A stretch of 64,000 nt of DNA from Qingshengfaniella alkalisoli (lineage in GTDB: Bacteria; Pseudomonadota; Alphaproteobacteria; Rhodobacterales; Rhodobacteraceae), in NCBI RefSeq assembly GCF_007855645.1, contig NZ_CP042263.1, positions 310,001-374,000 on the forward strand, written 5' to 3'. The notes beneath the pieces are model-generated. The model was given only the letters and a program-made list of their open reading frames with translations, searched no databases and was not told the origin of the DNA. The position numbers and the translations under genes were made by a program. Shown piece after piece: positions 1 to 64,000 of this stretch (positions are counted from its first letter, which is position 1; every line of letters starts with the position of its first letter).

Positions 1-714
1 GATGGCCTCCGCTTCGTCACCGGAAATCGGCACCAGCGTGATGTCGTCCTGGCTGGCCAGTTCTGCGATCGCGCCAGCGGGGAACCCGCCCACGAAGAAG
101 AACGCGTCCATCGCACCGTCGCGCATACGTTCGGCCGCCTGGTCAGGCTTCAGGTAAGCAGCGTCCACGTCATCTTCGGACAGGCCGTAGGCCTCCAGGA
201 TGATACGCGCGTCAACGAGTGTGCCGGATCCCGGCTCATCCATGGAAACGCGCTTGCCTTTCAGGTCAGCAACACCTTCGATTCCGGCGTCGGCAGCAGC
301 AACAAGGTGGATCGTTTCAGGGTAAAGCGACGCGATGGCCCGCAGCGATTCTACGGCCTCACGACCTTCCCAGATACCCGTGCCGGTTTGCGCCCAGGTC
401 GCGACGTCCGATTGCGAGAAGCCCGATTCCAGCGTGCCACCCGCAATGGCGTTCACATTGGCAACCGATCCGTTCGCCGACAGCGCGGTCGCGATCAGGC
501 CCGGAACACCGCAAGAGCCACCTTCTTCACAGGCACGCGATCCCGGAGGGCTGGAGATCGCATTCGCGATCAGCCCACCGATCGGATAGTAGGTGCCAGC
601 CGTGCCCCCCGTGCCGATACGGAAGAATTGCGGTTCTTGAGCGGAGGCCACGCCACCGAGCGCAACGCCCGCGGCCGCCACGATCCCTAGGATCGAAAAT
701 TTCTTGAATGTCAT
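1..714 (-). CDS. TAXI-family TRAP transporter solute-binding protein (3' end cut by window)
   Basis: This is the periplasmic binding subunit of a TAXI-type TRAP transporter, a secondary importer of small organic acids or amino acids. The frame is open from the ATG at 714 to the window edge, giving 238 residues of a family that is usually a little over 300. Residues 1-25 form a Sec signal peptide ending ASA-Q. The family hallmark RIGTGGTAGTYYPIGG follows at about 32-47. A strong ribosome site (AAGGAGG at 723-729, 8 nt before the ATG) fixes the start. The membrane subunits would lie beyond the left edge. The substrate cannot be read from the sequence. Confidence 0.93.
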   Translation of the reverse strand, partial: MTFKKFSILGIVAAAGVALGGVASAQEPQFFRIGTGGTAGTYYPIGGLIANAISSPPGSRACEEGGSCGVPGLIATALSANGSVANVNAIAGGTLESGFSQSDVATWAQTGTGIWEGREAVESLRAIASLYPETIHLVAAADAGIEGVADLKGKRVSMDEPGSGTLVDARIILEAYGLSEDDVDAAYLKPDQAAERMRDGAMDAFFFVGGFPAGAIAELASQDDITLVPISGDEAEAI

Positions 715-919
715 TTGGTCTTCCTCCTTGGTTGGACCGGTATGTTTGATGGTGTCACAAGAATACACTTCCGCCACCAAATCAAGCACATCCCCCATGC
801 ATCATGCCGTGAAGATTTCCTTACGTCCACCGATCTTCTTGTGGCGCGTCAGCCTTGTTCCCAGTCCGGCGTCCGGCCGTGGATGCAACCAGATATGCTT
901 TCAGACGGGCGCTCTAGCA
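715..919. other. intergenic region, divergent promoters
   Basis: This is the non-coding space between the TAXI binding-protein gene (leftward) and the DUF4143 ATPase gene (rightward). Apart from the ribosome site of the TAXI gene I see no gene, tRNA or clear hairpin. It must carry the leftward promoter. The tandem repeats that follow occupy the rest of the gap. Confidence 0.5.
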
Positions 920-1007
920 GTTTCATATGGACGTGACCAGTCTTTCAATTGGTCAATGGTTGACTTTCAATTGGTCAACGGTTTACTTTCAGATGGTCGG
1001 CACAATC
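920..1007 (+). repeat. 22-bp tandem repeats upstream of the ATPase
   Basis: Two near-identical 22-bp units lie head to tail at 942-963 and 964-985. Both begin CTTTCAATTGGTCAA and they differ at only two positions. A third, partial unit starts at 986 (CTTTCAGATGGTC). A degenerate unit (TTTCATATGG core) sits at 920-941 in the same 22-bp phase. The array ends about 15-20 bp before the ATPase start codon. A period of two helical turns suggests a multi-site protein-binding array. Iterons and autoregulatory operators look like this, but which one applies here is not known. Confidence 0.75.
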
Positions 1008-1020
1008 GGGCGGATCCGCG

Positions 1021-2250
1021 ATGTATGAACGCTTCATCAAACGCAAGATAAGCGAGGCGATGGAAGACACGCGCGTCGTGCTGATTTCAGGCCCCCGACA
1101 ATCCGGCAAGACCACGCTGGCAAATGACATCGCAAATGACAAGATGCCGTTCTTCACGCTGGACGACCCGACCGTTCTGGCCGCTGCATCCAACGACCCG
1201 GTGGGCTTCCTGCGCGGGCTGGATCGTGCGGTGATCGACGAAATTCAGCGCGCGCCCGAACTGCTTCTGTCGATCAAGAACGAGGTAGACCGCAACAAAT
1301 CCCCGGGACGTTTCCTTCTGACGGGATCGGCCAATCTGATGACCCTGCCCCGCGTCGCCGATTCACTGGCTGGCAGGATGGAGGTCACACGCCTTCTGCC
1401 CCTGTCGCAGGCAGAAATCCTTGGCACACCGCCGGATTTTCTGGACCGCGCCTTCGACGGCGAACCCCCGCACGCCGCCCGAAACAGCATCATTGGCGAT
1501 GCGCTGATCGAGCATGTGCTCAGCGGCGGCTACCCCGAAGCACTGACCCGCAGAAGCTGGGCCCGGCGGCAGGACTGGTATCAGGGCTATGTCGATGCCA
1601 TCGTTCAGCGTGACGTGCGGGACATCGCTCAGATAGAGCAGTTGTCACTTATGCCCGGCCTGCTTCAGGTCCTGGCCGAACACTCCGGTCAGTTGGTGAA
1701 CTATTCCGGCATCGGGGCGGGGATCGGGCTGAACCATGTCACCACCGCCAAGTATCTTGGGATTTTTGAAAGCCTGTTCCTGGTCCAGACCTTGCAGCCC
1801 TGGTTCACCAACAAGCTGAAACGCCTGACCAAATCGCCCAAGCTGCATTTCGTCGATGCGGGGTTGCTGGCCGCGCTGAAGGATCTGGACCCGGACAAGG
1901 TCAGAAAGGACAAGACAGCCTTCGGTGCTGTCCTTGAAACCTTCGTGTTCAGCGAGTTGCAAAAACTCGCCACGTGGAGCAACCAGCGCTTTGCCTTCTT
2001 CCACTACCGCGACAAGGACAAGAACGAGGTCGATATCGTCATCCAGAACCGGCGTGGCGAGATCGTGGGCGTGGAGATAAAATCATCGGCCACTGTCACC
2101 TCGGCAGATTTCGCGGGCATGCGCAAACTGGCCGATGCCTGCGGCAACAAATTCTTGCAGGGGCTGGTTCTTTACGACCATGATCAAGTCGTTCCGTTCG
2201 GCGACAAGATGTTCGCTGCACCGCTGTCAGGGCTTTGGGCCGCAGGCTGA
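1021..2250 (+). CDS. AAA ATPase with DUF4143 domain
   Basis: The 409-residue protein has a P-loop at 24-32 (GPRQSGKTT), a Walker B VIDE at 71-74 and a sensor-like FLLTGSANL segment. A C-terminal DUF4143 region follows. It ends in a nuclease-like EVDIV...GVEIKSS pattern of the PD-(D/E)xK type. Proteins of this architecture are common in bacteria and archaea, and their physiological role is not established. Some are suspected mobile or defence-related genes. The gene stands alone, preceded by the 22-bp repeats. Its end overlaps the convergent oxyR gene by 67 bp. The ATG at 1021 is the first in frame, and no strong ribosome site is visible before it. Confidence 0.88.
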   Translation: MYERFIKRKISEAMEDTRVVLISGPRQSGKTTLANDIANDKMPFFTLDDPTVLAAASNDPVGFLRGLDRAVIDEIQRAPELLLSIKNEVDRNKSPGRFLLTGSANLMTLPRVADSLAGRMEVTRLLPLSQAEILGTPPDFLDRAFDGEPPHAARNSIIGDALIEHVLSGGYPEALTRRSWARRQDWYQGYVDAIVQRDVRDIAQIEQLSLMPGLLQVLAEHSGQLVNYSGIGAGIGLNHVTTAKYLGIFESLFLVQTLQPWFTNKLKRLTKSPKLHFVDAGLLAALKDLDPDKVRKDKTAFGAVLETFVFSELQKLATWSNQRFAFFHYRDKDKNEVDIVIQNRRGEIVGVEIKSSATVTSADFAGMRKLADACGNKFLQGLVLYDHDQVVPFGDKMFAAPLSGLWAAG

Positions 2251-3146
2251 TCATCGCCGCATTCCCAAATGCCTCGCGTGATCTGCGCGATCCGCTCGAA
2301 CTGTCCGGCAAGCGGCGTCGTCTTCCGCCAGATCATCCCGATTGTTCGCTTGGGACGCGGCGGCGGCAGACGCGCAACCGAGACGCAGGCAGAACGCGTT
2401 TCCACCGGCACCGCCATTTCAGGGATCAGCGTGACGCCAATGCCCGCGCTGACCATCTGAACCAGCGTGGACAGCGAGCTGCCCTCCATCAGATCGCGCG
2501 GCAAGCTGGAAGAAAGCTGGCAGAACGACAACGCCTGATCGCGAAAGCAATGGCCCTCTTCCAGCAAAAGCAGGCGCATTTCGCGCAGGGTCTCCGGGTT
2601 CGGGATCGGGTCGTCCGCATCGGCTTGCGAGCGCACCAGCATGAATTCCTCATCGAACAACGGTTCCTCATGCAGCGTCACCTCCGACACGGGCAAGGCG
2701 ACAATGGCCAGATCCAACCGCCCTTCACGCAGATCCTCGATCAGCGTCCGGGTCACCGCCTCACGCGGGCGGGGATCGAGATTGGCATAACGATCGGTCA
2801 GTTCCCGGATCAGCCGCGGTAGCAGATAAGGCGCGGCGGTCGGAATGACCCCGATGCGCAACCGCCCCGCCAATGGCTCATGCGAGGCGCGCACCAAATC
2901 GTCCAACTCGTCCACCGCCCCAAGAATATCGCGCGCGCGTTCGGCCAATGCCTCCCCCAAGGGGCTGAGCCCCACCTTGCGCGGACCCCGTTCGATCAAC
3001 GGTGCACCCAACAAGGCTTCCAGCTCTTTCATCTGAACGGACAAGGCCGGCTGTGAAATTGCGCAGGCTTCCGCCGCATGTCCGAAGTGGCGGTGGCGGG
3101 ACAATGCTTCGAAGTAACGCAGATGTTTGAGGGTGAGTCCTTTCAT
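2184..3146 (-). CDS. oxyR: hydrogen peroxide-sensing LysR-type activator OxyR
   Basis: This is a LysR-family regulator of 320 residues with an N-terminal winged helix-turn-helix (about 1-60) and a substrate-binding-like sensor domain. The redox pair is conserved. Cys200 in EEGHCFRDQ and Cys209 in ALSFCQ match Cys199/Cys208 of E. coli OxyR, where peroxide forms a disulfide. I chose the ATG at 3146; a TTG two codons upstream is also open. It is divergent from katG, its classic target. The last 22 codons overlap the 3' end of the opposing ATPase gene, and the C-terminal tail is slightly longer than in E. coli. Confidence 0.95.
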   Translation of the reverse strand: MKGLTLKHLRYFEALSRHRHFGHAAEACAISQPALSVQMKELEALLGAPLIERGPRKVGLSPLGEALAERARDILGAVDELDDLVRASHEPLAGRLRIGVIPTAAPYLLPRLIRELTDRYANLDPRPREAVTRTLIEDLREGRLDLAIVALPVSEVTLHEEPLFDEEFMLVRSQADADDPIPNPETLREMRLLLLEEGHCFRDQALSFCQLSSSLPRDLMEGSSLSTLVQMVSAGIGVTLIPEMAVPVETRSACVSVARLPPPRPKRTIGMIWRKTTPLAGQFERIAQITRGIWECGDDQPAAQSPDSGAANILSPNGTT

Positions 3147-5501
<2,355 letters not shown>

Positions 5502-5507
5502 GAAATC

Positions 5508-5541
5508 AATTCCCCCGCAGATGCTGTCTCGCGGGGGAATT
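5508..5541 (+). terminator. hairpin after katG, likely terminator
   Basis: A perfect 11-bp inverted repeat, AATTCCCCCGC at 5508-5518 and GCGGGGGAATT at 5531-5541, has a 12-nt loop and starts 7 nt after the katG stop. The T tract is short, so it may act as a terminator or as a 3' stabilising hairpin. Confidence 0.7.
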
Positions 5542-5748
5542 CACGGGCCCGGCTGGCTCTCTCGATTTTCCAGTGCAGGCAGTTCACCTCACTGCAACCG
5601 CCATGCGGCGACGCTGTTCAACCACGCCTGCAAAGACTGCTGCCGGCTTGTGCCGCTTATCGAGCGGCCAAAGAACGAACAAAAATGCCCCCTGCACCAC
5701 CGGCGCCGAGGGCATGAATAATCTTAAGCAGTCGACTGCCCGACTAGA

Positions 5749-6429
5749 TCAAGCAGCTTTACGACGCATACGGCTTACGCCGCCGAGTCCGGCAAGACCT
5801 GCGACCAGCAGAAGCCCGGCAGCCGGAACCGGAACGGGAGTTACTGTAAAGCGAACAGCGAAGTCATTGTGATCTTCATCACCGGCACCGTCGCCGAAGA
5901 AGGCGAGAATGTTGAGATGGCCGTTTTCGACGAAGAACTCGGAGAAGGCAAGGTTCACAAGGCCCGGACCGAAGCTTTCGGCACCGCCCTGGTTGTCGAT
6001 CCAGCCACCTTCAACCGAGTTGAATTCGAAATCCAGATAATCGCCGGTCGAATAATGCTCGACGGTCGCGGCGGTCCCAATCGCGGTGGATTGATCAAAG
6101 TCGATCGTACCGAACCCGAAGTTGAATTCGTATGAATTCTCACGACCCGCATGCGACCCGAGATATGTCATGGTGATGTTGTATGTGCCATTACCAAGAT
6201 GCAGACCACCCGGCGCACCGTATGTACCGTCTCCCTGATCGGTGAAGACATAGATTGAATCGCCTGCCTGACCTACACCGCCATGTAGCGCGTTGTAAGC
6301 GGGGTTTGAAATACCAAGCGGAGAAGGCAAGACATCACCACTATGGCCAGCGCCAAGTGTCAGTGGCACTGCGAAAGCACTGGTTGCCAGCACGCTGCCT
6401 GCAAACGCTATTGAAAGAAATTTAAGCAT
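5749..6429 (-). CDS. VPLPA-CTERM sorting domain surface protein
   Basis: This is an exported protein of 226 residues with a signal peptide at about 1-20 (ending AFA-VP). The mature domain is Gly/Asp-rich and probably beta-rich. The C-terminal sorting tail has the motif PVPVPAAG, a hydrophobic helix and an Arg-rich end (RMRRK). This is the VPLPA variant of PEP-CTERM signals, recognised by a dedicated exosortase that cleaves and anchors the protein. The mature domain matches nothing I recognise. No exosortase gene is in the window. Such proteins are usually linked to exopolysaccharide production, which fits the locus that follows. Confidence 0.85.
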   Translation of the reverse strand: MLKFLSIAFAGSVLATSAFAVPLTLGAGHSGDVLPSPLGISNPAYNALHGGVGQAGDSIYVFTDQGDGTYGAPGGLHLGNGTYNITMTYLGSHAGRENSYEFNFGFGTIDFDQSTAIGTAATVEHYSTGDYLDFEFNSVEGGWIDNQGGAESFGPGLVNLAFSEFFVENGHLNILAFFGDGAGDEDHNDFAVRFTVTPVPVPAAGLLLVAGLAGLGGVSRMRRKAA

Positions 6430-6647
6430 AAAGACTACCTCACTACTGATGAATGCCGCCGAGAATCAATTTCACGACGTACCGCTTCCCTTACGATAGC
6501 ATACTCACGAGATTTGATGCAACGTTGTAGAACATTTCGTGCCCGGCCTTCAGCCCTGATGCAACAATGTTCCAACCGACCTGCCATATTCCACCTCCCT
6601 GCTCTCCATACGGGTTTGCAGAATGCGGTCAGCCTACATGCATCGGA

Positions 6648-7724
6648 TCATACGCTTGGTTCACTGTCGAAGATCTTGGGCAGAAGTCGTTTGGTTTCCA
6701 TCCGTCTAAGCACCAGGGCCGGAAACAGATCGGGTGCATATCGCAAGAACCCTAGAAGGATCTGCCGAGTGGATGCCCCGCCACGCTCTAGCGCCCAAAC
6801 AACAAATTGCGTCGTTTGGCGACGATACCACCGCGCCCGCGACGGATTGGTCGCGATATCATGCGCCAGCATCGCTCGGGCCCCGGAAAAGCACCCTTTC
6901 AGCCGTTCAGGCGTAACCTCGGCCAACCCGAAGAAACACGCTCGCAAAGGACCAATCGCTTCCACAATGTCAGCGGGCAGTTCGCGTTTTTGGAAGGCCT
7001 CGCCAACATCCCGCGATTCCGCAACCTGCGCCCTGAACTTCTTCCGCGACACGGATTGGCTGTGGAAGCGGTATCGAAGCAGCACATCTGGCAAGCACAC
7101 AACTTTCCCGCCCGCCGACAGCAAACGGCAAATCAATTCGTAATCTTCGGACAGATGCAGTTGCGTATCATATTGCAACATCGTCCCATCAGGGAAGTGG
7201 CGCCTGAACATGAATGTCGGATGGGATACATTCAACGAGAAGCGTGCGGACCAGCGAACGGCTTCGCTGTCACGTGAACGTATTGAACGGCGCATAAAGC
7301 CGCCCTCGGCATCCATCCATTCGATACTGCTGCCCAACAACGTGATGTCCGGGTGAGCGTCCAGATAGGCTTTCTGAATGGCCAAACGTTCGGGAAACGA
7401 ATAATCATCGTCATCCATCCGTGCGACGTACGGCGCGCGAACATGATCCAGACCATAGTTGAGAGCCCCCGCAAGTCGCAGGTTGCGAGGGGTCCGCAAC
7501 AATCGGATACGCGAGTCTTCCGCTGCAAGCTGTGCCAGGATATCGGGACTTTCATCAGTCGAACAATCATCAACCACGACAATTTCGATGTTCCGAAGGG
7601 TTTGCGCCATGATGCTGCGCACAGCGCTTTCAAGATAGCGGGCTCCGTTATGAACGGCCAGCAGAACCGACACCTCAGGTTGATCTGGCATGTCTACGCT
7701 TTCTACCGTCACGACCTTACTCAC
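6648..7724 (-). CDS. family 2 glycosyltransferase
   Basis: This is a GT-A fold glycosyltransferase of 358 residues. The nucleotide-sugar half begins at VSVLLAVHNG (about residue 18), followed by VVVDDCSTD and the metal-binding RMDDDD. A further conserved segment is HLSEDYELICRL. It should add one sugar to a lipid-linked polysaccharide unit on the cytoplasmic face. The GTG start overlaps the stop of the upstream glycosyltransferase (GTGAGTAA), and an AGGA lies 7 nt before it, so translation is probably coupled. An ATG at 7691 is the alternative start. Donor and acceptor sugars are unknown. Confidence 0.9.
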   Translation of the reverse strand: MSKVVTVESVDMPDQPEVSVLLAVHNGARYLESAVRSIMAQTLRNIEIVVVDDCSTDESPDILAQLAAEDSRIRLLRTPRNLRLAGALNYGLDHVRAPYVARMDDDDYSFPERLAIQKAYLDAHPDITLLGSSIEWMDAEGGFMRRSIRSRDSEAVRWSARFSLNVSHPTFMFRRHFPDGTMLQYDTQLHLSEDYELICRLLSAGGKVVCLPDVLLRYRFHSQSVSRKKFRAQVAESRDVGEAFQKRELPADIVEAIGPLRACFFGLAEVTPERLKGCFSGARAMLAHDIATNPSRARWYRRQTTQFVVWALERGGASTRQILLGFLRYAPDLFPALVLRRMETKRLLPKIFDSEPSV

Positions 7725-8811
7725 CCTGCGATCCTGATGTGTCTCTCCGTCCGGCTTGATCCCGTCGTTTCCAAACCGGCCAGGTCAACCGATCACGTAT
7801 CTGTCTGGGCGGCCGTAATCCGAAACTCCCGGCCAGAACTGCCCAAGCTTCGGAAAGCGACCGGTCGCGCAGAAAAAGACGCGCCGCATACGCCAGCGAA
7901 TAGGCAAAACCGATCACAAGCGATGCCGGACGAAAACGGCGTAGAAAACGGATACGCCCCCGGTGCTTGAAATACAGTGAAAACGGCGAAGCGCTACGCC
8001 CCCAGCCCGGCGAACCGATCGAGCTTCCTGCATGATGATAGACCACCAGCCCGTCACAATAGCGTAACGGCAGATCACCCCGACGCATAGCCCAGTCGAC
8101 TTCCTCGTAATAAAGAAAATAATCCTCGCACATCGGACCAACCCGCTCGTAAAAATCGCGACTTGCAACCATAGATGCGCCCATTATGAAATCCAGCTCT
8201 GCCGCATCCGGAACCGGCGTCTCCGACGCGGCGCGTCCAAGGTTCAAATTACCCGTGACACCCGTATGGAAATTGACCGTACCTCCGTCGATCTGGATTC
8301 GATCAGGCGTGTCCATATAACAGACCCGTCCGCCCATGAGGCCGTAGCTAGGATTGTCGCCAAGCTCGTCGTGAAGCGCCTGCAAGGATGCGGGCGGCAC
8401 AACGCTGTCAGGGTTCAGTACCCAGAAATGCCGGATATCCGAAAAGCCGGCGAGATATTTCAGCCCCAGATTCACGCCACCGGCAAAACCGATATTGGTC
8501 GTGGATTTGACGAGATGAACATGTCCTTCCCGCGATTGCGCCACGTCCGGCATGGCTTCGATCACGCTAAGCGGTTTCGGGACAGCGGTTATCGAAAACG
8601 GCAAGCTGTCAGGCGGCAGGTAGTCAGATTGCCCCTGCGCCCAATCGAAGATGCCTGTCACCGTTTCATCCGACGAGGCGTTGTCTACGACGACGATCCT
8701 AAGCGGCACACCCACCGCCCTGGAAGCAGACAGCAAGCTTTCAAGACAATCCAGAACCTCGCGCCCGGAATTATACGTAACTACAATGACGCCAAGCTCT
8801 GCCGCGCTCAT
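7717..8811 (-). CDS. family 2 glycosyltransferase (rhamnosyltransferase-like)
   Basis: The 364-residue GT-A enzyme has VIVVTYNSG near the N-terminus, IVVVDNASSD, and the LNPDSVV segment typical of WbbL/rhamnosyltransferase-like GT2 enzymes. The region FLYYEEVDWAMR contains the likely catalytic acids. The start at 8811 (ATG) has a GGGG-rich ribosome site. Longer in-frame starts reach 8859 but would add a Cys-rich, unconserved leader. It lies 70 nt after glmS in the same direction and overlaps the next glycosyltransferase. It probably builds the same polysaccharide repeat unit. Confidence 0.9.
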   Translation of the reverse strand: MSAAELGVIVVTYNSGREVLDCLESLLSASRAVGVPLRIVVVDNASSDETVTGIFDWAQGQSDYLPPDSLPFSITAVPKPLSVIEAMPDVAQSREGHVHLVKSTTNIGFAGGVNLGLKYLAGFSDIRHFWVLNPDSVVPPASLQALHDELGDNPSYGLMGGRVCYMDTPDRIQIDGGTVNFHTGVTGNLNLGRAASETPVPDAAELDFIMGASMVASRDFYERVGPMCEDYFLYYEEVDWAMRRGDLPLRYCDGLVVYHHAGSSIGSPGWGRSASPFSLYFKHRGRIRFLRRFRPASLVIGFAYSLAYAARLFLRDRSLSEAWAVLAGSFGLRPPRQIRDRLTWPVWKRRDQAGRRDTSGSQGE

Positions 8812-8881
8812 GACTGCCCCGTTGACTGAACAATCGCAAGTTTTACCTTCCGCCCGCACAATCGCTTGCCGAAATCACCTT

Positions 8882-10699
8882 TCATTCCACGGTGACCGAT
8901 TTCGCCAGATTCCGCGGCTGATCGACATCCGTCCCCTTGGCGACCGCTGTGTGATAGGCCAGCAATTGCGCAGGGATGGCGTAGAGAATGGGGGCCAGGG
9001 CGGGGGGAATCTCCGGCAGGGTAATGACATGGGCGGCACCCTCGCCTGCGCGTTTGGCACCCGCAGCGTCGGTAATCAGGATGACCTTACCTTCACGGGC
9101 CAGAACTTCCTGCATGTTGGACACGGTCTTGTCGAATAACGGGTCGGTGGGGGCCAGGACAACCACCGGTACCTTGCGGTCGATCAGGGCGATGGGACCG
9201 TGCTTCAACTCGCCCGAGGCGTAACCTTCGGCGTGGATGTAGCTGATTTCCTTCAACTTCAGCGCACCTTCCAGCGCCAGCGGGTAAAGCGCACCGCGCC
9301 CCAGGAACAGCACATCGCGCGCCTCCGCCAGTTTGCGCGAGACATCTTCGATCCGGTCCGACAGGGACAGCGTGGCGTTGATCAGACCGGGCAGCTGGCG
9401 CAGCTGGACGAGGTGATCTGCGATCTGTGCGGGCGTCAGCGTACCGCGCACCTGTGCCGCCTTCAGCGCCATGATGAACAGCGCGGTCAACTGGCAGGTG
9501 AAGGCCTTGGTCGAGGCGACGCCTATCTCCACACCGGCCTCGATCGGCAGAGCGACATCACTCTCGCGGGCAATCGAGCTTTCGGGGACATTGGTCAAAG
9601 ATGCTATCTGAAGGCCCTGTTCCGCGCAGTAGCGCAGCGCGGCCAGCGTATCCGCCGTCTCGCCCGACTGGCTGACGAACAGCGCGGTCGTATTGGCCAC
9701 GAAAGGCGGCTCGCGGTAACGGAACTCGGACGCGATATCGACATCGACGGGCAGCCGCGCGAGCTGTTCGAACCAGTATTTCGCGACCTGGCAGGCATAG
9801 CTGGCGGTGCCGCAGGCCACCATGCTGATGCGGTCGATGCGGGCAAAATCCAGACCATTCGCCGGCAGATGAATGCGCCCTTCAGCGTCCAGATATCGAT
9901 CCAGCGTCGTGCCGATCACGGCGGGTTGCTCGGCGATTTCCTTGGCCATGAAGTGCTTGTAGCCCGCCTTGTCGACCTGTGCGGTCTTGGCCACCGTCTT
10001 GACGGGGCGCTCGACAGGCATGCCATCCGTGTCAAAGATCGTGGCGCCCGCGCGGGTAACAACAGCCCAGTCGCCTTCTTCCAGATAGCACACCCGATCC
10101 GTCATAGGGGCCAGCGCGATGGCGTCGGAACCAACATACATCTCGCCCTCGCCGAACCCCAAAGCCAGTGGAGATCCGCGGCGCGCGGCAATCAGCAGGT
10201 CAGGGTGATCACGAAACAGAAACAGCAGGGCAAAGGCACCGCGCAACCGAGACAGCGTCTGCTGCACTGCGGCTTGCGGGTCCTTGCCTTGTTCAAGTGA
10301 CCTGGCAACCAGATGCATCACAACTTCGGTGTCCGTCTCGGAGGCAAACACACGGCCCTCGGCGCGCAGCTCCTCCCGCAGCTCGGCGTAGTTCTCGATG
10401 ATCCCGTTATGCACCAGCGCAACGCTGTCCGACATATGCGGATGAGCATTCTCAACCGTCGCACCGCCATGCGTGGCCCAGCGAGTATGGCCGATGCCCG
10501 CCATCCCTTCGAGCGGCTCATGCACCAGCAGATCCGACAGGTTCACCAGCTTTCCCACGGCGCGACGACGTTCAATCCGACCATCGGTGATCGTGGCCGC
10601 ACCCGCACTGTCATAGCCGCGATATTCCAGACAGGCCAGGGCGTTCAATAGCTGAGGCGCCACTTGATGCGTGCCCAGTACACCTACGATTCCACACAT
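8882..10699 (-). CDS. glmS: glutamine--fructose-6-phosphate aminotransferase GlmS
   Basis: GlmS makes glucosamine-6-phosphate from fructose-6-phosphate and glutamine, the first committed step to UDP-GlcNAc. The length of 605 residues is typical. Cys2 of MCGIVGVLG becomes the N-terminal nucleophile of the class II amidotransferase domain (about 1-220). Two SIS isomerase domains follow, with SQSGETADT and the C-terminal end KSVTVE. The start lies one base past the glmU stop, so the two genes form an operon that supplies amino-sugar precursor. Confidence 0.97.
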   Translation of the reverse strand: MCGIVGVLGTHQVAPQLLNALACLEYRGYDSAGAATITDGRIERRRAVGKLVNLSDLLVHEPLEGMAGIGHTRWATHGGATVENAHPHMSDSVALVHNGIIENYAELREELRAEGRVFASETDTEVVMHLVARSLEQGKDPQAAVQQTLSRLRGAFALLFLFRDHPDLLIAARRGSPLALGFGEGEMYVGSDAIALAPMTDRVCYLEEGDWAVVTRAGATIFDTDGMPVERPVKTVAKTAQVDKAGYKHFMAKEIAEQPAVIGTTLDRYLDAEGRIHLPANGLDFARIDRISMVACGTASYACQVAKYWFEQLARLPVDVDIASEFRYREPPFVANTTALFVSQSGETADTLAALRYCAEQGLQIASLTNVPESSIARESDVALPIEAGVEIGVASTKAFTCQLTALFIMALKAAQVRGTLTPAQIADHLVQLRQLPGLINATLSLSDRIEDVSRKLAEARDVLFLGRGALYPLALEGALKLKEISYIHAEGYASGELKHGPIALIDRKVPVVVLAPTDPLFDKTVSNMQEVLAREGKVILITDAAGAKRAGEGAAHVITLPEIPPALAPILYAIPAQLLAYHTAVAKGTDVDQPRNLAKSVTVE

Positions 10700-10700
10700 G

Positions 10701-12056
10701 TCAGCCGTCCTTCTTCTGCTTGGCTTTCAGAGCCTTGAGCCGGTCCATCATCCGCTTGGCAAGGCCGGGTTTGGTCACCTGGCGGCTGCGGGCAATCGCC
10801 AGCGCCTCGTCGGGGACGTCTTCTGTCACCACGCTGCCGCAGCCCGTCATTGCGTCATTGCCGATGGTTACCGGCGCTACCAGCATGGTATTCGACCCGA
10901 TGAAGGCCCGTGAGCCGATCCGCGTCTTGTGCTTGAACACGCCGTCATAATTGCAGGTGATCGTGCCCGCACCGATATTGGCGGCCGCGCCGATCTCAGC
11001 ATCCCCGATATAGCTCAGGTGGTTGACCTTCGCGCCTTCGGCGATCAAGGCATTCTTGACCTCGACGAAATTGCCGATCTTGGCGCCTTCGGCCAGTTCT
11101 GCGCCGGGGCGCAGGCGCGCATACGGCCCGACCACGGCCCCTCGCGCCACATGGCACCCTTCAAGATGGCTGAAGGCGCGGATGCGCGCGCCGGTTTCCA
11201 CGGTCACGCCAGAGCCAAAGACGACGTTGGGCTCGATGACCGCATCGCGTCCGATCACTGTATCGGCGGCGAAGAACACCGTTTCCGGTGCGGTCAGGGT
11301 CACGCCGTTGTCCAGCGCCTCGCCACGGGCGCGCGCCTGAAACGCGGCTTCAGCATACGCCAGATCCGCGCGGGTGTTGACGCCCAGCGTCTCGGCCTCC
11401 GGGCAGGTCACGACCCGCGCCTGTGCGCCATCTGCCCGTGCGATTTCCACGATGTCGGTCAGATAGTATTCACCGCTGGCATTGTCGTTGCCGAGCCTGC
11501 CGATCCAGTCCAGCATCCGCGTCGCGTCCGCCAGCATGATCCCGCTGTTGCACAAGGTGATGGCGCGCTCGGCCTCGGTCGCATCCTTGTATTCGACGAT
11601 CCGTTCCAGCGTATCGCCATCGGCCACCAGCCGCCCATAGCGCGCCGGATCAGCCGCGTCAAAGCCCAGCACGACCAGATCCGCGCCGGTTTCGCGTGCC
11701 GCTTGCACCTGCGCCAACGTCTCGGGCCGGATCAGCGGGGTGTCACCGTAGAGCACCACCACATCACCCGTGAACCCGTCCATTTCCGCCGTTGCCTGCG
11801 CGACTGCGTGACCCGTGCCAAGCTGCTCAGACTGCACCGCAATGCGGATATCGGGGTCGATCTCCCGCGCCGCAGCGGCGACCTGTTCACTGCCATGGCC
11901 GGTGACCACGACGACACGCTCGGGCTCCAATGCGCTGCCGCTGGCAATTGCATGCGCCAGCAAAGGTGCCCCGGCCAGCTCATGCAGAACCTTCGGCGCA
12001 TCGGACAACATCCGGCTGCCCTCCCCTGCCGCAAGTATGATCAATGCCGTCGCCAT
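10701..12056 (-). CDS. glmU: bifunctional UDP-GlcNAc pyrophosphorylase / GlcN-1-P acetyltransferase GlmU
   Basis: This 451-residue enzyme acetylates glucosamine-1-phosphate and then couples it to UTP. The N-terminal nucleotidyltransferase has LAAGEGSRM at about 7-15. The C-terminal left-handed beta-helix of hexapeptide repeats carries GNFVEVKNA, and NYDG lies close to it. The ATG at 12056 has an AGGGG ribosome site. The open frame reaches 12089, but that extension is unconserved. It is the upstream partner of glmS. Confidence 0.96.
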   Translation of the reverse strand: MATALIILAAGEGSRMLSDAPKVLHELAGAPLLAHAIASGSALEPERVVVVTGHGSEQVAAAAREIDPDIRIAVQSEQLGTGHAVAQATAEMDGFTGDVVVLYGDTPLIRPETLAQVQAARETGADLVVLGFDAADPARYGRLVADGDTLERIVEYKDATEAERAITLCNSGIMLADATRMLDWIGRLGNDNASGEYYLTDIVEIARADGAQARVVTCPEAETLGVNTRADLAYAEAAFQARARGEALDNGVTLTAPETVFFAADTVIGRDAVIEPNVVFGSGVTVETGARIRAFSHLEGCHVARGAVVGPYARLRPGAELAEGAKIGNFVEVKNALIAEGAKVNHLSYIGDAEIGAAANIGAGTITCNYDGVFKHKTRIGSRAFIGSNTMLVAPVTIGNDAMTGCGSVVTEDVPDEALAIARSRQVTKPGLAKRMMDRLKALKAKQKKDG

Positions 12057-12253
12057 AATGCCCCTGCCCGTCGTTGTTCTTAGCGCCACGTTCTAGACGA
12101 GGGGAATTCAACTGCAAGGGGGACGACCGATGCCGGGGGCGATTACCCCGGCCGGGGGCATCACTATTTCTTTCAAAAGACTTCGGAGATTGGCTGGCTA
12201 GCCGCGCCCCCGACTTTCACCGCACAAGAAGAACGCACTGTTCCCAGACGTCG
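12057..12253. other. intergenic gap with GC hairpin
   Basis: This gap lies between the SGNH-like gene and glmU. It contains a 7-bp GC hairpin, GCCGGGG at 12132-12138 paired with CCCCGGC at 12146-12152, without a following T tract. It may end transcription from the acylation genes or simply reflect G+C richness. The glmU promoter is probably here. Confidence 0.35.
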
Positions 12254-13294
12254 CTATGACTCGGGACAAGACCGCGCCGGTTCACCCAGTTCCGGCCAGT
12301 TCTTCGCAATACCTTCACTCAATCGCGCCGTCGAATGGCGTGCGCCAAAGGTATTCACATGATTGACATCAAGCCACATTCGATGATCTTCAACCAGCTC
12401 GCTGTTGATTGGAAGTACACGGTGATCGCCGATGAGACCCGCGATATGGGCCGGTAGGTCACGCACGAATGTGTATCCCGGCATGTAGGCGAAGCCGACA
12501 CTGACATCGCGCCTGTCAGCCATGTCATAAATCCGGTTCAGATAGACCCGTGACAATCGGTATTCGAGCGGGCGCAGCGGACCAGGCAGCAGATACGTTC
12601 GCGACATCATCCAGCGTCGACGTTTTGCTTCTTCGTCAAGTTCAGTCTTGGACCTGACCACGTCACGCGCCTCGAACGTTCCATCCGTCAGCGTGATGCC
12701 CTTTGTGCGATCCATGTCTGGTCCGGCGTAGACATCGGGGTCGAACACCCTGCGCACCGGTGCTTGCCCCCGCAACGTGTCGATGGCCATTGCCAACTGG
12801 CGACCGGGCAGCGAAGAGATATCGGCAGGCCAGCCAAGGTTGATCAGCATCGGCGCGCGCAGGATATCCGAGACGTCCGCAAGCGTCAGAAAGCCCGGAT
12901 GCGGGCGGCGTCCTTCCACTTCCGTCGCCTGCAACATGATCAGCCCTGGCGATTTCGTATCGAGCAGCTCCTTGACCATGATGTAGTCCATGTTGCGACC
13001 GAATTGCGGCATAGCAAGGTTGGCCACATTCACACGACGCCCGGTCAGGCGGCAATAATCGCGTTCGATCTGCGGACCGCTTATACCCCCGGCCATGCGC
13101 GAGGTGCCGATCAGCGCGATGTCGACGGGCGTGTCGTCGAAGTTCAAACGCTCATAGATCCAGTCGGCCTTACGTGTATCAGCCAACTGGTGTTCCTGAA
13201 AACGCCAGTACCGATTATGCGGCAGGGCAACGAGACCGGCAATACCGACAACTATTCCGAGAAAGGTCAGCAGCAGGAAGCGGATACGCGTCAT
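12254..13294 (-). CDS. SGNH-like membrane-anchored partner of MBOAT acyltransferase
   Basis: The 346-residue protein has one N-terminal transmembrane helix (about 5-24) and an extracytoplasmic domain. A block with GTSRMAGG at 63-70 places Ser65 as candidate nucleophile. Near the C-terminus DVNHVNTFG supplies Asp309 and His312, the D-x-x-H of SGNH hydrolases and DltD/AlgJ-like acyltransferases. It follows the MBOAT gene by 25 nt. This matches known two-part systems in which the MBOAT protein passes acyl groups across the membrane and the SGNH partner places them on the polymer. The ATG at 13294 is chosen; the open frame further upstream only overlaps the MBOAT gene. Confidence 0.75.
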   Translation of the reverse strand: MTRIRFLLLTFLGIVVGIAGLVALPHNRYWRFQEHQLADTRKADWIYERLNFDDTPVDIALIGTSRMAGGISGPQIERDYCRLTGRRVNVANLAMPQFGRNMDYIMVKELLDTKSPGLIMLQATEVEGRRPHPGFLTLADVSDILRAPMLINLGWPADISSLPGRQLAMAIDTLRGQAPVRRVFDPDVYAGPDMDRTKGITLTDGTFEARDVVRSKTELDEEAKRRRWMMSRTYLLPGPLRPLEYRLSRVYLNRIYDMADRRDVSVGFAYMPGYTFVRDLPAHIAGLIGDHRVLPINSELVEDHRMWLDVNHVNTFGARHSTARLSEGIAKNWPELGEPARSCPES

Positions 13295-13319
13295 TGCAAG
13301 TATCTCTCGCGCATGGTCG

Positions 13320-14843
13320 TCAGAAGTTGAAATAGATGAAAATCGCGGGCTGCCAGCCTGCCGCAACGCAGATTGCAATGACCAGCCCGCACAAAACCGG
13401 CACCCAGGTGTGATTTTCCAGCTTATACGGGATCGGGCGAACATAGTCGTAGCGCCGCTGTCTCTTGGGATCGACCCACTCGCCCATATTCGCGGGCCAT
13501 TCCTCGCCCAGTTCTGCCGTGTAGCGGGTAATTTGCAACGAATTCGGAAACAAAAGCGCAATGGCCATCGCGCCCGCACACCATACCAGCAACAGTGGAT
13601 CGACGGAACCGAAGATGATTTCCGGGCCTGACCCGAGACCAAAGAGACCACCGAACACCGCGAGGGCACTGTCCATGTTTTCTGCGCGGAAGAACGCACC
13701 CGTGATGAAATAGAACCCGATCGCCAAGGCCCATTTCAGCACCACAGCCGGAACCGTGTTCCATTCCGCGAAAGCGGGCCACCAAGCGCGAACGGCATGA
13801 TTCAGGCAAACCGCACTCGCCATCATCAACGCGTACCAAACGAAAGTCCAGGCTGCGCCGTGCCAGATCCCGATCAGGAACATCCCGATGAAGATGTTCC
13901 TGATCTGCTTAATCTTGCCGTGACGAGACCCACCCAGCGGAATATACACATAGTCGCGGATGAATGCCGACAACGACATATGCCAGCGCCCCCATAATTC
14001 GATGATCGACCTCGCCTTGTAGGGCGAATTGAAATTGATCGGCAGACGCAATCCGAACAGCGCTGCCAGCCCGATAGCCATGTCCGAGTAACCAGAAAAA
14101 TCGAAGTACAGTTGAAGCCGGTAGGCGGTGACCATTAGCCAGGAACGAACCATTTCCACCTGCCCCCCGTCCAGCGTCGCGTCAAACATTGGATCGATCT
14201 GGCGACCTATCACGTCTGCAATGACGACCTTCTTAGCTAGCCCTATGGTGAACAACAGTATCCCGAACCGGAAAATCTTGCGGTCGAGCGTCCCCGCGGC
14301 CAGTTCTCGATACTGGTCTTCGACATATTTGTGATTGACCACCGGTCCCGCGATCAACTGAGGGAAAAACGATATGAACAATGCATAGTTGAGCAGGCTC
14401 GGTTCGTAGCTACGCTTGGCATAGGCATCCACCACATAGGCAACCTGCTGGAAAGTGAAAAACGAAATGCCAATCGGCAGGATGATGCCTGCAAACACGT
14501 CTTCAAACGACTTGAAGCCGGCGACATCGACGGTCAGGAAGCCTGCGTATTTGAACCAAACGATCAGGCCCAGGTTGAAGGCGACACCTGACCACATGGC
14601 CGCGCGCGACGCAAACCTGCCGCGCTCCGCACGCCACAGATAACGTCCAAGCAGATAGTTGACCGCAATCGATCCGATCAACAGGCCGAGATAAGGCAGG
14701 CTCCAATAACCGTAGAAGACGAAGGAAAACAGTACCAACGCCACCACTGACGCACGGTAGAGCCTAACCCTTCGCAATGCATAGAAAGTCAGGAGACATG
14801 CAGGAAGAAAGACAAACAGGAAAATATGTTCACTAAAAACCAT
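13320..14843 (-). CDS. MBOAT family O-acyltransferase (AlgI-like)
   Basis: This polytopic membrane protein of 507 residues is of the AlgI/DltB type. The conserved stretch RWHMSLSAFIRDYVYIPLGG is at about 286-305. The catalytic His328 is in GIWHGAAWTF. Members move acyl groups, usually acetyl, across the inner membrane for polysaccharide O-acylation. It is the first gene of a leftward pair with the SGNH-like protein and faces a divergent beta-helix gene. The AlgI-like family call is firm. The target polymer, inferred to be the exopolysaccharide of this locus, is not shown directly. Confidence 0.92.
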   Translation of the reverse strand: MVFSEHIFLFVFLPACLLTFYALRRVRLYRASVVALVLFSFVFYGYWSLPYLGLLIGSIAVNYLLGRYLWRAERGRFASRAAMWSGVAFNLGLIVWFKYAGFLTVDVAGFKSFEDVFAGIILPIGISFFTFQQVAYVVDAYAKRSYEPSLLNYALFISFFPQLIAGPVVNHKYVEDQYRELAAGTLDRKIFRFGILLFTIGLAKKVVIADVIGRQIDPMFDATLDGGQVEMVRSWLMVTAYRLQLYFDFSGYSDMAIGLAALFGLRLPINFNSPYKARSIIELWGRWHMSLSAFIRDYVYIPLGGSRHGKIKQIRNIFIGMFLIGIWHGAAWTFVWYALMMASAVCLNHAVRAWWPAFAEWNTVPAVVLKWALAIGFYFITGAFFRAENMDSALAVFGGLFGLGSGPEIIFGSVDPLLLVWCAGAMAIALLFPNSLQITRYTAELGEEWPANMGEWVDPKRQRRYDYVRPIPYKLENHTWVPVLCGLVIAICVAAGWQPAIFIYFNF

Positions 14844-15137
14844 ACATGCTCCGAAAGGCGATCACGCACCACATTGCTGCGCGCCAGTAATGCGATCAAC
14901 CGCAGAAAGACGCAACGATACTTCTAAAAGTCGAGCAGGACATTACCGCCCAAGGTTCGGCCGCAGCTTCAGCTTCACGGCATGATTTCGGTTGGTGCCC
15001 ACTGCCACACGAGGAACACGTCTGTCAGCGCAGCGCATCAAATCCATCGGTCCAATACGATATTTCAACCACGCAGGACTTACTGTACGTTAGGTAAAGC
15101 AGGATCGGTCTGCGCTTGAGCCAAATGCGAGGAAAGC
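14844..15137. promoter_or_regulatory. divergent intergenic region in the polysaccharide locus
   Basis: This gap of 294 bp between the MBOAT gene (leftward) and the first beta-helix gene (rightward) has no credible gene. It must contain two promoters. AT-rich stretches lie near 14910-14945 and 15075-15100. The ribosome site AGGAAAG lies just before the ATG at 15138. I see no clear operator. Confidence 0.45.
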
Positions 15138-17900
15138 ATGTCGATTGACGACGGACAAACCATTCTTGTGCGCAACTCCAGCGACCTGGACGCGGCCGTG
15201 CGGGCACTTGCAGGTACTGGAGGCGCGATCCAGCTCGACAGCGATGCGGGACCATATTGGATTCATCTGAAAGACATTGACGCGGCATCGGAAATTGTAA
15301 TCACCTCTTCCGACCCGACGAAGATGGCCGAAGTGCACACGGCCACAGTCATCGATTCAAAGAACCTGTCGTTGCGGGAACTCGCAATCGTTCCAAAAAA
15401 CGAAGATCCTTATCTGGGTGATGGGTCCGCCGTCGCAATTTACGGATCTTCGGATATCCGATTTGAGCAGAACACCTTGCGCGGGATCGGCGACGGCAAG
15501 GCCGGGATCGAAGAAGGTGTCACCAGCTCGCATGACGCGATCCTGATCCGCGACTCGAAAAACGTTACCGCTTCTGACAACACGCTGTCGCATTTCTGGC
15601 ACGGCATCACGGTCATGGACAGCTTCGATACCACGTTGTCAGGAAACAACATCACCAAGATGCAGGGGGATATCTTTCGCTTGGCCGGTGCTGACGGCGC
15701 CCTTCTGACCGACAACAAGGTCTATGACCTGTACGGGTCTGCGGCTTGGGCCAACCATGACGATATCGTCCAGTTCTGGGGACCCAACATAAACGTACCC
15801 AACCGGGACATCACCATATCGGGAAACTACTTCAACTCCGGTGACACCCAGTACCAGGGGATTTATGGCAGCAATGTCCGGTCCGGGTTCGAGTTCACGA
15901 ACTTCGTTGTTGAAAACAACCTGGTCGTTGTCAGCGCGCATCATGGGATTTCGATCAATGGCGTGAATGGTGTGCTCATTCGAAACAACACCGTTCTCGA
16001 CAACGCGGATAGTTTTGCCCAGGATTGGGCGGGGCAGCCTCTGCAAACCCACACCCCATACATCTCCGCAAATGGCAGCAGCAATGTCACCGTAACCGAT
16101 AATGTGGGGCAACTTAAATGGAGCTTGCTGCCGGATGACGTCGTGGCGTCAGGCAATCTCGGGCCGCACTATACCGATAGAGAAGCCACTCTATACATCG
16201 ACAACCTGTTCACCGCCGCCGGCGAGGGTGGACCGCGTGACATTCGTGATTACATGGTGATTCCCGGTTCCGCGGCCGATGGACTCGGTGCGCCTATGAC
16301 ATGGGAGGCCAACCTTCCCGAAGGTATTGCCGCGATCATTCGTCATGCACCTGACGGGCGCCAAAGCCAGACCATACATTTCATGGCATATGACGCCGAC
16401 CCTTCCTTAACCTATCGCTGGAGCTTTTCCGATGGCAGCCACTATGAGGGCTCCGAAATCTGGAAGCTGTTCGCAGTAGCCGGTCCGCAAACAGTGACGC
16501 TGGACACCTATGACGGGGACCTCCTGCTCGATTCCACCACGCGCATAGAGGATGTGTACAGTGCAATCTTGCTGGATGTCGATTTCGAAGGCGGCATCGT
16601 GGATGCATCGGGCAGCGAAACGCTGGTCGGCGGTAAGAACGGACCGCAACTGCTGACGGTGGCACAGGGACCCAGCGGCAGCACAGACACCGCGTTGAAT
16701 TTGCAATGGGACGACGCCTTCGTGATCCAGCGTGACAATGATTTCATGCAGAATATGGATGCATTTTCACTCGCGTTGGATTTGCGCCGCACCGATCTTT
16801 CGCAAGGGGGCTTTATTCTGGGAACAGGTCATTCGATCGAGGTTTATCTGCAAGCAAATGGTGCCTTATCGATCATGGCAGCGACAGAGGCGGACGGGAA
16901 AAAATGGACCTCTACCGCCCCTACCGCCCTGGACGACACTGAATGGCACCGGATCAGCTTTTCTTACGATGGCCGTGACGGAAGCGGGCTGGTTATCCGT
17001 ATAGACGATTCCGAGGTAGCTTCCCTGCCCCTCACCGGTGAACTGTTATTTGTGAACCGCGATTTCACCATCGGGTCCCGATATAACCGAGATGCACTCC
17101 CCAGCCAAATCGACAACATTCGGATGGTAGATTACCCGACGAGCAATGATTCCGATATTTACAATACCGCCGCGGTCCTGTCGTCTCTGAATGACCTTAC
17201 GGAAGAAGGTGGCGACGACACTCCACCTCCCGACAACGGAAACGGTGGAACACCTGAAAATGGCAAAATGCTGCACGAAGTTCTTGTTGCAGATCCGGCT
17301 ATCTATGCAAGCTGGTTTGACTTTGAAGGCAGCCTGAGCAGTTCGGCAGGGGCCGGCACGACGCTTGAAGAATGGAAGTCGACCCAGGCGACCTACGACG
17401 ATGGATCACTGGCATTTGGTGGAGGCTGGAAAGAAAGCGTGCGCCTCAGTCGCGATATCGAGCAAACCCATCAAATGGACGCCTTCACGCTGGCATGGAC
17501 CATGGCAATCGAGCAGGATTCTGGCGACGCCTCGGGAATGGTCATCGAGTTTCCAAGAGTCATGAGCCTGTTCTACCGCGAAGGCACGGGATTCGAGATG
17601 GCGATCGAAACCGATGGACGACATGGTAGCAGCGTGATCCAGACAGACATTCTCGACGATGGCGATTTTCACAAGATGGTCATGAGTTACACCGGTGACG
17701 AACTGGTGTTCTACGGCGATGGAGAAAAACTTGGTGGAATCGACGCCGACGGGTTGACCGCGCCGCACAGCTATCACGGTCTGCATCTGGGCAGCGCGTG
17801 GAACCATAGCTTTGATGGTCGCGTCGACGACTTCTTGTTCGCGGATGCGGAAGTAACAGCCAGCCAAGTGGCCGCCGACCACGATTACTTTTTGGCCTAA
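15138..17900 (+). CDS. right-handed beta-helix protein with PKD-like and two LamG domains
   Basis: The protein has 920 residues. Residues about 10-330 form a parallel beta-helix rich in N-x-(V/I)-x-x-N-x-(I/L) turns, with the motif NHDDIVQFW near 205. A PKD-like domain lies at about 390-470. A first LamG/concanavalin-like domain spans about 475-680. A Pro/Gly/Asp linker near 690-710 leads to a second LamG domain (about 715-920). Beta-helix proteins of this kind are often polysaccharide lyases or epimerases. No Sec signal peptide and no RTX nonapeptides are visible, although the ATG has a good AGGAAAG ribosome site. Export is therefore unexplained. It is paralogous to the gene at 20877-23201. 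Confidence 0.82.
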   Translation: MSIDDGQTILVRNSSDLDAAVRALAGTGGAIQLDSDAGPYWIHLKDIDAASEIVITSSDPTKMAEVHTATVIDSKNLSLRELAIVPKNEDPYLGDGSAVAIYGSSDIRFEQNTLRGIGDGKAGIEEGVTSSHDAILIRDSKNVTASDNTLSHFWHGITVMDSFDTTLSGNNITKMQGDIFRLAGADGALLTDNKVYDLYGSAAWANHDDIVQFWGPNINVPNRDITISGNYFNSGDTQYQGIYGSNVRSGFEFTNFVVENNLVVVSAHHGISINGVNGVLIRNNTVLDNADSFAQDWAGQPLQTHTPYISANGSSNVTVTDNVGQLKWSLLPDDVVASGNLGPHYTDREATLYIDNLFTAAGEGGPRDIRDYMVIPGSAADGLGAPMTWEANLPEGIAAIIRHAPDGRQSQTIHFMAYDADPSLTYRWSFSDGSHYEGSEIWKLFAVAGPQTVTLDTYDGDLLLDSTTRIEDVYSAILLDVDFEGGIVDASGSETLVGGKNGPQLLTVAQGPSGSTDTALNLQWDDAFVIQRDNDFMQNMDAFSLALDLRRTDLSQGGFILGTGHSIEVYLQANGALSIMAATEADGKKWTSTAPTALDDTEWHRISFSYDGRDGSGLVIRIDDSEVASLPLTGELLFVNRDFTIGSRYNRDALPSQIDNIRMVDYPTSNDSDIYNTAAVLSSLNDLTEEGGDDTPPPDNGNGGTPENGKMLHEVLVADPAIYASWFDFEGSLSSSAGAGTTLEEWKSTQATYDDGSLAFGGGWKESVRLSRDIEQTHQMDAFTLAWTMAIEQDSGDASGMVIEFPRVMSLFYREGTGFEMAIETDGRHGSSVIQTDILDDGDFHKMVMSYTGDELVFYGDGEKLGGIDADGLTAPHSYHGLHLGSAWNHSFDGRVDDFLFADAEVTASQVAADHDYFLA

Positions 17901-17959
17901 GGCTGGTCGGTATGCACGAGTTGCCTTGACGCCCGACCCAACAATCACTGTATCTTCAA

Positions 17960-20638
17960 TCAAGGTCGGTAGTTTCTTCGCTCCACCAGCACCCCCTCTT
18001 CGGCTTCGAGCCCGTGCCAGATATTCGATGTGGGCAGCGCCCCGTCCGCGCCGACACTGAACCATAGGCGAATGAATTCGATTGACCCGCTAAACTCATC
18101 ATTCGCCGTTTTCCAGAAGCTGTGCGACGGAATTAAACTGGAAGTCGTACCGTTATGACGCAAATCGCCAGCGGCGTAGATGAAGTCGGCGCTGGTGTGG
18201 ATATGCCTGAGCACGTCATCAATGTAGATGCGGGCCTCGGAAGCATTCTGATCGTATTCAACCCGCAGGGTGAAAGTCGTATCAGCCGGAATAATCGCCT
18301 GATCGTTCAGGCTGAAAATATCCTGATTGGCGTTGTTGATGGCGCGTATGAAAATCCGTCCGTCCGGATAAAGATGTACCCCCGTCGCCATACCGCCGAA
18401 CATGCTCGAATTGTTCGTCATTCCCCAAAGAACGATCCCGTTCCCTGCGGGTCGTGTCAGCCGGGCTTCAAGCGTGAAATCGGACATCGGGCTGGGCAGT
18501 TGGTCGTTCGACAGCTTGTAAGCCCCAAAATCGTAGCTCGCGCCCGTCGTGTTCACTACGGCACCGGACCGCGGGGCGAGACGATCGGCAAGCGCGGCCA
18601 TGATGAAATCCGGATCTGTCAGCCCGTCTTCGCCCACTGGCGGTTCAACCCATACACCGTGTTCAAGGACATCGCCCTTCAGGCCCACATCCACGATGGG
18701 CAGGAACCGCGCCTGGGGACCAAGATCACCCCATGTCGCTTCCGCGAAATTCGCTTTCCCCCCGGCATTGTCGCGCGCGAAATAGAGAACGCTGTTGTAA
18801 TCCCATTCCTCACCACTCGGCGGATACAGCCGGATGTACCCCGAAGACGCCGGGTCGCCGTTGTCATCAACTATCGTGGTGTAGCCCGCCCGCACTTGAA
18901 GGTTGCTTCCGTTCAGCGTCGTGAACCCCAGAACATCGTCCCGAGACACCTCATACGTCGCCGTGTTCCACGCGGTTGGGGATTGCGTTGGTGCCTTGAT
19001 CGCGGCGCGAGACTCGGCGATCGCTTCCCGCTTCTCGCGCGTCGTGATCGGGCGGCCGTGTTCTTCTTCGAACTCGATATAGCTGGCTGTGACGGCGCGG
19101 ATCTTGAGGCGTGGAATGTTCCAGGCTACGCTGGAAACCTTTTGCAGTACCTTGGCCGCGTGTCCGGCAAAGTACAGCGGCGTACCATCGCCTGACGGCA
19201 GATCAACGTTGAAATGAGCGGACGAGTAAGGCGGCCGGCCATCGCGGTCATCGTCATTCCAACGCGCGACCCAAGGCAACTCTTGCGTGATTTGCACATG
19301 TTCCGGGAAGGCAGCGCGCAAACGCTGGCGGGCCTGACGCCAATTCGTGGAGGTGAGCCAAACCGAACTTTCTGATCCGGACGAAAGCCATCCCTCCCCA
19401 TTGTCGCTCAACAAGAGCTGGGTCCGTCCTGTTCGCAACGTCGGAATCAACTCCGGCCAGATATGCGTCACATATGCGCTGTTGTCGGAATAGATCGGGT
19501 AGATATTATTCGGCCCGATTTCAGGTGTAAGATCAGCGCCAGAGACGCGTTTTCCCAAAAAAACTGCTGCAAGAAACTCGTCGGCATGTTGCTCATCAAT
19601 ACCGTTGAGGTGACTGTGAACGAACCCACCGACGACCTGCCCATCTGGCAAGGCTGTCTCGATAAGCAACCTGGATGTGGCGAACAGGCGTTCCTGGTCG
19701 TCGTCACGCAGACCCGAAATCATGGACTTTCCGGGTTTCACATCGAACAGAACCATTACTTTTAGCCCCGGCGCGTTCTTGTGATACATGGCCGCCATCC
19801 AATTGAGACCGTCAGTACCGTAATTGTCGTCGGTGATGAACTGACGCTCGGCCGCCGTTGAACCACTGTCGGTATCCTTGGGTGATCCGCGGTTTTCCAA
19901 CCTGTAGACCTGAAAATCATGCCCATTGGCTCCAATGACCTGTGACGGAGCGTCACCTGTCAGAACCAATCCCCGCTGCATATTGGACTGCTCATAATAC
20001 ATGATGACCAGACCTGCTCCGAAGCGATTCTCGGTTTCTACGAGCGCGGACTCCGCCCCGTCCACGCGAACCTGCGCACGAAACCAGCTATCTGAACGCG
20101 GCGCTGAGACGCTACCTGACCACAGGCCTCCAGAGGCCACGCCCGCTGACTGCCATGGCGTCGTGCTCGCCCCACCATCATCCGTTGATATCGCCCGCAC
20201 CTCGATCCGGGCACCATCCGGCGCATCCGTCGTCCCCGATAGAGGCACCACCGCGACATCGTTCCCCCGTAGTATATCGCTATCAAAGACGGTCCAGTCG
20301 CGATCGAAGTCATTGATCGAAACAGAATAGGACGAACCTTGTTCCGGCGGCATAGCATCGTTGGCCTTGGCATTCTGGAATGGGCTGGCCGCGACGACGA
20401 AGCCCAAGAACATGGTGAAGGCACCCCTCAAGAGCCGAGAGGCCGGAAACCGAGCGGACCCTGTGACAATCGGAAATCCTCCGGAGGCAGCAGCGGCGTT
20501 GCCTGATACGCCGCTGCGAGAGCGTGAGGATAAAACTCTGTTCAGGGGCCGTGCAACTCTGGCAACAAGGCTTGTGGTAGCCAAAACAACGTCGGAATAG
20601 CTCTCTCCCGTGCGGTGATGGAAACGGATATGGCGCAT
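17960..20638 (-). CDS. putative secreted carbohydrate esterase with C-terminal LamG domain
   Basis: The frame encodes 892 residues. A hydrophobic signal-like stretch at about 70-92 (ending NAKA) implies export. The true start may be an internal codon just before it, because the upstream residues look unconserved. At 214-220 YYEQSNM resembles the GQSNM nucleophile block of SGNH sialate/xylan O-acetylesterases, with Ser218 in place. A later DGTPLYFAGHAAK could give the Asp/His. Residues about 730-880 form a LamG domain (FTLEARLTRPAGNGIVLWG). I infer a polysaccharide O-deacetylase, but the Gly-to-Glu change in the block makes this tentative. It converges with the beta-helix gene 60 bp away. Confidence 0.65.
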   Translation of the reverse strand: MRHIRFHHRTGESYSDVVLATTSLVARVARPLNRVLSSRSRSGVSGNAAAASGGFPIVTGSARFPASRLLRGAFTMFLGFVVAASPFQNAKANDAMPPEQGSSYSVSINDFDRDWTVFDSDILRGNDVAVVPLSGTTDAPDGARIEVRAISTDDGGASTTPWQSAGVASGGLWSGSVSAPRSDSWFRAQVRVDGAESALVETENRFGAGLVIMYYEQSNMQRGLVLTGDAPSQVIGANGHDFQVYRLENRGSPKDTDSGSTAAERQFITDDNYGTDGLNWMAAMYHKNAPGLKVMVLFDVKPGKSMISGLRDDDQERLFATSRLLIETALPDGQVVGGFVHSHLNGIDEQHADEFLAAVFLGKRVSGADLTPEIGPNNIYPIYSDNSAYVTHIWPELIPTLRTGRTQLLLSDNGEGWLSSGSESSVWLTSTNWRQARQRLRAAFPEHVQITQELPWVARWNDDDRDGRPPYSSAHFNVDLPSGDGTPLYFAGHAAKVLQKVSSVAWNIPRLKIRAVTASYIEFEEEHGRPITTREKREAIAESRAAIKAPTQSPTAWNTATYEVSRDDVLGFTTLNGSNLQVRAGYTTIVDDNGDPASSGYIRLYPPSGEEWDYNSVLYFARDNAGGKANFAEATWGDLGPQARFLPIVDVGLKGDVLEHGVWVEPPVGEDGLTDPDFIMAALADRLAPRSGAVVNTTGASYDFGAYKLSNDQLPSPMSDFTLEARLTRPAGNGIVLWGMTNNSSMFGGMATGVHLYPDGRIFIRAINNANQDIFSLNDQAIIPADTTFTLRVEYDQNASEARIYIDDVLRHIHTSADFIYAAGDLRHNGTTSSLIPSHSFWKTANDEFSGSIEFIRLWFSVGADGALPTSNIWHGLEAEEGVLVERRNYRP

Positions 20639-20876
20639 GTTTGGGGTACTCTGTTGTTTTCACTCATAGACCGTCGGCATCCGCATCAAATCGAAGAACG
20701 GACGCCCACCACGCGTCAACCACGATCATCCGTTCCGACGTGAGCGCGCTTAAAGTTGATTTCCACCGTCAAGTGCCTGGACTGCTCGCATTCTGCCGAG
20801 CGACCGAGTTCGAAAAACCACCCTGTTTCATAGTGAACTCAACAATGTCAGCCGATGTATCTGCGATATCGAAGGC
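20639..20876. other. intergenic region between two LamG protein genes
   Basis: This gap of 238 bp separates two leftward genes. I see no gene or hairpin in it. It probably carries a promoter for the esterase-like gene. Confidence 0.4.
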
Positions 20877-23201
20877 CTAGTCATTCGGCGCCATCTCCAA
20901 TGCCGCAGTTTCCCAGCCCAACGGGTTGGCATCAATATCAAGACTGCGGATTTCACCCTCGAATGCCTTTCCCCAAGGCGAGCCGAAGGTCGGATTCCAG
21001 CGCTCTGCTTCTTTTAACGTTCCCACGATGCTGCCCTGGCCACGTAGAAGTCCGTCCACTGAAATTTCAAGAAGCCCGCTCGCTCCATCCCAGCCGATCA
21101 CAACATCATGCCATCTTCCATCGACCAGCCGCGCGCCGCCGGTACTGACACCATGCCATGATTTTTCGTCCCCGAACTTCATGTTGACGTAGATTTCACC
21201 GGCCTCGTTGACCCCAAGTACCAGCGATTTGGCCAAAACAAGAACCTCGCCATGCCCTGGCGACCCCTTGGGCATGCGGAGTTCCATCGCCATCGAAAAG
21301 GCTGAACTGCCATACAGACTGGCGAGCGCAGACCTAGGCAGGTCGATATGGTCCTGACCCAGCGCTATCGCATGACGTCCATCCTCCAGTTCTGTCACGG
21401 GAATGGCGGGTAATTCGGTGCGGACGCCATCGAGATTGCTCAGCAACTCACCCGTGGTTGTGTCGAAATCAAGCAGGTCAGGGCTGCGTATGACGACTTC
21501 GGTCACCGCAGTCGCGACATCGCCATCCGCTGAAGTTACGGTTACCGTCGCAGTATACCTGCCCGGATCTGCATAGACGTGCTGCGGTGAAACTCCGGCG
21601 CCGGTTGACCCATCCCCGAAGTCCCAGACAAAGGTTGCCCCTGCCTGCTCAGCCGCCCCCATCGGACCCGCAGTCAGGCTGGCATCAAACGCAATTCTGT
21701 TGAGACTTTCGACCGCAGCGGAACGCACGATAGCCGTGAGTGTCCCTGGCGCCGGATCATAGGCAAGCGCGCTGGCACCTGCGCCGGAGTCATCCAGCAT
21801 GCTGCCAGGCAGCACTTGGATATTGGCGGGAGCGCCTTTTGCATCTTCCAGTGCTGCCACGAAATTATCGCCGTAATAGCCAGAGCCATTCGGGTTTTCA
21901 CGTTGGATTTCAATGTTGTTGCCATAGGTCCAGTCAGACTGCCCCTGAAAGCCATTGACCTCGTAAGCTGCGTTATTGGTCAGGACGACATTCGTGCTGT
22001 CTTCGTGTATCGTAATGCGTGGTTTATTGACCGCATGCGTCGAAACCCCTGCGCCCGCGATCGCGCCCTGTATCAGCGTGTTGGCGTTGACAGTAATACC
22101 CTCGGTACGCCCGATCTTGATGCCGGTCGTGTGGGCATTGACGATCACGTTTTCTTCGATCGTCACATTGCGGAAAGGCAAATGCGGGGTTCGCGCATCC
22201 TGATCGAAATAGATGGTTTGCGTACGTCCACCGTCCCCGATATCGAAGTAATTGCCGTGAATCGTTATGTTCTCGGTGATCGCCTCTGTTCTCAATGTCC
22301 AGGCCTGGATCATATCCCGATGGTCGCCGCTATCCGGCGCAAGACGAAAATCATGGATATGGTTGTCCTCGATCAGCACGTCCTGAACCTGCACCAGATT
22401 GATCCCATCGGCGCGGATATCCGTGATCTCGTTGCCGCGAAACGTGATGTCGTCGCTGCGCACGAAACGCACCGCTTTCCAGAACCCCTGAAGCACACTG
22501 TCTTCGACGGTTACACCCGTTGTCCCTGACAGCAGCAGTCCCTGCCCCGACGGGTAGCCATCCGACTCTTCATTCAGACCCTCCGCATCGTCGCCCAGAA
22601 ACTGAACGCCGCGAAACATGATATCGTGCCCCCCATTGACGGAAAAGGGTGACTCCCACAGATCGTCGCCAATCTGGTATTCGTAATCAAAGGTCACGTT
22701 CTCGATGGAAAGATTGGCGGTATTACGCAGGTCGAGGCCACTGAAAACCGCAGGATCAGCGGGATCGGCGGAACGAATTGTGACCACATCCGAAAAATCT
22801 TTCGAGACATTCAGATCTCCATAATCGCCTCCAGCCAGAAATAGGGTTTCTCCGCCGGTTGCCGATGCAAGTGCTGCTTTCAGTTCGGTACTTCCGGAAA
22901 CGAGGCCCGCGCTCACCTCGGCGGTGGGGCCTGCAACATTGACAATCAACTGATCAGTGTCGGGAAAGGCCCGATTGTTCGCCAGTTCCGCTGTCATGGC
23001 TTCATATTCTTGCATCACCGGACTGCCGGTTTTCGGGTTGCCATGATGTCCCCACGGGGACCACATGTGACGGACAAAGACCAAGGGCGCTTCAGATGGC
23101 TCGAAAAACGCCAACGCACCGTGGCCCTGAGCAGGGCCAGATGAAGCGCCGACGAACATTGACAGTAAACTGATATATATCAAGGCGGAAAGCTTGGGCA
23201 T
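20877..23201 (-). CDS. secreted right-handed beta-helix protein with PKD and LamG domains
   Basis: The 774-residue protein has a signal peptide at about 1-26 (hydrophobic LIYISLLSMFVGASS). A beta-helix spans about 110-430 with repeated N-I-T-I/N-x-I turns and the motif HRDMIQAW. A PKD domain is marked by VWDFGDGS and VYADPGRYTATVTV. A C-terminal LamG domain carries FEGEIRSLDID. The order beta-helix, PKD, LamG matches the 920-residue protein at 15138, and the VLPGS/VIPGS junction is shared, so they are paralogs. The likely role is binding or cleavage of an extracellular polysaccharide. The ATG at 23201 is preferred; a GTG at 23273 overlaps the upstream stop (GTGA). Confidence 0.82.
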   Translation of the reverse strand: MPKLSALIYISLLSMFVGASSGPAQGHGALAFFEPSEAPLVFVRHMWSPWGHHGNPKTGSPVMQEYEAMTAELANNRAFPDTDQLIVNVAGPTAEVSAGLVSGSTELKAALASATGGETLFLAGGDYGDLNVSKDFSDVVTIRSADPADPAVFSGLDLRNTANLSIENVTFDYEYQIGDDLWESPFSVNGGHDIMFRGVQFLGDDAEGLNEESDGYPSGQGLLLSGTTGVTVEDSVLQGFWKAVRFVRSDDITFRGNEITDIRADGINLVQVQDVLIEDNHIHDFRLAPDSGDHRDMIQAWTLRTEAITENITIHGNYFDIGDGGRTQTIYFDQDARTPHLPFRNVTIEENVIVNAHTTGIKIGRTEGITVNANTLIQGAIAGAGVSTHAVNKPRITIHEDSTNVVLTNNAAYEVNGFQGQSDWTYGNNIEIQRENPNGSGYYGDNFVAALEDAKGAPANIQVLPGSMLDDSGAGASALAYDPAPGTLTAIVRSAAVESLNRIAFDASLTAGPMGAAEQAGATFVWDFGDGSTGAGVSPQHVYADPGRYTATVTVTSADGDVATAVTEVVIRSPDLLDFDTTTGELLSNLDGVRTELPAIPVTELEDGRHAIALGQDHIDLPRSALASLYGSSAFSMAMELRMPKGSPGHGEVLVLAKSLVLGVNEAGEIYVNMKFGDEKSWHGVSTGGARLVDGRWHDVVIGWDGASGLLEISVDGLLRGQGSIVGTLKEAERWNPTFGSPWGKAFEGEIRSLDIDANPLGWETAALEMAPND

Positions 23202-23269
23202 GGCAATTCTCGGGCTAAGGCAGCAGCATAAGTGTATCGTAAACTGGACTCCCTTTCCCGGAAAACGTT

Positions 23270-24805
23270 TCACGGAGTGGTCCGGTAGATCGTCCAGTGC
23301 CCGGCAGCAGCCAATTGTCGCAACCCCTTTGGTGGCGCATCGGAAACCGGCTTGGGATCGCAGACAACGATGGTGTCGAAACCAGCAGCCTGCTGTGCCC
23401 GCAAGATGTCTGCGCGATCGTTTTCCGACGTGACGGTCCCCAAGGGTGCGTCGTCTGTCCGCAACTTCAACTTGGTTGCAGCGGCGAGCGGACCGTCGAG
23501 CATGAGCGGCTGTTGTGACGCAAAGGAAAACGTCGGGACTGCAGTGCCATGGTATAAAAGCAGAAGGAAAGACAGCGGCTTACAGGAAGTCAGCGGCGAA
23601 TCGCGATGTCCGGTATCGCCAAAATACACCGGAACGGCCATCTGACCCGGCTCGATCCGTTCGATCTGGTGCAGATAGTCGCGATACACCTGCCCATCCT
23701 GTGCCCACCCAATCGTGACCAGAACCAGACGCAGACCGAAAAGGCCAGCCGCCGACATCGTGACATACTTGGCGATCGCAGGTGCCGTTGGACAGAGTCC
23801 CGCTGCCAGTAGCATAAGCAGAACCAACGGCATGCGGTCATCCAGATAGCCGACTCCGAAAAGATTTGGTGGCAACACAACAGCCAAAATGACCGCCAGA
23901 ATGGCCGCCCCCCTTAACTTGTGGTCCAACCCCAGCGCGCCGCTGGCCAATCCGGCGAGGATGCCGCCCCAAAGCAAACATCCCAGCAGGCGATCAATGA
24001 TCGGCCAACCACTGTCTGCAACACGCAGCGTATTGTCGATTCTCTGCACGATCTCATTGGCGATCTCGGACCACATGCGTCCAGCCTCTGCGTGGGCTGA
24101 AAGATTTGCAAAGGCTTGGGTAACGCCACCTTCAACCTCTGCCGTTGGCATCTGCATGAAAAGTAAAGCGGGCACCACGGCCAAGGCAACCAGACGAAAG
24201 ACACGCCGCATAAGTGCCCTGGGTCGCAAATCTCGTGCTTCTATCGCAAGGGCCAGTTCCACCGTCCCGAGCAGCAGCCCCCAAAGCGCAAAGGCCAGCC
24301 CGTGAACGAAGAAAAGGGAAAGTCCCAGCAGAAAGGTAAGCATCCATTGCCTGCGCGGCGTATTGGCAAGGGCGATCCAGATCGCCAGACCAACCATGGC
24401 CAGGCCCGCACCCAGCAAAAAATTGGCAAAGCCCCAGATCAGGATATGACTGAACACCGCGATGCCAGCGAGGAAAACACAGATGGACGGTATCGTCCCG
24501 TGAACGACGCGCGCAAGCACCAGAATACCTGCGAACGGCACGATAACCGTCATCACCGCGATCAGCTTCGCAGCAATCAGCGGCGGTAAAAGTGCGATCA
24601 ACCCGGTACCCAGAATGTCCATCCCCAGATTTGGCAGAAGCTGCCAGGCTGCGGTGTAGTTTTCGGCCAGCGCCGGGTCGCTACCGATATGCGCCAACAC
24701 GAAATAGCGGGCAACATGAGCGTAGAAATCAGTGAAGGGCAGGACCGGTGTGACAAGAAACGGGACGAGACACAGGACACCAACAAAGATCGGCAGTCGT
24801 TCCAT
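23270..24805 (-). CDS. polytopic GT-C-like membrane protein
   Basis: The 511-residue protein has about ten transmembrane segments and a soluble C-terminal domain (about 400-511). The first outer loop carries TDFYAHVAR, like the acidic/His loop of GT-C glycosyltransferases, which use polyprenyl-phosphate sugars at the periplasmic face. The ATG at 24805 has an excellent ribosome site (AGGAG, 5 nt). A further ATG at 24859 overlaps the gtrA-like stop as ATGA. It follows GtrB-like and GtrA-like genes, so it could be the final transferase of a three-part side-branch glycosylation system. The family assignment is by topology and context only. Confidence 0.6.
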   Translation of the reverse strand: MERLPIFVGVLCLVPFLVTPVLPFTDFYAHVARYFVLAHIGSDPALAENYTAAWQLLPNLGMDILGTGLIALLPPLIAAKLIAVMTVIVPFAGILVLARVVHGTIPSICVFLAGIAVFSHILIWGFANFLLGAGLAMVGLAIWIALANTPRRQWMLTFLLGLSLFFVHGLAFALWGLLLGTVELALAIEARDLRPRALMRRVFRLVALAVVPALLFMQMPTAEVEGGVTQAFANLSAHAEAGRMWSEIANEIVQRIDNTLRVADSGWPIIDRLLGCLLWGGILAGLASGALGLDHKLRGAAILAVILAVVLPPNLFGVGYLDDRMPLVLLMLLAAGLCPTAPAIAKYVTMSAAGLFGLRLVLVTIGWAQDGQVYRDYLHQIERIEPGQMAVPVYFGDTGHRDSPLTSCKPLSFLLLLYHGTAVPTFSFASQQPLMLDGPLAAATKLKLRTDDAPLGTVTSENDRADILRAQQAAGFDTIVVCDPKPVSDAPPKGLRQLAAAGHWTIYRTTP

Positions 24806-24855
24806 CAAGGCTCCTGTACGCCCGGCCCGGCCCGTCGAAGAGAATGCCCCGGCAC

Positions 24856-25263
24856 TCATTTCGGCGGCTCGCCCGCGAAAACCCAGAATTTGCTGATCAC
24901 GAAGGTCGCGATCGGTACAACGAGCAGCGCAACGACAAAGCCCAGTTGATAAGGTAAATCAAGAATATTGACCGTAACCGCCATGATACCGACATTGGCC
25001 AGCATCCCGCCAACCGCGGTGGATATAAATTTTTGCAAACGTGCCAGATTATGTGACGGGTTACGGAAAACCCAGTATGATTGGCCGAAATACGTCACCA
25101 TCACCGCCACCAGAAAAGCCAACCCGTTGGCGATTGCCGCAGCAATTCCAAGTAGTTCTACAGCGGCCGTAAGCACAAGGAAATGTGTCGCAGTCGCCGA
25201 GACCCCGATGACGCCAAAGCGCAGGGCCTCTGCGCCCCAGACGCGGTGGTTCAGAAACGCCAT
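24856..25263 (-). CDS. GtrA family membrane protein
   Basis: The 135-residue protein has four transmembrane helices and the GtrA pattern LRFGVIGVSATATHFLVL near the N-terminus and SYWVFR in the middle. GtrA proteins are thought to flip undecaprenyl-phosphate-linked sugars across the inner membrane. It sits between a GtrB-like GT2 enzyme (7-bp gap) and the GT-C-like protein. The ATG at 25263 is taken; an ATG at 25293 inside the preceding gene is possible. Confidence 0.87.
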   Translation of the reverse strand: MAFLNHRVWGAEALRFGVIGVSATATHFLVLTAAVELLGIAAAIANGLAFLVAVMVTYFGQSYWVFRNPSHNLARLQKFISTAVGGMLANVGIMAVTVNILDLPYQLGFVVALLVVPIATFVISKFWVFAGEPPK

Positions 25264-25270
25264 CGGTTCG

Positions 25271-26287
25271 TCAACTCCGCCCGGCCACGACATTTTTCAA
25301 CGACACGGTCTCGGCGGTATTCATCTGTGACGCGACGTGCTGTTCCTGCGCGTTCTCCGGTTCCAGGCCCGTTGTGGCCCCGACCAGATAGATAGGACGC
25401 TGCTTGACCTCGACATACAATCGCCCGAGATACTCGCCGATGATCCCCAGCGAAATCAACTGCACCGCCCCAAGGGTAAGAATGACCACCATGAGCGAGG
25501 CGTAACCGGGTACGTCACGTCCAAAAATCAGCGTCCGCGCCAGAATGATTGCCGTGTAGAACATCGCCCCCAACGCCACCGCACCACCGATATAGGTCCA
25601 TATTCTGAGCGGCACGGTCGAAAAACTGGTGATCCCGTCCAGCGCGAAATTCCACAGCTTCCAATAGCTGAACTTGGTTTCTCCTGCCGCGCGGGCCGGG
25701 CGTTCATAAGGCACAGCGGCGGATTTGTAGCCAACCCACGAAAACAGCCCTTTCATGAAACGGTTGCGTTCGCGGAGCTTGAGAATGTCGTTCACGACCT
25801 TGCGGCTCATCAGCCGGTAATCCCCGGCATTTTCATCAATCGGATGCGCAGCCACATGGTTGAACAGACGATAAAACAATCCGGCAGATATACGTTTGGA
25901 GCCGGTATCGCTGTGACGGGCCACACGCTGCCCGAATACCACGTCGAAACCGTCGCGCCACAGGCGCACGAATTCGACGATCAGTTCCGGGGGATCTTGC
26001 AGATCGACATCCATAGGGATCACCGCCTCACCGGAACTGAAGTCGAGCCCTGCGGTCAGGGCAGCTTCCTTCCCGAAATTGCGGCTCAGGCGAACCAGTT
26101 TGACGCTCGGATCGCTCTCGTGCGCGGCGTGAATCACCGCGGATGTAGCATCCGTGCTCCCGTCATCCACAAAGATGATCTCGTAATCAAACGCCATATC
26201 GCCAAGAATGGGGTGAACCGTATCGAGAAACAATCCAATCGACTTTTCCTCATTCAGAACGGGGACTATGATCGAAATATCTGGCAT
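25271..26287 (-). CDS. GtrB/DPM1-like polyprenyl-phosphate glycosyltransferase
   Basis: The 338-residue GT2 enzyme has ISIIVPVLNEEKSIG at the N-terminus, FVDDGSTDAT and MDVDLQDPPELI (metal site), followed by two C-terminal transmembrane segments. That layout is typical of GtrB/ArnC/DPM1 enzymes, which load a sugar from UDP or GDP onto polyprenyl phosphate. The ATG at 26287 begins at the conserved MPDISIIVP; the open frame continues upstream without conservation. It is the first gene of the leftward GtrB-GtrA-GT-C run. The sugar is unknown. Confidence 0.9.
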   Translation of the reverse strand: MPDISIIVPVLNEEKSIGLFLDTVHPILGDMAFDYEIIFVDDGSTDATSAVIHAAHESDPSVKLVRLSRNFGKEAALTAGLDFSSGEAVIPMDVDLQDPPELIVEFVRLWRDGFDVVFGQRVARHSDTGSKRISAGLFYRLFNHVAAHPIDENAGDYRLMSRKVVNDILKLRERNRFMKGLFSWVGYKSAAVPYERPARAAGETKFSYWKLWNFALDGITSFSTVPLRIWTYIGGAVALGAMFYTAIILARTLIFGRDVPGYASLMVVILTLGAVQLISLGIIGEYLGRLYVEVKQRPIYLVGATTGLEPENAQEQHVASQMNTAETVSLKNVVAGRS

Positions 26288-26580
26288 CGGTAAACAAGCA
26301 CTCGCTTTATCAAAACACGGCCAACCTGAATCTTTGGCAATCAGGCGCCCATTCACACTGCGCCAATAGTGACGTCAATACGTCGAAGGCTCAAGACATC
26401 CTTGCGATTTTGCTCGGCTACACGGCGTCTGGCATTTCGGAAGATACGGCAACTGTGAACCGCTAGGGCCAGGATCGGCGTATCCGACCTTTTCGTCGCT
26501 TGTGGACGCAGCCAGTCTTGCGGACTAAAGTCGCTGCCAGTTTAAGTGGCACTCTTTGTTGCCAGTGGAATCAGAGGTAA
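26288..26580. promoter_or_regulatory. divergent intergenic region (glycosylation cassette / polymerase)
   Basis: This gap of 293 bp between the leftward GtrB-like gene and the rightward polymerase gene shows no gene. A small perfect inverted repeat, GACGT at 26371-26375 and ACGTC at 26380-26384, lies in it and could be a protein site, though it is too short to weigh much. Confidence 0.35.
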
Positions 26581-28023
26581 GTGCCCAGTATGGCCGTCGC
26601 GCACACTACTCGTTCGGCTCATCCCACGCGTGACACCGTCAGGCCGTCGCGTACACGCTCGTCGGCCTCCGAGGCCTCGGGTTCGCGGGCGCTTCTCGTG
26701 ATAACGGTTCTGGCACTCATTACACCGATCAGCTTTGAGATCGGCAGCCTTTATATGCTTCCGTCAAGGCTTCTGTTCCTGTTCACCGTACCGTATCTCG
26801 TTGTTCAGACGCTCCGGGGTGCATATGGGCGGCTGATCTTCACCGATTTTGCGATCGCGTTCCACGTCTTGTGGATGATGATCACGATCGCAATTCACCA
26901 CCCAAGCCAAGCAGTCACGTTCTCGGCATCTACGGCACTGGCGGTGCTCGGCGGATATCTCACGGCGCGGGCAACCATTCGCAACGTCAGTGACTTCCAG
27001 TTCTTCGCAAAATTCTATGCCACGGTTGTCATTTTGATGTTTCCGCTGGCGTTGACGGAGTCCCTCACGACGCAAATCGTACTCGCAAACTGGATAAATG
27101 CGCTCGACCTGTCCGGGATTAATACCATTCGTGATGTGAATTATTGCTGTCGTCTCGGTCTTGACCGGGCACAGGTGGCCTTTGTCCATCCGATTCATTT
27201 CGGGCTGTTCGCATCCGGTCCTGTCGCGATTTACTTTGTAGGGCTGCGAAACCAGCTGAATCCCTTCAGACGCACAGTGGCAACCCTTCTCATCATTGCC
27301 ACCTGTTTCATGTCCGTTTCCAGCGGACCTTTCCTGACCGCAATTTTCCAGGTGATGCTGATAGGGTACATGATCATAACGCACAAATACGCTGGTCAGT
27401 GGAAGCTTCTGCTGTGGATGACAGCGGGTATGTATGCCGTGATCGAGGTCGCGTCCGACCGCTTCGGGCTATACGCCCTCGCGTCCCGGCTGGCTTTCAA
27501 TCCCGGCACCGCGACGTTTCGGAAACTCCTGTTCGATATCGGTTCGGCACAGGTGGCACGGACACCAATCTTCGGATGGGGCTTCCACAGAATTCCGGGC
27601 ATGCCGAACTGGATGCCCAGCACACTGGACAATTTCTGGCTCGCCCAGGCGGTATCTTACGGATATCCGGGTTTCATCTCCGTGATGGCCGCGTTCCTGT
27701 ATTCCATGATCAGAGCAGGTCGTGGGCTGCTACAAAAAGGCTCCGATCTTTATAATGCGAGGGTGGGTTGGACCATTCTTCTGGTCAGCCTGTTGCTCAG
27801 CCTGTCAACGGTCACGATCTGGAACCAGTTGCACTCGGTCATCTTCCTGCTTCTCGGTGCCGGTCAGTTTCTATTCCTTACCTCTGAACCCGATGAAACC
27901 CGAACCGCTGACCAGACGCCGGATCGACCGCGTTCTCGCTATACGCGGTTCGCCGGAGAGCGCGGGAAATCGGCGAACCGCTCGACACCTGGCGACGGAC
28001 AACGTGTCAGTCGCTCTCGTTGA
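26581..28023 (+). CDS. O-antigen ligase/polymerase-like membrane protein
   Basis: The 480-residue integral membrane protein has about eleven hydrophobic segments after a polar, Ser/Arg-rich N-terminal 35 residues. A large loop contains FGWGFHRIPGMPNWMPSTLDNFWL, the G-x-G-x-H...N loop seen in Wzy/WaaL-type O-antigen polymerases and ligases. The tail is hydrophilic and Arg-rich. It is the only Wzy candidate in the locus, so it probably polymerises the repeat units at the periplasmic face. The start is GTG at 26581 or ATG at 26590; an AGAGG just upstream does not decide between them. Confidence 0.78.
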   Translation: MPSMAVAHTTRSAHPTRDTVRPSRTRSSASEASGSRALLVITVLALITPISFEIGSLYMLPSRLLFLFTVPYLVVQTLRGAYGRLIFTDFAIAFHVLWMMITIAIHHPSQAVTFSASTALAVLGGYLTARATIRNVSDFQFFAKFYATVVILMFPLALTESLTTQIVLANWINALDLSGINTIRDVNYCCRLGLDRAQVAFVHPIHFGLFASGPVAIYFVGLRNQLNPFRRTVATLLIIATCFMSVSSGPFLTAIFQVMLIGYMIITHKYAGQWKLLLWMTAGMYAVIEVASDRFGLYALASRLAFNPGTATFRKLLFDIGSAQVARTPIFGWGFHRIPGMPNWMPSTLDNFWLAQAVSYGYPGFISVMAAFLYSMIRAGRGLLQKGSDLYNARVGWTILLVSLLLSLSTVTIWNQLHSVIFLLLGAGQFLFLTSEPDETRTADQTPDRPRSRYTRFAGERGKSANRSTPGDGQRVSRSR

Positions 28024-28083
28024 CCTGCCAGAGTTGGAGGTACCACGCTTGAGTGTGCGGTCGTCAAACCCATGCCGCGGCGA

Positions 28084-28854
28084 TCACAAACCCAGCTTGG
28101 ATCGAATCTTGCGAGAAACCTGTCGCAACGGATCATTGTGAGCTTTCAGTGCTGTATCGCGCTCCCGGATTTGCCGCGCCGAGAGTTGCGGCGCGGCAGT
28201 CTGCGGGAATTTCTGATCGACCTGGTAGCCGAACCGTTCAAAATCTGCCGCATATAGCCGAGAAATACGTTCCAGATCCAGATCACTCGGGAGAACCTGC
28301 TCGGTTTTCACTTTCACGTAACCGCCGCGCTCGTTGAAACGCGGCACAGCACGTGGCGCAGCTTCCTCACCCGTCAATTCATCGAACCACGCGACAAGCC
28401 CGTCGAGCCCGTGTTCCATGTGAAATATCCTGGCGTCATTCGGAACCAGATCGTTCATCGGACGAACATGGTTGTCATAGATGAATGGGTTTTCCGCCAT
28501 CATGTCTGGCAGTTCCGCCAACCAATCCGAGAAGCCACCGATATTGCCTGAAATGCTGCTCTCGACCTCGAGCTGAAAATGATAAGCGCTCACGAGCCGC
28601 GCGACGGGATGGCGAACGATCGTAAAGGTCGCGTCGAAGAAATCGCGTGGAAACAGCCGCGACAGGCTGCGATTGTCAATATGCTGCGGTGATGACTTCG
28701 ACCACGACGTGACCGGGTCATGCCGGGTGTGCATACTGTCCGAAAAAGCGATCTTTCCGAAGCGCTCCGACAGATACCATGCCACTGCCGTACCCCCGCA
28801 TTTGGGAATATGAGCATAATAGACAAGGCGATCACCAGCTTTGAAAATCGGCAT
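28084..28854 (-). CDS. sulfotransferase family 2 protein
   Basis: The 256-residue enzyme should transfer sulfate from PAPS to a carbohydrate. The 5'-phosphosulfate loop is HIPKCGGTA at about 15-23. The 3'-phosphate site is RHPVARLVSAYHF at about 81-93. Both are hallmark motifs of carbohydrate sulfotransferases. The ATG at 28854 has a GGAG ribosome site 6 nt upstream, which decides against the longer frame to 28932. It lies between the polymerase-like and flippase-like genes, so sulfation of the polysaccharide repeat is the natural inference. The acceptor is unknown. Confidence 0.87.
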   Translation of the reverse strand: MPIFKAGDRLVYYAHIPKCGGTAVAWYLSERFGKIAFSDSMHTRHDPVTSWSKSSPQHIDNRSLSRLFPRDFFDATFTIVRHPVARLVSAYHFQLEVESSISGNIGGFSDWLAELPDMMAENPFIYDNHVRPMNDLVPNDARIFHMEHGLDGLVAWFDELTGEEAAPRAVPRFNERGGYVKVKTEQVLPSDLDLERISRLYAADFERFGYQVDQKFPQTAAPQLSARQIRERDTALKAHNDPLRQVSRKIRSKLGL

Positions 28855-29042
28855 GACATACTCCGAGATACTGAATACGGCGCTGAGAATGATTTGCTTT
28901 ATACGTGCTATGTCTCGCCGGGGAAGGGGCACCGACGACGAGTGCCATATTAGCCAGAACTTTCATGGGCATACAATATGATCATACCGCGCGCTCATAC
29001 AAAGAGGGACCCGGATCCTGTTTACCTCGGAACGGCGGCATA

Positions 29043-30464
29043 TTATGAACCGGCACCACGTCTTTTCAAGCTGCTTTTCAGATTGCCCCAGAAGTTCCGG
29101 CTGCAGGCCAGCAAAGCCAATGTCGCGAACACGGCTATCGTGCTAGCCACCGAAACGCCAACGTACCCCTTGGGCTCCTGCCATGTGGCGACAAGCAGGC
29201 AAATGATCGCCACAATCGCACACAGATATGGTGCCGACATTTCCCCGATCTGCCCGAGTCCGCTGCGTCGGTAGAGCAATGCGACCGATGCGGCAACACT
29301 GGCCATCTGTCCGATCGCACCAACGATTAGAACTTCGACAATCCCATAACCGGACATCGCAAGCGCGATGGCAACCGGAACGAACAGCACGCGCACGATG
29401 TTCGAAAGCAGCATGTTGATGGTGTTGGCACGAGACATCGCGATCGTCACGGTTGTTTCGCGAACAAATTGCAAGGAAAAGGCAATGCCGAGAAGGGCAA
29501 CATAAGGCCCCGCCTCGGCGAACTTCTCGCCAAAGACCAATGTCAGGACGGCGGGACCAAGCAGGCAAAACCCGAGCATGGCAATCGCACTGCAGCACAA
29601 GCCCATCTGCAACAGAAAATTTGCATGCTTGTCGAAGCTCGCCGGACTATTCTGAAGCTTCGACAGCGACGGCAGAAAAAATGTCCCCGCCATCCGGCCC
29701 AGCTGTTGCATTGGAACCATCGTGAGCGACAGCGATGCACTCAGCAGGCCAAGCTCATACGCACCGTAGAAATTCGCGACGATCAGGCGATCACCCTGCA
29801 ACACGACGAAGGTGATGATCCCCGCAAAAAAGAGTGGCCAACCGAACCGGAAGCCCAACCGAGCGATTTCGGGGTTCCAACGTACTCGGTAGGGGGTAGT
29901 CGCCACCATATGGCTGATCACGACATAGGCTAGCGTTTCAACAACATAGACGCCGATCATGACCCTGAAATCGCCCAGCCACAGATATAGCGGCCAAAGT
30001 GTCGCCAGCGACAGCACCAGGGACGCCATCTGGATCTTCAACTGCAGGCCGAAATTCATCTTCCGTTGAAGCTGGACAGGTTCGGGATGCGTGAGCCCCT
30101 GGATAAGCGGAACAAGCGCCATGCACCGATAGGCCCAACTGTATTCGGAAAGACCCATCAGCGTCGCGATGGGTCCAGCGGCCAGAAACAGCAGCGCAGC
30201 GATCAGCAGGCTGCGAAGCAGGTTCAGCATCTTGATGGCAGCAAGAAATTCCGGATCGTCACCTGCCTCATGCTGCACAAGCAGCTTGCCAAAGTTGAAG
30301 TTGGTAAAAAGCTGCAACAGGCTGATTGCCACCATCAGCGTCGAGGCGATCCCGAAATCCGCGACTGACAGCAGACGCGCCACCAGAACGTTACGGACAA
30401 ACCTCAACACGAAATTGCACCAAGACCCTGATATGAATGTCAGTGCAGTCTTAACCGGATTCAC
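29043..30464 (-). CDS. polysaccharide flippase (Wzx-like, MOP superfamily)
   Basis: The 473-residue protein has about twelve to fourteen transmembrane helices and a typical start (SGSWCNFVLRFVRNVLVARLLSV..FG). This pattern marks oligosaccharide flippases that move undecaprenyl-linked repeat units outward. The GTG at 30464 has a well-spaced AGGAAG. The open frame runs on to 30722, but the added part is Arg/Ser-rich and not flippase-like. It is the last gene of the polysaccharide locus and reads in the same direction as the sulfotransferase. Confidence 0.87.
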   Translation of the reverse strand: MNPVKTALTFISGSWCNFVLRFVRNVLVARLLSVADFGIASTLMVAISLLQLFTNFNFGKLLVQHEAGDDPEFLAAIKMLNLLRSLLIAALLFLAAGPIATLMGLSEYSWAYRCMALVPLIQGLTHPEPVQLQRKMNFGLQLKIQMASLVLSLATLWPLYLWLGDFRVMIGVYVVETLAYVVISHMVATTPYRVRWNPEIARLGFRFGWPLFFAGIITFVVLQGDRLIVANFYGAYELGLLSASLSLTMVPMQQLGRMAGTFFLPSLSKLQNSPASFDKHANFLLQMGLCCSAIAMLGFCLLGPAVLTLVFGEKFAEAGPYVALLGIAFSLQFVRETTVTIAMSRANTINMLLSNIVRVLFVPVAIALAMSGYGIVEVLIVGAIGQMASVAASVALLYRRSGLGQIGEMSAPYLCAIVAIICLLVATWQEPKGYVGVSVASTIAVFATLALLACSRNFWGNLKSSLKRRGAGS

Positions 30465-31071
30465 GATACGTACTTCCTCAGCAACCAATCGAACTCGGCC
30501 AAGGTTTAACACAGCATCAATGATACAGATGCTCACCCGGCGAGAAATACTTGTAGCACCGGCAGATAGGAGAAACGGGGGAACCTGTGAACCACCAAAA
30601 TACGATTTCTGCGGGGTTCGCGTAAGGTCCAATCTTGCAAGAAACAATTGTGACCCCTGCTGCCACGCCAGATCCTGCTCATGACATCCTTTCGTCGCAA
30701 GGAAATCGGCCACTGTCGGCAATACTCAGAAAGGCGCGCTCAAACCCGCCGCTACTCGGCCCCCGTCCAGTTGACCCTGTCTTCACGGGATCGCTCAAGG
30801 GTACCAGGCAGTCGATAGCCCGGCTTGACCGGTTAGACGCGGTGCCTATGTCGATATCGGCACTTGGTCCTGTCGAGATTCGTTCGATCCGCGAACCCAA
30901 TTTTCTCTTGTGGGCTTTGCAGTCTTGAACCGGACCGAGACAAGCATCGGTCTTGGCAAGATCCCGACTTGCAGTCATCACTTTCTGGTCATAGGAAGGC
31001 GACGAGCCAGCGGTCCCGGTGCGCGCCAGCCATTCACTCCAATTCGGCTGGAATGGACCGAGAGGCTGGCA
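30465..31071. other. 607-bp intergenic region before dhbC
   Basis: This space lies between the flippase gene (leftward) and dhbC (rightward). Short frames exist on both strands, but none has a ribosome site and recognisable sequence together. It should hold two promoters. I looked for Fur and Irr-type iron boxes because dhb genes are often iron-controlled and saw none that is convincing. The ribosome site GAGAGG at 31060-31065 belongs to dhbC. Confidence 0.5.
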
Positions 31072-32175
31072 ATGACCCATCATGATCAGGATTTCGCGCA
31101 GCGGCGTGCAGGCGCGGCCGCGCCGCCCCCGTTCGAGTTCCGGGTGAAAGGCCGCCGTCTCGTGAGCACGGATACGCAGCCTGTGGATCTTGCCACGGTC
31201 AATGGCTTGAAAACGGGCGAAATCATCGCCGGTGCCCTCCCCTTCGAGGACTCCCACCCTGCCCGCCTTTGGCGCGGCATGGTGCAGGAAAAACCGGACA
31301 TCACTTCGCCTATGCTGCCCGACTATCGCTGGATTCTTCGAACCGAACCGGAAGGCACGGATTATATCCGCGCGGTTCAACAAGCGGTCGGGCAAATGCA
31401 GGCATCCAATCTGCAGAAGGTGGTGCTGGCACGAACATTGCTGGCCCGCGCCGACCGCAACATCGACTTGCCCGCCCTGCTGACCCGGTTGGCGGCGGAC
31501 GAAAACGCGACGGCGTTTCTGGTGCAGCTTTCGGCACAGACATGGCTGGTCGGAGCGACGCCTGAATTGCTTGTCGAGACATCAGGCCGCACGATCCGGT
31601 CCTTTCCGCTGGCCGGGTCACTGCCGCGGCAGGCGGACGCCCAAGCCGACCGGACGGCAGAGAAATCCCTGCAAGCCTCGGTCAAGGATCTGCACGAGCA
31701 TCGCTTCGTGGTCGAACACATCATGGACACGCTCGCCCCGCATTGTACCGACCTGCGAGCACCGGATGGAACGGCGACGACCTCCACCCGGACCATGTGG
31801 CATCTGGGGACACGGATCGCAGGCGTGCTGAAGGCTGATGGCCCTTCATCCCTGGAACTGGCTCAACTTCTGCACCCGACCCCTGCAGTGTGCGGTGTGC
31901 CGCGAGCGGCCGCAATGGATGTGATCCGCCGGTCCGAGCCTGTCCGGCGTGACTATTACGCGGGCTGTGTTGGCTGGTGCGACGGGCGCGGCGACGGGGC
32001 ATGGCATGTGTCCATCCGTTGCGCTGAAGTGTCTGGTCGCGACGCCCGGCTTTATGCCGGTGCAGGCATCGTCGCCCAATCCGACCCGCAATCCGAACTG
32101 GTCGAGACGCGCGCCAAATTCGGTGCATTGCTGGCGGCGCTCGGCTGCGAGATCACCGTCCACAAGGACATCTGA
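31072..32175 (+). CDS. dhbC: isochorismate synthase (DhbC/EntC)
   Basis: The enzyme isomerises chorismate to isochorismate, the first step to 2,3-dihydroxybenzoate. The 367-residue chorismate-binding fold shows the conserved LHPTPAVCGVPRAAA block and RRDYYAGCVGW, followed by the Mg-binding C-terminal strands. The ATG at 31072 has GAGAGG 6 nt upstream; the frame continues 54 codons upstream without conservation. It overlaps dhbB by one base (TGATG). Salicylate synthases and menaquinone MenF are alternatives, but the neighbouring isochorismatase and dehydrogenase settle the call. Confidence 0.93.
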   Translation: MTHHDQDFAQRRAGAAAPPPFEFRVKGRRLVSTDTQPVDLATVNGLKTGEIIAGALPFEDSHPARLWRGMVQEKPDITSPMLPDYRWILRTEPEGTDYIRAVQQAVGQMQASNLQKVVLARTLLARADRNIDLPALLTRLAADENATAFLVQLSAQTWLVGATPELLVETSGRTIRSFPLAGSLPRQADAQADRTAEKSLQASVKDLHEHRFVVEHIMDTLAPHCTDLRAPDGTATTSTRTMWHLGTRIAGVLKADGPSSLELAQLLHPTPAVCGVPRAAAMDVIRRSEPVRRDYYAGCVGWCDGRGDGAWHVSIRCAEVSGRDARLYAGAGIVAQSDPQSELVETRAKFGALLAALGCEITVHKDI

Positions 32176-32819
32176 TGACCCAATCCCGCCGCCTGCCGAC
32201 AATCGCGCCCTACCCTCTGCCGCGCCGCGATGAACTGCCCAAATCGCGGGCGTCCTTCACGCTGGATTCGTCTCGCGCGGTTCTGTTGATCCACGACATG
32301 CAGAAGTATTTCTGCGCCCCGTTCGAGACATCGCAATCACCGCTCGCGCCGGTTGTTGAAAATATCGCGGGCCTCGCCGCCAAAGCCCGCGCGACTGGCG
32401 TGCCGGTCTTCTACACCGCGCAAGAGACCAATCAGATCCCCTGCGATCGCGGGCTGCAGGCCGATCTGTGGGGGCCGGGCATGTCAGACGAGGTCGCGCA
32501 TCAGCCGATCATCGATGATCTGGCGCCCCAGCCGCAGGATTTCCAGCTGGTCAAACACCGCTACAGCGCGTTTCAGCGCAGCAACCTGGAGCCGATGATG
32601 CATGCCCGTGGCCGTGACCAGATCATCATCTGCGGGATCTATGCGCATATTGGCTGCCTGCTGACCGCCGCCGACGCCTTCATGCGCGACTTTGAGCCGT
32701 TCTTCATCGCCGACGCGCTGGCCGATTTCTCCCGCGACAAGCATGACATGGCGCTGTCCTATGTCGCGCAGGTCTGTGGCGTCCCCCTGATGGCCCGGGA
32801 TGCGGAGACGTTGCTATGA
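32175..32819 (+). CDS. dhbB: isochorismatase, stand-alone (no aryl carrier domain)
   Basis: The enzyme hydrolyses isochorismate to 2,3-dihydro-2,3-dihydroxybenzoate and pyruvate. The 214-residue cysteine-hydrolase-like domain has LLIHDMQKYF (Asp), LVKHRYSAF (Lys) and CGIYAHIGCLLTA, which is the isochorismatase version of the active-site loop. DhbB/EntB proteins of siderophore synthetases are about 70-90 residues longer because of a C-terminal aryl carrier domain. That domain is absent here, so the product is probably released free. It overlaps dhbA by four bases (ATGA). Confidence 0.93.
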   Translation: MTQSRRLPTIAPYPLPRRDELPKSRASFTLDSSRAVLLIHDMQKYFCAPFETSQSPLAPVVENIAGLAAKARATGVPVFYTAQETNQIPCDRGLQADLWGPGMSDEVAHQPIIDDLAPQPQDFQLVKHRYSAFQRSNLEPMMHARGRDQIIICGIYAHIGCLLTAADAFMRDFEPFFIADALADFSRDKHDMALSYVAQVCGVPLMARDAETLL

Positions 32820-33571
32820 CATTCGGTTTGCATGGAAAGCGTGTGCTTCTGACCGGCGCGGGAGGCGGGATCGGCCACGCTGTCGCCAGCGCCTTCCATA
32901 CCGAGGGCGCGCATGTCATCGCCACCGACAGGGACCGTCCCACCGAATTGCCCGACGCGATCCGACGCGAGGCCATGGACGTCACCGACAGCGCGGCGGT
33001 TGACCGTCTGGTGACACGGATCGTGGCCGAGGACGGCCCCATCGACATCGGACTCAGCGTCGCGGGCGTTTTGTCCACGACACGCGTTCAGGACACCAGC
33101 GACGCGGAATGGCGGCGGGTCTTCGCCGTCAACACCGATGGCGTGTTCCATCTGTGCCGGGCCCTGGCCCGCGTCATGCAGCCACGCGGCAAGGGCGCGA
33201 TCGTTGTGGTCAGTTCCAACGCGGCGGGCATCCCGCGTCACGCCATGGCGGCCTATGCCGCGTCCAAGGCCGCAACGACGATGTTCACCCGCTGTCTGGG
33301 GCTGGAGCTCGCCCCACACGGCATACGCTGCAACATCGTCGCGCCCGGATCGACCATGACGCCGATGCAGACGGGCATGTGGCCGGATGAACATGGCGGG
33401 GCAGCCGTTATTCGCGGGTCGCTCGAGACCTTCAAGTCCGGCATCCCGCTGGGCAAGATCGCCACGCCGGAAGAAATCGCCGACGCGGTGCTGTTTCTGG
33501 CCTCTGACCGCGCCAGCCACATCACCATGTCGGATCTGTATGTCGATGGCGGCGCGACGCTGCGGGGATAA
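32816..33571 (+). CDS. dhbA: 2,3-dihydro-2,3-dihydroxybenzoate dehydrogenase
   Basis: This is a short-chain dehydrogenase of 251 residues that aromatises dihydro-DHB to 2,3-dihydroxybenzoate with NAD+. It has TGAGGGIG at about 14-21, the catalytic Ser in VVVSSNAAG and YAASK. Gene order dhbC-dhbB-dhbA with overlapping stops and starts supports the specific call; alone it could only be called an SDR. No DhbE ligase or DhbF synthetase follows. The next gene converges on it 9 bp away. Confidence 0.92.
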
Positions 33572-33580
33572 TCCCGCGCG

Positions 33581-35467
33581 TCAGGCTTGCGGCATACCCT
33601 TGGGTCGCCCCAACCGCTTTTGCGCAGCGATACGAAACGGCGCGTTCGCCGCACCGAACCCGCGATAGCCGGGGGCACGCTGCACGATTTCGAAGAACAC
33701 GCCTCCCGTCAGCCGACGGGAGTAGAGTTGAAAGAAAGTCTCGCCATTCTCGATGTCATACAGGATATTTCCCTGCCGCAACTGATCGAGCAGCCCGTCA
33801 GGCAATTCGAACCGCGCGGCCAGATCGTCGTAGTAGTTCGCGGGCATGGGCAGCGACTCGAACCCGCGTTCTGCCAAGACCTTCGCGGTGGCGAATATGT
33901 CCTGCGTGGCCAGCGCAATGTGCTGGACCGACGCGCCGAAACTGTCGGTCAGAAAGCTGCCAGCCAACGTGCGATGTGTCTCGGCGCCGTTCAGCGTCAC
34001 CCGCAGCGCCCCATCCGGCGCTTCAACCACCTGACTGCGCACCAGCCCGTCAGGGTCGATCACATCGACCATCGGCGATTTCTGCATGTCGAACAGCGAG
34101 GTGTAGAACAGCGTCCAGCTTAGCATGTCCTCGTAGCTCATCGTCTGAGCCAGGTGATCCACTCGCGTCAGACCCGCACCGTCCGTGTCCTGCGTCACCG
34201 TCTCGAATTCCACATCCCAGACCTGGTCCAGCCCGGTTTCCGCGTCGATGAAATGCAGCACGGAACCGCCAAGGCCGCGAATGGCAGGGATTTCCATCTC
34301 GCCCGGCCCGATAGGTTGGAAGAAGGGGCTGGACCCCAGCCCCGTGGCGCGCGCGACCGTTTCGCTGGCGGAGCCGACATTCAGCCCGATATCGCACACC
34401 GTCGTGCCGCGCGCGTTCCAGGTATGCGCGGCGTGGCCCTCGGACTGGCGGTTTACCACGATGCGAATGTCATGCTGTTGCCACAGGTCGATATCCTTGT
34501 TGCGGTGACGTCCCGCGCGATTGAAGCCCAAGCATTGAAGCTGGCTGGCCAGTTGGTCGGCATCGTCACCGCGTGCGGCGAACTCGACAAAGGCCACACC
34601 TTCAATGCCCACGCGCGGTGGCAGCACCGGAAGGGCTTGCGTGGTTTCCGGCTCCGCCCGGCGCACATCGTCCATCAAGGAGATCAGCGACCGGTACCCA
34701 TCCTTGGCGATCATCCCCGCATTACCGCCGCGAAACTGGTCGTTGAAAATTTCAAGGCTGATCGGACCCGCATAGCCCGTCGCCATGACCGCCCGCATGA
34801 AGGCCTGCACATCCAGATCGCCCTCGCCCGGCATGTTCCGGAAGTGACGCGACCAGTACAGCAGATCCATCTCGATCAGCGGCGCATCGGCAAGCTGGAC
34901 GAAGAACACCTTGTCCCCGGGAATGGCGCGGATCGATTCCGGGTCGATCTTGCGGCCCAGCGAATGGAAGCTGTCGAGGATCAGCCCGACATTCGAGTGA
35001 TCCGCCCGGCGCACGATTTCCCACGCATCTCGGTGATCGTTCACATGACGGCCCCAGGCCAATGCCTCGAACCCGATCCGCAGGCCACGCGACTTGGCAA
35101 TCTCTCCCAGCTCCGCCAGATCATCGGCGGCGCGGTCGATCCCACCGAGGCTGCGCGGATGCACCGACGAGCAGATCAAGATCAGGTCGGTGCCCAGTTC
35201 TTGCATGACGTCGAACTTGCGTTCGGCGCGCTCAAACGCCTTGGCACGCAGCGGTTGCGGCAGGCACTCGAAATCCCGAAACGGCTGGAACAGGGTGATG
35301 TCGAGGCCATGGTCGCGGATCATCCGGCCCACGTCGCGCGGGCCGCCGTCATGCGCGATGAAATCCTGCTCGAAAATCTCGATGCCGTCATACCCGGCCT
35401 CGGCGATGGCCGTCAGCTTTTCGGGCAAGGCGCCGGAAATGGATACCGTGGCGATGGAAGTTTTCAT
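33581..35467 (-). CDS. quiC: 3-dehydroshikimate dehydratase, TIM-barrel plus VOC fusion (QuiC-type)
   Basis: The enzyme dehydrates 3-dehydroshikimate to protocatechuate. The 628-residue protein has an N-terminal sugar-phosphate isomerase-like TIM barrel (about 1-280; starts MKTSIATVSISG, GYDGIEIFEQDF). The C-terminal half (about 290-610) is a vicinal-oxygen-chelate region like 4-hydroxyphenylpyruvate dioxygenase. This is the known QuiC fusion architecture, often annotated only as isomerase/dioxygenase. It is the last gene of the leftward operon with the TRAP importer and shikimate dehydrogenase, 12 bp after dctM, which supports a catabolic role. Confidence 0.9.
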   Translation of the reverse strand: MKTSIATVSISGALPEKLTAIAEAGYDGIEIFEQDFIAHDGGPRDVGRMIRDHGLDITLFQPFRDFECLPQPLRAKAFERAERKFDVMQELGTDLILICSSVHPRSLGGIDRAADDLAELGEIAKSRGLRIGFEALAWGRHVNDHRDAWEIVRRADHSNVGLILDSFHSLGRKIDPESIRAIPGDKVFFVQLADAPLIEMDLLYWSRHFRNMPGEGDLDVQAFMRAVMATGYAGPISLEIFNDQFRGGNAGMIAKDGYRSLISLMDDVRRAEPETTQALPVLPPRVGIEGVAFVEFAARGDDADQLASQLQCLGFNRAGRHRNKDIDLWQQHDIRIVVNRQSEGHAAHTWNARGTTVCDIGLNVGSASETVARATGLGSSPFFQPIGPGEMEIPAIRGLGGSVLHFIDAETGLDQVWDVEFETVTQDTDGAGLTRVDHLAQTMSYEDMLSWTLFYTSLFDMQKSPMVDVIDPDGLVRSQVVEAPDGALRVTLNGAETHRTLAGSFLTDSFGASVQHIALATQDIFATAKVLAERGFESLPMPANYYDDLAARFELPDGLLDQLRQGNILYDIENGETFFQLYSRRLTGGVFFEIVQRAPGYRGFGAANAPFRIAAQKRLGRPKGMPQA

Positions 35468-35479
35468 AAGTTCACTCCG

Positions 35480-36754
35480 TCAGTAGCCCAAGGTGCGCGG
35501 CAGCCATGTCACCGTTTCCGGCACGAAGGTCAGGATGATCAGCACCAGAACCTCAACGAAGAAGAAGGGCAGGATCGACCGGGTCAGGCGCGCCATACCA
35601 ACCCCCGCCACCCCTTCGGCGACGAACAGGCACAGCCCCAAGGGCGGCGTAATCAGACCGATCATCAGGTTGAAGATCACGAGGATACCGAAATGCACCG
35701 GGTCGACACCCATCCCCACCGCGATGGGATGCAGGATCGGCACCAGCACCAGCATGGCGGCGATGCCTTCCAGAAACAGCCCGACAAACAGGAACAGCAA
35801 GATCACCGCGATCAGGAAGGTCGTCCGACTGTCCACATTGGTCAGAACCCAGTCGGTCAGCATGTTGGGCACGCGGTTATAGGTCAGCAACCAGTTCGCC
35901 GCCGCCACCGCCGCGATGATGATCAGGATGACTGCGCTGTCCAGCATTGCATCGCGGAAGATACGCGGCAGCGAGGACAGCTTGATGTTACGATAGACCA
36001 GAACGCCGAGCACCAGCGCATAGGCCACGGCAAAGCTCGCGGCCTCGGTCGGCGTGACGACGCCCGCGAGGATCGAGCCCACGACGAAGACTGGCATCAA
36101 CAGCGGCAGGATGCCTTCGAACACGGCCTGTCGCGCGGGTTTGGTCACCAGATCGCTGGCCTCGTACCCCGGTTTGATCTTGACCGTCAGCATGACATAG
36201 ACCGACAGGAACACCGCCAGAAGGAGGCCGGGGACGACACCGCCCATGAACAGTGCGGGCACCGACACGCCGGACACGATCAACGCATAGATGATGACGG
36301 GGATGGATGGCGGGATGATCGGCCCGATGACCGAAGACGCCGCCGTCAGCGCCGCCGCGAAGCTGCGGTCATAGCCGTGCTTTTCCATCTCGGGGATGAA
36401 CACGCGACCGATGGCCGAGGTATCCGCAACCGCCGATCCCGACAGCCCCGCAAAGATCACCGACGCCCAGATATTCACCAGCGCCAGCCCGGCACGCAGA
36501 CGGCCCACCAGCACATTCGCGAAGGCGATGATGCGGCCCGTGATGCCGCTTTCGTTCATCACCTCGCCCGCCAGAACAAACAGCGGAATGGCCAGCAGCG
36601 GGAAGGAGTTCAGCCCCTTGAACATCTCCGCCGCGACGATGCGCAGCGCATAGGGTGCCTCGCCCATCGCCATGAAGCTCAGAAGCGTCGCGATGATCGC
36701 GATGGCGATGGGGACACCCGCGACCAGGCCCAGTATCAGGATTGCATAGACCAT
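35480..36754 (-). CDS. dctM: TRAP transporter large permease (DctM)
   Basis: The 424-residue protein has about twelve transmembrane helices and conserved DctM segments (LFVLAGEVMNESGI, NIWASVIFAGLSGSAVAD). It forms the sodium-coupled channel of a DctPQM TRAP importer. It begins one base after the dctQ stop. Operon context suggests shikimate, quinate or a similar cyclic acid as substrate; the sequence does not show it directly. Confidence 0.95.
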   Translation of the reverse strand: MVYAILILGLVAGVPIAIAIIATLLSFMAMGEAPYALRIVAAEMFKGLNSFPLLAIPLFVLAGEVMNESGITGRIIAFANVLVGRLRAGLALVNIWASVIFAGLSGSAVADTSAIGRVFIPEMEKHGYDRSFAAALTAASSVIGPIIPPSIPVIIYALIVSGVSVPALFMGGVVPGLLLAVFLSVYVMLTVKIKPGYEASDLVTKPARQAVFEGILPLLMPVFVVGSILAGVVTPTEAASFAVAYALVLGVLVYRNIKLSSLPRIFRDAMLDSAVILIIIAAVAAANWLLTYNRVPNMLTDWVLTNVDSRTTFLIAVILLFLFVGLFLEGIAAMLVLVPILHPIAVGMGVDPVHFGILVIFNLMIGLITPPLGLCLFVAEGVAGVGMARLTRSILPFFFVEVLVLIILTFVPETVTWLPRTLGY

Positions 36755-36755
36755 A

Positions 36756-37283
36756 TCAGTTGGCCCCCATCGTCTTGATCCGCTCGATCAGTTTGAACAG
36801 CGCCGCGACCGCCAGAAGCGCACCGCCTATGGCGATGGCGTATTGCCATGTGCCAAGCTTGCCGACCCATTCCAGCGCGGTGATCCCCGTGGCGTTGGCC
36901 AGCCGGTCGGCGGTAGATTTCAGGCCGGACGAATCCAGCCCACCCCGGCGCAGTGCAAAGACATGCCCTGCATAGGCCAGCGTCAGCCCCGACACGATTG
37001 TCAGGACATCGACTGCTGCGTAAAGCCGCTGCCGCACACGTTCGGACAGCAGATCGACGAAGATCGAAAATCGGATGTGCTGATCGTTCAGATAGCCGAG
37101 CGCGAGCGCCAGCATCACGCCATAGATCGTCAGATAGATGGGCAGCTCCTCTCCCCAGGGCACCGATTGGCCAACCAGATAACGGCGGGTCGAGTTCAGG
37201 AAGATGATGGTAAAAACAAGAGCCATCGACAGCCCGGCCCCGAATCCCAGGCACTGGCGATAGATGCGGCTTAGACGATCCAA
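36756..37283 (-). CDS. dctQ: TRAP transporter small permease (DctQ)
   Basis: The 175-residue protein has four transmembrane segments and the DctQ segment FLNSTRRYLVGQSVPWGEELPI, in which the GEEL site is typical. It forms the membrane complex with DctM. It lies between dctP (58-bp gap) and dctM. A longer overlapping frame in another phase lacks these motifs and is a shadow. Confidence 0.93.
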   Translation of the reverse strand: MDRLSRIYRQCLGFGAGLSMALVFTIIFLNSTRRYLVGQSVPWGEELPIYLTIYGVMLALALGYLNDQHIRFSIFVDLLSERVRQRLYAAVDVLTIVSGLTLAYAGHVFALRRGGLDSSGLKSTADRLANATGITALEWVGKLGTWQYAIAIGGALLAVAALFKLIERIKTMGAN

Positions 37284-37341
37284 GACGGGTCCTCCGGTTC
37301 AAACCGGACCGGGATTTCCGGTCCGGCCTGTCAGCTTGCTA

Positions 37342-38349
37342 TCAGTTTGTGGATTGCGCGACGGCGTCATTCAGACGGTCGATCCATTCAGCGTCATCGC
37401 CAAGTTCGCCGCGCAGGTATTCCACCACCGCGGGTTGTGCATTATCGGCAAATGCCTGCAGCTCTTCGGCGGTCGGCGAATAGACCTGCATGCCTTCGTC
37501 CTGCACCTTCTTCACGCCCTCGGCGGTGTTCCACTGCTGGATCGCGCGGCCCATCGTGCCGGCAACACGCGCGGCCTTGGCCACGATTTCCTGCTGCGCG
37601 GGTTCGAGCGACTGGAAGAATTCGTCCGAAACGACGATGAAGTCGGCCGCATACACATGACCGTCCAGCGTCATGTATTTCTGCAGCTTGTGCAGGCCAT
37701 TGTTGTAGATCACGCCAACCGGGTTTTCCTGCCCGTCGACAACGCCCGTGGACAGGGCATTGGGCAGTTCCGTCCATGCAATCGGGGTGGGTTCGCCGCC
37801 CAGACCTTCGACCATCTCGACATAAAGCGGGATGGGCTGCACACGGAACTTGAGGCCTTCCATATCGGCGGGGCTGCGGATTTCGCGCGTGTTGTTGGTG
37901 AAGTTGCGGAAGCCCGTCTCGCCATAGGCCAGCGTGCGCAGGCCGGTCTGGTCAAGGCAGTGGTCGGCCAGCGCATCGCCGAATTCACCGTCCAGCACGT
38001 CCCAAGCGACCGTGGCAGAGGAGAACATGTAAGGAATGTCCAGAACCGACGCCGCCGGGCAAACTTTCGACATCGCGCCGGACACCAGGACCACCTGCGT
38101 CAGACCTTCCTGCGCCTGCGCGACCAGCTCGTCTTCATTTCCGAGCGCGCCGGCAGGGAAGACTTCCACCGTCATGTCGGATTCGCCTTCGACGATGTTC
38201 TTGAATATCTGCGCGGCGGCGCCCTTCTTCGACCCCTGCCAGTCATCGGGATCGACATGTGCCACCCGGATAGTCTGGGCCTCGGCCACTGCCGACAACC
38301 CCAGGCCGAACGCGGCCGTCAGAGCCAAAGTCTTGAATTCACTACGCAT
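37342..38349 (-). CDS. dctP: TRAP transporter substrate-binding protein (DctP)
   Basis: The 335-residue periplasmic binding protein has a signal peptide at about 1-24 (ending AEA-QTIRVAH). The conserved segments LKFRVQPIPLY and PTPIAWTELPNALSTGVVDG hold the carboxylate-binding Arg and the P-x-x-(W/E) region typical of DctP. Placed 27 bp after the shikimate dehydrogenase gene, it probably captures shikimate or quinate for DctQM. The ligand is inferred from the pathway. Confidence 0.94.
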   Translation of the reverse strand: MRSEFKTLALTAAFGLGLSAVAEAQTIRVAHVDPDDWQGSKKGAAAQIFKNIVEGESDMTVEVFPAGALGNEDELVAQAQEGLTQVVLVSGAMSKVCPAASVLDIPYMFSSATVAWDVLDGEFGDALADHCLDQTGLRTLAYGETGFRNFTNNTREIRSPADMEGLKFRVQPIPLYVEMVEGLGGEPTPIAWTELPNALSTGVVDGQENPVGVIYNNGLHKLQKYMTLDGHVYAADFIVVSDEFFQSLEPAQQEIVAKAARVAGTMGRAIQQWNTAEGVKKVQDEGMQVYSPTAEELQAFADNAQPAVVEYLRGELGDDAEWIDRLNDAVAQSTN

Positions 38350-38376
38350 TGGTAACCTCCCTTATTGCGTTAGTCA

Positions 38377-39279
38377 TCAAGTGAAAGCCTTCGCTTCCAC
38401 GTCGAAAGAATCGAAAGTCGCCTTCATCCGCCCTGGCTTGGCCGCGCGGCCCGTGAACAGTTCGAACGCGCGCACAGCCTGAAACACGGCCATGCCGGAT
38501 CCGGGCAGAACGCGACAGCCCACTTCGCGCGCGGCGCGCAGCAGCTCCGTTTCCAACGGGAAATAGACGATATCCGCGACCCACATCCGCGCATCCAGAA
38601 GGCCGGTTGGAAAGGCCGATCCCGGCAGCTTCGCCATCCCCATCGGCGTGGCGTTGACCACACCGTCGGGCCTGTGTTTGGCAACCAGCGCCTCGATGTC
38701 TGTGACCGGGTTCAAGACCATCTGCGGACGGTTCGCGCCAAGCTGGTCGCAAAGACGCGCGGCGCGATCAGGGTCGATATCGAACACAGACAGCCTAACC
38801 ACACCGCAATCAGCCAGCGCATGCGCCACGGCGACACCTGCACCGCCCGCACCCAGCAGCAGCACATCCCGCACCGCCGCACCGTCCAGCCCGCGTTTGA
38901 AACTTTCAGCGAATCCCCAAAGATCGGTGTTATGGCCGACGCGCTTGCCGTCCTTCAGCACAACCGTATTCACTGCGCCGACAGCCTTTGCATTCGCCGA
39001 CAGCTCATCCAGCAGCGGAATGATCTCGATCTTGTAGGGATAGGTTACGTTCAGCCCGCTGAACCCAGTCGCCTCCGCCATCCGCAACATCTGGGCCAGC
39101 GACAAGTCGCAACGTTCAGGCGCATCCATATCCAGAAGCTTGTAGACACCGCAAACACCTTGGGCCGCCGCTTCCGCCATATGCATGGCGGGCGTGCGCG
39201 ATTGCGAAATACCGCGCCCGACCAGCCCCATCAGAACGGTATCGGATTCATGCGCCCTAACGGCAGTGGCTGTGATCAC
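38377..39279 (-). CDS. shikimate dehydrogenase, probably NAD-dependent catabolic type
   Basis: The enzyme oxidises shikimate (perhaps also quinate) to the 3-dehydro acid. The 300-residue AroE fold has Lys83 (VTYPYK) and Asp119 (GHNTD) as the catalytic pair, and the substrate-binding serines in ISQSRTP. The Rossmann loop is GAGGAG at 143-148. The second strand ends VFDID, with Asp167 where NADP-dependent AroE usually has a basic N-R-T pattern, so NAD is the likely cofactor. The GTG at 39279 has GGGAGG upstream. It is the first gene of the catabolic operon, divergent from the TetR gene. Confidence 0.9.
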   Translation of the reverse strand: MITATAVRAHESDTVLMGLVGRGISQSRTPAMHMAEAAAQGVCGVYKLLDMDAPERCDLSLAQMLRMAEATGFSGLNVTYPYKIEIIPLLDELSANAKAVGAVNTVVLKDGKRVGHNTDLWGFAESFKRGLDGAAVRDVLLLGAGGAGVAVAHALADCGVVRLSVFDIDPDRAARLCDQLGANRPQMVLNPVTDIEALVAKHRPDGVVNATPMGMAKLPGSAFPTGLLDARMWVADIVYFPLETELLRAAREVGCRVLPGSGMAVFQAVRAFELFTGRAAKPGRMKATFDSFDVEAKAFT

Positions 39280-39324
39280 GCGGCTCCTCCCAAAGCATAT
39301 GGCTTCTCGATTCGAGTCTACAAT

Positions 39325-39341
39325 GAACCATACGGTTAATT
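39325..39341. promoter_or_regulatory. operator-like site 1 of the shikimate operon
   Basis: GAACCATACGGTTAATT contains the inverted repeat AACC-N4-GGTT. A second copy with the same flanks lies exactly 31 bp downstream, both in the 125-bp gap between the shikimate dehydrogenase and the TetR gene. The TetR protein is the natural ligand. Confidence 0.65.
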
Positions 39342-39355
39342 CGGTCAACAGAATT

Positions 39356-39372
39356 GAACCGCCGGGTTAATT
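39356..39372. promoter_or_regulatory. operator-like site 2 of the shikimate operon
   Basis: GAACCGCCGGGTTAATT is the second copy of the GAACC-N4-GGTTAATT element. The spacing of 31 bp (three helical turns) places both copies on one face of the DNA. Confidence 0.65.
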
Positions 39373-39404
39373 GTGTAAACTGATCCCGCGTAACGGAGGA
39401 GCGG

Positions 39405-40079
39405 ATGAACAAATCAGAAAAGCGGGGCAAACCGCCAAGGGGATGGAAACAGGATCCCGAAGCGGTGCGTGCCGACATCCTGGGAGCCGCCCGCACCGAA
39501 TTTGCCCGCCACGGCCTGTCTGGAGCGCGCGTGCAAAACATCGTGGAACGGACCCAGACCTCCAAGCGCATGATCTTCTACTATTTCGGGGATAAGGAAT
39601 CGCTCTACCGCGCAGTGCTCGAAGAAGCCTACCGCGAGGTCCGACAGGGCGAGGCGGAGCTTGATCTAGGCGATCTTCCGCCCGATCAGGCGCTGCGACG
39701 ATTGATCGAATTCACCTTCGACCACCATCGTGCGAATCCCGAATTCATCCGCCTGGTGATGATCGAGAACATCCATGAAGGGCGCCACATGGAGGGCATG
39801 GAGAGCCTGCAACTGGCCAACACCTCCGCGATCCGGACACTGGAACGAATCTGCTCGGCGGGCGTGGAGGCCGGATTGTTCCGCAAGGACGTGTCTGCGC
39901 TCCAGGTCCATTGGCAAATCAGCGCGGTCAGCTTCTTCAACGTCTCAAACCGCGCGACATTCGAGATCATCTTCGGCGCCGACCTGTTCGAAGACAGCCA
40001 GCAAATCTCGCTACGCGAACGCATCGTGGACAGCATCCTGAAATCCGTTCTTGTTTCCGCCGCCGGCGGCGCAGCGTGA
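39405..40079 (+). CDS. TetR family transcriptional regulator
   Basis: The 224-residue protein has a typical N-terminal helix-turn-helix at about 25-70 (AARTEFARHGLSGARVQNIVERT then SKRMIFYYFGDKESLY). Its C-terminal ligand-binding domain is of the type seen in aromatic-acid regulators. The start has a clear GGAGG. It is divergent from the shikimate dehydrogenase-TRAP-QuiC operon and faces two operator-like repeats, so it probably represses that operon and itself until shikimate or an intermediate binds. Confidence 0.9.
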   Translation: MNKSEKRGKPPRGWKQDPEAVRADILGAARTEFARHGLSGARVQNIVERTQTSKRMIFYYFGDKESLYRAVLEEAYREVRQGEAELDLGDLPPDQALRRLIEFTFDHHRANPEFIRLVMIENIHEGRHMEGMESLQLANTSAIRTLERICSAGVEAGLFRKDVSALQVHWQISAVSFFNVSNRATFEIIFGADLFEDSQQISLRERIVDSILKSVLVSAAGGAA

Positions 40080-40095
40080 AGCTGACAACCGCTCG

Positions 40096-40542
40096 TCAGT
40101 TCCTGAACGTTAGCGCCTGATCCAGAGCTTGCAGAAACCGCGCCCTGTCGGCCTTGCCGAACGCGCGTCCGCCACCCTGATGAAACGGGTCCGCCGCGCG
40201 AATGTCGCTCATCAGGTCGCGCGTGGCGAGGCGCGGACCGATATTGGCAATGCTCAGAACCTCGCCATTGTGCTGTAAAACCTTCGCACCGGCCTTCAGG
40301 CATTTGTCGGCCAGCGGCAGATCGGACGTCACCACCACATCGCCCGTCGTGCAATTGTCCGCGATCCAACGATCGGCCATGTCCGGGCCTTCATCCACGA
40401 TCTTCAGGAACACCAGTGGGTTGGGTGACGGCCTCAGCCCACCATTGCAGACCAGCACCATCGGAACCTTCAGCCGGGTGGCGACGCGCTCGGCCTCGGC
40501 CTTCACAGGGCAGGCGTCGGCGTCGATGAACAAGGTGGTCAC
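40096..40542 (-). CDS. YaiI/YqxD family (UPF0178) protein
   Basis: The 148-residue protein starts [11 protein letters not shown] and contains [13 protein letters not shown] and the GGGRAF segment, all landmarks of the YaiI/YqxD (DUF188) family. Members have a PIN-like fold and may be nucleases, but no function is established. It converges with the TetR gene (16-bp gap) and lies 24 bp after the CHMI-like gene, so the two may be co-transcribed. Confidence 0.92.
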
Positions 40543-40566
40543 AGGCAGGCTCCGGTCAGTGTCGGT

Positions 40567-40908
40567 CTAAAGCAGGCGCCGCGCATAGGTCGTGCGTGTC
40601 ATTTCGAGATCCTGCACGGTCAGGCTTCCGACATCGGGAAGCTGTTCGGCCAGAACGTCCAGAATAACCTGGTTGAGCCGCTTGCGCGTGTCCTCGTCGC
40701 GCCCACCCATCAGCATCAGCGTAGCATGGGCGAAGGTTTGCGGTTCCGTGCCGATGTGGAAGAACTCCGCAGCCGTCGCACGCACCTTGATGGCGGGCGC
40801 GTCGAAATCGTCTTGGCCGGCAAGCGCATCGAACAAGCGCTCGCATAGCGCTTGCATATCGTGGCTGTCTTCGAGACCCTTGGAAAACTCGACTCTGACA
40901 TGCGGCAT
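40567..40908 (-). CDS. 5-carboxymethyl-2-hydroxymuconate isomerase-like tautomerase
   Basis: The 113-residue protein starts MPHVRVEFS, giving Pro1 after Met removal, the catalytic base of tautomerases. The pattern FAHATLMLMGGRDEDTRKRL matches the CHMI family (HpaF-type), as does the length. HpaF acts in homoprotocatechuate meta-cleavage, but no other hpa gene is in the window, so the substrate here is open. The family call is firm and the role is not. Confidence 0.8.
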   Translation of the reverse strand: MPHVRVEFSKGLEDSHDMQALCERLFDALAGQDDFDAPAIKVRATAAEFFHIGTEPQTFAHATLMLMGGRDEDTRKRLNQVILDVLAEQLPDVGSLTVQDLEMTRTTYARRLL

Positions 40909-41047
40909 GAATGGCGACCCCTGTAGAACGCTTCGTTGGAACTGGTTGATAATCCGCCCGGCACGACGGCACCAGCCCCGATCTCGTGCACCGGACGATC
41001 GGTTCCGCGCCCGATGCTTCCCGTTGTGCGTCGCGCCTTTCGGCCAT

Positions 41048-41239
41048 CTATAGCAAGCCGTTACGCATCAGCACGTCAGGTTCAATCTCTTCGTTTTCAA
41101 ACCAGGTCCCGTCGGCCAGTTGGAAGCCAAGCCCGGGCACATGGTAGAGCATAAGGGCGTCAAGCGGAGAAACTTTCGTCACGGCGGTGCCCGTGCCCGA
41201 AATGCAGTCGCGCATGATCAGGCTGATCTCTTTCTGTTT
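41048..41239 (-). pseudogene. decayed gene end, possibly of an S41-type peptidase
   Basis: The leftward frame from 41239 to the stop at 41048 (64 codons) lacks a proper start and follows an in-frame TAG at 41240-41242. The translation looks like real protein: SGTGTAVTKVSPLDALML, VPGLGFQLADGTWFENEEIE and PDVLMRNGLL. The DGTWFEN...PDV ending resembles the C-terminus of S41/tricorn-like proteases, but this is from memory of the pattern only. It is probably the 3' remnant of a deleted gene. Confidence 0.4.
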
Positions 41240-41439
41240 CTAGAGCATCGGCAACACCGACCCGCCCGAATAGCTGGCCCTACTCTGCAAAACGACCAAA
41301 AATTAGTCAGCCCTTACGACCAGTCTTACAAAATCCGCGATCAGCCTTTGACATTCTGCAAGATTCGTTCTTCAAGGTGAACCAAAGTTAAAGTGGTTTG
41401 CCTATTGGTTTGCCATCCGACCCGAAAGAATACCCGCCG
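41240..41439. promoter_or_regulatory. promoter region of the ABC-GGT operon
   Basis: This AT-rich gap precedes the nine-gene operon. TTGACA at 41348-41353 could be a -35 element, with a weak -10 about 17 bp on (TTCAAG). It is the only sizeable space where the operon promoter and the site of its GntR regulator could lie. Confidence 0.4.
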
Positions 41440-42432
41440 ATGAATACGCCCGAGCCGCTTCTGTCAGTCAGGGATCTGAGCTTCCGCTTTGCGGGAATGG
41501 AAAAGAACGTCGTCGAGGATTTCGGCTTCGACCTCGCGCCCAACGAAACGCTCTGCATCGTCGGCGAAAGTGGTTGCGGCAAAAGCGTCACGGCGCTGTC
41601 GATGATGGGACTGTTGCCGTCCGATGTCACCAACATTCGATCCGGCCAGATCACGTTTGAAGGGAGCACCTTCAGCGCGGATGATACGGGCAGACTGGCG
41701 GAGTTGCGCGGCGACCGGATCTCGATGATCTTCCAGGAACCGATGACATCGCTTAACCCCGCCTTCCGGATCGGGGACCAGATTGCCGAAGCCGTGCAGT
41801 GCCACCGCAACTGCAGCAAGGACGAGGCGCTGGATCTGGCACTGCAAATGCTGCGCAAGGTGGGCATTCCTGCGGCTGAGCAGCGGCTGAAAGAATATCC
41901 GCACCAACTGTCCGGCGGCATGCGCCAGCGGGTTATGATCGCAATGGCATTGGTCAACGACCCCGCCGTTCTGATCGCGGATGAACCGACCACGGCGCTG
42001 GATGTAACCATTCAGGCCCAAATCCTTGACCTGATTGCGGATCTTCAGCGCGAAACCGGCATGGCGACCATCATGATCACCCATGATCTGGGCGTGGTGG
42101 CAGAAATCGCCACTAAAATCGCGGTGATGTATGCCGGCCATATCGTCGAGTTCGGCACCGCCAAGGACATTTTCGAAGATCCGCAGCACCCCTACACCAT
42201 CGGCTTGATGAGCTCGGTGCCGCGTCTGACCGGCCCCCGCGAGCGGCTGTCCACCGTGCCCGGTCTGGTACCTACCATCGCCACCATGCCTGACGGGTGC
42301 CGGTTCGCCTCGCGCTGTCCCTTCGCACAACCGGTGTGCAACACCCGCCCGCCTCTGACCGATCTGACCGCAGGCCATGGTGTCGCCTGCCATTTCGCGC
42401 CGCTGGAAGACAAGCTGGAGCAATGCGCATGA
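41440..42432 (+). CDS. peptide-type ABC transporter ATP-binding protein (DppD-like)
   Basis: The 330-residue ATPase has Walker A GESGCGKS at 42-49, signature LSGGMRQR, Walker [13 protein letters not shown], and the C-terminal Cys-rich oligopeptide-type tail ([15 protein letters not shown]) that can bind an Fe-S cluster. It energises the importer encoded by the next genes. The ATG at 41440 is chosen over an upstream in-frame TTG at 41398 because conservation begins there. Its stop overlaps the next start (ATGA). Confidence 0.94.
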
Positions 42433-43523
42433 CGCAGACCATCCTGAAAGCCGACAATCTCGTGCGCCACTTCAATGTGGGCGGTGGGTTCCTGCGAAAG
42501 GGTGCCACGGTGCGTGCCGTGGATGGCGTGTCGCTCGATGTGAAGCGCGGCGAAACCTTTGCCATCGTGGGGGAAAGCGGCTGCGGCAAGTCCACCCTGG
42601 CACGGCTGTTGATGCGTCTGCTGTCGCCGACATCGGGTGCGGTGGAATTCGACGGCACGGATATTTCCGGCACCAGCGGCAAGGCGCTGGCCGATCTGCG
42701 CCGTGACATGCAGTTCGTGTTCCAGGACCCGTTTTCGTCGCTCAACCCCCGGATGACCGTTGGCAAGCTGATCGGTGAACCGCTGGAAACCCACGCGCCC
42801 GACATGGACAGCGCCGCGCGCCGGCAGAAGGTGGCGGAGTTGCTCAACCTCGTCGGGCTCCGGCCAGAACATGCCAACAGGTATCCGCATGAATTTTCCG
42901 GCGGTCAACGCCAGCGGATCGGGATCGCGCGTGCGCTGGCTTCCGGCCCGAAGCTCATCATCGGGGACGAACCCGTATCCGCGCTGGACGTGTCGGTGCA
43001 GGCGCAGGTCATCAACCTGTTGCAGGATCTGAAGGACGAGCTTGGCCTGACGCTGGTGATCATCGCACATGATCTGGCCGTCATCCGGCATATGAGCGAC
43101 CGCGTCGCCGTCATGTATCTGGGCCAGATCGTCGAGTCCGGCCCGGCAGAGGTCGTGTTCGACAGCCCCAAGCACCCCTACACCATGGCGCTTCTGTCCG
43201 CGATCCCGGAACCCGTGCATGCCAAGCCTGCCAATCGGATGCCACTGACGGGCGAGACACCCAGCCCCGCCAATCCGCCAAGCGGCTGCCGTTTCCATAC
43301 ACGCTGCCCCTTCGCACGGTCCGATTGCGAAACGCGCGCCCCGCAGCTTGAACAAGCCGACGGGCAACAGGTCGCGTGCCACTACTGGGCGGAAATTGCG
43401 GCAGATCGTCAGAATGAAACGCGACAGGCCGCGCCGGCACCTTCGGCCAATGTCCAACGCCGGTTCGATCTGTACCGCGCGGCAACCCGACAAGAAGAAG
43501 CGGCGGTCAACACCGCTCCCTGA
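42429..43523 (+). CDS. peptide-type ABC transporter ATP-binding protein (DppF-like)
   Basis: The 364-residue partner ATPase has Walker [10 protein letters not shown] at about 48-56, signature [10 protein letters not shown], Walker B LIIGDEPVSALD and the oligopeptide tail GCRFHTRCPFARSDC. The start at 42429 forms an ATGA overlap with the previous gene, and a GGAG lies 8 nt before it; an ATG two codons earlier is too close to that site. Confidence 0.94.
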   Translation: MTQTILKADNLVRHFNVGGGFLRKGATVRAVDGVSLDVKRGETFAIVGESGCGKSTLARLLMRLLSPTSGAVEFDGTDISGTSGKALADLRRDMQFVFQDPFSSLNPRMTVGKLIGEPLETHAPDMDSAARRQKVAELLNLVGLRPEHANRYPHEFSGGQRQRIGIARALASGPKLIIGDEPVSALDVSVQAQVINLLQDLKDELGLTLVIIAHDLAVIRHMSDRVAVMYLGQIVESGPAEVVFDSPKHPYTMALLSAIPEPVHAKPANRMPLTGETPSPANPPSGCRFHTRCPFARSDCETRAPQLEQADGQQVACHYWAEIAADRQNETRQAAPAPSANVQRRFDLYRAATRQEEAAVNTAP

Positions 43524-43551
43524 ACCGAAAGTCCAACCAAAGAGGAACGAT

Positions 43552-45063
43552 ATGAAATTTCGTGAAACAACCCTCCTGGCCGCGCTGCTGAGCGCAACGG
43601 CCCTCGGCGCACAGGCGCAAGACCTGCGCATCGCGCTGCAATCGGACGCCGATGTGCTGGACCCGGACCAGTCACGCACCTTCGTTGGCCGCATCGTATA
43701 CACCGCGCTGTGCGACAAGCTGGTCGACATCACGCCGGATCTGGAAATCATCCCGCAACTCGCCACCGAATGGAGCTGGTCCGACGATGGCACCCAGCTG
43801 ACCATGAAGCTGCGCGAAGGCGTCACCTTCCATGATGGCACGCCGTTCAACGCCGAAGCCGTGGCCGCCAATATCGAACGCTCGCAGACCCTCGAAGAAT
43901 CGCGCCGCAAATCGGAACTGGCCTCGGTCACCGGCACGGAAGTGCTGGGCGAGTACGAAATCCGTCTCGACCTGGCCTCTGCTGATGCGACTTTGCTCGC
44001 ACAGCTTGCAGACCGCGCAGGCATGATGATCTCTCCCACCGCCGCTGAAGAAGCAGGTGCCGATTTCGGTCTGAACCCGGTCTGCTCCGGCCCGTTCCAG
44101 TTCGAAGACCGCATCGCACAGGACCGCATCACGCTGACCAAATATGCCGATTACTGGAACGCGGACGAAATCCATTTCGACAGCGTCACCTATCTGCCGA
44201 TCCCCGACACCACGGTGCGCCTTGCGAACCTGCAATCGGGTGACATCGACATGCTGGAACGCCTGGCCGCGACCGATCTGGCGCAAGCGGAAGGCGACGA
44301 CAGCATCAACGTGTCCAGCGCGGTTTCGCTCGGCTATCAGGGCGTCACCTTCAATGTGAACAACGGCGAAAAAGGCGACAACCCGTGGGGCAATGACAAG
44401 CGCCTGCGTCAGGCGTTCAGCTACGCCATTGACCGCAACGCGTTGAACCAGGTCGTGTTCGAAGGCGCGTTTGCCGCAGGCAACCAGCCCTTCCCGCCGA
44501 ACTCCCCATGGTACGATGCCGGCCATCCGGTGCCGGAACGTGATCTGGAAAAGGCCAAGGCGCTGCTGGCCGAGGCGGGCTATGCCGACGGGATCGATCT
44601 CGAGGTGCAGGTGCCCAACACCACGGTTCCGATGCAACTGATGCAGGTCGTGCAGGCCATGGTCGCCGAAGCCGGCATCAACCTGACGATCACCTCGAAG
44701 GAATTCGCGACGCTGCTGGCCGACCAGTCCGCAGGCGACTATACTGCCAGCCAGATCGGTTGGTCGGGCCGCGTGGACCCCGATGGCAACATCCACCAGT
44801 TCGTGACCACGGATGGCGGCATCAACGATTCCAAGTTCTCCAGCGAAGAGGTCGATGCGCTTCTGGACGATGCGCGCGCAAGCAACGACACGGCGGCACG
44901 CAAGACCGCCTATGACGCCGCGCGCGACATCCTGATCGACGAAAGCCCGCTGGTCTATCTGTACCACCAGACATGGATCTGGGCGCTGGACAGCTCCATC
45001 GAGGGCTTCACCCCCTATCCGGACGGCATGATCCGCCTCGAAGGCGTCACCAAGTCCGAATGA
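43552..45063 (+). CDS. ABC transporter substrate-binding protein, family 5
   Basis: The 503-residue periplasmic binding protein of the peptide/nickel class has a signal peptide at about 1-22 (ending AQA-QDLRIAL). Family-5 segments are present: TMKLREGVTFHDGTPFNAE and KRLRQAFSYAIDRNAL. AGAGGAACGAT precedes the ATG. The neighbouring gamma-glutamyltransferase suggests a gamma-glutamyl peptide or glutathione-like ligand, which is inference. Confidence 0.95.
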   Translation: MKFRETTLLAALLSATALGAQAQDLRIALQSDADVLDPDQSRTFVGRIVYTALCDKLVDITPDLEIIPQLATEWSWSDDGTQLTMKLREGVTFHDGTPFNAEAVAANIERSQTLEESRRKSELASVTGTEVLGEYEIRLDLASADATLLAQLADRAGMMISPTAAEEAGADFGLNPVCSGPFQFEDRIAQDRITLTKYADYWNADEIHFDSVTYLPIPDTTVRLANLQSGDIDMLERLAATDLAQAEGDDSINVSSAVSLGYQGVTFNVNNGEKGDNPWGNDKRLRQAFSYAIDRNALNQVVFEGAFAAGNQPFPPNSPWYDAGHPVPERDLEKAKALLAEAGYADGIDLEVQVPNTTVPMQLMQVVQAMVAEAGINLTITSKEFATLLADQSAGDYTASQIGWSGRVDPDGNIHQFVTTDGGINDSKFSSEEVDALLDDARASNDTAARKTAYDAARDILIDESPLVYLYHQTWIWALDSSIEGFTPYPDGMIRLEGVTKSE

Positions 45064-45115
45064 TCGACCGGCCGCGCCGTATCACCGGCGCGGCCATCCA
45101 CCCAAGGTTCAAGCG

Positions 45116-46060
45116 ATGCTTTCATTCATTCTGCGCCGCATCTTGATTGCGATCCCGACGATCCTTCTGATCTCGGTGTTCGTGTTCGGGATGCAGAAAC
45201 TTCTGCCGGGCGACCCGGTGCTTGCCATGGCAGGCGAAGAACGTGACCCCGAGGTCATCGAATACCTGCGCGAGAAATATCGCCTGAACGATCCGATCCC
45301 CGTGCAGTACGTCAACTGGATGGGTGGCGTCTTGCAAGGCGATCTGGGGATTTCGCTGCGGACCAATCAGCCCGTGACGGAACTGATCGCGCAGAAGCTG
45401 CCGGTAACGATCCAGCTTGCGATCATGGCAATGATCTTCGCGTTGGTGATCGGGATACCCGCAGGCATCCTGTCGGCGGTCAAGAAAGGCACGCCGATCG
45501 ACTATGTCGCCAATGTGGTCGCGCTGTCGGGATTGTCCATTCCCAATTTCTGGCTGGGGATCATGCTGATCCTGCTGGTGTCGGTGAAATGGCAATTGCT
45601 GCCCGCATCCGGCTACGTCCCCTTTGGCGAAGACCCGCTTTTGTCCATCAAGGTCATGCTAATGCCCGCCTTCGTTTTGGGTACTGCGCTGGCCGCGACG
45701 CTGATGCGCCACACGCGGTCCGCGATGCTTGGCGTGCTGAAATCCGACTATGTCCGCACCGCCCGCGCCAAGGGCCTCAAGGAACGCGTGGTCATTCTGA
45801 AACACGCGCTGCGCAACGCGCTGACGCCCATCGTCACGCTCAGCGCCCTGCTGTTCGGCGAGTTGATCGCGGGCGCTGTCCTGACCGAGCAGATTTTCAC
45901 CATCCCCGGTTTCGGCAAGCTGGTCGTCGATGCGGTGTTCAACCGTGACTATGCCGTGGTGCAGGGGATCGTGCTGTGCACGGGCGTTGGCTTCATCGTG
46001 ATGAACCTGCTGGCCGATGCCGCCTATTTCATTCTGAACCCGCGCCTGAGGAAACAGTGA
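45116..46060 (+). CDS. ABC transporter permease (DppB-like)
   Basis: The 314-residue inner-membrane permease has six transmembrane helices, the family start MLSFILRRILIAIPTILLIS and the EAA loop (YVRTARAKGLKERVVILKHALRNAL) that contacts the ATPases. Its stop and the next start share one base (TGATG). Confidence 0.95.
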   Translation: MLSFILRRILIAIPTILLISVFVFGMQKLLPGDPVLAMAGEERDPEVIEYLREKYRLNDPIPVQYVNWMGGVLQGDLGISLRTNQPVTELIAQKLPVTIQLAIMAMIFALVIGIPAGILSAVKKGTPIDYVANVVALSGLSIPNFWLGIMLILLVSVKWQLLPASGYVPFGEDPLLSIKVMLMPAFVLGTALAATLMRHTRSAMLGVLKSDYVRTARAKGLKERVVILKHALRNALTPIVTLSALLFGELIAGAVLTEQIFTIPGFGKLVVDAVFNRDYAVVQGIVLCTGVGFIVMNLLADAAYFILNPRLRKQ

Positions 46061-46932
46061 TGGCCGACGCAACCGCCACAGATCCGGTCCTGTCCGCCAA
46101 GCCCGAGAACCGGGTCTGGAAGAAATTCCGCAGCCACCGTAGCGCCATGCTCGGCGGCATCCTCGTCAGCTTCTTCGTGCTGATCGCGCTGCTGGCCCCG
46201 ATCCTGCCCATCCCGGACCCCGCCGCGACGGATTGGGGCGCCGTGCGCAAGGCACCCACCGCCGCGCATCCGATGGGCACGGACGAGATCGGCCGCGACG
46301 TGATGGCCCGCCTGATCTGGGGGGCACAGGCCTCGCTTCTGGCCGGTGTCGTGTCGGTGCTGATTGCCGTCTTCGTCGGTGTGCCCCTTGGCATCATCGC
46401 GGGATATTTCGGCGGCTGGTCGGATGCGGTGATTTCGCGCTGCACCGAGGCTTTGCTGGCCGCGCCCTTCCTGATCCTCGCCATCGCACTTGCCGCGTTT
46501 CTGGGACCGAGCCTGACCAACGCCATGATCGCCATCGGCCTGTCCGCCACGCCGATCTTCATCCGCCTGACACGCGGACAGGTTATCGCCGTCAAGACCG
46601 AGGATTACGTGGACAGTGCCCGCGCCATCGGCCTGCCCACGCACAAGATCCTGCGCCGCTACATCCTGCCCAACGTGTTTCCACCCGTGCTGGTGCAAGC
46701 CACGCTGACCATTGCTACCGCGATCATCGCCGAGGCATCGCTATCCTTCCTTGGCCTTGGCCAGCAGCCGCCCGCGCCAAGCTGGGGGTCCATGCTGAAC
46801 ACGGCGAAGAACTTCCTCAACCAGGCCCCCTGGATGGCCATGTGGCCGGGAATCGCGATCTTCCTGGTCGTGCTGGGCTTCAATCTTCTGGGTGACGGGC
46901 TGCGCGACGCGCTCGACCCACGCGAACAATAA
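46060..46932 (+). CDS. ABC transporter permease (DppC-like)
   Basis: The 290-residue permease has an N-terminal cytoplasmic segment (KKFRSHRSAMLGG), six transmembrane helices, HPMGTDEIGRDVMARLIWGA and an EAA loop (YVDSARAIGLPTHKILRRYILPN). It completes the importer with the preceding permease and two ATPases. The ATG overlaps the previous stop. Confidence 0.95.
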   Translation: MADATATDPVLSAKPENRVWKKFRSHRSAMLGGILVSFFVLIALLAPILPIPDPAATDWGAVRKAPTAAHPMGTDEIGRDVMARLIWGAQASLLAGVVSVLIAVFVGVPLGIIAGYFGGWSDAVISRCTEALLAAPFLILAIALAAFLGPSLTNAMIAIGLSATPIFIRLTRGQVIAVKTEDYVDSARAIGLPTHKILRRYILPNVFPPVLVQATLTIATAIIAEASLSFLGLGQQPPAPSWGSMLNTAKNFLNQAPWMAMWPGIAIFLVVLGFNLLGDGLRDALDPREQ

Positions 46933-46946
46933 GAAGGGACAAGACC

Positions 46947-48737
46947 ATGCCGTCTTTCACAACCCGCCCCGAAATCCGTGGCACCTTCGGTGTCACCGCC
47001 TCGACTCACTGGATCGCCTCCGCCGTGGGCTTCGGCATCCTGGAAAAGGGCGGCAACGCCTTTGATGCCGCCGTCGCCACCGCGTTGACGCTGCAAGTGG
47101 TGGAGCCACATCTGAACGGCCCCGCCGGTGACATGCCCGCGATCTTTCATTCGGTGAAAACCGGCAAAACCGAAGTTCTTTGTGCACAAGGCGTGGCCCC
47201 TGCCGCAGCGACGATCGACCATTACAAATCACTCGGGCTGGACCTGATCCCCGGTTCCGGCCTGCTGGCGACGGTCGTTCCGGGCGCGTTCGACGGCTGG
47301 ATGCTGATGCTGCGCGATCACGGCACGATGACATTGGCCGAGGTGATGGAACCCGCGATCGGATATGCCCGCGACGGGCACCCCGTTCTGCCGCGCGTGG
47401 CGAACACGATCAAAGGGCTGGCCCAGTATTTCGAGACGGAATGGCCCTCCTCCTTCGCGGTCTGGTGTCCGAACGGTAAAGCGCCGGAGCCCAACGAGAA
47501 TTTCAAGAACCCCGATCTGGCCGCGACCTTCCAGCGGCTGGTGGACGAGGCCTACGGCCCCACCCGCGAAGACCAGATCGACAGCGCCCGGAAAGCATGG
47601 TCGGAAGGTTTCGTCGCAGACGCCATCGCGGATTATCTAGAGACAGCCGAGGTGATGGACGTCTCGGGCAGCAAGCATTCCGGCATCCTGTCGCGCGATG
47701 ACATGGCCGAATGGGAAGCGACCTACGAAGAGCCCCTGTCCATTGACTATCACGGCTACACCGTTTGCAAGACGGGGCCATGGGGTCAGGGGCCGGTGCT
47801 GCTGCAAACGCTGCAAATCCTGAAGCATTTCGATCTGGCGGCAATGGACCCCAACGGAACGGAATTCGTCCATACCGTGATCGAGGCAATGAAGCTGGCC
47901 TATGCTGACCGTGAAGCCTACTACGGCGATCCCGACCACACCGAGATCCCGATGGATGCGCTGCTGTCGGAGGACTACGCCGCCGAGCGCGCCAAGCTGA
48001 TCACCGACACCGCGTCCACCGAACAGCGCCCTGGTCGCCTGCCGGGTTACGAGGCATGGGCCGATGCGGCGATCCGACGTGCCGCCACGGATTTCGACGT
48101 CAACAAGGGTGCCGATGCGGGTGAACCGACCATGGCGCATCTGACCGAACGCCGCGGCGACACCGTGCATCTGGACGTGATCGACCGCTGGGGCAACATC
48201 GTGTCCTCGACGCCGTCCGGCGGGTGGTTGCAATCCTCACCGGTCATTCCGGGGCTGGGCTTTCCGCTGAATTCCCGCGCGCAGATGTTCTGGCTGGACG
48301 ATGGCCTGCCGAGCTCGCTCGCCCCCAAACGCCGCCCCCGCACGACGCTGACGCCCAGCCTTGCGCTGAAAGACGGCCAGCCTGCATTGTCCTTCGGCAC
48401 CCCCGGCGGCGACCAGCAGGACCAGTGGCAGCTGGTGTGGTTCCTGCGCTTCGTCCATCACGGGCTGGATTTGCAAGAAGGCATGGACGCGCCTCTTTTC
48501 CACACGATGCATTTCCAGGGCTCGTTCTATCCGCGCGAAGCCAAACCCGGCGAGATGATGATCGAACCCAACATCGGCGAAGGCACCATCGAAGGGCTGA
48601 AGGCGCGCGGGCATGTCGTGACGGTCGCCGCGCCGTGGACTGTCGGCCGCCTGAGTGCCGCGATGCGCGACCCCGATGGCACGCTGCGCGCCGCCGCCAC
48701 GCCGCGCCTGATGCAGGCCTATGCCGTAGGTCGTTAA
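46947..48737 (+). CDS. ggt: gamma-glutamyltransferase family protein
   Basis: The 596-residue Ntn-hydrolase is of the GGT family. It hydrolyses or transfers gamma-glutamyl groups and self-cleaves before a catalytic Thr. The candidate is Thr406 in RRGDTVHLDVIDRWGN, followed by the SSTPS segment. The N-terminal half has the usual GGNAFDAAVATAL and FDGWMLM. No signal peptide is visible, so it should act in the cytoplasm after import, unlike E. coli Ggt. It follows the ABC genes by 14 bp and precedes a DUF1028 gene by one base. Confidence 0.9.
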   Translation: MPSFTTRPEIRGTFGVTASTHWIASAVGFGILEKGGNAFDAAVATALTLQVVEPHLNGPAGDMPAIFHSVKTGKTEVLCAQGVAPAAATIDHYKSLGLDLIPGSGLLATVVPGAFDGWMLMLRDHGTMTLAEVMEPAIGYARDGHPVLPRVANTIKGLAQYFETEWPSSFAVWCPNGKAPEPNENFKNPDLAATFQRLVDEAYGPTREDQIDSARKAWSEGFVADAIADYLETAEVMDVSGSKHSGILSRDDMAEWEATYEEPLSIDYHGYTVCKTGPWGQGPVLLQTLQILKHFDLAAMDPNGTEFVHTVIEAMKLAYADREAYYGDPDHTEIPMDALLSEDYAAERAKLITDTASTEQRPGRLPGYEAWADAAIRRAATDFDVNKGADAGEPTMAHLTERRGDTVHLDVIDRWGNIVSSTPSGGWLQSSPVIPGLGFPLNSRAQMFWLDDGLPSSLAPKRRPRTTLTPSLALKDGQPALSFGTPGGDQQDQWQLVWFLRFVHHGLDLQEGMDAPLFHTMHFQGSFYPREAKPGEMMIEPNIGEGTIEGLKARGHVVTVAAPWTVGRLSAAMRDPDGTLRAAATPRLMQAYAVGR

Positions 48738-48738
48738 G

Positions 48739-49491
48739 ATGACGTACTCGATCATCGCCAAGGACGCTGACACAGGCGAGATCGGACTGGCCGTTGCCTC
48801 GCGTTTCTTCGCGGCAGGGGCGGCAGTCGGCTATCTCGGCCGCAATTGCGCGGTTGCCACGCAAGCCTTCGTCAATCCGATGTGGGGCGTTGAAGGCCGC
48901 GTGCGGCTGAGCGTAGGCGAGGCAGCCGACAGGGTGTTTCAGGATCTCCGCGCACGCGATGACGGCGAGGCTATCCGCCAATGCCATATGCTCGACAACC
49001 ACGGCAATTTCGCGGCGCATACAGGTGCAGACTGCGTGGACTGGGCGGGTCACCGCTGCGGGCGTCTGCATTCCGTCGCGGGCAATATGCTGACGGGGCC
49101 AGAGGTTGTTGACGCCACCTTCGACGCCTTCGCGGAAGCGAAGGGGGCCTTGGCTGACCGCCTGCTCGCCGCTATGGACGCTGGACTTGCCGCGGGCGGT
49201 GACAAACGCGGACAGCAATCGGCAGCACTGACCATCCATCGAGGACAGCCCTACCCCTTCCTGTCGCTGCGCGTGGATGATGATGCAGCCCCGCTGGATG
49301 AACTGCGCCGCCTGCTGGACGTGTCGAGCGAGCGCTATATCCATGTCGCTGAAGCGATGCCGACCGAACAGAATTTTTCCGGCACGCCGACGCGCGATCA
49401 CATTGACCAGAAAATCAAACAGGCCGACGCCGACCGTATCGCCCGAGGCCGCCCGTCACTGTCCCGCGCAACGACACAAGGAAAGGCCTAG
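48739..49491 (+). CDS. DUF1028 family protein
   Basis: The 250-residue protein starts MTYSIIAKDADTGEIGLAVAS and has the DUF1028 landmarks AVATQAFVNP, GWG-like GVEGRVRLSVGEAAD and AGNMLTGPEVVDA. The family is predicted to have an Ntn-hydrolase-like fold, and its reaction is unknown. It sits between ggt and a TauE/SafE exporter with gaps of one and two bases, which ties it to processing of the imported gamma-glutamyl-type compound. Confidence 0.88.
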   Translation: MTYSIIAKDADTGEIGLAVASRFFAAGAAVGYLGRNCAVATQAFVNPMWGVEGRVRLSVGEAADRVFQDLRARDDGEAIRQCHMLDNHGNFAAHTGADCVDWAGHRCGRLHSVAGNMLTGPEVVDATFDAFAEAKGALADRLLAAMDAGLAAGGDKRGQQSAALTIHRGQPYPFLSLRVDDDAAPLDELRRLLDVSSERYIHVAEAMPTEQNFSGTPTRDHIDQKIKQADADRIARGRPSLSRATTQGKA

Positions 49492-49493
49492 CA

Positions 49494-50321
49494 ATGGATA
49501 CCCAAACTCTGATCACTTTGCTGAGCGTCGCCATCGGCGCAGGTATCGGCGGCGGCATCCTCGCGGGGCTTCTGGGCGTCGGTGGCGGCATCGTTATCGT
49601 GCCGGCGCTCTACTTCGCGCTGTCGCTGACAGGGATGGAGCCGGGCCTGACCATGCAGGTTGCTGTCGGCACCTCGCTCGCCACGATCATTTTCACCGCC
49701 ATGTCATCGGCGTATGGGCATTACAAGAAGGGGTCCGTCGATACTGACCTGCTGAAGCTCTGGGGTCCGTCGATCCTTGTGGGCGTGCTGCTGGGCGGCA
49801 CGCTGGGCGGGCTGGTTGACGGACGTATCCTGATCGGTGTCTTCGCCGTTGTCGCCGCGCTGGTGGCCATTGACATGGTGTTCCGCAAGGTGCGCACCGG
49901 GCCGGAACCGCGCAGCTTTTCAAAGCCGGTCTGGGCCTTCTTCGGCACGCTGGCAGGGGCGATCTCGGCCATGATGGGCATCGGCGGCGGCACGGTTTGC
50001 GTGCCACTTCTGAATTTCCTTGGCTACGATATCCGCAAGGCCGTGGGCACCTCAGCCGCAATCGGTTTCATCATCGGTGTGCCAGGGGCAATAACCTACA
50101 TCCTCACCGGCTGGGGGCAGGACGGCTTGCTGCCCTTCTCGCTGGGCTATGTGAACCTGCTGGCCGTTCTGGTCATCATCCCGCTGACTACCACATTCGC
50201 ACGTGTCGGTGTAAAAATCGCACACAGCATTCCGCAAAGGGCGCTCCGGCTGGCTTTCGGGCTGTTTCTGGGGCTTACCTCCCTGCGCATGTTTATGGAC
50301 CTTCTGGGGAGTCTTTCTTGA
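49494..50321 (+). CDS. TauE/SafE family sulfite/anion exporter
   Basis: The 275-residue membrane protein has about eight helices in two repeats, each with a glycine-rich motif (LAGLLGVGGGIVIVPAL and AMMGIGGGTVCVPLL), the hallmark of TauE/SafE. Members export sulfite, sulfoacetate or other small sulfur anions, though many are unassigned. Here it may expel a sulfur or acid waste product of the pathway. It overlaps the next gene by four bases (TTGA). Confidence 0.92.
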   Translation: MDTQTLITLLSVAIGAGIGGGILAGLLGVGGGIVIVPALYFALSLTGMEPGLTMQVAVGTSLATIIFTAMSSAYGHYKKGSVDTDLLKLWGPSILVGVLLGGTLGGLVDGRILIGVFAVVAALVAIDMVFRKVRTGPEPRSFSKPVWAFFGTLAGAISAMMGIGGGTVCVPLLNFLGYDIRKAVGTSAAIGFIIGVPGAITYILTGWGQDGLLPFSLGYVNLLAVLVIIPLTTTFARVGVKIAHSIPQRALRLAFGLFLGLTSLRMFMDLLGSLS

Positions 50322-51019
50322 GCAACGCCGATCCGGCAGACCTGGACCTGATCGAACGGCTGAAAGCCGGGATTGCCAATGAGTCCCTGCTGGAGGCCGG
50401 CCGCATCCTGCCGGAGCGGCGCCTGGCCGAGGAGTTGGGTATCGGGCGCACGCGCCTGCGTCGCATTCTCGACCAGCTGGAACGCGACAGCGTGATCTTC
50501 CGCCATCATGGGCAGGGCACCTTTCCTGCCCCGCCGCCCGCGCTGCACAAGGACCGCATCAGAACGCTCGCCAAGGACGTGACGCCACATAACGTCATGG
50601 AGGTCAGGCTGGAAATCGAACCCGCCCTCTCCGCGCTGGCCGCCCAACGCGCCACCGGCGAAGAACTGCGCCAGCTTGGCCGCCTGCTGGATCGTACCAT
50701 CGACGCCCGCGACCCCAAGGAATACGACACCGCCGATGAAGTGTTTCATTTCAAGATCGCGGAACTGGCCCATAACCCGCTGTTTCTGACCATCTATCAG
50801 TCGATCCGCGCCCTGCGCCGCAGTGCCGACTGGACGGAAAAGCGGCAGGAAAGCCATTCGGTCGACATGATCGCGCGCCTCGGGGTTCAGCATCAGAACC
50901 TTTTCCAGAAGATCGAACAACGCCAATCCGCCGAAGCGGCGCGACATATGGAAGAACATCTGCTGACCGTGTCGAACGTCATGCTGCGGACCCGGCGCAT
51001 CGGGGTTCTCCACGACTAG
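50318..51019 (+). CDS. GntR family (FadR-type) transcriptional regulator
   Basis: The 233-residue regulator has a winged helix-turn-helix at about 20-75 (RILPERRLAEELGIGRTRLRR, ILDQLERDSVIF, GQGTF) and an all-helical FCD ligand domain (VMEVRLEIEPALSALAA). The start is a TTG at 50318 that overlaps the TauE stop, with GGGGAG 6 nt upstream; no in-frame ATG precedes the DNA-binding domain. It is the last gene of the ABC-ggt operon and probably controls it. Confidence 0.85.
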   Translation: MSNADPADLDLIERLKAGIANESLLEAGRILPERRLAEELGIGRTRLRRILDQLERDSVIFRHHGQGTFPAPPPALHKDRIRTLAKDVTPHNVMEVRLEIEPALSALAAQRATGEELRQLGRLLDRTIDARDPKEYDTADEVFHFKIAELAHNPLFLTIYQSIRALRRSADWTEKRQESHSVDMIARLGVQHQNLFQKIEQRQSAEAARHMEEHLLTVSNVMLRTRRIGVLHD

Positions 51020-51227
51020 CATAGCGCGCAGCCAGGCCCCGCATTCCCGAGCCTTCCTCACTGAACTGGTCTGCCTTTGAAGGCAGTGTCGCAAGACTCT
51101 CTGCGTGATCAGGTAGCGGGGGACTGTTGCATAGTCCGGCGTGGCTGGCGAACCTGGTCAGGACGCGAGGCAAGCAATCTTGGGTTGGTTCGTGTGACGA
51201 CAACCACCTAGGGGTTCCACCTGTGTC
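51020..51227. other. convergent intergenic region with hairpin
   Basis: This lies between two convergent operons. A near-perfect hairpin, CTGCCTT at 51071-51077 and AAGGCAG at 51080-51086, has a very tight loop and could help end transcription. A weak repeat GGACT/AGTCC lies at 51121-51137. No gene is visible. Confidence 0.45.
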
Positions 51228-52850
51228 TCAGGCGGTTTCCAGGGCCGCCCGCGCGCGGCGGCGGTCGGCCTGAATATCGGGATCGGCATCAAGACCCGCC
51301 GCAAGCAGCCGCCGTGTATAGTGCTCGCGGGGCGCGTCGAATATCTGGCGTACCGGCCCCTGCTCGACGATCTCGCCCTGTTTCATCACCAGCACCCGGT
51401 CGGCAAAGTCGCGCACCACGGGCAGGTCATGAGCAATGAAGATGAAGGCAATGCCAAGCCGGTCGCGCAGATCGCCCAAGAGCGCGATGACCTGCGCCTG
51501 GACTGACACGTCGAGCGCCGAGACCGCCTCGTCGCAAATGATCAGATCGGGCTCCAGCGCCAGTGCGCGGGCGATGGCGATACGCTGCCGCTGCCCACCC
51601 GAGAACTGGTGCGGATAGCGCAATGCGTGTTCGGCCTTGAGCCCCACCTGCTCCAGCAGCTCGCCGACCCTCGCCCGCCACTTGGGTTTCGGAAGAATAT
51701 CGGGATGGATCACCCAGGCCTCGGAAATGATCTCGTAGACCGACATGTTGGGGTTGAGCGACTGGGTCGGATCCTGAAACACCATCTGCAACTGGCGGCG
51801 CAGCTTGCCCATTTCGCGCGGGGATTTGGCAAGAATATCCTCGCCTTTCCACTTTACCGTGCCGCCGCTGGCCTCTTCCAGCCGCAGCATGAGCCGGGCA
51901 ATGGTGGATTTGCCAGAGCCGGATTCGCCCACTACGGCCAGCGTTTCGCCGGCGATCAGGTCGAAATCGACGCCTTTCAGCGCTGCGAGCTCGCCATAAG
52001 ATTTCCGCAGCCCGTGCACCTCGAGTATCGGCTGACCCCCGCTCTGTGCTGTCCGCATCTCGCCCCTGCCGGGAGCCGCGGCCAGAAGCTTGCGGGTATA
52101 GGGATGCTGCGGATTGTGATACAGATCACGCGGCGTGCCGGTCTCGACGATGCGCCCGCCCTCCATCACGACGGCCCGGTCGGCCGCTTCTGCGACAACG
52201 CCAAGATCGTGGGTGATGAGCAGAAGCCCCATGCCGGTCTCATCCTGCAATTCTTCCAGCAGTGACAGCACCTCGGCCTGCACCGTCACGTCGAGCGCGG
52301 TGGTTGGCTCATCGGCGATCAGGATGTCGGGCTTCAGGACCAGCGCCATGGCAATCATCAGCCTCTGCCGTTGACCGCCGGAAAACTGATGCGGATACTT
52401 GTGCATCGATGCTTTCGCGTTCGGAATGCCCACTCGCTCCATCAGTTTCAACGCGCGCTCATAGGCTGCCGCTTTGCTCTGGCCATGGGCCATCGCCGTT
52501 TCGGCAATCTGCCAGCCTACCGGATAGACCGGGTTCAGGTGGCCCAGTGGATCCTGGAAGATCATCGAGATCCGTTTGCCGTTCAGCCGTCGTCTCTCCT
52601 CTTCCGACGCTTTCAGCAGATCGGTGCCGTCAAACAGGATCTGCCCGCTGGTGATCTCGCCTGGCGGCATGTCGATCAGGTTCATGATGGCGCTTGCCGA
52701 GACCGACTTGCCCGAACCCGACTCGCCGAGGATGGCCAGAGTCTCGCCCCGATCGAGATGCCACGAGATCCCGTTGACCGCGTTGACGATGCCCTGGGTG
52801 GTGTGAAACCGCACTGACAGGTCACGCACTTCGAGAAGATGCTCAGCCAT
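51228..52850 (-). CDS. peptide-type ABC transporter, fused double ATPase
   Basis: The 540-residue protein carries two complete ATPase domains, equivalent to DppD and DppF joined, as in GsiA. Each half has [16 protein letters not shown] and a Walker B, DEPTTALD in the first and CDEAVSALD in the second. The ATG at 52850 has GGAGGGAAG upstream. It overlaps the preceding permease by 8 bp and is the last gene of the leftward second importer. Confidence 0.94.
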
Positions 52851-53772
52851 TCTTCTTCCCTCCGATTTCGAGGCGCCAGCGTTGTGTCGGGTTGAGCGCG
52901 ACACGCATCCAGCTCGACAGCAAATTAAGCGACATGGTGGTCAGGATGATCGCCAGGCCCGGCCAGAAAGCGAGCCACCAAGCATTCGTCAGGTACTGCC
53001 GCCCCTGGCTGACCATCAGGCCCCAGGTGATTTCGGGTGCCTGGATTCCGATGCCCAGGAAGCTAAGCGCCGACTCCGCCAGCATGACGAAGGCGAAATC
53101 CAGCGTCGCGATGGTCAGCAGCGTCGGCAGGATCACCGGCAGGATGTGCTTGAATACGATACGCCGGTTGGACGCGCCCATCACCTTGGCAGCCTGAACG
53201 AACATGCGTTCACGCACTTCCAGAACCTCGGCACGGGTTGTGCGCAGGTAGATAGGAATGCGGGTGATGGCCAGAACCAGCACCAGGTTGGCGATGGAGG
53301 GCGACAGCATGTAGAGCACGATCACCGCCAGGAGCAGCGAGGGAAACGACATGATGACGTCGGCCAGCCGCATGATCACCTCGCCGGTCCAGCGCCCGGC
53401 ATAGCCGGCGATCAGTCCGAGGGTGGATCCGACGATCAGCGAAGCCAGCACCGCGCCTGCGGCAATGACCATGGTGTTCTGCGCCGCGACGATGATCCGC
53501 GCCAGCAGTGGCCGCCCCAGGGCATCGCCGCCGAGAATGAAGAAGAACCCGCGCTCAAGCTCGAATGGCGGCGCATTGCGCGCCCTCAGGTTGGTATTGG
53601 CGGCCATATCCTCAAGAAACATCGGCCCGAAGACCGCGCAGAGCAGGATGACGATCAGGAAGATCGCGGCGCAAATGGCCAGCTTGTCCGCCCAAAGCAT
53701 CCGCAGAACGCGGCGGGTGCCAGACTGCACCTTGACCTCGACCGCGGCAGGATTGGTGGTGGCGTTGCTCAT
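52843..53772 (-). CDS. ABC transporter permease (DppC-like), second system
   Basis: The 309-residue permease has a cytoplasmic N-terminus, six transmembrane helices and the EAA loop (ERMFVQAAKVMGASNRRIVFKHILP). The segment FFILGGDALGRPLLARIIV matches DppC proteins. The ATG at 53772 has AGGAAG upstream; the longer frame to 53820 overlaps the preceding gene. The gap to the DppB-like gene is 10 bp. Confidence 0.94.
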   Translation of the reverse strand: MSNATTNPAAVEVKVQSGTRRVLRMLWADKLAICAAIFLIVILLCAVFGPMFLEDMAANTNLRARNAPPFELERGFFFILGGDALGRPLLARIIVAAQNTMVIAAGAVLASLIVGSTLGLIAGYAGRWTGEVIMRLADVIMSFPSLLLAVIVLYMLSPSIANLVLVLAITRIPIYLRTTRAEVLEVRERMFVQAAKVMGASNRRIVFKHILPVILPTLLTIATLDFAFVMLAESALSFLGIGIQAPEITWGLMVSQGRQYLTNAWWLAFWPGLAIILTTMSLNLLSSWMRVALNPTQRWRLEIGGKKNG

Positions 53773-53782
53773 GGTTGCTTCC

Positions 53783-54697
53783 TTAAGCCCGGATCCGCGG
53801 ATCAAGCAGCGCGTAGGCAATGTCGATCAGGATGTTCATGATGAAGATCGCAACCGCCGTAACCATGATGGCCGCCAAGATAACGTTGAAATCACGTTGC
53901 AGGATCGAGTCGATCATCAGCTTGCCGACGCCGGGAAACCCGAAGATGGTTTCGACCACCACAGCCCCGTTCAAGAGCGCCGCCGCCTGGTCGCCGATCA
54001 CGGTGATTACCGGCAGCATGGCGTTGCGCAGGGTATGGACGAAGATGACGGGCCCGTTCTTGACCCCCTTGGCCCGGGCGGTCTTGACGTAAGGCGAACC
54101 GAGTGCATTGATCATCGACCCGCGGACGATCTGAAGGATCAACCCGAAAGGCCGGATGAACAGCACCGAGATCGGCAGAACCCAGTGCCAGATCGTGCCC
54201 GTTCCGGAGGTCGGCAGCCAGGCCAGGTTGACCGAGAAGATCACGATGCCCACGATCGCGATCCAGAAATCCGGGGCCGAGGCGCCGATCAGCGACAGGA
54301 CCGACGCAAAGCGGTCGAACGGCCGGCCAACTTGGAAGGCGGCAATCGAGCCGACGACGATGGCCGCGGCAGTCACCAGCGTCATGGTGATCAGCGCCAG
54401 TTTCAACGTCCAGACGAAGGCTTCCAGCACCACGTCCAGCGCGGGCCGCGCCTTACGCAGGCTCTCTCCGAAATCGAACTGGGCCAGATCTGCCAGGTAA
54501 CGCCCGAACTGTACGAGCACCGGGTCGTTCAGCCCGTGCAGCTCGCGAAAGTTCTGCCGCATCTCCTCGGAGGCATCAACCGGCAGGTAAAGCGCCGCAG
54601 GATCACCTGTCAGACGCGACAGGAAGAAGACCAGCACGATCAGAACGAACAGCGAGACAAAGCTCGACAGGGCACGTTTTCCCAGCGTCGATTTCAT
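53783..54697 (-). CDS. ABC transporter permease (DppB-like), second system
   Basis: The 304-residue permease has six transmembrane helices and an EAA loop (YVKTARAKGVKNGPVIFVHTLRNAM). It follows the binding-protein gene by 70 bp and pairs with the DppC-like permease. Confidence 0.94.
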   Translation of the reverse strand: MKSTLGKRALSSFVSLFVLIVLVFFLSRLTGDPAALYLPVDASEEMRQNFRELHGLNDPVLVQFGRYLADLAQFDFGESLRKARPALDVVLEAFVWTLKLALITMTLVTAAAIVVGSIAAFQVGRPFDRFASVLSLIGASAPDFWIAIVGIVIFSVNLAWLPTSGTGTIWHWVLPISVLFIRPFGLILQIVRGSMINALGSPYVKTARAKGVKNGPVIFVHTLRNAMLPVITVIGDQAAALLNGAVVVETIFGFPGVGKLMIDSILQRDFNVILAAIMVTAVAIFIMNILIDIAYALLDPRIRA

Positions 54698-54767
54698 GGA
54701 CCACTCCCTCGGTTAACGAAACGGCGCGCGCAGATCATGGACCCTACGCGCGCCGTTCTAGGACAGC

Positions 54768-56264
54768 TTACTTGATGCCGATTTCGGACAGCTGAAGCTG
54801 GCTGTTCGTGGCTATCGTCGGGGTGTAATCGACACCGTTGCCAACCCGCGCATGACCCACCATGTGGAACAGCAGGACGTCGGCAATGACCTCGTCATGC
54901 AGGTAACCGAACAGCTCCGACCACAGTGCCTCGCGCTCTTCGCCGGTGGCGGCGGTGGCGCGTTCGACCAGGTCATCGGCCTTGTCATCGGCAATGCCCG
55001 ACTGGCGACCATCGGAATGGTACTTGAAGTACATCGAGAACACCGGATCGCCGCGCGAGTTGTCGTGCTGTGCACCGACCAGGATCGGCTGGTCCTGGAC
55101 ATAGGGCTTCGAGTAATACTGCTCATGCTCGGCCACTTCGACCATTTGCAGACGGATATTGAAGCCCACCTCGGAAAGCATCGACTGGATCGCCTCGAAG
55201 GTTTCGGTCGCCCCGGGGAAGTTGCCGGTCCGGCCAACCAGCAGGATCTCGGTGTCGACGGGAACGCCGTCAGCCTTGGCCTCTTCCAGCAGCGCCTTGG
55301 CCCGTTCCGGGTCGTAGCCGCGCACGGCGGTGTCGGCATTCCAGCCCAGCGTCGTCGGCACGTTGATCGCGGTGGCGATATCGGTGCCTTCCGCCAGGAT
55401 GGTGCCGACAAAGGCCTCGCGATCGATACCGATGTTCAGCGCCTCGCGCACCCGCTTGTCATCCAGTGGCGCGACGGCATGGTCGATGCGCAGATACGTG
55501 GTTTCCGAGTTCGGATAGGACTGGTCCATCTCGGTGGTGGCGTCGATGGCCGAGATCGACGGCGCGATGTCGGCTTCGCCGGTGGCAACCATCGCCGCGC
55601 GGACGGACGGGTCATTGCGGAACACGTAAGTGGCCTTGGACACGGCGGGCGCGTCGCCCCAATAGTCATCGCGACGCTCAAGCGTGATACTCTGCCCCGG
55701 TGCCCAGTCGGCCAGAACGTAGGGCCCGGTACCGACGGGTTCGCGGGTGAACTCGATCGGGGTCTCCGAAGGCACGATGGTCAGAAGCGACAACAGCAGC
55801 GGCAGGATGGGCTGCGCCGGGTCGGTGGTGAAGTCGATAGTGTGCGCGTCCACCACCTTCGGGGTAATCGAGATGCCCTCGTAATAGCGCGAGATCTCGC
55901 AGGTGATCTGATCACTTTGGGCGCGCTCGAAGGAATGCTTTACATCCTCGGCATCGAAGGCAGACCCGTCCGAGAAGCTCACGCCCTGACGCAGGTTGAA
56001 CCGCCAGGTTGTGTCGTTCACCATCTCCCAACTTTCCGCCAGCCGCGGTTTCAGCCCCTCGTCGCCGCGCACGTCGAGTTCGGTCAGGGTTTCGCTGATG
56101 TTGCCCAGCACGATGCGCCCGATGTTCGAGCGGGTCGCCATGCAGGGCTCGACCAGGTCGGGCTCTTCAGCAAGCACGACCGTCACGTCGGCATCCTGCG
56201 CAAAGGCCGGGTTGAAGGCACTTGTCGCCAACAACGCACCGGCCAGAAGTGTCGCGTGTTTCAT
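54768..56264 (-). CDS. ABC transporter substrate-binding protein, family 5, second system
   Basis: The 498-residue binding protein has a signal peptide at about 1-22 (ending AFA-QDADVTV). Family-5 segments are present: WRFNLRQGVSFSDGSAFDAEDV and KRVREALNIGIDREA. It is the first gene of the leftward importer operon and is divergent from the sialidase-like gene. Despite the peptide-class name, the neighbours suggest an oligosaccharide or sugar-acid ligand. Confidence 0.94.
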   Translation of the reverse strand: MKHATLLAGALLATSAFNPAFAQDADVTVVLAEEPDLVEPCMATRSNIGRIVLGNISETLTELDVRGDEGLKPRLAESWEMVNDTTWRFNLRQGVSFSDGSAFDAEDVKHSFERAQSDQITCEISRYYEGISITPKVVDAHTIDFTTDPAQPILPLLLSLLTIVPSETPIEFTREPVGTGPYVLADWAPGQSITLERRDDYWGDAPAVSKATYVFRNDPSVRAAMVATGEADIAPSISAIDATTEMDQSYPNSETTYLRIDHAVAPLDDKRVREALNIGIDREAFVGTILAEGTDIATAINVPTTLGWNADTAVRGYDPERAKALLEEAKADGVPVDTEILLVGRTGNFPGATETFEAIQSMLSEVGFNIRLQMVEVAEHEQYYSKPYVQDQPILVGAQHDNSRGDPVFSMYFKYHSDGRQSGIADDKADDLVERATAATGEEREALWSELFGYLHDEVIADVLLFHMVGHARVGNGVDYTPTIATNSQLQLSEIGIK

Positions 56265-56389
56265 GTTTCCTCCCTGAAAACAGATCGCTTTCGCAAATAT
56301 TTGGAACGCAGCTGCGCCCCCGCCCCGATCTGAGGTGCCGCTTGGCGCAGTCGAGGCGTTTCCACGGCTTGCGGATTCGCGAGACCAGT

Positions 56390-56400
56390 ATTGGTAAACT
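56390..56400 (+). promoter_or_regulatory. shared operator-like motif, copy 1
   Basis: ATTGGTAAACT occurs here and, inverted, at 60749-60759 just before the kinase gene of the same module. A second TTGGTA follows immediately. The half-site ATTGGTA resembles operators of FadR-subfamily GntR regulators such as ExuR/UxuR. Confidence 0.5.
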
Positions 56401-56530
56401 TGGTATTAAAAGTCAAACGATAAACGTATTCAGTCGAAGATATCCCATAGAATGATGTTTTATAACTATTTATCTTGGATGAACCCGATCATGATCCCCT
56501 TCATGGCTAGTCGCTGCCGTAAGTACACTT

Positions 56531-56541
56531 GACAACTTGTC
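56531..56541. promoter_or_regulatory. short palindrome before the sialidase-like gene
   Basis: GACAACTTGTC is a perfect inverted repeat with a one-base centre, 48 bp before the start codon. Its size and form suit a GntR dimer. Confidence 0.35.
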
Positions 56542-56589
56542 CAATTCTTCACACATTCCGGCTCGATCACATACAGGAGGAAGCCGCGT

Positions 56590-57768
56590 ATGACGCCGGA
56601 CGAAATCGCAGCGGAAATGAACGGGACGCTGGTGCCGCGCGACGGAGGCCAATGGGCAATCTTGCCGGCCGGAACGATCCAGAACCACGCCGCCTTCCTG
56701 ACCCGGCTGCCCGACGGCGCGCTGGCCTGTTCCTGGTTTGGCGGCACGCTGGAGGGTAAGTCTGATATCTCGATCCATGCCGCGGTTCTCGATGAGGGGT
56801 CTGCGCAATGGGGCCCCGCCGCGCGACTGTCAGACGATGCCGCGCGCTCCGAACAGAACCCGGTCCTGTTCACCGCGCCGGACGGACAGGTCTGGTTGTT
56901 CAACACCGCGCAACCCGCGGGCAACCAGGACGAGGCCCGCGTCTTCATGCGCTCCGTTATCCGCAAAGAAGACCGCCTCGAGTCAGGCGAGAAACGCGAT
57001 ATCGGCCTACCGAACGGCACCTTCATCCGCGCCCGGCCTTTCGTGCGCGATGATGGCGCCTGGGTGCTGCCGCTATTCCGCTGCAACCCGCGCAACGGGA
57101 TTCGCTGGACCGGCGCCTTCGACACCGCCGCCATCGCGGTCAGCCAGGACAATGGTGCCACCTGGTCCGTTGCCGAGGTGCCCGATTCGGCCGGAGCGGT
57201 GCACATGTCTCCCGTGCCGCTGGGGGGCGCGGAAATGGCCGCCTTCTACCGCCGTCGCCAGTCGGATTTCGTGCACCGCTCGGAAAGCCATGACGGTGGT
57301 CGCAGCTGGAGCGCCCCCACCCCGACCGACGTACCCAACAACAACAGCTCGATCGGCGTCGCTCGTCTTGCCAACGGGGTGATCGGCCTGGTCTGCAACC
57401 CGGTCTCGGCGGCGCAATCGCAATCCCGCCGCACCTCGCTCTATGACGAGATCGAGGAAACCGACGACCGGGCCGAGGCCCGTGAAGGATGCGAGCCGAT
57501 CTGGGGCGTGGAGCGCGCGCCGCTTGCACTTTGCCTGTCATTCGACGGCGGGCTAACCTTTCCGGTCCGGCACGTCATCGAGGACAGCCCCGGAACCTGC
57601 CTCTCCAACAACTCGGAGGACGGGAAGAACAAGGAATTGTCCTACCCGGTCCTTCTGCCCCGCACCGATGGCGGGCTCGACATCGCTTATACGCTCTACC
57701 GCCGCGCCATCCGGCACGTGCGGCTGGATGCAGCGACCGTCCGCCGTCTGATCGCGCAAACCGCCTGA
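56590..57768 (+). CDS. BNR/sialidase-like beta-propeller protein, cytoplasmic
   Basis: The 392-residue protein has a six-bladed-propeller pattern with Asp-box repeats SQDNGATW (about 184), SHDGGRSW (about 232) and SFDGGLTF (about 317). The start region (NHAAFLTRLPDG, SWFGGTLEG) matches BNR_2 sialidase-like proteins. There is no signal peptide. The canonical sialidase R-I-P motif is not evident, so true sialidase activity is doubtful. It may act on another glycosidic or sugar-acid substrate. It leads a rightward pair with the Fe-alcohol dehydrogenase, 14 bp apart. Confidence 0.8.
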   Translation: MTPDEIAAEMNGTLVPRDGGQWAILPAGTIQNHAAFLTRLPDGALACSWFGGTLEGKSDISIHAAVLDEGSAQWGPAARLSDDAARSEQNPVLFTAPDGQVWLFNTAQPAGNQDEARVFMRSVIRKEDRLESGEKRDIGLPNGTFIRARPFVRDDGAWVLPLFRCNPRNGIRWTGAFDTAAIAVSQDNGATWSVAEVPDSAGAVHMSPVPLGGAEMAAFYRRRQSDFVHRSESHDGGRSWSAPTPTDVPNNNSSIGVARLANGVIGLVCNPVSAAQSQSRRTSLYDEIEETDDRAEAREGCEPIWGVERAPLALCLSFDGGLTFPVRHVIEDSPGTCLSNNSEDGKNKELSYPVLLPRTDGGLDIAYTLYRRAIRHVRLDAATVRRLIAQTA

Positions 57769-57782
57769 AAAGGAGTGCTCCC

Positions 57783-58907
57783 ATGTCCACCATGGACCGA
57801 ATGATTACCATTCATCAACCCAGGCGGCTGGAAATCGGAACCGGTGCCGCGGCGAAGGTCGGCGAACTGGCCAAGGGCGTGTCGCGCCCGCTCGTCATCG
57901 CCTCCGGCCCGACTGCGCAATATACCGACGGGCTGGGTCTGCCCGGCGACATAAGCGTGATTGATGATGTGCCGCCCGAACCAGACCTGCCAGCCTTTGA
58001 ACGGGTGCTGGAACGCGCGCGTGCGCACCGTCCTGACCTGGTGGTTGGCCTTGGGGGCGGGTCGGTGATGGACGTGGCCAAGCTGGTGGCGGCGCTGTGG
58101 AACAGCGACCAGACACTGCGGGACGTGGCCGGGCCCGACCGGGTGGCGGGCCGCGATACCGCCCTGTTCCAGGTGGCCACCACCGCCGGCACCGGGTCGG
58201 AGGCCGGAATTCGGGCACTTGTGACCGACCCGGAGACCAAGTCCAAGATCGCCGTGGAAAGCCCGCACCTGATTGCCGATCTCGCAGTGCTCGATCCGGA
58301 GCTGACCTATTCCGTGCCTGCCGCCGTGACCGCCGCCACCGGCGTCGATGCCATGGCGCATTGCGTCGAGGCTTTCACCAACACTCGGGCGCATGACCTG
58401 ATCGACGGCTATGCCCGCATGGGCTTCGGACTTGTCGGGCGATACCTGAAGCGTGCCGTCGAGGACGGCACCGATAGCGAAGCGCGCGCCGGAATGATGC
58501 TGGCCTCCTACTACGGCGGCATCTGCCTCGGCCCGGTGAACACCGCCGCAGGCCATGCACTGGCCTATCCGCTGGGCATCCGGCTGTCGCTGCCACACGG
58601 GCTGGCCAATGCCATCATCTTCCCGCATGTGCTCGCCTTCAACCAACCGGTCGCAGTGGCCAAGACCGCCGAGGTCGCCGACGCGCTCGGCCTGAAAAAC
58701 GCGGGCAGCGAGGATGCGCTTAAGGCCGCGGCCTTTGAATTCTGCCGCGACCTGGGGATCGAGATGCAGCTGAAGGCACATGGCGCGAACGAAGCCGATC
58801 TGTCCGACTGGGCGGAAGAAGCCCACGCGATCCGGCGGCTGATGGACAACAACCCGCGCGACATGAGCGTTGCGGATGTCCACACCCTCTATCACAACGC
58901 GTTCTGA
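57783..58907 (+). CDS. iron-containing alcohol dehydrogenase
   Basis: The 374-residue group III dehydrogenase has GGGSVMDVAK for NAD(P) at about 91-100 and metal ligands in DAMAHCVEA (Asp, His), AGHALAYPLG (His) and LPHGLANAI (His). The AGGAG ribosome site is well spaced for the ATG at 57783; the longer open frame is a shadow of the preceding gene. Members act on lactaldehyde, butanol, maleylacetate or sugar aldehydes. The module suggests a sugar-derived alcohol or aldehyde, which is not proven. Confidence 0.92.
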   Translation: MSTMDRMITIHQPRRLEIGTGAAAKVGELAKGVSRPLVIASGPTAQYTDGLGLPGDISVIDDVPPEPDLPAFERVLERARAHRPDLVVGLGGGSVMDVAKLVAALWNSDQTLRDVAGPDRVAGRDTALFQVATTAGTGSEAGIRALVTDPETKSKIAVESPHLIADLAVLDPELTYSVPAAVTAATGVDAMAHCVEAFTNTRAHDLIDGYARMGFGLVGRYLKRAVEDGTDSEARAGMMLASYYGGICLGPVNTAAGHALAYPLGIRLSLPHGLANAIIFPHVLAFNQPVAVAKTAEVADALGLKNAGSEDALKAAAFEFCRDLGIEMQLKAHGANEADLSDWAEEAHAIRRLMDNNPRDMSVADVHTLYHNAF

Positions 58908-58962
58908 ACAAGGCTGACATGGCGACCGGCCCTGTTGTGGGCCGATCCCGCCGCGTCGCCGA

Positions 58963-59712
58963 TCACATCGAAAGATCGAGCATTCCGGCCCCGAACAGCC
59001 GCGCGCGCGAATGGACGATATGATCCCGCATCACGCTGCGCGCACGCTCCGGGTTCTTCGCCTCAATGGCTTCGAAAATGCCTCGGTGTTCACCCAGCAC
59101 CTGCTCGAGCGCCGATGCACCATCGGACATCAGCGCATCACCATGCATCTTCATGCCGACATAGATGTGGTCGCGCAGCGCCTTCAGCGTTTCGGTATAG
59201 TACTGGTTGTTCGAGGCCCGCGCGATGGCGAGATGGAAGGAGAAATCCGCATCTTCCCGGTGCAGGCGCGATCCTGTGGCATCGGCCAACAGGTCGAGCG
59301 CCTTGTGCATTTCGTCCAGAACCTCCTGGTTGCGCCGCTGCGCCGCGAGTCCCGCGCCGTCCACCTCGACCGTCAGCCGGAACTCGTAGCTCCGCTGGAT
59401 ATCGGCGATGGTTTCGACCGGTGTATACCCCAGCGCGGTTTCGCGCTTGACCCGCACGAAGTTGCCCGCACCCTGGCGCGACACGATCAACCCGTCTTCG
59501 CGCAATTGCTCCAGCGCCACGCGCAAAACCGGGCGCGACACGCCGAACTGGCCCGACAGGTCCTTCTCCGCGGGCAGTTTTTCATTCGCGCCGTAGTCGC
59601 CACGCGTGATGCGGTTCTTGAGCGCGGCATACACCCTGTCTGACAGCGGCGGGCGACCGCTGCGGCCTGCGGGCGTTTTCGGCGTGGACTGATCCATCTT
59701 CGTGACCTTCAT
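58963..59712 (-). CDS. GntR family (FadR-type) regulator of the sugar-acid module
   Basis: The 249-residue protein has a winged helix-turn-helix at about 20-85 (LSDRVYAALKNRITRGDYG, KLPAEKDLSGQFGVSRPVLR, GLIVSRQGAGNF) and an FCD domain. The FadR-type arrangement matches sugar-acid regulators such as UxuR. The ATG at 59712 overlaps the kinase stop (ATGA), so the two are co-transcribed leftward. It probably represses the divergent genes around it. Confidence 0.9.
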   Translation of the reverse strand: MKVTKMDQSTPKTPAGRSGRPPLSDRVYAALKNRITRGDYGANEKLPAEKDLSGQFGVSRPVLRVALEQLREDGLIVSRQGAGNFVRVKRETALGYTPVETIADIQRSYEFRLTVEVDGAGLAAQRRNQEVLDEMHKALDLLADATGSRLHREDADFSFHLAIARASNNQYYTETLKALRDHIYVGMKMHGDALMSDGASALEQVLGEHRGIFEAIEAKNPERARSVMRDHIVHSRARLFGAGMLDLSM

Positions 59713-60746
59713 CTTTGCATCACCGTCTCGTCCAGGATCTCCGCCAGAAGACCCGGCGCGCCGAAGCCGCCCGACTTGGTGACCACCTGCACCCTGCCCC
59801 AATCGGTCTGCACCTCGCAGACCGGCAGGCCCGGCCTGAGTTCGGCACTCACTTGTAAACTGTTTAGACCGAACTGGTCCAGCACGGCCTGCGCGCTCTC
59901 ACCGCCGCAGATCAGAAGCGCCGCCGGTTTGACCTGCCTGGCCAGCTGCGCGGTGCCGCGAGCAAAGCGGGCCGCGGCCTCCAACCCGGAAATCCCTGCG
60001 CCGCCGTCGGAAATCGACAGGACCAGCCGGCCATGCGGAGCGGTGCCTTCGGGCACAATGCCGTCCGGGGCGTCGAGGCGTGTCACGCGCCCGCCCAGGG
60101 TCGCAATCTGCGCCCGTGTCACCGGATCGCGCGAGCCATTCGCAATCATCACCGACGGTTGCAATCGCGTTACCTCGGGCGCGGCCACACCGCTGGCCCG
60201 GGCCAGGGCAAAGGCAAGACCGCGCGCCCCGATCCAAAGGACGCGGCCTGTGCCGCCCTGCACCACCTCATCGAGATCGGCATCCGAGGCGACATCGGGC
60301 ACCTCAACCCTTCCAACAAAGCAGTCCGCCACCGGAATCGGCTGGTCGACGCCGCTGCCTTCCAGCGCGCCGTGTGTCACCCGCCGCCCCATTCCGGGGA
60401 TCGCCGGACAGGCCACGCGGCGGTCAGGCGCGAACCAGCGCTCCAGCGCCTCGACTTCCGCCATGATATTGCCCTTGAGGCGGCTGTCGACCTTCTTCAA
60501 CACCCTACCCACCGCCGCCGGATCGAGATGCGCCAGCGCCTCGCCAACCCGGCGGGCCGCATCCTCTGCCCGGATTTCCCGACTCGACGTATTGATGGCC
60601 AGCACGTTGGGCGCTCGGGCCAGCGCCTCGGGCACCGCCACCGGGCTGCGGGCGACGATGACGGACCGGCCACCGCCCGAGAATCCGACCGCCGAGTCCA
60701 GTGCACCGGTAAGATCATCGGCCAGAATAAGCGTATCGAGCGCCAT
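59709..60746 (-). CDS. four-carbon acid sugar kinase family protein (DUF1537)
   Basis: The 345-residue kinase starts LDTLILADDLTGALDSAVG; the ADDLTGA motif marks the DtnK/OtnK family, which phosphorylates D-threonate, D-erythronate or 2-oxo-tetronates at the 4-position. The C-terminal nucleotide-binding segment includes LLICGGESAQAVL and KSGGFG. Its partner in known pathways is a PdxA-type dehydrogenase, which is present on the other side of the promoter. The ATG at 60746 is chosen at the start of conservation. Confidence 0.9.
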   Translation of the reverse strand: MALDTLILADDLTGALDSAVGFSGGGRSVIVARSPVAVPEALARAPNVLAINTSSREIRAEDAARRVGEALAHLDPAAVGRVLKKVDSRLKGNIMAEVEALERWFAPDRRVACPAIPGMGRRVTHGALEGSGVDQPIPVADCFVGRVEVPDVASDADLDEVVQGGTGRVLWIGARGLAFALARASGVAAPEVTRLQPSVMIANGSRDPVTRAQIATLGGRVTRLDAPDGIVPEGTAPHGRLVLSISDGGAGISGLEAAARFARGTAQLARQVKPAALLICGGESAQAVLDQFGLNSLQVSAELRPGLPVCEVQTDWGRVQVVTKSGGFGAPGLLAEILDETVMQR

Positions 60747-60748
60747 AC

Positions 60749-60759
60749 AGTTTACCAAT
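60749..60759 (-). promoter_or_regulatory. shared operator-like motif, copy 2
   Basis: This is ATTGGTAAACT on the minus strand, two bases upstream of the kinase start codon. It is identical to the copy at 56390-56400. On this strand it reads AAATTGGTAAACT, so the AAATTGGTA half-site is extended. A repressor bound here would block kinase and gntR expression. Confidence 0.5.
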
Positions 60760-60919
60760 TTGCCAGTTGTTGTAATATACCTTACCTCAGAAATGCGAAA
60801 CATTTCCAGTATTGTATTGCATGTACTCCACTAATTTAACGTACTCGGCATTATAACTTGCAGCTTTTTTACCTATAGGTTAACTACCGCATCGAAGCCG
60901 CGGTTCCCAGGAGACAGAA
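60760..60919. promoter_or_regulatory. divergent kinase / pdxA promoter region
   Basis: This AT-rich gap carries a perfect inverted repeat, GAAATG at 60790-60795 and CATTTC at 60801-60806 around a 5-nt centre, and the ribosome site CAGGAGA before the pdxA-like start. Both promoters of the kinase and pdxA operons must lie here. Confidence 0.5.
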
Positions 60920-61893
60920 ATGCACGACAAGATTGTCATCACCATGGGCGACCCCTCGGGCGTCGGCGCGGAAGTGACCGCCGCAGCCCTGGCTGAGCGG
61001 GATGCGGAACTGCGGGCACAAACCATCGTTGTCGGCGACCGCGACACCATGCAGCGCGCGGTTCAAGCGTGCGGACTGGCCCTGACGATCATCGACCCGG
61101 AGGCGCCGGGCGACGGCATTCGCGTCGCCCACGTTCCGGTTGAGGATCTGCCTGGCCGCTTCGGCGTGCTTTCGCCGGCCTGCGGCGAGGCTTCCTTCCG
61201 CTATATCGAGCGGGCGGTGGAGATGACCATGGGCGGGGACGCCGCCTGTATCGTGACCGCGCCGATCAACAAGGAGGCCCTGAACTCTGCCGGGCACCAT
61301 TACGACGGCCATACGGGTATGCTGGCGCATCTGACCGGATCGAAAGCATCCTGGATGCTGCTGGCGTCGGAACGGCTGAACGTCGTGCATGTTTCGACCC
61401 ATGTGTCGCTCAAGGATGCGATCGGCCGCGCAACGACCGAGCGGGTGCTGGAAACCATCCGCATCGGCCACCGGCATCTTCAGCGCATGGGCATCGCCGC
61501 GCCGCGCATCGCCGTCGCCGGGATCAACCCGCATTGCGGCGAAAACGGCCTCTTTGGCAACGAGGATGACCTGCATGTCGCCCCGCCGTCAAGGCCGCCC
61601 GGGCCGAGGGCATGGACGTGCAGGGCCCGATCTCGGCGGACACGGTCTATCACCGCGCCTACCAGGGCGCCTTCGACCTGGTGATCGCGCAATACCACGA
61701 CCAAGGGCACATCCCGATCAAGCTGATCGCATTCGATACCGCGGTCAACGTCTCGCTCGGCCTGCCCATCGACCGCTGTTCGGTCGATCACGGCACCGCC
61801 TTCGACATTGCCGGAACAGGCAAGGCCAACCATGCAAACATGCTCTGCGCGCTGGATTACGCCGCCCAGATGGCAGCGGCAAAACGCGGATGA
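60920..61893 (+). pseudogene. pdxA: PdxA-family 4-phosphate dehydrogenase, single-base frameshift
   Basis: The first frame (60920 to about 61582) and a second frame one base out of phase (about 61583 to 61893) together give about 324 residues, a full PdxA. The metal-binding His residues are in [19 protein letters not shown] and [16 protein letters not shown]. One base seems lost in the C-rich run at 61581-61587 (the conserved APA-VKAA passage). PdxA2 enzymes oxidise D-threonate/erythronate 4-phosphate to dihydroxyacetone phosphate together with the DUF1537 kinase. A sequencing error is quite possible; if real, the gene is broken. Confidence 0.85.
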
Positions 61894-62795
61894 CACAAAT
61901 GACAGATCACAAAGAAGCCTTCGTCGCCCTCGTCACCTGTTTCAACGATGACGAGACCGTCAATTACGAGGCCACGCGCGCCCAGGTTCGCCGCCAGGTC
62001 GCAGCCGGCAACCATATCATGTGCGCAGGCACGAACGGCGATTTTTCAGCGCTGACTTTCGACGAGAAGGTACAGCTCTGCGGCGAGGTGGTCGATGAGG
62101 TCGCCGGGCGCACCCGCGTCATCGTCAATGCCGGAATGCCCGCAACCTTCGAAACCATTGCGCTGGCCCGCGAATTCGACCGGATCGGCGTCGACGGGAT
62201 CGCGGTCATCACGCCCTTCTTCATCGCCTGCACCCAGGACGGGCTGATCCGCCATTTCACCGCCGTTGCCGACGCCGTCGACACGCCGGTCTATCTCTAC
62301 GACATTCCAGCCCGAACCCAGAACCATATCGAACCCGAGACGGCGCGCACCTTGGCTGCGCATGGCAATATCGCCGGGATCAAGGATTCCGGCGGCGCGC
62401 AGGACACGCTGGAGGCCTACATGGCGATAGGCCGCGATGTTGCCGGTTTCGATGTCTATTCAGGCCCCGACCACTTGGTGCATTGGGCACTCGCCAATGG
62501 TGCCCGTGGTGTGATTTCCGGCCTCGGCAACGTGATGCCCGAGGTGCTGGCCCGGATCGTCGCTTGCGTGAATGCCGGTGACGAGGCTGGCGCGGCAGAG
62601 GCCCAGGCAACCTATACCGCCTTCCGCACCGATCTTTACAAGCTGGGCTATCCCCCGGCGCTGGTCAAACGCGCGCTCTACCTCAGCGATGCCTCCGTCG
62701 GGCTGTCACGCCAACCCGCGCTGCTGCCCGATCCCCAGCAGGACATGCACATCAAAGACATTATTCGGAAATACGGACTTGAAGGTGGGGCGTAA
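61890..62795 (+). CDS. dihydrodipicolinate synthase / N-acetylneuraminate lyase family protein
   Basis: The 301-residue class I aldolase has the Schiff-base Lys165 in GIKDSGG, Tyr137 in YLYDIP and a GTNGDF loop where the family has GTTGE. The IKDS type of lysine motif is commoner in sugar-acid lyases (NanA, KDG aldolase) than in true DapA. The ATG overlaps the pdxA stop (ATGA); another ATG three codons on is possible. In this module it probably splits a 2-keto-3-deoxy sugar acid to pyruvate and an aldehyde. Confidence 0.9.
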
Positions 62796-63392
62796 CGGCT
62801 TCTTCAAGCTGTCGACCGCACGTCCGACCGTCGATTGCACGCCCCGATGGTCAACCGGACTTCCCAGTCACGCCTGAAAGGTTATCGCTTGCCACCCTCC
62901 ACATAGTCTGGACAGTCTCCGAGCCGCACAGTGGCAAAACCCATACGCGTCCGCAATCGCATAGACCAAAATCATCCTCCTCGAGTCCCGCTGAAACGTC
63001 GGCGGACCAGACAGGGTCGTCAGATCGCCGTGTGCTCCAAGACATCAGAACCCCATGCAGAGGTCATTGCTCGGGACGCCCGGGCGTTGGCTTCATCGGT
63101 GTTGATGCGCCGCGACTGGACAAGGATGTGGGGGATACTCCCGTTAGCGTGAATCATATGCCGCGGCTGATGCCGCCTCCCCTTGATCCGGGGCCCGTCG
63201 TCAATGCTTGCGCCGAATAGTTGGCACACCCTGACAGATCTCGCGCAGGCACATGCCCGTGACACCAGGGTCGTAGGCTCTGAACCCGGTTGGCGGGCAG
63301 ATGCCCCAAGCAGTTGCATAGCCCTGCATCACCGGGTTGCCACCCCGAAGAACCTTGTGTAGCAAAATCAAACGTCAATCGGGAGGACATTC
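62796..63392. other. 597-bp region without a recognisable gene
   Basis: Short frames exist on both strands, but none has a recognisable domain or a good start. I see no convincing insertion-sequence ends. The last part carries the promoter and the GGGAGG ribosome site of the TRAP gene. It may contain decayed coding DNA. Confidence 0.45.
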
Positions 63393-64000
63393 ATGACATT
63401 TATTACACGCGGACTGGGCGCAACCGGCATTTTTCTTGCAATGGGCACTTCGGCCTTCGCGCAGACCGAAGTCAAGATCGGCTATGCACTCGCGCCCGAC
63501 AGCCATTACGGCGTCGCGGCTGCCAAGTTCGAAGAGGTCGTGAAGGCCGAAACCGGCGATGAATTCGAGTTCAAGCATTTTCCCTCTTCCGGGCTCGGCG
63601 GCGAGCGCGAAGTAATCGAGGGGCTGCAACTGGGCACCGTGGAGGCGACCATCGTTTCTTCCGGCACTCTTGCCAACTTCGTCCCTGACACCGGCGTGTT
63701 CGATATCCCGTTCCTTTTCCGTGATCTCGACCATGCCCGCTCCGTTCTGGACGGCCCCGTTGGCGAGGATATTCTGGCCAAATTCGAAGACGTGGGTATG
63801 CAGGGGCTGGCCTGGGGCGAACAGGGTTTCCGCCATATCACGAATAACCGCAATCCGATCCATACTCCGGCGGATGTAGAGAGCCTGAAAATCCGGACCA
63901 TGGAAAATCCGGTTCACCTCGCTGCCTTCAATGCCATGGGCGCGGCCCCGACGCCGATGGCCTGGCCTGAAGTTGTCTCTTCGCTGCAGCAGGGCGTAAT
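63393..64000 (+). CDS. dctP: DctP-type TRAP transporter substrate-binding protein (3' end cut by window)
   Basis: About 202 residues are visible. The signal peptide spans about 1-23 (ending AFA-QTEVKIGYAL). The DctP segments GGEREVIEGLQLGTVEATI and LKIRTMENPVHLAAFNAMGA (with the ligand Arg) and PTPMAWPEV follow. The GGGAGG is 6 nt before the ATG. The membrane subunits should lie to the right of the window. It may serve the sugar-acid module, but the 597-bp gap argues for a separate promoter. Confidence 0.94.
   Translation, partial: MTFITRGLGATGIFLAMGTSAFAQTEVKIGYALAPDSHYGVAAAKFEEVVKAETGDEFEFKHFPSSGLGGEREVIEGLQLGTVEATIVSSGTLANFVPDTGVFDIPFLFRDLDHARSVLDGPVGEDILAKFEDVGMQGLAWGEQGFRHITNNRNPIHTPADVESLKIRTMENPVHLAAFNAMGAAPTPMAWPEVVSSLQQGV

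Follow-up and report, generated by a model that had tools for sequence, protein, structure and literature searches.

Organization of the module

The window, that is, the whole 64-kb stretch of DNA analyzed here, carries a module that begins on the minus strand with the gene for an SBP5 solute-binding protein (54768-56264), the first of a Dpp-type importer operon. Divergent from it on the plus strand are genes for a BNR propeller protein (56590-57768; PF13088) and an iron-type alcohol dehydrogenase (Fe-ADH; 57780-58907). The next unit, again on the minus strand, starts with a DUF1537-type kinase (SBD_N, NBD_C; 59709-60746) and continues into an FCD-type GntR regulator (58963-59712; PF00392 and PF07729), which is the proposed binder of the sites described below; the ATG of gntR overlaps the stop codon of the kinase gene (ATGA). 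A PdxA-type dehydrogenase (60920-61684), interrupted in frame near residue 222, and a DHDPS-type aldolase (61890-62795) follow on the plus strand. The models nearest to the kinase and the PdxA-type protein were those of threonate-type acids, with all scores below the cut-off. The propeller protein (56590-57768) gave a marginal match to solved neuraminidases over ~70 residues (E 0.00085).

The ATG at 60746 is the most likely start codon of the kinase, since an in-frame stop lies at most three codons upstream in eight orthologs (L063-L067, L069-L071); in the window, the frame is open for 28 more codons upstream of this ATG. The PdxA-type protein is split in two frames, such that the full-length protein of a neighbor matches residues 1-222 in one and 221-321 in another, the affected region being 60920-61684 and onward to about 61881. 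Orthologs (e.g., L063-L067) have a single uninterrupted frame, and the break may be either a sequencing error or a real loss.

An 11-mer shared by the two divergent gaps

The sequence-only reading had pointed to one word common to both divergent promoters, and exact copies of ATTGGTAAACT are indeed present at 56390-56400 (plus strand) and 60749-60759 (minus strand). These two copies are its only exact matches in the 3,928,515-base genome (one forward and one reverse), and the reversed control of the 11-mer had 0 matches throughout the same 3.93 Mb. Read on the minus strand, the second copy is AAATTGGTAAACTGT, directly 5' of the kinase ATG at 60746, and with the start at this position the 11-mer ends two bases before the start codon. 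Upon dinucleotide shuffling of the gaps, which measure 325 and 173 bases, a common word of at least 11 letters on either strand was found in 39 of 2000 gap pairs, in line with the earlier chance estimate of roughly a few percent. When up to two mismatches to the 11-mer were allowed, the window contained 12 matches versus 4.85 expected, a number reached by 0 of 100 shuffles of the window. The pair alone is thus real but only mildly unusual, suggestive and not conclusive, and its meaning rests on the orthologs.

Orthologous loci and a motif learned at a distance

Loci came from 295 searched genomes of the family and from a scan of the collection, in which 462 places were confirmed and the best 80 retained. 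Since they were retrieved through gntR, the presence of this gene at every locus is by design. The module genes occur together in 18 loci (L063-L080) from Donghicola, Celeribacter, Marivita, Pseudooceanicola, Loktanella, Martelella, and other genera. The aldolase gene lies on the opposite side of gntR in L075 and L078-L080, L068 ends before the remainder of the importer, and L077 has no PdxA match. For motif placement, L068, from the same species as L074, was left out as a duplicate, and the 1175-base gap of L073 was excluded from the gap definition; L075/L042, L093/L043, and L141/L045 are apparently the same records. A second GntR protein of the window (50321-51019) gave no tblastn row at E 1e-10 in L063-L080, of which L068 and L075 are short there. 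Two further loci deserve mention as observations: L047 (G067:C50) holds a copy of the module with propeller, importer, aldolase, and dehydrogenase in pieces and one stop inside gntR, and L053 (G149:C3) is the second module of G149, with a GntR protein 44% identical and importer/propeller gap matches of only 14.1 and 12.6.

A motif was learned from 62 distant loci (L081-L142), 43 of them represented by the region upstream of the kinase-gntR unit and 19 by that upstream of gntR by itself. Removal of near-duplicates left 60 training regions, to which the window's own clade (L063-L080) contributed none. The resulting motif, CAATTTGTAAACTT, was estimated to be present in 81% of the regions with a log-likelihood of 194.5, while three letter-shuffled sets, run with fewer starts than the real set, gave 36.6, 49.1, and 37.5; taken more widely, the consensus approximates AAnTTGTAAAnTT. 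Of 17 orthologous loci, 16 had their best match inside the two gaps, which make up 2.4% of the sequence, the exception being L070, where the kinase-internal site described below ranked best. The same held for 43 of the 51 top-three matches. The corresponding means for one hundred column-shuffled motifs were 7.1 of 17 and 17.7 of 51, with maxima of 15 and 31, so that AT-richness and base composition explain part, not all, of the enrichment. Searching this genome with two degenerate patterns revealed no enrichment beyond the module (32 matches versus 55 for the reversed control, and 4 versus 7).

Candidate operator sites

Five sites, S1 to S5, were delimited, with ranks referring to all positions of the 64-kb window on both strands. 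S1 (56388-56401, plus strand; score 13.2, rank 8), which contains the first 11-mer, lies in the importer/propeller gap toward the importer. It overlaps a weak predicted -10 box (AATACT) of the importer operon, belonging to a promoter match TTGACT-18-AATACT with 9 of 12 consensus letters; the promoter scan of the region returned 2 promoter-like sites versus 0.8 expected. S2 (56525-56539, plus strand; score 14.97, rank 2) covers a -35-like TTGACA at the propeller gene. The promoter scan reported no full promoter at S2, and TTGACAACTTG occurs once in the genome. Alignment of the gaps from the window and 12 loci showed that every row has, toward the importer, TATTGGTAAA followed by C or G and TTG. 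Next comes GTCAA, also conserved, which resembles a -35 box when read on the opposite strand, and the propeller side has a block of the CTTGACAA type, shifted in L075. Among the 17 orthologous gaps, the S1 form ATTGGTAAA(C/G)TTG was found in 16, with a single change in L080, and the S2 form TTGACAA(C/G)T in all 17.

The highest score in the window (16.3, rank 1) belongs to S3 (60748-60761, minus strand), which contains the second 11-mer just 5' of the kinase ATG and might have an additional role as a weak ribosome-binding site. Its exact form, TTTACC(A/T)AT at the kinase start, is shared by only 7 of 17 orthologs; most of the others carry TTGTAAA-like words slightly further upstream, and 13 of 17 have a word of this sort within the first 45 bases from the kinase. 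Before PdxA lies S4 (60868-60883, plus strand), a near-palindrome TTTACCTATAGGTTAA with a motif score of only 10.9, present in the degenerate form TTTACCTATAGGTTA in 15 of 17 orthologs (not in L073 and L078). Finally, S5 (59849-59862, plus strand; score 14.95, rank 3) is a copy of the motif inside the kinase coding sequence, ~150 bp before gntR. Apart from those in the gaps and the kinase gene, matches scoring 13.2-13.4 are located at 3164, 62632, 17665, and 7134. That at 62632-62645 (13.4) falls within the aldolase gene, with a similar match in L071, and is probably a coding chance.

The earlier picture of two sites was right about both copies but incomplete, as further sites lie at the propeller promoter, at the PdxA promoter, and inside the kinase gene. 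The sequence-only reading would have been refuted by absence from orthologous promoters, but the motif does recur in the same gaps at 17 loci. The proposal that the importer/propeller and kinase/PdxA genes form one regulon is likewise supported, with the qualification that the exact copy at the kinase start is restricted to 7 of 17 orthologs. A search before the TRAP gene at 63393, which that reading had proposed as a check, was negative: no site was found there, the best score in 62796-63420 being 4.9, and membership of this gene in the regulon is unsupported.

A kinase-internal copy maintained through rare codons

At S5 the leucine codon is TTA in 12 of 13 sequences (CTA in L072), and the preceding serine codon is AGT in 11 of 12. 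Both codons are rare in the module genes of 14 loci, where, the site itself counted, TTA makes up 33 of 5216 leucine codons (0.6%) and AGT 84 of 2704 serine codons; other kinase columns have TTA in at most 2 of 18 sequences. These sequences are related, and the counts are not independent events. The retention of rare codons at S5 points to a constraint on the DNA. The site is weak though TTA is kept in L067 and L069 (8.7), scores 10.9 in L071, and is absent from L072, L073, L075, and L078-L080. In more distant clades, 7 of 33 kinase loci had a kinase-internal match of at least 12, five of them near the 3' end of the gene (residues 321-346).

The local regulator and its relatives

The local regulator combines a GntR N-terminal domain (PF00392, 69.1 bits, cut-off 27) with an FCD C-terminal domain (PF07729, 85.6 bits, cut-off 24.3), and its closest solved chains are PdhR and NanR. 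Motif matches were scored within 1.5 kb of gntR against a single-locus null with a 95th percentile of 13.4, derived from window positions 1-50000 only. This value was reached at 9 of 11 ortholog loci (L004-L014), no strong site being found near gntR in L008 (7.8) and L010 (12.0), and at 16 of 19 loci of more distant homologs (L015-L033), including a paralog from the same genome (17.1). Among eight other GntR loci of this genome (L034-L041), a single one did so (L036, 14.3). Where a recognition helix was found in the motif-bearing group, it mostly reads VSRP(V/I)(L/V/I)R; the helix search was empty for 10 of 39 loci, seven of which are distant GntR proteins of this genome, so that the association of this helix with the motif is no more than indicative. 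On the strength of these comparisons, the motif is one that belongs to a wider GntR group.

The paralog (G000:C5:293116-293817, locus L055) is an FCD-type GntR protein 41% identical to the local one, with the same VSRPVLR helix start, and its motif match lies ~100 bp before the gene. With a like helix and a motif match, cross-talk between the two is possible. Judging by eye from translations, its cluster encodes a Tct-type transporter, an oxidoreductase, an enolase-superfamily protein, and a gluconolactonase-like protein.

Proposed regulation and alternative explanations

Taken together, we consider it probable that the module's own FCD-type GntR protein recognizes an operator whose core is the 11-mer, with copies at four transcription-unit promoters. 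The units so controlled would be the importer, the propeller and Fe-ADH genes, kinase-gntR, and PdxA with the aldolase, with one more copy within the kinase upstream of gntR. Members of the GntR family usually repress by occlusion and are released by a metabolite. By this model, a GntR dimer would bind over the promoter boxes and repress; a pathway acid or its phosphate would then bind the FCD domain and release the regulator, import and breakdown would be induced together, and the regulator would control itself, perhaps also through the internal site. Judged from its position, the local GntR protein is the likely controller of the module.

The shared letters could be read in other ways. An operator that is genuine and read mainly by another GntR protein of the same helix group, or by several, is an unlikely explanation: the paralog has the helix start and an upstream match that it calls for, and 16 of 19 loci of more distant homologs have matches too, yet the local gntR accompanies the sites within the module at 17 orthologous loci and has motif copies before or within its own unit. 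We regard it as quite improbable that the letters are conserved as core promoter boxes and as a ribosome-binding site, with no operators among them. S1 does lie over the predicted -10 and S2 over the -35-like box, and S3 adjoins the start codon, with no other obvious ribosome-binding site in the orthologs that share it. However, letters outside the boxes are also kept, such as TAAA(C/G)TTG in a promoter spacer, and the same motif appears upstream of distant gntR genes and, spelled with rare codons, in a coding sequence. That two AT-rich gaps share 11 letters by chance is scarcely credible. The shuffled gap pairs allow for it, but the retention of S1 in orthologs and the top ranking by a motif learned elsewhere speak against it. 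For S1, chance is refuted; for S3, the case against it consists of rank 1 and the 7 of 17 orthologs.

Comparison with known systems

A literature search, in which subscription papers were thinly covered, found no paper on this regulon or motif among those listed. What is described here is a new regulon and motif under a known kind of regulator, and its most unusual part is the kinase-internal copy. For a regulator group with no description among those papers, it offers a binding motif and a set of targets that can be tested. Placing importer, propeller, dehydrogenase, kinase, PdxA, and aldolase in one induced pathway would narrow the search for the substrate, and the copy within the kinase gene would be a case of a regulatory site that imposes rare codons.

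The ExuR/UxuR palindrome is TTGGTATACCAA, and the half-site likeness noted earlier holds for the TTGGT core, shared with these E. coli regulators of the same subfamily, but not for the palindrome: the consensus is about AAnTTGTAAAnTT, and no ACCAA partner follows TTGGT at S1 or S3. As UxuR or ExuR, the local protein scored 57.8 of 442 and 51.1 of 396 bits, far below the cut-offs. The pairing of a DUF1537 kinase with a PdxA-type dehydrogenase recalls four-carbon acid sugar pathways, to which the module adds a Dpp-type importer, a BNR propeller, Fe-ADH, and a DHDPS-type aldolase, with model scores below cut-offs. Auxiliary operators inside genes are exemplified by lac O2 and gal OI. S5 similarly is an operator-like site within the coding sequence of a regulated unit; it differs from them in the regulator family, in being kept through rare codons, and in its place just before the regulator gene.

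For the FadR (FCD) subfamily, the operator is a TKGT/ACMA palindrome whose GT and AC are 2-3 nt apart (PMC4494728). The likeness comprises the GntR helix-turn-helix with FCD domain, the TKGT-type box, and the proposed control of divergent operons, among them the unit that encodes the regulator; the differences are the consensus of about AAnTTGTAAAnTT and an inverted ACMA partner that is not consistently conserved here (AAAG at S1 in most orthologs). GT-AA-AC occurs in the window at S1, S3, and S5, but the learned motif and the S1 sites of orthologs often have another letter in place of its C. NanR recognizes TGGTATAW direct repeats (PMC4494728). NanR and LldR were among the best-scoring models for the local protein, yet below cut-offs (93.1 of 260 and 109.7 of 311 bits), and identification as NanR is unsupported by this score and by the learned consensus, which has TAAA instead of TATA. 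We give an even chance to the view that a whole group of FCD GntR proteins from Alphaproteobacteria, those whose recognition helix is of the SRP(V/I) type, read a hitherto undescribed operator class of about AAnTTGTAAAnTT, together with a kinase-internal operator that would force rare AGT-TTA codons and allow autoregulation from within the neighboring gene.
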